From IMG/VR virus record IMGVR_UViG_3300032053_000559, positions 1 through 22,723 of that record: DNA of 22,723 nucleotides; one strand, 5' to 3'. This document shows positions 1-22,723 of this stretch, piece by piece. The position numbers and the translations under genes were made by a program. Numbering within the stretch: the stretch's first letter is position 1; each line of letters starts with the position of its first letter. The notes under the pieces were generated by a model, which had not been told where the DNA came from, did no database searches, and saw only the letters and a list, made by a program, of their open reading frames with translations. The stretch is from a virus.

Positions 1-611
1 TCCGTCCCATGTAATTCTTCTTCTACTCCATTAACAACTTTCCAGAATTTTACATCAACTTTGACAGTTCCCGAACGAGTAGTGCTACCCGTACGTTCAA
101 TAAAATAATGAATGCCAGAGATCTCAAATTCAAGTTTGCATTTAAAGCTGGATTTTTGAACATTTAAAACATGGGAACCTTTATAACAACGAGAAGTTTT
201 ATCGAATAAACAAAATATTAACGTATCAAGTATAGATGAATTGTGAGATACTATACCATTAGAATAATATTGCGCAACCTCATCTACTTGAATATCATAT
301 AAATCCTTTCTATATTTTTCTTTAACTACACTACTAATACCAGAAATGCCATCGTTTGTCTGAATTTTGTCTCCGACTTTAATATTTTTTGTTTTTATGA
401 ATTTATTACCATCATTTCTTATAAGATGATCTGGAGAACATGATAATCTTTTTTTATTATTGGTTATTATAGAATAGACATTTGAGTTTTTTGCTGTAAT
501 ATCACATGCTGTTACATGTTTATATCCATATGGAGTATTAACTTTTATATCTAAATCTCCATACTTTCGAAATAGATTATAAATATTCTTTATTGTAACT
601 GATTTTTTCAT
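1..611 (-). CDS. Split-intein C-fragment fused to the ATPase (SbcC/Rad50/T4 gp46-like) C-extein, 3' end off the window
   Basis: This open frame starts at ATG 611 and is still open at base 1 (203 codons visible). Residues 1-124 read as the C-terminal part of an intein. Block B is SCSPDHLI (residues 57-64, with the usual Thr replaced by Ser), block F starts YDIQVDEVAQYY (from residue 105), and block G ends VSHN (121-124), giving the penultimate His and terminal Asn. From Ser125 the text changes to an SMC/Rad50-type ATPase N-lobe: SSILDTLIFCLFDKTSR follows a P-loop Lys in gp46/SbcC relatives. The polypeptide alone lacks GxxxxGK, so it needs the N-extein encoded at 1513-2829. A good Shine-Dalgarno (AGGA, 10 nt spacing) precedes the ATG, which lies 1 nt after the GIY-YIG stop, so this half is translated separately. 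Very AT-rich. The intein reading is firm; actual splicing activity is inferred. Confidence 0.92.
   Translation of the reverse strand, partial: MKKSVTIKNIYNLFRKYGDLDIKVNTPYGYKHVTACDITAKNSNVYSIITNNKKRLSCSPDHLIRNDGNKFIKTKNIKVGDKIQTNDGISGISSVVKEKYRKDLYDIQVDEVAQYYSNGIVSHNSSILDTLIFCLFDKTSRCYKGSHVLNVQKSSFKCKLEFEISGIHYFIERTGSTTRSGTVKVDVKFWKVVNGVEEELHGT
240..611 (-). other. Intein C-fragment (IntC, 124 aa)
   Basis: Sub-feature of the partial ORF at 1-611. It carries intein blocks B, F and G and ends His123-Asn124, with Ser as the first C-extein residue (codon 237-239). At 124 residues it is far longer than the roughly 35-40-residue IntC of canonical split inteins. It therefore contains everything after block A, as in the AceL-TerL class of atypically split inteins. 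No DOD/LAGLIDADG or HNH endonuclease domain lies inside it. Confidence 0.92.
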
Positions 612-612
612 A

Positions 613-1461
613 TTATACTTTTCCTATACACATCCATCCCTTAAACTTAGGTCTTATTCCCCGACATAATTCTGATATATGACCATAACTCAAATGAAAT
701 CGATCACATAAATCTTTTTGATATGTTTTTATTTCTCCAATTATATTATGATGGAATTTATAGTATCCACAAAAGAATGAATTTTTATCTCCTACTAATT
801 TTCCTTTATTTGACTCTGATATTTTTTGTTTTGTGTTTTCTAAACAAATTCGTCCTATATTAGATTTTTTGATTTTCTCCTTGGTTTCTATTGAATGATG
901 GGTTCCCGTGCGATTGTGTCCATAAATATTAATATGTTTTAATGCCGATATTCTCATTTTCTTTTTTATAACATCGGATAATGGCCCATGTTTTATTCCA
1001 ATGTGAGATTCTCTAAGTTTTTCTATAGTTTCCGCTCTTCGTTTAATTCCAAAATTTGTTCCACATATTGGAGCAATATTATATTCTGGATTAATTTTAT
1101 TCTTATAATATTGTTCTAATATTATACAATTGTAGTTATTACAGGTTTCTAATATTAAAAATCTAAAATTTATTTTATCATACTTATTCCACGCCCGCTG
1201 GAAAATAATAGAATGATGTTTATTTTTATGCAAATCATTAATATGACGCTTTATTCTTTTGTATAAATTGGTTGTTGACCCAATATAAGATTTATTATTG
1301 ATATTATTTACTATTTGATATACTCCTACTTTTATAGTATTTTTCCATTCGTTTTCGGTTAATTTTATCCCTGTGTCGGTAATAATATTCCAAATTCCGT
1401 TTTCGTTGAGCAACAATAAGTTCTTCATATGTATAATATTTTTTATATCTTCCCATAACAT
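613..1461 (-). CDS. GIY-YIG homing endonuclease with NUMOD-type C-terminal DNA-binding modules, inserted between the split-intein halves
   Basis: Free-standing GIY-YIG nuclease. Numbering from ATG 1461: G46-V-Y48 and Y59-I-G61 form the signature, R69/R72 lie in LYKRIKRH, and the catalytic Glu is E116 in ILEQYYKNK. The C-terminus has two NUMOD3-like repeats (around 192-203 and 209-220) and a helix-turn-helix-like tail (KDLCDRFHLSYGHISELCRG, 249-268) ending in KGW, as in intron- and phage-borne homing enzymes. The stop is 1 nt from the IntC ATG. The 5' end is uncertain. ATG 1461 is only 1 nt from the Shine-Dalgarno, whereas ATG 1456 of an overlapping frame is ideally spaced. Residues 1-44 do not look like a domain, so translation may begin at 1428 or reach this frame by a +1 shift from the mini-ORF at 1304-1456. 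The nuclease call is secure; the start is not. Confidence 0.88.
   Translation of the reverse strand: MLWEDIKNIIHMKNLLLLNENGIWNIITDTGIKLTENEWKNTIKVGVYQIVNNINNKSYIGSTTNLYKRIKRHINDLHKNKHHSIIFQRAWNKYDKINFRFLILETCNNYNCIILEQYYKNKINPEYNIAPICGTNFGIKRRAETIEKLRESHIGIKHGPLSDVIKKKMRISALKHINIYGHNRTGTHHSIETKEKIKKSNIGRICLENTKQKISESNKGKLVGDKNSFFCGYYKFHHNIIGEIKTYQKDLCDRFHLSYGHISELCRGIRPKFKGWMCIGKV
1304..1456 (-). CDS. Basic mini-ORF (50 aa) leading the GIY-YIG cassette, paralog of the mini-ORF at 6813-6950
   Basis: Overlaps the 5' part of the GIY-YIG ORF in another frame. It starts MGRYKKYYTYEE and contains a Lys/Arg/Tyr-rich helical stretch around NRKRMEKYY, with Shine-Dalgarno GAAGGA 6 nt before its ATG. 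It is real rather than a shadow because the unrelated HNH cassette at 6041 has the same kind of leader peptide (MGRKKKYDS, then a run ending RKRMDRYWRKKG), with matching spacing and a matching 5' untranslated sequence. A basic DNA-contacting peptide or the displaced N-terminal module of the endonuclease are both possible. If one base is skipped in TATAAAAGTAGG near its end, the frame runs straight into KVGVYQIVNN of the GIY-YIG domain. Function unknown. Confidence 0.65.
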   Translation of the reverse strand: MGRYKKYYTYEELIVAQRKRNLEYYYRHRDKINRKRMEKYYKSRSISNSK

Positions 1462-1483
1462 TTCCTTCTTTAATAAATATAAT

Positions 1484-1504
1484 CATCCAACAAAAAACAT
1501 CCAA
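1484..1504 (-). repeat. Direct heptamer repeat around TTTTTTG in the leader of the GIY-YIG cassette
   Basis: On the minus strand TTGGATG is followed by TTTTTTG and then by TTGGATG again. The same architecture with a different heptamer (TTCCGTG) occurs at 6978-6998 in front of the HNH cassette, at an equivalent distance from the mini-ORF start. It may be an operator for autoregulation or a relic of cassette insertion; which is not known. Confidence 0.6.
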
Positions 1505-1512
1505 CAAATATT

Positions 1513-2829
1513 TTATTTTAACTCCTCGGGTAAAAATCCTAATTTTTTTATTATTTCATCTTTATCATATTCTATGTCTATTTCAGTATTTTTATCTACA
1601 CATTTTCCGGATGCGTTTGGACCAAATATTCCATATACTCCGTTCATATTAGTAAAATCTATAACATTATCTTCACCAAATTTAAATGTATTTGACCATT
1701 CCATTTTTATAGGTTTCCATTTCAAATTACGAGGAAACTCGTCTCGTTTGATGAGAAGATTGGTATTCTTGTTAATGGTTAGAATATCATCCAATTTCTG
1801 TTGGTCTGTGATTTGTAATTTTTTCGTGATGAATTCCGTAATGAGACGACTTTGATAGTCAACATTTGTCAGATCCGTCAGAACAATATCCTTGCATAAA
1901 GGAATGATGTCTTTCTCATCTCGTTCTTGGTCCATCCTAACATAAGTAATTTCAACTACATTTGTCTTTTGTTTGATGTCTGCAATGACCAATTTTACTT
2001 CGGAAGCAATACTCTCGAAACACTTGACACGGAGGCGGACTTGCTTCGGCAATGAAGTCAAATCGGTAGTCAATTTTCCCTTTTGTACCTCAATAGTGAA
2101 ATAACCAAAATTATTGAGAACTTCGCAATGAGTATAAGTTCTTAAAGTTAAATCCCACAGGCTATATCCGTGACCTTTAAGAGATTCTCCATGATTTTGC
2201 ATGATAAGTGATCCGGGATAATGTATATCTCCCAATAATGCCATATCATGATAATCAAATAACGGAGGCATGATTGCGGGGTTACTGATAGAGTACCCAT
2301 TTTCTAATGATGCCTGATCTACTGTCCCATGAAATAATGCAATTGTATGCTCATATTGATTTCGATAGATGGCAGGAATATCTTTACCAAACATGTATTT
2401 ATCCGGGTCATCAAATATACTCATGTTATTGAATAGTATATTTCCCATTCCATATAATCCGGATGATTTGAGATAAAATAGGGTTGGGTGGTTTATTGCT
2501 TCTATGATAGGACTCAAACTATCCAATCTGTTTTTATTTGAAAGTATGGCATCGTGTTGTCCGGCTACGATAACAGTAGGACACATATTAGCACATTTGG
2601 TAAGAAAATAGGATAATAACTCTATACATTCTGGTTGCAAATCTATTTTTGAATGCAATAAATCTCCTACTATAACAATACACGTTTCTTCTTTCGGAAG
2701 CATTTCAATGTCTTTAAACAAGCGATTAAATACTTCTCGATACTCATCGTGTCTCTTATTAAGACGAATGTGTACGTCAGCCAAGTGTACTATTTTAGAA
2801 TATTTTTTATTTGCCGGCAATATTTTCAT
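1513..2829 (-). CDS. SbcD/T4 gp47-like nuclease fused to the start of an SbcC/gp46-like ATPase, ending in a split-intein N-fragment
   Basis: Residues 1-350 are a calcineurin-like Mre11/SbcD/gp47 nuclease. Metal-ligand motifs in order are D18-V-H20, G55-D56 with H59, H92-D93 in AGQHD (usual GNHD, Asn replaced by Gln), H167 in LFHGT, and G200-D-I-H203. From about residue 370 an SbcC/Rad50-type ATPase begins (MEWSNTFKFGEDNVIDF), reaching the P-loop GPNASGK at 403-409. Cys410 then opens an intein block A (CVDKNTEIDI), and the protein stops at 438, leaving a 29-residue IntN. The Walker A Ser/Thr is missing and is supplied by the polypeptide at 1-611 after trans-splicing. The start at 2829 overlaps the upstream endonuclease fragment by 23 nt and has no clear Shine-Dalgarno, suggesting coupled translation. 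The usual role is processing DNA ends for recombination-dependent replication. Nuclease-ATPase fusion and intein signature are seen; splicing is inferred. Confidence 0.93.
   Translation of the reverse strand: MKILPANKKYSKIVHLADVHIRLNKRHDEYREVFNRLFKDIEMLPKEETCIVIVGDLLHSKIDLQPECIELLSYFLTKCANMCPTVIVAGQHDAILSNKNRLDSLSPIIEAINHPTLFYLKSSGLYGMGNILFNNMSIFDDPDKYMFGKDIPAIYRNQYEHTIALFHGTVDQASLENGYSISNPAIMPPLFDYHDMALLGDIHYPGSLIMQNHGESLKGHGYSLWDLTLRTYTHCEVLNNFGYFTIEVQKGKLTTDLTSLPKQVRLRVKCFESIASEVKLVIADIKQKTNVVEITYVRMDQERDEKDIIPLCKDIVLTDLTNVDYQSRLITEFITKKLQITDQQKLDDILTINKNTNLLIKRDEFPRNLKWKPIKMEWSNTFKFGEDNVIDFTNMNGVYGIFGPNASGKCVDKNTEIDIEYDKDEIIKKLGFLPEELK
1516..1602 (-). other. Intein N-fragment (IntN, 29 aa)
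   Basis: Codons 410-438 of the nuclease-ATPase precursor. It begins with the nucleophile Cys (TGT, 1600-1602) directly after the P-loop Lys, continues CVDKNTEIDIEYDKDE and ends EELK before TAA. Only block A is present. Block B, with its conserved His, is in the separately encoded IntC at 240-611. Confidence 0.9.
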
Positions 2830-3028
2830 AAATGTGTTTTATAACGCTTTCTTCATCGAACTCATTTTCCTTTATACGAAGAAGCTTACATTTTAAGTAA
2901 GATTTTATTTCTTCTTCTCTTCTTTTGTCTTTTTCTCGCAAATTTCCATCTATATTATAGTGAGAGTTTTCATCCCATTCAATTACTATGTTTAAATTCG
3001 GTTCATAATAATCTACAAAATATCCCAA
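2807..3028 (-). pseudogene. C-terminal fragment of a Vsr-like (EDxHD-type, PD-(D/E)XK fold) homing endonuclease
   Basis: The frame opens at TTG 3028, with an in-frame TAA four codons upstream. It encodes 73 residues that read as the second half of a Vsr-like nuclease domain: GYFVDYYEPNLNIVIEWDEN, then a His, a charged helix LREKDKRREEE, and LKCKLLRIKE. This pattern is standard for free-standing phage homing endonucleases, but those normally carry 100 or more extra N-terminal residues. Here only the catalytic C-terminus remains, beginning 16 nt after the methylase stop. Its 3' end overlaps the start of the gp47-like gene by 23 nt, so ribosomes reading the fragment may deliver initiation to the next gene. 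A short functional protein cannot be excluded; a truncated relic is likelier. Confidence 0.7.
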
Positions 3029-3052
3029 CTCTGTAGATTATTTTCTACATTT
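3007..3052 (-). promoter_or_regulatory. Competing inverted repeats between methylase and endonuclease fragment
   Basis: On the minus strand AATAATCTACA (3032-3042) pairs perfectly over 11 bp with TGTAGATTATT (3007-3017), and the TTG start of the fragment lies in the 14-nt loop. Just upstream TGTAGA, containing the methylase TAG stop, can pair instead with the same TCTACA. The two stems are mutually exclusive. No U-run follows, so this is not a classical terminator. Confidence 0.5.
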
Positions 3053-4001
3053 TATCATAATTCAAAATCAAAAGTTCCTTACCTTTCTTGCCAGATTTTT
3101 CGGGTTCTTTTCCATCTTCATATTTCATTTTTATATCTGCTTTTTCTACATCCGCTCGCTTAGCCGCTTTCATAGTATAGGTCAAATCCCACTTAATCTG
3201 ACGATATTTTGGATCTGAAAACCACTTTTCTATATCGTCATCTTGATTATAGGTAATCATCCATTTATGATTACAATTCTTGATTGTATCAGAAAATTCT
3301 TGATGGTTAAAGTATTCGTGCAACTCCCCATTATTGCCATACAAACTATGTGGAATCTTGTACGGAGGATCCAAAAACACAAACACCCCATCACCTTCGG
3401 GTTTCAGAAGCTCCCGATAATCCAGGTTTGTAATACGAACTTCTTTTACACTATGCATCAATTCACTGGTTTTATGAAGGTTGGCAATACAAGTATCCGT
3501 AAAGTTTTGGTCAAACGCCAGCGGAGCATAAGAACCAATCATTGCCATACCAGAATAAGACAACTTGTTAAGGATATACCACAGACAGGCAGTTTGAAAT
3601 TCATCTTTGGACTCATTTATAAGCTTGCGACAGATTTCATGTAATACCCTTCCTTTCTCAGCACTTTGAGATGGAATCTTCTTTCCATCTACTATATTCC
3701 CAACCACGTCATTTGCTATAACAAATTCTGCCTTCTTAATGGACAAAAATTTCTGCATACCTTGGGGATTCTCGTAGAGTAATTTCCAGAAACAATAAAC
3801 CGGAAAGCATAAATCGTTAATCCAATACACAGCATCTTTCTTGTATTGCATAAGGTATAAACCCACTGAACCACCACCGAAAAATGGCTCCCGGTACTCT
3901 AAAAAATCCTTGACAAAATATTTATCCAAGTACTTCAGCGCATTAGATTTCCCACCCGGGGTTCGGACGCACGTTAACTTTGTTTTGAATTTATCTACCA
4001 T
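3045..4001 (-). CDS. dam: DNA adenine-N6 methyltransferase, D12 (Dam) class
   Basis: 318 aa, close to the usual Dam length. The AdoMet-binding N-terminus has TPGGKSNALKYL (14-25, the PxGGK motif) and EPFFGGGSVG (38-47, motif I). The catalytic motif IV is LDPPYK with D211-P-P-Y214. The target-recognition part lies between them, with NKLSYSGM around 145-152. It transfers a methyl group from AdoMet to adenine N6 in phage DNA, probably to protect against host or rival nucleases or to mark DNA; the recognition sequence (GATC or other) cannot be read here. The start overlaps the end of the upstream 354-aa gene by 7 bases (CCAATGGTAG), so the two are translationally coupled. The C-terminus is Lys/Glu-rich (around 285-310). 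Confidence 0.93.
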   Translation of the reverse strand: MVDKFKTKLTCVRTPGGKSNALKYLDKYFVKDFLEYREPFFGGGSVGLYLMQYKKDAVYWINDLCFPVYCFWKLLYENPQGMQKFLSIKKAEFVIANDVVGNIVDGKKIPSQSAEKGRVLHEICRKLINESKDEFQTACLWYILNKLSYSGMAMIGSYAPLAFDQNFTDTCIANLHKTSELMHSVKEVRITNLDYRELLKPEGDGVFVFLDPPYKIPHSLYGNNGELHEYFNHQEFSDTIKNCNHKWMITYNQDDDIEKWFSDPKYRQIKWDLTYTMKAAKRADVEKADIKMKYEDGKEPEKSGKKGKELLILNYDKM

Positions 4002-5059
4002 TGGTCAATAGGGGTATTATCCTCGATTTTTATCACTTCGTCAATTAATTTTGGCATAAATCCTCCTTGAACATCTCTTACAAATGTATCTAATTTTAGT
4101 TGAGTTAATGGCAGTATGTCTTGAGCAGGAACATTTTCAGTTGGCGAAATCACATACTTAAAATAATTCACCGGGACTTTTGATAAAATCCATCCTCCAT
4201 CGGTATGTCTGAAATGACTGGCGATTTTGTGGTACTCCACTACACCACACACTAGAAATGGAATATATTGCATCACTAGCAAACAATCGAATTGTGGACG
4301 TTGGTGGTTATCACTGGATTGTCCAGACCTAGTATTTGACATTTGGAGATTGTCTTTGATATAATTTGTACGTGACTTTTTGCTTGCCTCTTGATGAAAC
4401 AAATTGTTGGCCATCTTATCCGAAATCGTATAATCTACGCCTGGAATAATCAAGTCATAAGATTTTTCCTCTTCACACTCAAATCCAAATCTCTCCATAG
4501 AATGATCAACATGCCGAGGAATTATAAATCTATCTTCATTCTTCGACCCCAATGTATTTTTGAAATACTGTGCCAAGGAAAGAATTGCGATTAGAGTAGA
4601 ACGCTTAGAAGAAATCATATCAAATGTTTTACGAGTTGCATCTTCATATCGCTTTACATTCTCTTCCGTATCTTCCGACACTGGAATAGCAATGGTTTTT
4701 GACCTAAGTATCCTGACAGTAACGCCACCATCATTTTTCCATACATTTACTCCTTTAACGAGGACACCAGCCATTAACGACCCAGCAATACTCAATTCAT
4801 CATAATTATCCATCGGATAACATCGAACATCGCGTTTTAGATGAAAATGAGTATCATCGCCAGTTGTTTCTGTATAAGGAGAAATCTCATTTTCATAAAC
4901 TTTTTGAATATTAGGCAATCCAAAAAAAGCTTTTTTTGGATTTTCACATCTAATTCCCTCAGACCCAGGAAATATGTGAAAACATTTTCCAACTTCATCA
5001 TGAAATCCTCTGGCATATATTCCATCGCGTTCGTAAAATAAATTCGGTTCCAATTGCAT
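3995..5059 (-). CDS. Unrecognised 354-aa protein between primase and methylase
   Basis: I do not recognise a family. The protein is soluble-looking, with no signal peptide or transmembrane helix. It has a His-rich N-terminal half (FHIFPGSEG, THFHLKRDVRCYP), a hydrophobic segment LLVMQYIPFLVCGVVEY near residues 257-273, and a C-terminal part rich in Val/Ile/Asp. It lies in a tight unit with the primase (its ATG is 3 nt after the primase stop, Shine-Dalgarno TAGGA) and the methylase (7-nt overlap). That context suggests a role in DNA metabolism, but no motif supports a specific activity. Confidence 0.8.
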   Translation of the reverse strand: MQLEPNLFYERDGIYARGFHDEVGKCFHIFPGSEGIRCENPKKAFFGLPNIQKVYENEISPYTETTGDDTHFHLKRDVRCYPMDNYDELSIAGSLMAGVLVKGVNVWKNDGGVTVRILRSKTIAIPVSEDTEENVKRYEDATRKTFDMISSKRSTLIAILSLAQYFKNTLGSKNEDRFIIPRHVDHSMERFGFECEEEKSYDLIIPGVDYTISDKMANNLFHQEASKKSRTNYIKDNLQMSNTRSGQSSDNHQRPQFDCLLVMQYIPFLVCGVVEYHKIASHFRHTDGGWILSKVPVNYFKYVISPTENVPAQDILPLTQLKLDTFVRDVQGGFMPKLIDEVIKIEDNTPIDQW

Positions 5060-5062
5060 AGT

Positions 5063-6016
5063 TTAAAGTCCTAAAGCGTGTCTAAGAAGGTCATCTTCTG
5101 TAAATTGTTGGGACTCACGAATAAGCCCATGTACTTTTTCAAATCCTAATACAGATGGATCTTTGCCATCCAGATGAACGAGATAAACATCAATCCCCAA
5201 CTTCATCATCATCTTACAGTTATTGATTGAATCATCTATTGCGTCATTATCCAGTACCATATTCACCCGTTTGGTTCCGTGAATAAGCATAGACTCACGA
5301 AGTTTTCTTGAAGGATACTTACCAAATAATGGTACGGCATTATTACGAATAGCAATCGCATCGAAAACACCTTCCACAAGGCTTATAGGTTCGTTGTAAT
5401 TGATAAACGACTCAAATCCTATTACATTTTCCAATGATATGTTTGCCTTCTTATATGGAATTAATCCATCAGTTTCATAATACCTTCTACCAATAAAAAA
5501 ATTCAATTTTCCATCTATATCATATGATGGAACTATGATCCGGTGTTCATATTCTCCATCCTCACAAAATCCAATATTATAACGAAATATATCTTCTAAA
5601 ATAATATTCCGCCTTTTCAAATAACACATTGCATTTTTATATTCGGGAGTGTTCGTTGGTTTTGATAATGGTAAAAATTCACTTGGCAACGAAATGTTTT
5701 CGGATATTGACGTATTTGCCGGTGTTCGTCGTAATTTTATATCTTTTATTAGCGGGAACAATCTAGTTCGATATGTCGGTGGGGAATTTGAAAACTTCAA
5801 TAAATCATATAAATTCCCACTATTAGAACAAGTCCAGCAATTAAAAGCGCCAAAAAATTTGCTAGATTCATCAATACAAACTTCAAGTTTTCTTTTAACG
5901 TGGTGACATTGAGGACAAAAATAGACTAACTCATTTCCCCCCTTTCTTTTTCGGGAAATTTGATTCAATGCTTCATCAAGAAGCGTTACAAGCTGATATT
6001 TCTCTAACACAAACAA
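5063..6016 (-). CDS. DnaG-type DNA primase (T4 gp61-like): zinc finger plus Toprim
   Basis: 317 aa. An N-terminal CHC2-type zinc ribbon is visible: C34-P-Q-C37-H38 and C60-W-T-C63. After a linker comes the primase core (around 125-205), then Toprim motifs: the Glu motif SLVEGVFDAIAI (E215) and the DxD motif MVLDNDAID (D256, D258). It makes RNA primers for lagging-strand synthesis alongside a replicative helicase, as T4 gp61 does with gp41. The initiation codon is unusual. The frame has a TAG just upstream and no ATG before the zinc finger, leaving TTG 6016 or GTG 6010, and no convincing Shine-Dalgarno is seen. The HNH endonuclease gene ends 25 nt upstream, so the original 5' end may have been replaced by that insertion. 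Primase identity is firm; the start is uncertain. Confidence 0.92.
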   Translation of the reverse strand: MFVLEKYQLVTLLDEALNQISRKRKGGNELVYFCPQCHHVKRKLEVCIDESSKFFGAFNCWTCSNSGNLYDLLKFSNSPPTYRTRLFPLIKDIKLRRTPANTSISENISLPSEFLPLSKPTNTPEYKNAMCYLKRRNIILEDIFRYNIGFCEDGEYEHRIIVPSYDIDGKLNFFIGRRYYETDGLIPYKKANISLENVIGFESFINYNEPISLVEGVFDAIAIRNNAVPLFGKYPSRKLRESMLIHGTKRVNMVLDNDAIDDSINNCKMMMKLGIDVYLVHLDGKDPSVLGFEKVHGLIRESQQFTEDDLLRHALGL

Positions 6017-6040
6017 ATACTACCACGAATTATGAAAAAA

Positions 6041-6808
6041 TCAACATTTTATATGTTGAATTCGTTCCAGTTTTATTTCTCGAAGAACTTCCCCCATCCT
6101 AATCATTTCATCATAGGTAAATTTATTGCTTTTAATTCGGTTACAATTAGTACAACATACGACACAATTTTCTTTAATATATCCTATGTTATTATCCATT
6201 CTATCCAAATAATATGCCATTTTTCCATCTTTACCCGTATGTGCTTTCCATTTTATGACTTCATCACAATAATGACAATTTGTAATTTTAGTTAAAGTTA
6301 CGAAATCATCATAGGTCAACGTACATGCTCGGTTGGCGTCCTTAGCATTATATTTTAATACGTTAAATAACCATTCAAATGGTTTCTTGGATACTTGTTC
6401 TTTATGATAACACCCACAGCTTTTTGATAATCCTTCTCTTAAATTATACCCATCTACCACATCCTCTTTTCCACAACTACATTTACATAACCAGTTAGCA
6501 CATCCATTTTTAGCCTGCCCATTTATTCTTTTTAATACAGTCCACCGATTAAACGTTTTTCCGGTTATATCGATGTAATTGCCTGGTTTATAACAATTTT
6601 GACATAAAGTATTATTTCTAATAGAAGCATAATATCCGGCAGATGATTCGAATATCATTTCGTTTCCACAAACACTACATATCTTCACCCATTTCTTTTG
6701 AATTCCATCGATGTCACTATTTCGTTGTTTGATTTCTTTCTTATGTGTGTTATAATAAATGCGTTGGGCAATACGCCTTTGTCTATGATTTTCATCATCT
6801 ATAACCAT
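6041..6808 (-). CDS. HNH homing endonuclease with zinc-binding N-terminal modules
   Basis: The start is taken at ATG 6808 (255 aa), 4 nt after the stop of the basic mini-ORF; a longer open frame to 6994 exists but reads the mini-ORF out of frame. Cys pairs CSVC (44/47) and CQNC (69/72) form a first zinc ribbon. A second Cys cluster, CKCSCGKE with SKSCGC, follows the GKTFNRWTVLKRI module common in phage HNH/AP2-type proteins. The HNH part is CHYC (178/181), YYLDRMDNNIGYIKENC and CCTNCNRIKSNK, with Asp-Arg in place of the first His-containing pair, as in many phage enzymes. Residues 8-27 (HRQRRIAQRIYYNTHKKEIK) resemble the basic motif of the adjacent mini-ORF. It sits directly upstream of the primase, a typical conserved-gene target for homing. 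Confidence 0.88.
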   Translation of the reverse strand: MVIDDENHRQRRIAQRIYYNTHKKEIKQRNSDIDGIQKKWVKICSVCGNEMIFESSAGYYASIRNNTLCQNCYKPGNYIDITGKTFNRWTVLKRINGQAKNGCANWLCKCSCGKEDVVDGYNLREGLSKSCGCYHKEQVSKKPFEWLFNVLKYNAKDANRACTLTYDDFVTLTKITNCHYCDEVIKWKAHTGKDGKMAYYLDRMDNNIGYIKENCVVCCTNCNRIKSNKFTYDEMIRMGEVLREIKLERIQHIKC

Positions 6809-6812
6809 TCGT

Positions 6813-6950
6813 TTAACCTTTTTTCCGCCAATACCTATCCATTCGCTTTCGCAATATTTCTTCTCGATGCCGCTGATAATAGAGTTTGTCGTCTCTTCGC
6901 TTTGCTTCTCGTTGTTTATTAATGCTATCATATTTTTTCTTTCTTCCCAT
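6813..6950 (-). CDS. Basic mini-ORF (45 aa) leading the HNH cassette
   Basis: Reads MGRKKKYDSINKQREAK, then a Arg/Lys/Tyr-rich run ending RKRMDRYWRKKG. It is preceded by AGAAGG 8 nt before the ATG and followed after 4 nt by the HNH endonuclease start. It is clearly related in protein pattern, start context (TTATGGGAAGA) and leader to the mini-ORF at 1304-1456, although the downstream nucleases belong to unrelated families. Net charge is strongly positive and one amphipathic helix is likely. I infer a DNA-binding accessory or regulatory peptide; no named family is recognised. Confidence 0.7.
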   Translation of the reverse strand: MGRKKKYDSINKQREAKRRDDKLYYQRHREEILRKRMDRYWRKKG

Positions 6951-6977
6951 AATCGCGGCCTTCTTATAAGTATAATC

Positions 6978-6998
6978 CACGGAACAAAAAACACGGAA
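6978..6998 (-). repeat. Direct heptamer repeat around TTTTTTG in the leader of the HNH cassette
   Basis: On the minus strand TTCCGTG, TTTTTTG and TTCCGTG follow one another. It is the counterpart of the repeat at 1484-1504, with the same spacing and central T-run but altered heptamers (three central bases changed in both copies). Both lie about 28 nt upstream of a mini-ORF ATG. Confidence 0.6.
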
Positions 6999-7047
6999 TA
7001 CTTTACATATGATATTTGATTATGAAGCAGAATACAACTTATTTTAA

Positions 7048-7359
7048 CTATGACTCACATTCCACTTGTTCATTTAATCTTGAAATTAACATTGGAAGTG
7101 AAATTTCATACCACTCATGCCGAATAGATAACGCAAAAGGATTTATCATTTCCTTAATTTTTCTTTCGGCCACATATGCAGTTGGATGAAATACATAATG
7201 CTCGATTTTATAATTTCTATGTGGCGATGATGTTTGATAATTATTTATTCTACTCGAAACATTTTTTGTTACACCAACTTTGTAGAACCCGGGGAAATTA
7301 CAATTACTAACAATATATAAAAATCCAGATTTATTATTAATTTTTTTATTTTGTTTCAT
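7048..7359 (-). CDS. Small GIY-YIG-superfamily protein of the T5orf172/MUG113 type
   Basis: 103 aa. The GIY-YIG-like core is GFLYIVSN (12-19) and FYKVGVTKNVSSRINNYQ (25-42), with the conserved Arg in SSRINNY. The Glu position falls in YVAERKIKEM, and the HEWYEI ending is typical of T5orf172/MUG113 domains. It is probably a nuclease or nuclease-derived DNA-binding protein; whether it is a mobile endonuclease or a resident phage gene is unclear. It follows the SegE-like gene after 3 nt with no clear Shine-Dalgarno, so it is probably co-translated. Confidence 0.8.
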   Translation of the reverse strand: MKQNKKINNKSGFLYIVSNCNFPGFYKVGVTKNVSSRINNYQTSSPHRNYKIEHYVFHPTAYVAERKIKEMINPFALSIRHEWYEISLPMLISRLNEQVECES

Positions 7360-7362
7360 ATT

Positions 7363-7770
7363 TTATTTTTTATTTCTTATTCTAATATTACACACCTGAT
7401 TCCAATATTCATCCGAGAAAATTGCATTTCGATCTATAATCTCCTTGGTTTCAAAATAAGCAAGCAATAGTTTTGATTTGTGAAAATGAAGTATTTCAAA
7501 TTTAAAATTTTCCTTTCCATTTTTAATAATATATTCGTTAAGTTCCGGACTGCTTCCCGTATATTCTCTCCATAAACTTTCTTTTATTCCTCTTCGTTTA
7601 TTAATACGTCCTTTTAATGGTTTTTTACATGTTTTATTTATTAAAAGCTTTTTACCTATATATTTTTTATTATCCGAAACCCTGATAATACAATAAACAA
7701 ACCCAATACTATTCCCCGGTATTTCTACCATATTATCTGGTAATTTCCAATGCCCAAAATCAGTACTCAT
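7363..7770 (-). CDS. SegE-like GIY-YIG endonuclease-family protein
   Basis: 135 aa from ATG 7770 (MSTDFGHWKLPDN). A TTG at 7785 would add five residues inside the tail of the terminator, so the ATG is preferred. The core is GFVYCIIRVSDNKKYIGKK, then a Lys/Arg-rich stretch, the WREYTGSSPELNEYI motif, and NFKFEILHF with a later ETKEIIDRNAI carrying the candidate catalytic Glu. The whole pattern matches the SegE-like GIY-YIG family found across T4-like phages and cyanophages. It is the first gene after the virion-module terminator. Activity is inferred from family; many members are uncharacterised. Confidence 0.85.
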   Translation of the reverse strand: MSTDFGHWKLPDNMVEIPGNSIGFVYCIIRVSDNKKYIGKKLLINKTCKKPLKGRINKRRGIKESLWREYTGSSPELNEYIIKNGKENFKFEILHFHKSKLLLAYFETKEIIDRNAIFSDEYWNQVCNIRIRNKK

Positions 7771-7783
7771 ATACCATATGTAC

Positions 7784-7809
7784 AATAAAAAACCCGCAAA
7801 CGCGGGTTT
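7784..7809 (-). terminator. Intrinsic terminator ending the virion module
   Basis: Minus strand: stem AAACCCGC / GCGGGTTT (8 bp, perfect), loop GTTT, followed by TTTATT. It lies 5 nt after the stop codon of the 97-aa gene. It is the only canonical rho-independent terminator I can see in the window. Confidence 0.9.
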
Positions 7810-7814
7810 GAAAA

Positions 7815-8108
7815 TTATTTATACCGTCGATTTGAGAAACCTTTGATATAACGAGACAATTGTTTGGAGAAACTGCCTTGAGCATCTTTCATTTGAGAAT
7901 CGCCGGGAGAAACTTTAACTTCGAATCCATTTGGAGATTGAAATTCTTGACTTTGGTTACTTGTCGCATTAATTATTGTACCAGCTGCTGGCGACGAACT
8001 GGGGGATTTTAATACAGATTTAACATCAAACGTTCCACCCACACGTTGCGTAATATAGCGTTGGTCAAGCGTCTTCGTTAATGATTGTCTTTCGATAGGA
8101 GTGGGCAT
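7815..8108 (-). CDS. Small unrecognised protein (97 aa), last gene of the virion module
   Basis: The start is placed at ATG 8108 (MPTPIERQSLTKTLDQRY) because AAAGGA lies a suitable distance upstream; an ATG at 8144 would put a run of Ile/Tyr codons from the leader into the protein. The product is polar and probably partly disordered in the middle (SPSSSPAAG, residues 36-44), with a basic C-terminus (RYIKGFSNRRYK). No domain is recognised. Its position directly before the terminator and after the fibre block suggests a small virion or assembly component. Confidence 0.75.
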   Translation of the reverse strand: MPTPIERQSLTKTLDQRYITQRVGGTFDVKSVLKSPSSSPAAGTIINATSNQSQEFQSPNGFEVKVSPGDSQMKDAQGSFSKQLSRYIKGFSNRRYK

Positions 8109-8137
8109 AATATATATTCCTTTATAATAAATATAGA

Positions 8138-8242
8138 TTAACAAATGGAATGTTCTATAATTTTAGGAGATTTATCCATACCACTCTCAAACTTCTTCCA
8201 ATCCGTTTCCCATATATACTTAATCACATATCCATTTGTTAA
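8138..8242. repeat. 12-bp perfect inverted repeat flanking the endonuclease relic
   Basis: TTAACAAATGGA (8138-8149) and TCCATTTGTTAA (8231-8242) are exact reverse complements 81 nt apart. One arm contains the stop codon of the 806-aa gene and the other the stop of the relic. It could form a long-loop hairpin in the transcript or mark insertion/deletion endpoints. Confidence 0.55.
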
Positions 8243-8254
8243 AAATCCATTTTT
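8138..8254 (-). pseudogene. Relic of the C-terminus of a free-standing endonuclease
   Basis: Between the 806-aa gene and the 97-aa gene a frame without a start codon reads KNGFLTNGYVIKYIWETDWK followed by KFESGMDKSPKIIEH and a stop. The GYxVxYIWExDW pattern is the usual C-terminal strand and tail of Vsr-like or related phage homing endonucleases. It overlaps the last codons of the 806-aa gene in another frame. No N-terminal or catalytic part survives, so this is best seen as what remains of an endonuclease gene that once sat here. Confidence 0.55.
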
Positions 8255-10659
8255 ACTACAAAATTGATAGGAAGTTCCGGAGTTATCTTAATTGGATTGC
8301 CTAATTTAGATACGCATACGAGGTCTAATCCACTGTAAAGTCCTATGGTTGTTACCATAGGTGCCAAATATGACCCGGTTTTATCAAAAGTTACAGACGT
8401 TTCATAGGACAAGAACGCCGGCTCAATCAAAGGATTTGCTGTTCTCTGAGAGATGAAATTCATATAATCCATGACATCACTGAATAATTTGCGTTGGCAC
8501 GCCGGGGTAATATAAGATGCATAATTTTCTTGTGTCAGGCGATTTGTGAAATATTTCCACATAATATTCATATCACGAATATCAATCCTGTTGTCCTCAT
8601 TTAAATCGAGAAGGATTTGCATCCAAGTATCTGTCGTTTCCCACTTTACAATACTCTCACTTGTACGAGTATCGGTGCCAGAATAACTATAATTTTGCTG
8701 ATACCAATTCAATAAACTTATTTCATCGTCCGTTTTTACGAGTGAAGAACTCCAATCAGTTGTGACAGGAACCCCTAAAATTGATGTATTTTTATATTGC
8801 ATGTACCTCAATATAATATCAAGGTCTTGGAAATCAAACTTACCATTCTTATTAACATCCAAGGAGGAAGAATGAACATTGATGGCAGTTGGATTTGTAC
8901 TAACATTAAATTCGCCTGGACTAACAGAACACACAATTTGTTTCTCGAAGATAGTATGTTGTCCTTTGAATTCTAAATCATATTCATAAGTACTGGTATT
9001 AACGGGATTGAAACACAATCCATCGAAAATAGAACCAGATGTCATCAGAATAATTTTTCCATTGCGATAGAAAACATTTCCTACATGAAATTCATCACGG
9101 AGATTTTTCAGATTGTAAATATATGCCTTCCCGGCGACATCATCCAAGACAATATTATTACTTTGAGTAGTAAAGATGTTTATCTTACGATTGGCATCAC
9201 TTAAATACAACGGAGCGCCAACGACCATTGATCTATCGGCGATTGCTACATCAAACCCATAAGCCCTGTAAGGACTTAAATATTTCTTCTTTTTCTGATA
9301 AACATTAGTGATCTCCCAATCTCCCGATGAAGTATTTTTCTGAATAAGGATAGATTGTCCGTTGAGAGTGTTATCCAGAGTGGCTGGGCATTGATGTAAT
9401 TGTTCAATCGTCGATCCAACGTAACACGATGTTAGTGAAAATACATCGGTCTTGGGAATTCCAGCTAAAGCATTGTTTCCAAATATATCTACTGAGAATC
9501 CCATTCTATTGCTTTTCAAAGTTTCTGGAGTACCATAAGTTTTTAGAACCTGTCTAAATAATACATTTGGAGGAGTTATATAAGGAGGATTAATACATTG
9601 TTCGAAAATGTACACGGAACCTTGCTCATATAATGATGAACCACTATATTCATAAAATATTCGATCGAGATATTCTCCAATAATTACCACATTATCATAC
9701 ATGGACACCGCAGTACCAAATCCATTCCCGGCATTTGTAGTACATTGATATGGCATGTAATTTGCAAATGTCATTGATTGAACCGTATTATCTGGCAAAA
9801 ATGTGAATGTTCGAATCCACGACCCACTAACCAATTCATAAAAGTATGCTTTGTTATTATAAGGATTGCCACATCCAATAATCAATCTGTCGTAAGATGA
9901 AGAACACTTATTTAATTTTAATGTGGAACCAAACTCAGCGGCTGAAACAACGTCCGAAGGTGGATTTATTTTTTGATATAATGACCATGTACATTGACTT
10001 TCTGTAGATTCGTTTCTGTAAACATAAACCATTCCTTGAGAACCACTGACTTGAGGAGACCCCACAACCAGCCAATCTCTATTGATGGTTACACTCATTC
10101 CAAACGAACCAGAAACTCCATCCGCTAGCTCTAAATCCGGATCATTCAATCTTCCAATCAAAATGCTTCCCGTCGGATTAAAATACGCATATTCAGTAAG
10201 CCCCAAATCGTACACCAGAACCATTGACCCGGAGAGAGGAAACATGCTTGCACTTGTTTCTACAAGTTCCGTATAATAGGGGCATCCTACTACGAGATAT
10301 TTATTATACATGTCCAATGACAATCCAAACCCATCATCAACTGATGCAGTATATAAATCTTTATCAATGCATAATCCATGGCTATGGGGGAGAGACGCTG
10401 TATATTCTGTGTACAATCCCGAGCTAGCAAATTCGGCGGACAAGATCACTTCCATCTCGATCCATGGACGAATCAAAGTCCCAATGTAATCATGTTCGTC
10501 TGTATTCTTATTATAACGAAAATAATCCACCGAACCTGTAAAGAAAAGGCTTGATGAATCAAAATTAAAGCGGGTTATAGGAGGATTTGCAACCGTGACG
10601 TAATCGCCATAAGTTGCAGCCGAATACCCATAATTTTCATTTTTTATATCGACGAACAT
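8239..10659 (-). CDS. Probable tail fibre/adhesin: seven-bladed FG-GAP-like propeller, dockerin-like EF-hand pair and shared C-terminal virion domain
   Basis: 806 aa. Seven repeats share a G(F/Y)G-x-S-h signature, a hhhG(x)P strand and a GxhhhY strand. They start near residues 10 (YGYSAATYGDYVTVANPP), 110 (FGLSLDM), 186 (FGMSVTINRDWLVVGSPQ), 242 (FGSTLKL), 313 (GFGTAVSMYDNVVIIG), 386 (MGFSVDI) and 467 (YGFDVAIADRSMVVGAPL). This is the repeat of integrin-type beta-propellers, and seven is a full circle. Two dockerin-like calcium loops follow: 601-612 (D601, N603, N605, K607, D612) and 685-696 (D685, N687, D689, R691, D696), each with a following helix. The C-terminus (769-806, TTIGLY to KMDF) matches the end of the 385-aa protein. 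It is probably a cell-surface-contacting component; the receptor is unknown. Confidence 0.75.
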   Translation of the reverse strand: MFVDIKNENYGYSAATYGDYVTVANPPITRFNFDSSSLFFTGSVDYFRYNKNTDEHDYIGTLIRPWIEMEVILSAEFASSGLYTEYTASLPHSHGLCIDKDLYTASVDDGFGLSLDMYNKYLVVGCPYYTELVETSASMFPLSGSMVLVYDLGLTEYAYFNPTGSILIGRLNDPDLELADGVSGSFGMSVTINRDWLVVGSPQVSGSQGMVYVYRNESTESQCTWSLYQKINPPSDVVSAAEFGSTLKLNKCSSSYDRLIIGCGNPYNNKAYFYELVSGSWIRTFTFLPDNTVQSMTFANYMPYQCTTNAGNGFGTAVSMYDNVVIIGEYLDRIFYEYSGSSLYEQGSVYIFEQCINPPYITPPNVLFRQVLKTYGTPETLKSNRMGFSVDIFGNNALAGIPKTDVFSLTSCYVGSTIEQLHQCPATLDNTLNGQSILIQKNTSSGDWEITNVYQKKKKYLSPYRAYGFDVAIADRSMVVGAPLYLSDANRKINIFTTQSNNIVLDDVAGKAYIYNLKNLRDEFHVGNVFYRNGKIILMTSGSIFDGLCFNPVNTSTYEYDLEFKGQHTIFEKQIVCSVSPGEFNVSTNPTAINVHSSSLDVNKNGKFDFQDLDIILRYMQYKNTSILGVPVTTDWSSSLVKTDDEISLLNWYQQNYSYSGTDTRTSESIVKWETTDTWMQILLDLNEDNRIDIRDMNIMWKYFTNRLTQENYASYITPACQRKLFSDVMDYMNFISQRTANPLIEPAFLSYETSVTFDKTGSYLAPMVTTIGLYSGLDLVCVSKLGNPIKITPELPINFVVKMDF

Positions 10660-10700
10660 AGTTTTCTAACCTATACATACTAATCATGAAGCATTTTACT

Positions 10701-11360
10701 TTATGATGGATCAATATATTCTGGACAATCATAACTTGATGTTCCGGGTGCAATGAGATTACCAAGATGCCGTATTTCTTGAACTTTCGAGAACAAATTC
10801 TCTCCCGCGATCAAATTCCCCAATTTATCGTCATAAATTTCAACATTATCATCAAAGGTATTATCATAAAATTGAATACTCCCCTCGGACATTTTATCCC
10901 CAAACATCCTTCGGGGAATGGTAAACATTCTAAAATTATCCGCCAAAAATCTATTTGTTTTATTGAGAGGAAAGTCAATATTTTCCATACCAAATATTTT
11001 AAATGGATTGTAATACTGGTTGTAAAAGGCTCTCCTTATTTGAGTATAAAGAAGACATTTATATGTTCCTGTACAATTCTGAACATCGGTGGAAGGATCG
11101 AAAACTCCACTTCCACTGATTCCTTCTTCATAAATAGCTTCGTCTTGATTCTGTTGTTCCAGGCTTATGTCACAAGTACGATTCAAATCCGGATTCGTAT
11201 CCACTTGATAATTAACAAATTCACTCGCAATTTCATATCCGCCATCTTCCGATAAAATCAAAGAATCATTGTCCGCGTCACTTATATTAAATAATTCCCA
11301 TGCCTTTATTGTTGTAAATGGCGACATCGCAATATCAGACTTTTTTAGCTGTTTAATCAT
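10701..11360 (-). CDS. Fibre-block protein: stand-alone copy of the 423-aa N-terminal module
   Basis: 219 aa from ATG 11360, which overlaps the previous stop as TAATG. An ATG at 11387 is possible but gives nine residues absent from the paralog. Almost every segment matches residues 1-210 of the 423-aa protein: KAWELFNI/KSWDLYNI, YEEGISGSG/YEEGKTGSG, NPFKIFGMENIDFP/NPFQIFGVEYVDFP, FRMFTIPRRMFGDK/FRMFSIPRNVFGEK, NLIAGENLFSKVQE/NLIAGVNLFSKVQE, SSYDCP/ASYDCP. It ends a few residues after SYDCP, where the long paralog goes on into repeats. It likely provides the same attachment or trimerisation base without the variable tip. Function inferred from position. Confidence 0.75.
   Translation of the reverse strand: MIKQLKKSDIAMSPFTTIKAWELFNISDADNDSLILSEDGGYEIASEFVNYQVDTNPDLNRTCDISLEQQNQDEAIYEEGISGSGVFDPSTDVQNCTGTYKCLLYTQIRRAFYNQYYNPFKIFGMENIDFPLNKTNRFLADNFRMFTIPRRMFGDKMSEGSIQFYDNTFDDNVEIYDDKLGNLIAGENLFSKVQEIRHLGNLIAPGTSSYDCPEYIDPS
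11262..11307 (-). repeat. 46-bp near-identical copy shared with 15237-15282
   Basis: 45 of 46 bases are identical to 15237-15282. It encodes the WELFNISDADNDS part of the N-terminal module. The match at DNA level is much higher than between the full paralogs, indicating a recent copy or gene-conversion event. Confidence 0.85.
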
Positions 11361-12643
11361 TACGAAAGAATTCTCCCCCAATTCCATCTAAAAAACATGG
11401 CTAAAGTTTGTGTATTTGTCTTTGATTGTGTTTGTTCGAATGCTATACAAAATGCTTGACCAGTACCATATGAATAAATGCTACCAAGTTCAAAACCCAC
11501 TCCAACAGAAGCAATAGATGATGTACTCAGTTGATTAACAGTAAATGTATAGTGCTTATAACATTCGTAACTTCCAGTAACATATGGGATCTTAAGAACC
11601 GCCGCCGTTGTCACTCCGGCATCTCTTACTACCCAACTACCCATGGGTGCTGGTGAGCCGGATGTAAGCGATCCCCACATGTAACAGTTTCCTCCTACCC
11701 CGGCAGGCTCTAAAATTCTATTGGCAGTACCTAATAAAGTACCATCCGAATTAATTTGTGATAACGTATGACCATCAAGTCGCTGAATACATTGAATTGC
11801 ATTTGTATTGGTTGCCGGCGCAGCAGGCCAACCACTAATTGGAACATTAATAACTCTGACAGATGATGTAGGAGAGAAATTTACAAACAGATTATATATC
11901 AATCTCAATCTTTGTTCATTAACAACAGAAACGGTTTGGGGCAATAGAATTCTCGAAAAAATATTCGGAATTGCCGAACGCACTCCCCAACCAACGCCAA
12001 CTTCGGAATAATCTCTTGTAAAACTTTCGCTTCCAAAGTCATATGTTCTAAGATGAGTTACTAAACCGCTACTGGTATTAAAAGTTGTTCCACAACCTCC
12101 GTTGAGATAGGATGATGTTGCTATTGTCGATCCGGCACGTCTAACTTCCTGTTCTAATCCAGTTTGAGAAGTTTTCCAAATAGTAAAAGATTGAGTGTCG
12201 GCGGTGATAGTATTCGGAATAATCGATGCAGACAAATCTGAAACTACAGTTCCCGGTACTGATCCAGTTACAGTAACTTCCGTGCCATCGTTAAATTTAA
12301 CTACATCACCAACACCAAGAGATCCGCTCCAGCCACCGTAAATAGATGAACTAAAATCCTGGATACCGCTTCCTATTGGATAAAGATAAAGTACACCGCC
12401 CACAGCAGATCCAGAAGATTCACTACTTGTAATACTATTGATTCTCGTTCCGGTGCCAGCAATAGCATATGACGTTATATTGTTTAAATCAGTCCCATAA
12501 ATAGCATCCATTCCCAGGTTAAGAATTAAATTCTTTTCCCAATCTGGTTGCCTCCAAACTTCTTCGCCAGAAGCAGCATCTACAATGGCTACCTTATAAA
12601 AACCTCTGAAGGTCATTCCAAATGGTTGTACTGTATGATTCAT
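11360..12643 (-). CDS. Tail-fibre-like protein, paralog 2 of a tandem 427-aa pair
   Basis: 427 aa, the same length as the gene before it and alignable end to end. Shared features are an N-terminal FYKVAIVDAASGEEVWRQ then W-KNLILN-GMD segment, a TGTR turn near residue 68, a glycine-rich SGGW region, SFTIWKTSQT, the LRTYDF..E stretch, FSRILLPQTVSV, INVPISGWPAAPATNTN, and the end QTQSKTNTQTLAMFFRWNWG. The xxVVDxxSGxxxWxxxxWxKNLILNxGMD start is widespread in phage fibre or baseplate-attached proteins. The central third (240-360) is where the copies differ most. ATG follows TAAAAAT of the preceding gene without a clear Shine-Dalgarno, so translation is probably coupled. Fibre role is inferred. Confidence 0.75.
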   Translation of the reverse strand: MNHTVQPFGMTFRGFYKVAIVDAASGEEVWRQPDWEKNLILNLGMDAIYGTDLNNITSYAIAGTGTRINSITSSESSGSAVGGVLYLYPIGSGIQDFSSSIYGGWSGSLGVGDVVKFNDGTEVTVTGSVPGTVVSDLSASIIPNTITADTQSFTIWKTSQTGLEQEVRRAGSTIATSSYLNGGCGTTFNTSSGLVTHLRTYDFGSESFTRDYSEVGVGWGVRSAIPNIFSRILLPQTVSVVNEQRLRLIYNLFVNFSPTSSVRVINVPISGWPAAPATNTNAIQCIQRLDGHTLSQINSDGTLLGTANRILEPAGVGGNCYMWGSLTSGSPAPMGSWVVRDAGVTTAAVLKIPYVTGSYECYKHYTFTVNQLSTSSIASVGVGFELGSIYSYGTGQAFCIAFEQTQSKTNTQTLAMFFRWNWGRILS

Positions 12644-12647
12644 ATTT

Positions 12648-13931
12648 TTAAGTAGAAAGTGTTCTTCCCCAAGTCCATTTATAGGTCATAGTTAAAGTTT
12701 GTGAACTATATTTGGATTGAGTTTGATTAAATAGCATGGCAAATGCTTGCCCAAGTGCATTATATGGAAGAGTCGCCGATGGATTATTTGCTCCAAATCC
12801 AAATGAAGCAAGATTAGTATAATTCATTTGACCCAAGGCAAATGTGGCATTTTTATAAACAATGTAGCTACCTGCCGTATAAGAATCTGCGGTAGAAGAT
12901 GCAATGTCAGCTGTACCAAGAGCATTTCTGTTAACCGGAGTACTGTCTAGACTTACCAAAGATTGTGAATTTGTTGACGCGAAAAATGAACAATTATTAC
13001 CAATCGCCGGTGGTTCCAATGATGCATATGTTGTAGTTGCAACACCAGATGTATTTATAGATGAAACCCGCGTCATTAGCTGAATAGATTGCGACATATT
13101 TGTATTTGTGGCCGGAGCAACTGGCCATCCGCTAATTGTAGCATTGATGACCCCACTTGCGGATTCGGGCGTAAAAACTACATCCAATTGATAAATCAAT
13201 CGCAATCGTTGATCAACATCTATTGAAAGAGTTTGAGGTAATAAAATTCTTGAGAACGTTGACTTAATTGGAGCATCATCCGTATCCCAAGCGACGCCTA
13301 CTTCGGTATATGTTTTCTGGACACTTTCCGTTGAAAAATCATATGTTCTTAAATATTGAACTACATTATTAACTGCGGATGACCCACAATTACCTGTGCC
13401 GACTAAATAGGACGACCCGGCTATACCTGCACCACCACGTTTTACTTCGGTTTGAAGGGTGGTTTGGGATGTTTTCCAAATAGCGAATGATTGAGTAGCA
13501 ATTGTAGCAGTTGGGGTAACAGTAGCCGTTGATGCCCCAATACTGCCAACCACATTGATTTCTGTGCCGTCGTAGAATCTAATCACGTCCCCGACTGCCA
13601 ATACACCGCCAACCCAACCTCCGTATGTGGTTGAATTTAAGTCTTGTATGCCCGTCGCCCCCGTGGTGAGTCCGAAAACTCCACCTATCACAGAACCACT
13701 GGAATCTCCACTGGCTACATTATTAAACCGTGTGCCGGTCCCTGCCACACCATAAGTTGTTACGTTGGCCAAATAATCAGACGCAAGTCTGTCCATACCC
13801 TGGTTCAAGATAAGATTCTTGCCCCAATTCTCTTGTTTCCAAATCTCTTGGCCTGAAATACCATCTACAACAGCTACTTTGTAGATACCTTGTAATCCCA
13901 TTCTGAATGAGTCGGTTGTTTCTTTTTTCAT
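12648..13931 (-). CDS. Tail-fibre-like protein, paralog 1 of a tandem 427-aa pair
   Basis: 427 aa. N-terminal IYKVAVVDGISGQEIWKQ and W-KNLILNQGMD, AGTGTRFNN, SFAIWKTSQTTLQTEVKRGG, FSRILLPQTLSI, NATISGWPVAPATNTN, and the C-terminus FNQTQSKYSSQTLTMTYKWTWGR all have counterparts in the following gene. Ser/Thr/Gly/Ala-rich with short beta-strand-like segments, no transmembrane or signal sequence. This is typical of beta-rich trimeric fibre proteins, but no catalytic motif is seen. It lies between the repeat-bearing 423-aa gene and its own paralog. Possible alternative: structural head or tail decoration. Confidence 0.75.
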   Translation of the reverse strand: MKKETTDSFRMGLQGIYKVAVVDGISGQEIWKQENWGKNLILNQGMDRLASDYLANVTTYGVAGTGTRFNNVASGDSSGSVIGGVFGLTTGATGIQDLNSTTYGGWVGGVLAVGDVIRFYDGTEINVVGSIGASTATVTPTATIATQSFAIWKTSQTTLQTEVKRGGAGIAGSSYLVGTGNCGSSAVNNVVQYLRTYDFSTESVQKTYTEVGVAWDTDDAPIKSTFSRILLPQTLSIDVDQRLRLIYQLDVVFTPESASGVINATISGWPVAPATNTNMSQSIQLMTRVSSINTSGVATTTYASLEPPAIGNNCSFFASTNSQSLVSLDSTPVNRNALGTADIASSTADSYTAGSYIVYKNATFALGQMNYTNLASFGFGANNPSATLPYNALGQAFAMLFNQTQSKYSSQTLTMTYKWTWGRTLST

Positions 13932-13945
13932 AATTTTGCTTTCAC

Positions 13946-15217
13946 TTACGGCGTTGTTATTGTACCTGTATAAAATCCTATGTTCGTGCTCATTGCCTCT
14001 GTCTGTGTAGGAGTAGCAACAGCAACATTGGCAATAGAGCCAGTGTAATATCCTATAAATATTGAGGCACTATCACTTCCACTTGTTGGTGTAACGGTAT
14101 TAGATATTGAACCACTATAGAATAAGATGTTCACAGAAGCAGTATCATTGCTTCCACTAAACGTTGTTATTTGATCAAATATTGAACCACTATAGAACAA
14201 AATGTTCATGGAAGATGTATCTTCCGCACTTGCCGATTGAACTGTATTAAATACTACACCGCTATAGAACCCATTGTTTATTTGAGCGGAATCGGTCACT
14301 ATGAAATGATCTATAGAACCATACAAGTATCCAACATTCATTCCCAAAGTATCCATTACACCGCTACTTGACAAACTAGCCGAGTAAAATCCGAGGTCAA
14401 TAGATGCGGTATCACTTAATGTTGGGCCTCTACAACTACCAGTATAAAATCCAATATTTACTGGTGCGGTGTCGTTTACCGAAGCAGTAGAGAAATCAGT
14501 ATATTTACAGTTGCCAGCATAAAACCCTACAGTAATGAAGGTTGACTCTGTTTTTGAAACCGTAATATTTGTACCGTCAAAAACCGGGCAATCATAACTT
14601 GCAGACCCAGATATAATTAAATTCCTCATCAATCTAACCTCTTGGACTTTTGAGAATAAGTTTACTCCAGCTATAAGATTTTGGTATCCATCATCATAGA
14701 TAGAGACATTATCATCCAAATTGTTGTCGTAAAATTTTACACTTGATGGAACAATCTTTTCCCCGAAAACATTCCTGGGGATTGAGAACATACGAAAATA
14801 ACCGGAGAGATTTCGGAGAGTTTTACTAATGGGGAAATCAACATATTCAACGCCGAAGATTTGGAAAGGGTTCTTATAAGTATTATAAAATGAAGTCCTT
14901 ATTTGATTGTGGACTAATCGTTTATAAGTACCGTCGGTGTTTTTCTCATCAAGAGCAGAATCGAATGCTCCCGAACCCGTCTTACCTTCTTCATAAAAAA
15001 GAATATCTGCGGGTTCCTGTTCAAGCGTAACATTACAATGACGGTTTAGAAGAGGTCCGTCACCATTCCAATCTACGAATTCAAGAGCAACCTGTTCATT
15101 TGACCCCGATGGTTCCAATAAAATCGTTTCATCACTTTGAATATTATATAAATCCCACGACTTAGCCGCAACGAACGGCGTCGTCAAGAAATTTTGGTGA
15201 TTTATGTGCTTGATCAT
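13946..15217 (-). CDS. Fibre-block protein with N-terminal module and nine C-terminal GFYxG repeats
   Basis: 423 aa. Residues 1-210 are the module shared with the 228-frame protein at 10701-11360 and with the 37-aa relic just upstream. Residues 228-420 carry nine repeats of the form h-N-h-G-F-Y-S-G-S-h, starting near 228, 253, 273, 293, 313, 337, 362, 386 and 411, separated by 20 or 24-25 residues and usually preceded by D(T/S)AS. Such short regular beta repeats suit a solenoid or an elongated fibre shaft or tip. ATG 15217 has no Shine-Dalgarno and lies 4 nt after the stop of the relic ORF, which does have one, so initiation by coupling is plausible. Receptor binding is inferred. Confidence 0.75.
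   Translation of the reverse strand: MIKHINHQNFLTTPFVAAKSWDLYNIQSDETILLEPSGSNEQVALEFVDWNGDGPLLNRHCNVTLEQEPADILFYEEGKTGSGAFDSALDEKNTDGTYKRLVHNQIRTSFYNTYKNPFQIFGVEYVDFPISKTLRNLSGYFRMFSIPRNVFGEKIVPSSVKFYDNNLDDNVSIYDDGYQNLIAGVNLFSKVQEVRLMRNLIISGSASYDCPVFDGTNITVSKTESTFITVGFYAGNCKYTDFSTASVNDTAPVNIGFYTGSCRGPTLSDTASIDLGFYSASLSSSGVMDTLGMNVGYLYGSIDHFIVTDSAQINNGFYSGVVFNTVQSASAEDTSSMNILFYSGSIFDQITTFSGSNDTASVNILFYSGSISNTVTPTSGSDSASIFIGYYTGSIANVAVATPTQTEAMSTNIGFYTGTITTP
13958..14536 (-). repeat. Coding repeat array, nine units of about 60-75 bp
   Basis: It encodes the GFYxGS repeats of the 423-aa protein. Units near 14110-14135 and 14185-14210 are nearly identical at DNA level (ATTGAACCACTATAGAA on the plus strand occurs in both), so unit number could change by slippage or recombination. 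Confidence 0.8.
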
Positions 15218-15221
15218 TCAT

Positions 15222-15335
15222 TCAAAATAAAATTAGAGAATCATTATCCGCGTCACTTATATTAAATAATTCCCATGCCTTTTCAGCCACAAAAGTTGTT
15301 GTTAATAAATTTGAGCGATGTATGTGTTTAATCAT
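15222..15335 (-). pseudogene. 37-aa truncated copy of the fibre N-terminal module, possibly a translated leader
   Basis: ATG 15335 has a good Shine-Dalgarno (GGTGAAG). The frame reads MIKHIHRSNLLTTTFVAEKA, WELFNISDADNDSLIL, F, stop. The first half resembles the 423-aa protein (MIKHINHQNFLTTPFVAAK); the second half is nearly identical at DNA level to the gene at 10701-11360. It is therefore a chimera of the two copies that stops where the module should go on. It ends 4 nt before the next gene's ATG, which lacks its own ribosome site. Confidence 0.75.
15237..15282 (-). repeat. 46-bp near-identical copy of 11262-11307
   Basis: One mismatch in 46 bases. It lies within the 37-aa relic and marks the recombination or duplication that produced it. 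Confidence 0.85.
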
Positions 15336-15362
15336 ATCTTCACCAATATTTGTTTCGACTAT

Positions 15363-15385
15363 AACTTGTTGATAATCAACAAGTT
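15363..15385 (-). promoter_or_regulatory. Perfect 10-bp hairpin with 3-nt loop at the end of the 385-aa gene
   Basis: AACTTGTTGA and TCAACAAGTT pair around a three-base loop, and the upstream arm overlaps the TAA stop of the 385-aa gene. The sequence after it on the minus strand (ATAGTCGAAAC) lacks a U-run. It is more likely an RNA-stability, attenuator or processing hairpin than a terminator. Confidence 0.6.
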
Positions 15386-16541
15386 AAAAATCAAGTCGCA
15401 CCTTGCATAAAATTTCCTGGTCAAAGCTTTTTACAGCCGGCCTACTCAATTTCGCTACGGCTACTAATTCGTTCGAATCATTATATAATCCAATAGTCGT
15501 AATATATGTCTTTGGATCATTGATAAAATCTATATTATAAATTGTTCCCTTCGGGTGCGTTCCGTCCGTTCCATCGTACACATATGTTGGGTTATTACTG
15601 TAATTAAAATCGCGGTTCATTACTCTGATAAAGTAATGTCTTGCGGGGACATATTCACTTTTACGAGTTTTAATTGTTCTTCCAATAGATTCTCCACAAA
15701 GCCACATAGACATAAATAATGTTCTATGGTTGTAGGTATAAGGAACAGTACTTTCTAACCCAGGATTATATGGCCATGTACCATCTGTTCCCGGTCCATT
15801 AGTTGATGGAACAACTCCTATTGGATAGTTAAGTCCAACCTTCGCAGCCAGCAATCCGGCATTCAAAATTACAACCCCGTTTGATGGATAAAACAATCCC
15901 AATCCTTCATAGCTAGCAGTTGCTGGCAGAGTATCTAATCCATTTGGAGAATGGACAAGTTGGTAAACTGCTTGGGTTTGAGTACTAAACGGGGAATCAT
16001 CAATAAGAGTTAATTGACCATTAGAACCACTAAAATTCAACTCCAAAAGTCCCTCATCAATTCGATCCTTCATTTTATAGGCAGAAAAATCAATTACCCA
16101 AATATCATTGGAAGCCGTAGTAGTCGTACCATATTTCATGGTAAACATTCCATCCAAATCACTTGTTCCAATGAGAAGATTTTTGTATTGAGCATAAATA
16201 GCCTTAGTTGGGGATGCTTGAATACTTGCCGTTTCTATACTGAAAGATCCACTGCCTACATTTCCAGCAATATTACCATATGAAATGGAAAAATATGGGT
16301 CGGAATTATTTTTAAATGGTTCCGCTGGATATACGTTCGTATAATACATCGTTCGGCGTACATCATAAGGAGATGTGCCATACGATGGAGATGTAGCTGC
16401 TGAACTTGTTAATGACCAGAAATCATCTACAAAGAGACTTTGACTCCAGTTGGTTAATCCATTTGGCCAGAAGCCACTGGCAACCCGAGTAGTTCTTCCG
16501 GCTACAACATCTTGGTTAGGATCAAATTGTTTAAATATCAT
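15384..16541 (-). CDS. Virion structural protein (baseplate/tail-like), 385 aa, with TTIGLYND...RLDF C-terminus
   Basis: The N-terminus MIFKQFDPNQDVVAGRTTRV followed by SGFWP is of a type I associate with large-myovirus tail or baseplate proteins. The C-terminus (around 347-385: TTIGLYNDSNELVAVAKLSR, later KVRLDF) is the same module that ends the 806-aa adhesin-like protein. The middle is rich in Tyr, Ser, Asn and Gly. No enzymatic motif, signal peptide or membrane segment. It sits between the 212-aa protein (10 nt upstream) and the fibre block. Family name not certain; virion role likely. Confidence 0.7.
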   Translation of the reverse strand: MIFKQFDPNQDVVAGRTTRVASGFWPNGLTNWSQSLFVDDFWSLTSSAATSPSYGTSPYDVRRTMYYTNVYPAEPFKNNSDPYFSISYGNIAGNVGSGSFSIETASIQASPTKAIYAQYKNLLIGTSDLDGMFTMKYGTTTTASNDIWVIDFSAYKMKDRIDEGLLELNFSGSNGQLTLIDDSPFSTQTQAVYQLVHSPNGLDTLPATASYEGLGLFYPSNGVVILNAGLLAAKVGLNYPIGVVPSTNGPGTDGTWPYNPGLESTVPYTYNHRTLFMSMWLCGESIGRTIKTRKSEYVPARHYFIRVMNRDFNYSNNPTYVYDGTDGTHPKGTIYNIDFINDPKTYITTIGLYNDSNELVAVAKLSRPAVKSFDQEILCKVRLDF

Positions 16542-16550
16542 AAATTGCTA

Positions 16551-17189
16551 TTAAGTTGTTGGTGCTGTGATTGTTACCTCTATGCTAATACTTCCTCCAG
16601 ACTCATTTCCGATTATGATTAAGTTAGTTGTAGTCGTTTTACCCAAACTACTATTAGGAACAAATCGAAAACTATTTCCAACAACTACTTGAGCACTTGT
16701 AGTATTAATATCGCCAGCGAAGGTTGGAACAGTGTTAGATACTGTGTTAATGGCGTTGGTTTGCTGAACAATGAGAGTACCTACATTTTTATTTCCAAGA
16801 ATAGCTGTGTACCCGGCCTGGAGGTTATATGCTGGATTCGTAGAAGGATTGATAATAATATCTCCTGTATAATCTCTTGTCACCAAAATCTTATCTTGGG
16901 CAATGCTGATAACGGGAATGGCAGTAATACCTTGATTCAAGGTTACAAGTTTGTACTTCATGGTCTGAGTTTCATCAGTCAATGGCTCAAAAACAGGAGT
17001 ATTACGCAACGCTATATCATAGAAGGCACTTCCATTGGGATGGTTCGGCTTGTAAAGAGTGTAGTCTATTTCATCATCTGCCAGCGCAAATGATGTAATG
17101 TTCAAATTTCCGTTTTTTGCGAGAAGTTCACGACCTTTTTTGGTCAGAACTGCGTCTGCGGTCAGGCTTTGGTTATCGATAAATGCCAT
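16551..17189 (-). CDS. Virion structural protein, 212 aa
   Basis: The N-terminus reads MAFIDNQSLTADAVLTKKGR, ELLAKNGNLNITSFALADDE, IDYTLY: a conserved opening found in proteins encoded within structural clusters of large phages. The C-terminal half (from about 130) is a Val/Thr/Ile-rich beta domain with a repeat-free Ig-like appearance and no catalytic residues. Shine-Dalgarno ACAGGAGC precedes ATG 17189. Likely a tail or neck component; exact place in the particle unknown. Confidence 0.7.
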   Translation of the reverse strand: MAFIDNQSLTADAVLTKKGRELLAKNGNLNITSFALADDEIDYTLYKPNHPNGSAFYDIALRNTPVFEPLTDETQTMKYKLVTLNQGITAIPVISIAQDKILVTRDYTGDIIINPSTNPAYNLQAGYTAILGNKNVGTLIVQQTNAINTVSNTVPTFAGDINTTSAQVVVGNSFRFVPNSSLGKTTTTNLIIIGNESGGSISIEVTITAPTT

Positions 17190-17212
17190 ATATTATTTTG
17201 CTCCTGTTCGTT

Positions 17213-17553
17213 TTAATAAATCACTCTTATTTTTTCGTCGGTATCTATATTCCACAACCATCTGGATTTGAGTTCTCGCCCGAGTTCCTGTAATGCTTTC
17301 ATCTGTGCGATTGTTATTGGAATATTAATATTCGTACCATATTCCACATCTTCTCCGTCTGACCCCGAACATATAATATTCCAAGTTCTACAAGTTTTAA
17401 TATTGCTTGATCTCCATGCAAATTCCAACCATGTTGGCTAGAATAATCCTCGGCGGCATCTCTATGAGAATATCCATCTCCAACATCAGTACCATCTCTA
17501 TCTATCCACGTAGCAACCGATCCTTCCAATAAAATATCTTTGAGTTTGATCAT
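17213..17553 (-). pseudogene. Small gene split by a one-base frameshift (about 113 aa if repaired)
   Basis: From ATG 17553 the frame reads MIKLKDILLEGSVATWIDRD, goes through YSHRDAAEDYSSQHGW to LVELGILYVRG, then runs out of sense and stops at 17314. The other frame supplies SDGEDVEYGTNINIPITIAQ, MKALQELGREL and ends at 17213. The change-over is at a GGGG run (17363-17366): one extra G would fuse VRG to SDGEDVEYG. Neither half looks complete alone. The MIKLKDILLEG start resembles small proteins of T4-like phages, but no function is recognised. The homopolymer points to a deletion or an assembly/sequencing error rather than programmed frameshifting, as no slippery heptamer is present in frame. 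Confidence 0.65.
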
Positions 17554-17600
17554 ATTTTATAAAAAGGTATTCCTCTATAAATATAAACGAGCAATCCTTT

Positions 17601-18458
17601 TTAGTGATTAATTACGTTATCTGTTTGCACCAAATTGAGGTTTCCAACCCATGTCGTCTGAACTGGTGAACTTCCATCTTCCAATCCATTCAAACCTACC
17701 GTGCTAAATATTGTTTGACGATTCCTGACATAAAACGAATCATAGATTGTGGTTTTATTTCCATATGTCTTTACACTGTACAATGAAAATAAATCTCGTT
17801 TGTGTGTAAAATGATTTCTTGGGTATCCATTAACAATTTCAAAATACGTTCCATCATCCCGGATTATTGGTGTTTTCATGAATTTCATGTAATCTGCTCC
17901 CGCCCCGGACGGGGTAACAAAATTGTCACCATAAGCAGAACGACCCGGCTCAATCTTATTCAATTCATCACTAGCCTTCTCATTATATCTCCATACATAA
18001 TTATTTGTTATCGCATCCGGACTATTTTTAAAAGTATAAATTCTATGTTTCCATTGATTAAACGAAACATAGTTATAAGCTGCTAGGTTGCCTGGATCTC
18101 CGTCCAAATTTGGGGTGTTATCTATCGTAGATGCAGTGTAAACATTGTCATAAAAGAATTTGTCACTTACGACGACGTAATCATAGAGATAGATAGAATT
18201 CGTTTGATACAAATTTTCATTCAATGGATTATTTTCCCGAATGTACGTTCCCCGAGTTGGAGTGTTGGTTCTGAGGCTGCCTGCTGTATTCGATTTTCCA
18301 TCCCATCCATATGATCCACTTTTGGAATAAACTGTACGAACGTATGATCCACTTTTGGCGTAAATAGTATATTTCTTCCATCGTTTAAGCAAAAACGTAG
18401 AACTACCCGAAATTGGGTGTTGTTGCTCGACCATATTAAAAAAGATTTCTCCGTTCAT
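17601..18458 (-). CDS. Uncharacterised virion-module protein, 285 aa
   Basis: The ATG overlaps the stop of the 1314-aa gene as ATGA. The protein is rich in Tyr, Asn, Ser and Gly, with two near-identical copies of an SKSGSY/AKSGSY stretch (residues 34-50) encoded by a 16-bp direct repeat (TATGATCCACTTTTGG on the plus strand, near 18308 and 18344). No membrane segment, signal or enzyme motif. Long beta-rich stretches suggest a structural role. Coupling to the large tail-like gene argues that it acts with it. Confidence 0.7.
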   Translation of the reverse strand: MNGEIFFNMVEQQHPISGSSTFLLKRWKKYTIYAKSGSYVRTVYSKSGSYGWDGKSNTAGSLRTNTPTRGTYIRENNPLNENLYQTNSIYLYDYVVVSDKFFYDNVYTASTIDNTPNLDGDPGNLAAYNYVSFNQWKHRIYTFKNSPDAITNNYVWRYNEKASDELNKIEPGRSAYGDNFVTPSGAGADYMKFMKTPIIRDDGTYFEIVNGYPRNHFTHKRDLFSLYSVKTYGNKTTIYDSFYVRNRQTIFSTVGLNGLEDGSSPVQTTWVGNLNLVQTDNVINH

Positions 18459-21400
18459 AAATTAAGTAAGATTGTGGACAATTCTTCGTTAGTAAGAATA
18501 CCCCCAGCGAAGCTACCTTGTTCATAAACGTCGGGGTAATCTCCGATATAATTTCCGCCGTAATTAACTGGATAATCCCTCGTCGGAAGACTCAAATAAG
18601 TTACTTCGATAGAGGACGATGATTGGAGGTCAAATGAAGAAGTTATTCTTACCAAAGATGATGTTGGGTCTTTAAAGTAATGAGACGCCGTAATATCAAA
18701 ATATGCAACAGAACCAGTATTGGCTTCAATAAATATTTCTTTAGATTGATATTTCGGACGTTCCAAGATAGTGGGTTCGATTAACACACCTACTAAAGTA
18801 TTTGCTCTTGCCGGAACTACATTCTTTATTGCCTCGAATACAGAGCGATTAAAATACAACTTATAAAGAATACAAAGTTCATTAAACAATGTTTTACTTC
18901 CACTGAGAGGCGCGTGAGAATCGGCATATTCTTTTCTAAGAGTTTTCAGAGAGGAATAACTTTCCGAGAACTGGTTGCTTGGGTCTCCAATAGAGCCCAT
19001 AAGGTCGAAGTTACCCAAATAACGAATTATATCCCTATTCTTGAAGTCCTGTGGGTCAATAAAAAATCCTACTTGATTGGAATCGGGCGCGGTTGTACTT
19101 ATAGGAACATATGTTGACCTATCCTTGTCGTCAAATCTGGCTTCAATTGATTGTGATACGTGGCGAATTTTTTCATTGCGGAATTTGTTAGGCCCGTATT
19201 TGGAAACCCCCCAAGTACTTGGATAATCAATAACTCGAAATTGATATGGATAAGAAGATTCGGAAACATATCCAGTACAAGACCCCGGCGATTCTACCAA
19301 CTTTTGTGAACCACTCCAGGCCCCCCAGTTAACCATGTAATCCACATTGGCACCCATTCCATATAATGCCACTAATTTCTCATTGGAACCTGTGGCATAA
19401 AATGGATTGCCGTTTCTCCATATACCAATCCAGTTATCATTTTCAACACCAAGTAAATCGACTCCCGAACCCGATGGATATTGACGCTGGTCGAATGGAT
19501 AATCCGTATGCATACGGAATGCCAATGATTCGTGAGGATTTGATCCGCTGAAAGCATATGAACTTATATTGTTGACATAATCTTCGAAATCCACATTCGA
19601 TAAAGTACTCAACCAAACCTGGAATTTATCAAAACAACCAGTGAAACCCTGACCATTCCAATAAGAAAACCAGCCGCCAATGTTTGCTCGGCCACCATCG
19701 CCAAATTCGATATTAGAATCTACGTCATAGTTTATTTTACTCGATGTCAGACAAAGAATCTGGGTTCCTCCCTCATTTCGCTGGACATAAATATCATAAA
19801 CAGTTGGAACAGAATCCACATTGGTTGTATATTCAAAGGTGGAGTCGGGATCATTTTTCCTTACCATGACACTATAGAGATTTCCATCGAATAAAGGAAA
19901 TTCCGGGCTCTCCATTCTAAACGTTGAACGATCAATATAACCTATGCGCAAGAAAATTTTTCCGGTGTCTTTCTTGGGCACACGGACAAATCCAACTGCC
20001 CATTCTCCAGAACCACTGATAGATTGAGCAGTTTCCCCTTCCGGCACCTTCCCAAACAATGCTTGATCCATTCCATAGGTGTATGGTTCTGAACTATCAA
20101 CTATAAGTTTGAATAAAAATGTATGGGAACCAGTTGGGCATTGAAGATAATAAGTATCACAAATAGATGATGTATCCCACTGTCGCATGTACGCACGCTC
20201 GTAGGTAGTATAAGATGCCCTATCGTCTGTATAATTTACCCCACCATATTCACGAATGCTGAGTAAAGACGAGGGAATACCATAACACGCTAATATGAGA
20301 CGAATAGATTCTTCCGTGCCTTTGGTTTTGTAAATTTGTGGAAGGCTGATTAATAAACGATTGCGAATAGTTCCTAATCTTTCTTCCGAAGACATACTAT
20401 TCAACCCTACAATTTCATCCGAAGTCAAATAGTTACTTAAGATATTGGATTGTTCCAGTGAATCGTCGAGATTCCATCCAAAAGTTTGCAACATGTAATC
20501 GATAACCCGTCTTGTAAATACTCCACTTGCATTATGCCCAACTTGTTTCTGAGAAGGCATATTGGCAATGTAGATGTAAATATTATCGAAGAAGTGTCCT
20601 ATCATGGACAAGAAAATGATATAATCATCATTATCGGAGTTGGTAAGAACGTGCTCCGGGCAATTATTGATTAAACTATCGCGGTTCGTTTTATCATAGT
20701 AACTAGCCGATGAATTTACTTCGACAACATAACTGGCACTTACAAAACTACCAGACCTATATGTATAATCTCCACTTCTATAGAGATATGATTCATATCC
20801 ATCGAATGAATTGATAATCTCGTTCATGCCGCCTTGAAAATTAGCATATTCTCGACTGTAATGTGGGTAGGTGCTTCCACTGGCGGCTAGAAAAACAGTA
20901 TTTCTGGAATTCAATACATCGATGGATGAACTCAACGATGAAAGATTGATTATCTTATTTTTGAAAATATTCAGACGTAGCTCCGCCGAGGAAAATACAA
21001 CGAAATTTTCGAATTTGGAATAATCAACCGACAATTCCACGACATTTTTACTTACTGTCAATTCCCTGGTGGTGTCATCATCTTCTTTTAAATCATCGGC
21101 GGTGTAAGATAAATTAGTGTTTGTCAAACTTGCATTTGGAATTGGAATGGTAAAATTTGGAGGCCCAATTTTATGAATTGCATCACTAACAGAATTCTTT
21201 ACAACTGTATTTAAAACGTACGGAGAAAGAGACGTGTTGGATACCCAACATTGGGATTGAATAGACAAATCACTTGGCAATTCCGATTGTAATTTGATTA
21301 ATAAAGTTAAAGAATCGGCGGGCTCAGCTCGCTCATCCATAACTCCCGTGTTTATAATTGGAAGCAAACGATTATCTCCCAAATTCAAGGAATTCTTCAG

Positions 21401-22399
21401 ATGAGAATAATATTTCTCATTATATGTTGCCGAAAGAGATTTCGCAATTGGTACATAATAGTACTTAGTAAAGAAATCATATACAAACGCCTTGGCATCA
21501 ACATATTGCTTTATTGGATGCAATCCCGTAGGAGCAAATTTTCTTTCGATGGACGCTGAGACATAACCTTTAAACTGATTGTCAATTTCATCAAAACTGA
21601 CTATGTTATTCAAGTTGGATAGCAAATAATTATTGAAATATGTATGGATTCCTTGTATTCTGATAATACTATTATTCGGAGCTGGAGAGAAGATTATAAA
21701 ATCTTCATACAAGTTTCGGAAAAATTGAACTGTGGCTGCTTCGGTAGTTAGAAAGAATACCGTTTGAATTGTTGCGATTTCACTTTGATATTGTGAACTT
21801 ATTTCGCTGTATATTTGACTATATGGTAAATTTTTAAGCGATCCTATATATAAAGAAGATACATCAGAAAGAAGAATTTTCTTATTGCAAAATGCATTAT
21901 AGGCTGGTGTTGATACGCTTAATGGGACTAATTTAAGTTCCTTGCGTGACGGAGAAATATCCTTAATCACGAGTGAATCAATAGGAGACCCTGCCATTTC
22001 GCGGGTAAAATTGTATGTTAAAAAATAACTTCCCGACAAAAGTTGAAATGATGCCGAGAGCTGTTCGGATGGGTTTACCAAAATCTTTTCGTTTTTATAA
22101 AGAATGAACTCTGGTTCTAATTCTCTGTAAGAAAATGTGACCGAAGAATTTAGAGTATTAGTATAGGAAAGTGTAACTGAGTTGTAATTTTTGGACTGAT
22201 TAAGAGTTTGCCATCCAATCAAGTTTTGACTGCTTCGATCCCACACTCCAAGTTCAATTACATCATTAGCCGAAGACCCATACCACAAATCACTAACATA
22301 TCCTTTGACAAATAACGAGTACTCCACGCGGTTCAAATATGACCCCGTGTTTAAACTGGCACTATTATCGCTTACTAATTGATACGCATTAAATTGCAT
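18455..22399 (-). CDS. Large tail/baseplate-like structural protein, 1314 aa, with a concanavalin/LamG-like domain
   Basis: The first 650 residues are Ser/Asn/Leu-rich with no recognised fold. Around 670-715 there is a segment RNRLLISLPQIYKTKGTEES followed by IRLILACYGIPSSLLSIREY, reminiscent of proteins that build the baseplate/tail periphery in large myoviruses. Residues about 755-950 look like a concanavalin A/LamG jelly roll: strands HTFLFKLIVDSS, YSVMVRKND, YDIYVQRN, and the closing FTGCFDKFQVWLSTLSNVDF. The last 350 residues include a YPSGSG-rich stretch and end EELSTILLNL. It starts 4 nt after the preceding small gene and overlaps the following one. It probably contributes host-surface or fibre contacts, though the precise baseplate role is inferred. 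Confidence 0.75.
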   Translation of the reverse strand: MQFNAYQLVSDNSASLNTGSYLNRVEYSLFVKGYVSDLWYGSSANDVIELGVWDRSSQNLIGWQTLNQSKNYNSVTLSYTNTLNSSVTFSYRELEPEFILYKNEKILVNPSEQLSASFQLLSGSYFLTYNFTREMAGSPIDSLVIKDISPSRKELKLVPLSVSTPAYNAFCNKKILLSDVSSLYIGSLKNLPYSQIYSEISSQYQSEIATIQTVFFLTTEAATVQFFRNLYEDFIIFSPAPNNSIIRIQGIHTYFNNYLLSNLNNIVSFDEIDNQFKGYVSASIERKFAPTGLHPIKQYVDAKAFVYDFFTKYYYVPIAKSLSATYNEKYYSHLKNSLNLGDNRLLPIINTGVMDERAEPADSLTLLIKLQSELPSDLSIQSQCWVSNTSLSPYVLNTVVKNSVSDAIHKIGPPNFTIPIPNASLTNTNLSYTADDLKEDDDTTRELTVSKNVVELSVDYSKFENFVVFSSAELRLNIFKNKIINLSSLSSSIDVLNSRNTVFLAASGSTYPHYSREYANFQGGMNEIINSFDGYESYLYRSGDYTYRSGSFVSASYVVEVNSSASYYDKTNRDSLINNCPEHVLTNSDNDDYIIFLSMIGHFFDNIYIYIANMPSQKQVGHNASGVFTRRVIDYMLQTFGWNLDDSLEQSNILSNYLTSDEIVGLNSMSSEERLGTIRNRLLISLPQIYKTKGTEESIRLILACYGIPSSLLSIREYGGVNYTDDRASYTTYERAYMRQWDTSSICDTYYLQCPTGSHTFLFKLIVDSSEPYTYGMDQALFGKVPEGETAQSISGSGEWAVGFVRVPKKDTGKIFLRIGYIDRSTFRMESPEFPLFDGNLYSVMVRKNDPDSTFEYTTNVDSVPTVYDIYVQRNEGGTQILCLTSSKINYDVDSNIEFGDGGRANIGGWFSYWNGQGFTGCFDKFQVWLSTLSNVDFEDYVNNISSYAFSGSNPHESLAFRMHTDYPFDQRQYPSGSGVDLLGVENDNWIGIWRNGNPFYATGSNEKLVALYGMGANVDYMVNWGAWSGSQKLVESPGSCTGYVSESSYPYQFRVIDYPSTWGVSKYGPNKFRNEKIRHVSQSIEARFDDKDRSTYVPISTTAPDSNQVGFFIDPQDFKNRDIIRYLGNFDLMGSIGDPSNQFSESYSSLKTLRKEYADSHAPLSGSKTLFNELCILYKLYFNRSVFEAIKNVVPARANTLVGVLIEPTILERPKYQSKEIFIEANTGSVAYFDITASHYFKDPTSSLVRITSSFDLQSSSSIEVTYLSLPTRDYPVNYGGNYIGDYPDVYEQGSFAGGILTNEELSTILLNL

Positions 22400-22402
22400 A
22401 TG

Positions 22403-22705
22403 TTATGTCTTTAGTATTGGTTTTCTTATAGGAGTATAGGGAAAAGTATCCGAAAAATCAGACTCAACTCTTCCTTGCCCAAGTGCTTTTCTAAGTTCCA
22501 TAATAACTTGTTTAGTAGCCATTTGGTCAGCTACTGAACTACTGGTTTCGCTTTGTGCCACAAGAGAATCTAACTGTGTTTTCAATAATACATTTTCTTG
22601 TTGAATAGAATCCATTTGTTGTAATATATCTACGTTTGCCGTTGGTTCCGCCGAACTCGTCGTCGGTACAAATTCTTCAAAATCTGGATTATAAAAAGCA
22701 TCCAT
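22403..22705 (-). CDS. Small coiled-coil protein, 100 aa, at the window edge
   Basis: An acidic N-terminus (MDAFYNPDFEEFVPTTSSAE) is followed by a heptad-like region from about residue 27 to 75 (VDILQQMDSIQQENVLLKTQ and onward), then a Pro-rich basic tail (PYTPIRKPILKT). No family recognised. It lies immediately upstream of the 1314-aa gene (TAA, one base, then the next gene's ATG region) and is likely a tail-assembly accessory or small virion protein. The 18 bases before ATG 22705 are AT-rich with no clear Shine-Dalgarno. Confidence 0.7.
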   Translation of the reverse strand: MDAFYNPDFEEFVPTTSSAEPTANVDILQQMDSIQQENVLLKTQLDSLVAQSETSSSVADQMATKQVIMELRKALGQGRVESDFSDTFPYTPIRKPILKT

Positions 22706-22723
22706 CTTATTGTTATTATAAAA

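What the first reader, a model, noticed from the sequence alone, without database searches (positions are those of the whole stretch)
1..2829. A fractured recombination nuclease-ATPase gene that must be rejoined by a split intein
Seen: the gp47/SbcD-like ORF runs into the gp46/SbcC-like ATPase, reaches GPNASGK, then reads Cys plus an intein block A and stops. About 900 bp further on, a new ORF carries intein blocks B, F and G, ends His-Asn, and resumes with SSILDTLIFCLF, exactly what follows the P-loop in Rad50/SbcC/gp46. Joining gives GPNASGKSS, a perfect Walker A. Known: split inteins in phage 'fractured genes' work by protein trans-splicing. Inference: the phage's end-processing/recombination ATPase is inactive until two polypeptides are spliced. 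I do not recall this host protein among the well-known split-intein hosts.
Basis: partly seen in the sequence, partly recalled or inferred. Interest (0 to 1): 0.95.

Follow-up and report, generated by a model that had tools for sequence, protein, structure and literature searches.

The report
Split intein in phage recombination ATPase
In this virus the gene for a DNA-end-processing enzyme is broken in two by a mobile element, and the two protein halves very probably have to be stitched together by a split intein before the enzyme's ATP-binding site exists; this kind of broken gene is known, but this enzyme appears not to have been reported as a host.

Summary
On the minus strand, ORF A (2829-1513) encodes a gp47/SbcD-like domain, the start of gp46/SbcC up to the P-loop lysine (GPNASGK), then a 29-residue IntN. 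ORF B (611-3) encodes a 124-residue IntC ending in His-Asn, then SSILDTLIFCLF. Profiles built without the window find IntN (E=5e-18) and IntC (E=1e-48) at exactly these places. AlphaFold plus Foldseek give a Hint fold, closest to VidaL. Intein-less relatives read straight through GK-SS and encode a ~1070-aa single-chain Mre11-Rad50 fusion. Some 28 distinct environmental viral loci carry the same intein at the same site: contiguous in two, split without a nuclease in three, split around a nuclease-like ORF in about twenty. The window alone has a GIY-YIG endonuclease there. The intein tree conflicts with the host-gene tree, as expected for a mobile element; both fragments are under purifying selection. 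The kind (fractured gene, short-IntN split intein, P-loop site) is known, mostly from terminases; the gp46 host was not found in the papers searched. Trans-splicing itself is inferred, not shown. The window's nuclease domain looks damaged (GNHD to GQHD, loop deletion), and gp46 is cut off by the contig end.

The parts
1603..2829 (-). N-extein: gp47/SbcD(Mre11)-like domain fused to the start of gp46/SbcC(Rad50), ending at the P-loop GIFGPNASGK
   Evidence: ORF; PHROG SbcD-like 1.1e-8; NCBIfam SbcD residues 12-107 and SbcC residues 372-410, both below curated cut-offs; aligned with intact relatives
1516..1602 (-). IntN, 29 aa, Cys1 start; stop codon at 1513-1515
   Evidence: window-free profile E=5.2e-18; 54-72% identity to same-site IntNs
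613..1461 (-). GIY-YIG (I-TevI-like) homing endonuclease ORF, 282 aa, inside the fracture
   Evidence: Pfam GIY-YIG 1.2e-10; NCBIfam grpIintron_endo 7.3e-28, above cut-off
240..611 (-). IntC, 124 aa, ends His-Asn
   Evidence: Pfam PF14890; NCBIfam TIGR01443; window-free profile E=1.4e-48; AlphaFold pLDDT 90.5; Foldseek to VidaL
3..239 (-). C-extein: gp46/SbcC(Rad50) ATPase continuing from the P-loop Ser; truncated by contig end
   Evidence: PHROG exonuclease and SbcC hits; 76-88% identical across the junction to the closest intein-less relatives L002, L004, L006, L008-L012

Best explanation
A phage single-chain Mre11-Rad50 (gp47-gp46) gene is interrupted, between the Walker A lysine and serine, by a mobile split-intein cassette: a short IntN (29 aa), a separately translated GIY-YIG homing endonuclease and a long IntC (124 aa). 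Two polypeptides are made (gp47 + gp46 start + IntN; IntC + rest of gp46). IntN and IntC associate into one Hint domain, which by class 1 splicing (Cys1, SxxH block B, His-Asn, Ser+1) joins the exteins and restores GPNASGKSS; before that there is no P-loop and no ATPase. The nuclease probably spreads the cassette to empty gp46 alleles. Shown: anatomy, homology, exact site, fold, mobility signature, selection. Inferred: association, splicing, inactivity before splicing, homing.
For: Window-free profiles hit both fragments. Foldseek: window IntC and the contiguous homologue L110 both match VidaL, NrdJ-1 and gp41-1 inteins; CatC, which also has SxxH, matches by sequence. Intein-less relatives contiguous at the exact site. 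37 same-site contigs, about 28 distinct, including contiguous inteins in L100 and L110 that show how the pieces join. dN/dS 0.07-0.2 for IntN and 0.05-0.24 for IntC in close split pairs; 0.2-0.4 for the window against L091-L093. Intein and extein trees disagree: the window extein groups with intein-less L002 and kin (95*), its intein with loci whose exteins are mostly 25-42% identical.
Against: No protein data. gp46 beyond 79 residues is not in the contig. The gp47 motif GNHD reads GQHD and a loop after GDIH is missing, and Pfam Metallophos hits relatives but not the window, so the enzyme may be partly degraded. A second ORF overlaps the endonuclease start in another frame, so the endonuclease gene may not be intact.
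Confidence: 0.9

Rival explanations
1. Decayed intein: the element was once an intein but the split copy no longer splices, and the phage uses another end-processing enzyme.
For: The gp47 half of the window has a changed metal-ligand motif and a deletion; the GIY-YIG ORF has an odd double-frame start.
Against: All catalytic positions are present, both reading frames are open, and split homologues are under strong purifying selection; a frameshift in either piece is not seen.
Confidence: 0.06
2. RNA-level joining: a group I or II intron with its endonuclease lies inside a contiguous intein or gp46 gene.
For: The endonuclease family is typical of group I introns.
Against: Rfam finds no intron. 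The endonuclease stop is one base from the IntC ATG and the IntN stop is 51 bases before the endonuclease ATG, leaving no room for an intron core. Relatives with gaps of 27-96 nt are split in the same way.
Confidence: 0.02
3. Genes in pieces without splicing: the two halves assemble non-covalently, as reported for a phage ribonucleotide reductase split by an endonuclease gene.
For: The gp47 part of the same gene is fractured in this way in L002, L013, L016 and L084 with no intein.
Against: Here both ends carry conserved intein halves with all splice-junction residues, and the break lies inside the P-loop, where non-covalent repair is implausible.
Confidence: 0.02

Closest known systems
Fractured genes with split inteins and free-standing endonucleases (Dassa et al. 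2009, doi 10.1093/nar/gkp095; paper not held, from memory and citations)
   Same: Host gene cut in two, split intein halves at the break, endonuclease gene between
   Different: Host is gp46/SbcC (here a natural gp47-gp46 fusion); endonuclease in the window is GIY-YIG
AceL-TerL, GOS-TerL and Cat short-IntN split inteins (PMC11766414)
   Same: Short IntN of 25-37 aa and long IntC of 104-115 aa; phage ATPase host
   Different: Those have Cys at +1 and sit in terminase; here Ser or Thr +1, in gp46; IntC about 33% identical to CatC in the Foldseek alignment
VidaL intein (PDB 6vgv)
   Same: Closest solved structure by sequence (5.5e-7) and by fold
   Different: Only 26-27% identical; host protein of VidaL not checked here
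AceL NrdHF class 3 split intein (PMC7891396)
   Same: Fractured phage gene with an intervening GIY-YIG endonuclease
   Different: Class 3, canonical split site (98 + 48 aa), ribonucleotide reductase host
T4 gp46/gp47 and SbcCD/Mre11-Rad50
   Same: Host protein family
   Different: Single-chain fusion in relatives, interrupted here by the intein

Membership tests
Intein (class 1) | Hint fold | tested here: met
   AlphaFold and Foldseek on window IntC and on contiguous homologue L110
Intein (class 1) | Cys or Ser at position 1, block B histidine, terminal Asn, Cys/Ser/Thr at +1 | tested here: met
   Cys1 and terminal Asn invariant, block B His62 invariant (SPDH in the window), +1 Ser or Thr in all
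Intein (class 1) | Excision with ligation of exteins | not testable with these tools
   needs protein experiments
Split intein / fractured gene | Two separate ORFs carry the halves, with a stop and new start between | tested here: met
Split intein / fractured gene | Endonuclease gene in the break | tested here: met
   GIY-YIG ORF 613-1461
Split intein / fractured gene | Intein-less alleles contiguous at the same site | tested here: met
Short-IntN (atypical) split inteins | IntN of about 15-40 aa with long IntC | tested here: met
   29 + 124 aa
gp46/SbcC/Rad50 host | Walker A restored on joining | tested here: met
   GPNASGK + SS; contiguous in relatives
gp46/SbcC/Rad50 host | Zinc hook, signature and Walker B | tested here: inconclusive
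   CxxC hook and signature-like motif present in intact relatives, weak Pfam SbcC Walker B hit in L006; the window ends before them
gp47/SbcD/Mre11 nuclease | Intact metallophosphoesterase motifs | tested here: not met
   GNHD reads GQHD and a loop after GDIH is absent; no Pfam Metallophos hit

The most novel reading that the evidence does not exclude
The cassette gates the enzyme that its own spread may need: gp46/gp47 are listed as possible participants in T4 homing (PMC2988022), so trans-splicing in the P-loop could time or couple recombination to the mobile element, and the series contiguous, split without endonuclease, split with different endonucleases shows how split inteins arise and swap endonucleases in nature.
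Probability: 0.2. Interest if true: 0.75.

Novelty: new member of a known kind. Interest (0 to 1): 0.6.

Why it matters
It adds a new host, the Mre11-Rad50-type recombination ATPase of phages, to the short list of naturally fractured split-intein genes, and supplies about 28 distinct short-IntN inteins, most of them split, as candidate protein-ligation tools. The same site occurs empty, with a contiguous intein, split without an endonuclease, and split with different endonucleases, so the origin of split inteins can be studied in one gene.

Tried and rejected
RNA intron: Rfam search negative. Cellular homologues: genome-contig scan found none. Annotated phages with the same insertion: the listed intein matches are terminase, RecA/UvsX, PhoH and RFC-like proteins or unannotated, none seen in gp46, though not all 300-odd records were listed. 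Relatives of the window's endonuclease in other split inteins: eight loci, none with this intein. The Dassa 2009 paper is not held.

Full report
What is there. All features lie on the minus strand at the start of a 22,723-base virus contig. ORF A (2829-1513) is 438 aa. It matches SbcD-like phage nucleases and, weakly and below curated cut-offs, SbcD at residues 12-107 and SbcC at residues 372-410. It reaches GIFGPNASGK, continues CVDKNTEIDIEYDKDEIIKKLGFLPEELK and stops. A GIY-YIG endonuclease ORF follows (1461-613). One base after its stop, ORF B begins (611-3): 124 aa ending YYSNGIVSHN, then SSILDTLIFCLFDK... until the contig ends.

Is it an intein? Pfam and NCBIfam intein models hit ORF B. 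Profiles built from relatives without the window hit IntN (E=5.2e-18) and IntC (E=1.4e-48) at exactly 1602-1516 and 611-240. The AlphaFold model of the window IntC (pLDDT 90.5) and that of the naturally contiguous homologue in L110 (pLDDT 88.7) both match solved inteins, VidaL first. Cys1, block B His, terminal Asn and a Ser/Thr at +1 are conserved.

Is the site exact? In intein-less relatives (L002, L004, L006, L008-L012 and others) the reading frame runs through GK-SS without interruption. Six of seven intact copies examined are single ORFs of 1066-1104 aa encoding a gp47-gp46 fusion, and the five closest carry a zinc-hook CxxC and mostly a signature-like motif. The closest annotated phage is Microcystis phage Mel-JY01, with one fused protein.

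How common? A profile scan of viral contigs found 33 same-site loci and an IntN scan added four, about 28 distinct after removing evident duplicates. A scan of bacterial and archaeal genomes found none. States: contiguous (L100, L110); split with a gap of 27-96 nt and no ORF (L099, L103, L104); split around an ORF of about 324-441 aa in about twenty; split around an unrelated 141-aa ORF (L116); split around a 69-aa zinc-finger remnant (L091). Two of the large ORFs tested match phrog_22677 (unknown function), one with weak DUF559 similarity; the L093 ORF had no clear family. I read them as EDxHD-like endonucleases, which is inference. The window is the only one found with GIY-YIG.

Is it mobile and selected? 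The window's exteins group with intein-less L002 and relatives (95*), while its intein groups with inteins of L091, L092, L093, L137 and L139; L137 shows a second conflict (quick method, some long branches). Extein identity of the window to L091 and L093 is 25-42% while IntN is 61-72% and IntC 52-58%. Among close split pairs dN/dS is 0.07-0.2 for IntN and 0.05-0.24 for IntC.

Mechanism. By analogy with known class 1 split inteins, the two translated pieces associate, splice, and form the P-loop; before splicing the Walker A serine is on another chain. The endonuclease probably drives homing into empty alleles. These steps are inferred.

Caveats. gp46 is incomplete here. The gp47 half has GQHD instead of GNHD and lacks a loop after GDIH at the place where the same gene is fractured by endonuclease genes in L002, L013, L016 and L084. 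This may be a scar, and nuclease activity may be reduced.

Comparison. Fractured genes with split inteins, short-IntN split inteins (PMC11766414) and GIY-YIG in a fractured gene (PMC7891396) are all known. No paper in the searched library reports gp46, SbcC or Rad50 as an intein host; subscription papers and the original fractured-genes paper were not available. I therefore call it a new member of a known kind, with a new host family.

Noticed in passing
window 1603-2829 (gp47 part, minus strand): Metal-ligand motif GNHD reads GQHD and the loop between GDIH and YPGSL is deleted, unlike the full-length relatives aligned; possible scar of an endonuclease insertion.
   Followed up: partly
L002 4354-6624, L013 2927-4803, L016 134-2067, L084 5953-7700: gp47 is fractured near GDIH by an endonuclease gene with no intein; the first piece has a new tail, in three of the four of the form ELxxYLxxGWxxD.
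   Followed up: partly
window 1304-1457, minus strand: A Lys/Tyr-rich 50-aa frame (MGRYKKYYTYEEL...) overlaps the start of the endonuclease ORF in another frame; L124 has the same arrangement.
   Followed up: partly
window 2807-3028, minus strand: 73-aa ORF with DUF559 similarity, likely an endonuclease remnant overlapping the gp47 start.
   Followed up: no
L085, L086, L087: Inteins at the P-loop of other large-phage ATPases: RecA/UvsX-like (SCTP-2), PhoH-like split with an intervening ORF (LR756500), RFC-like (LR756508) (names from sequence reading).
   Followed up: partly
window 6041-7785, minus strand: Three more endonuclease-like ORFs: HNH, and two with matches to endonuclease families.
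   Followed up: no
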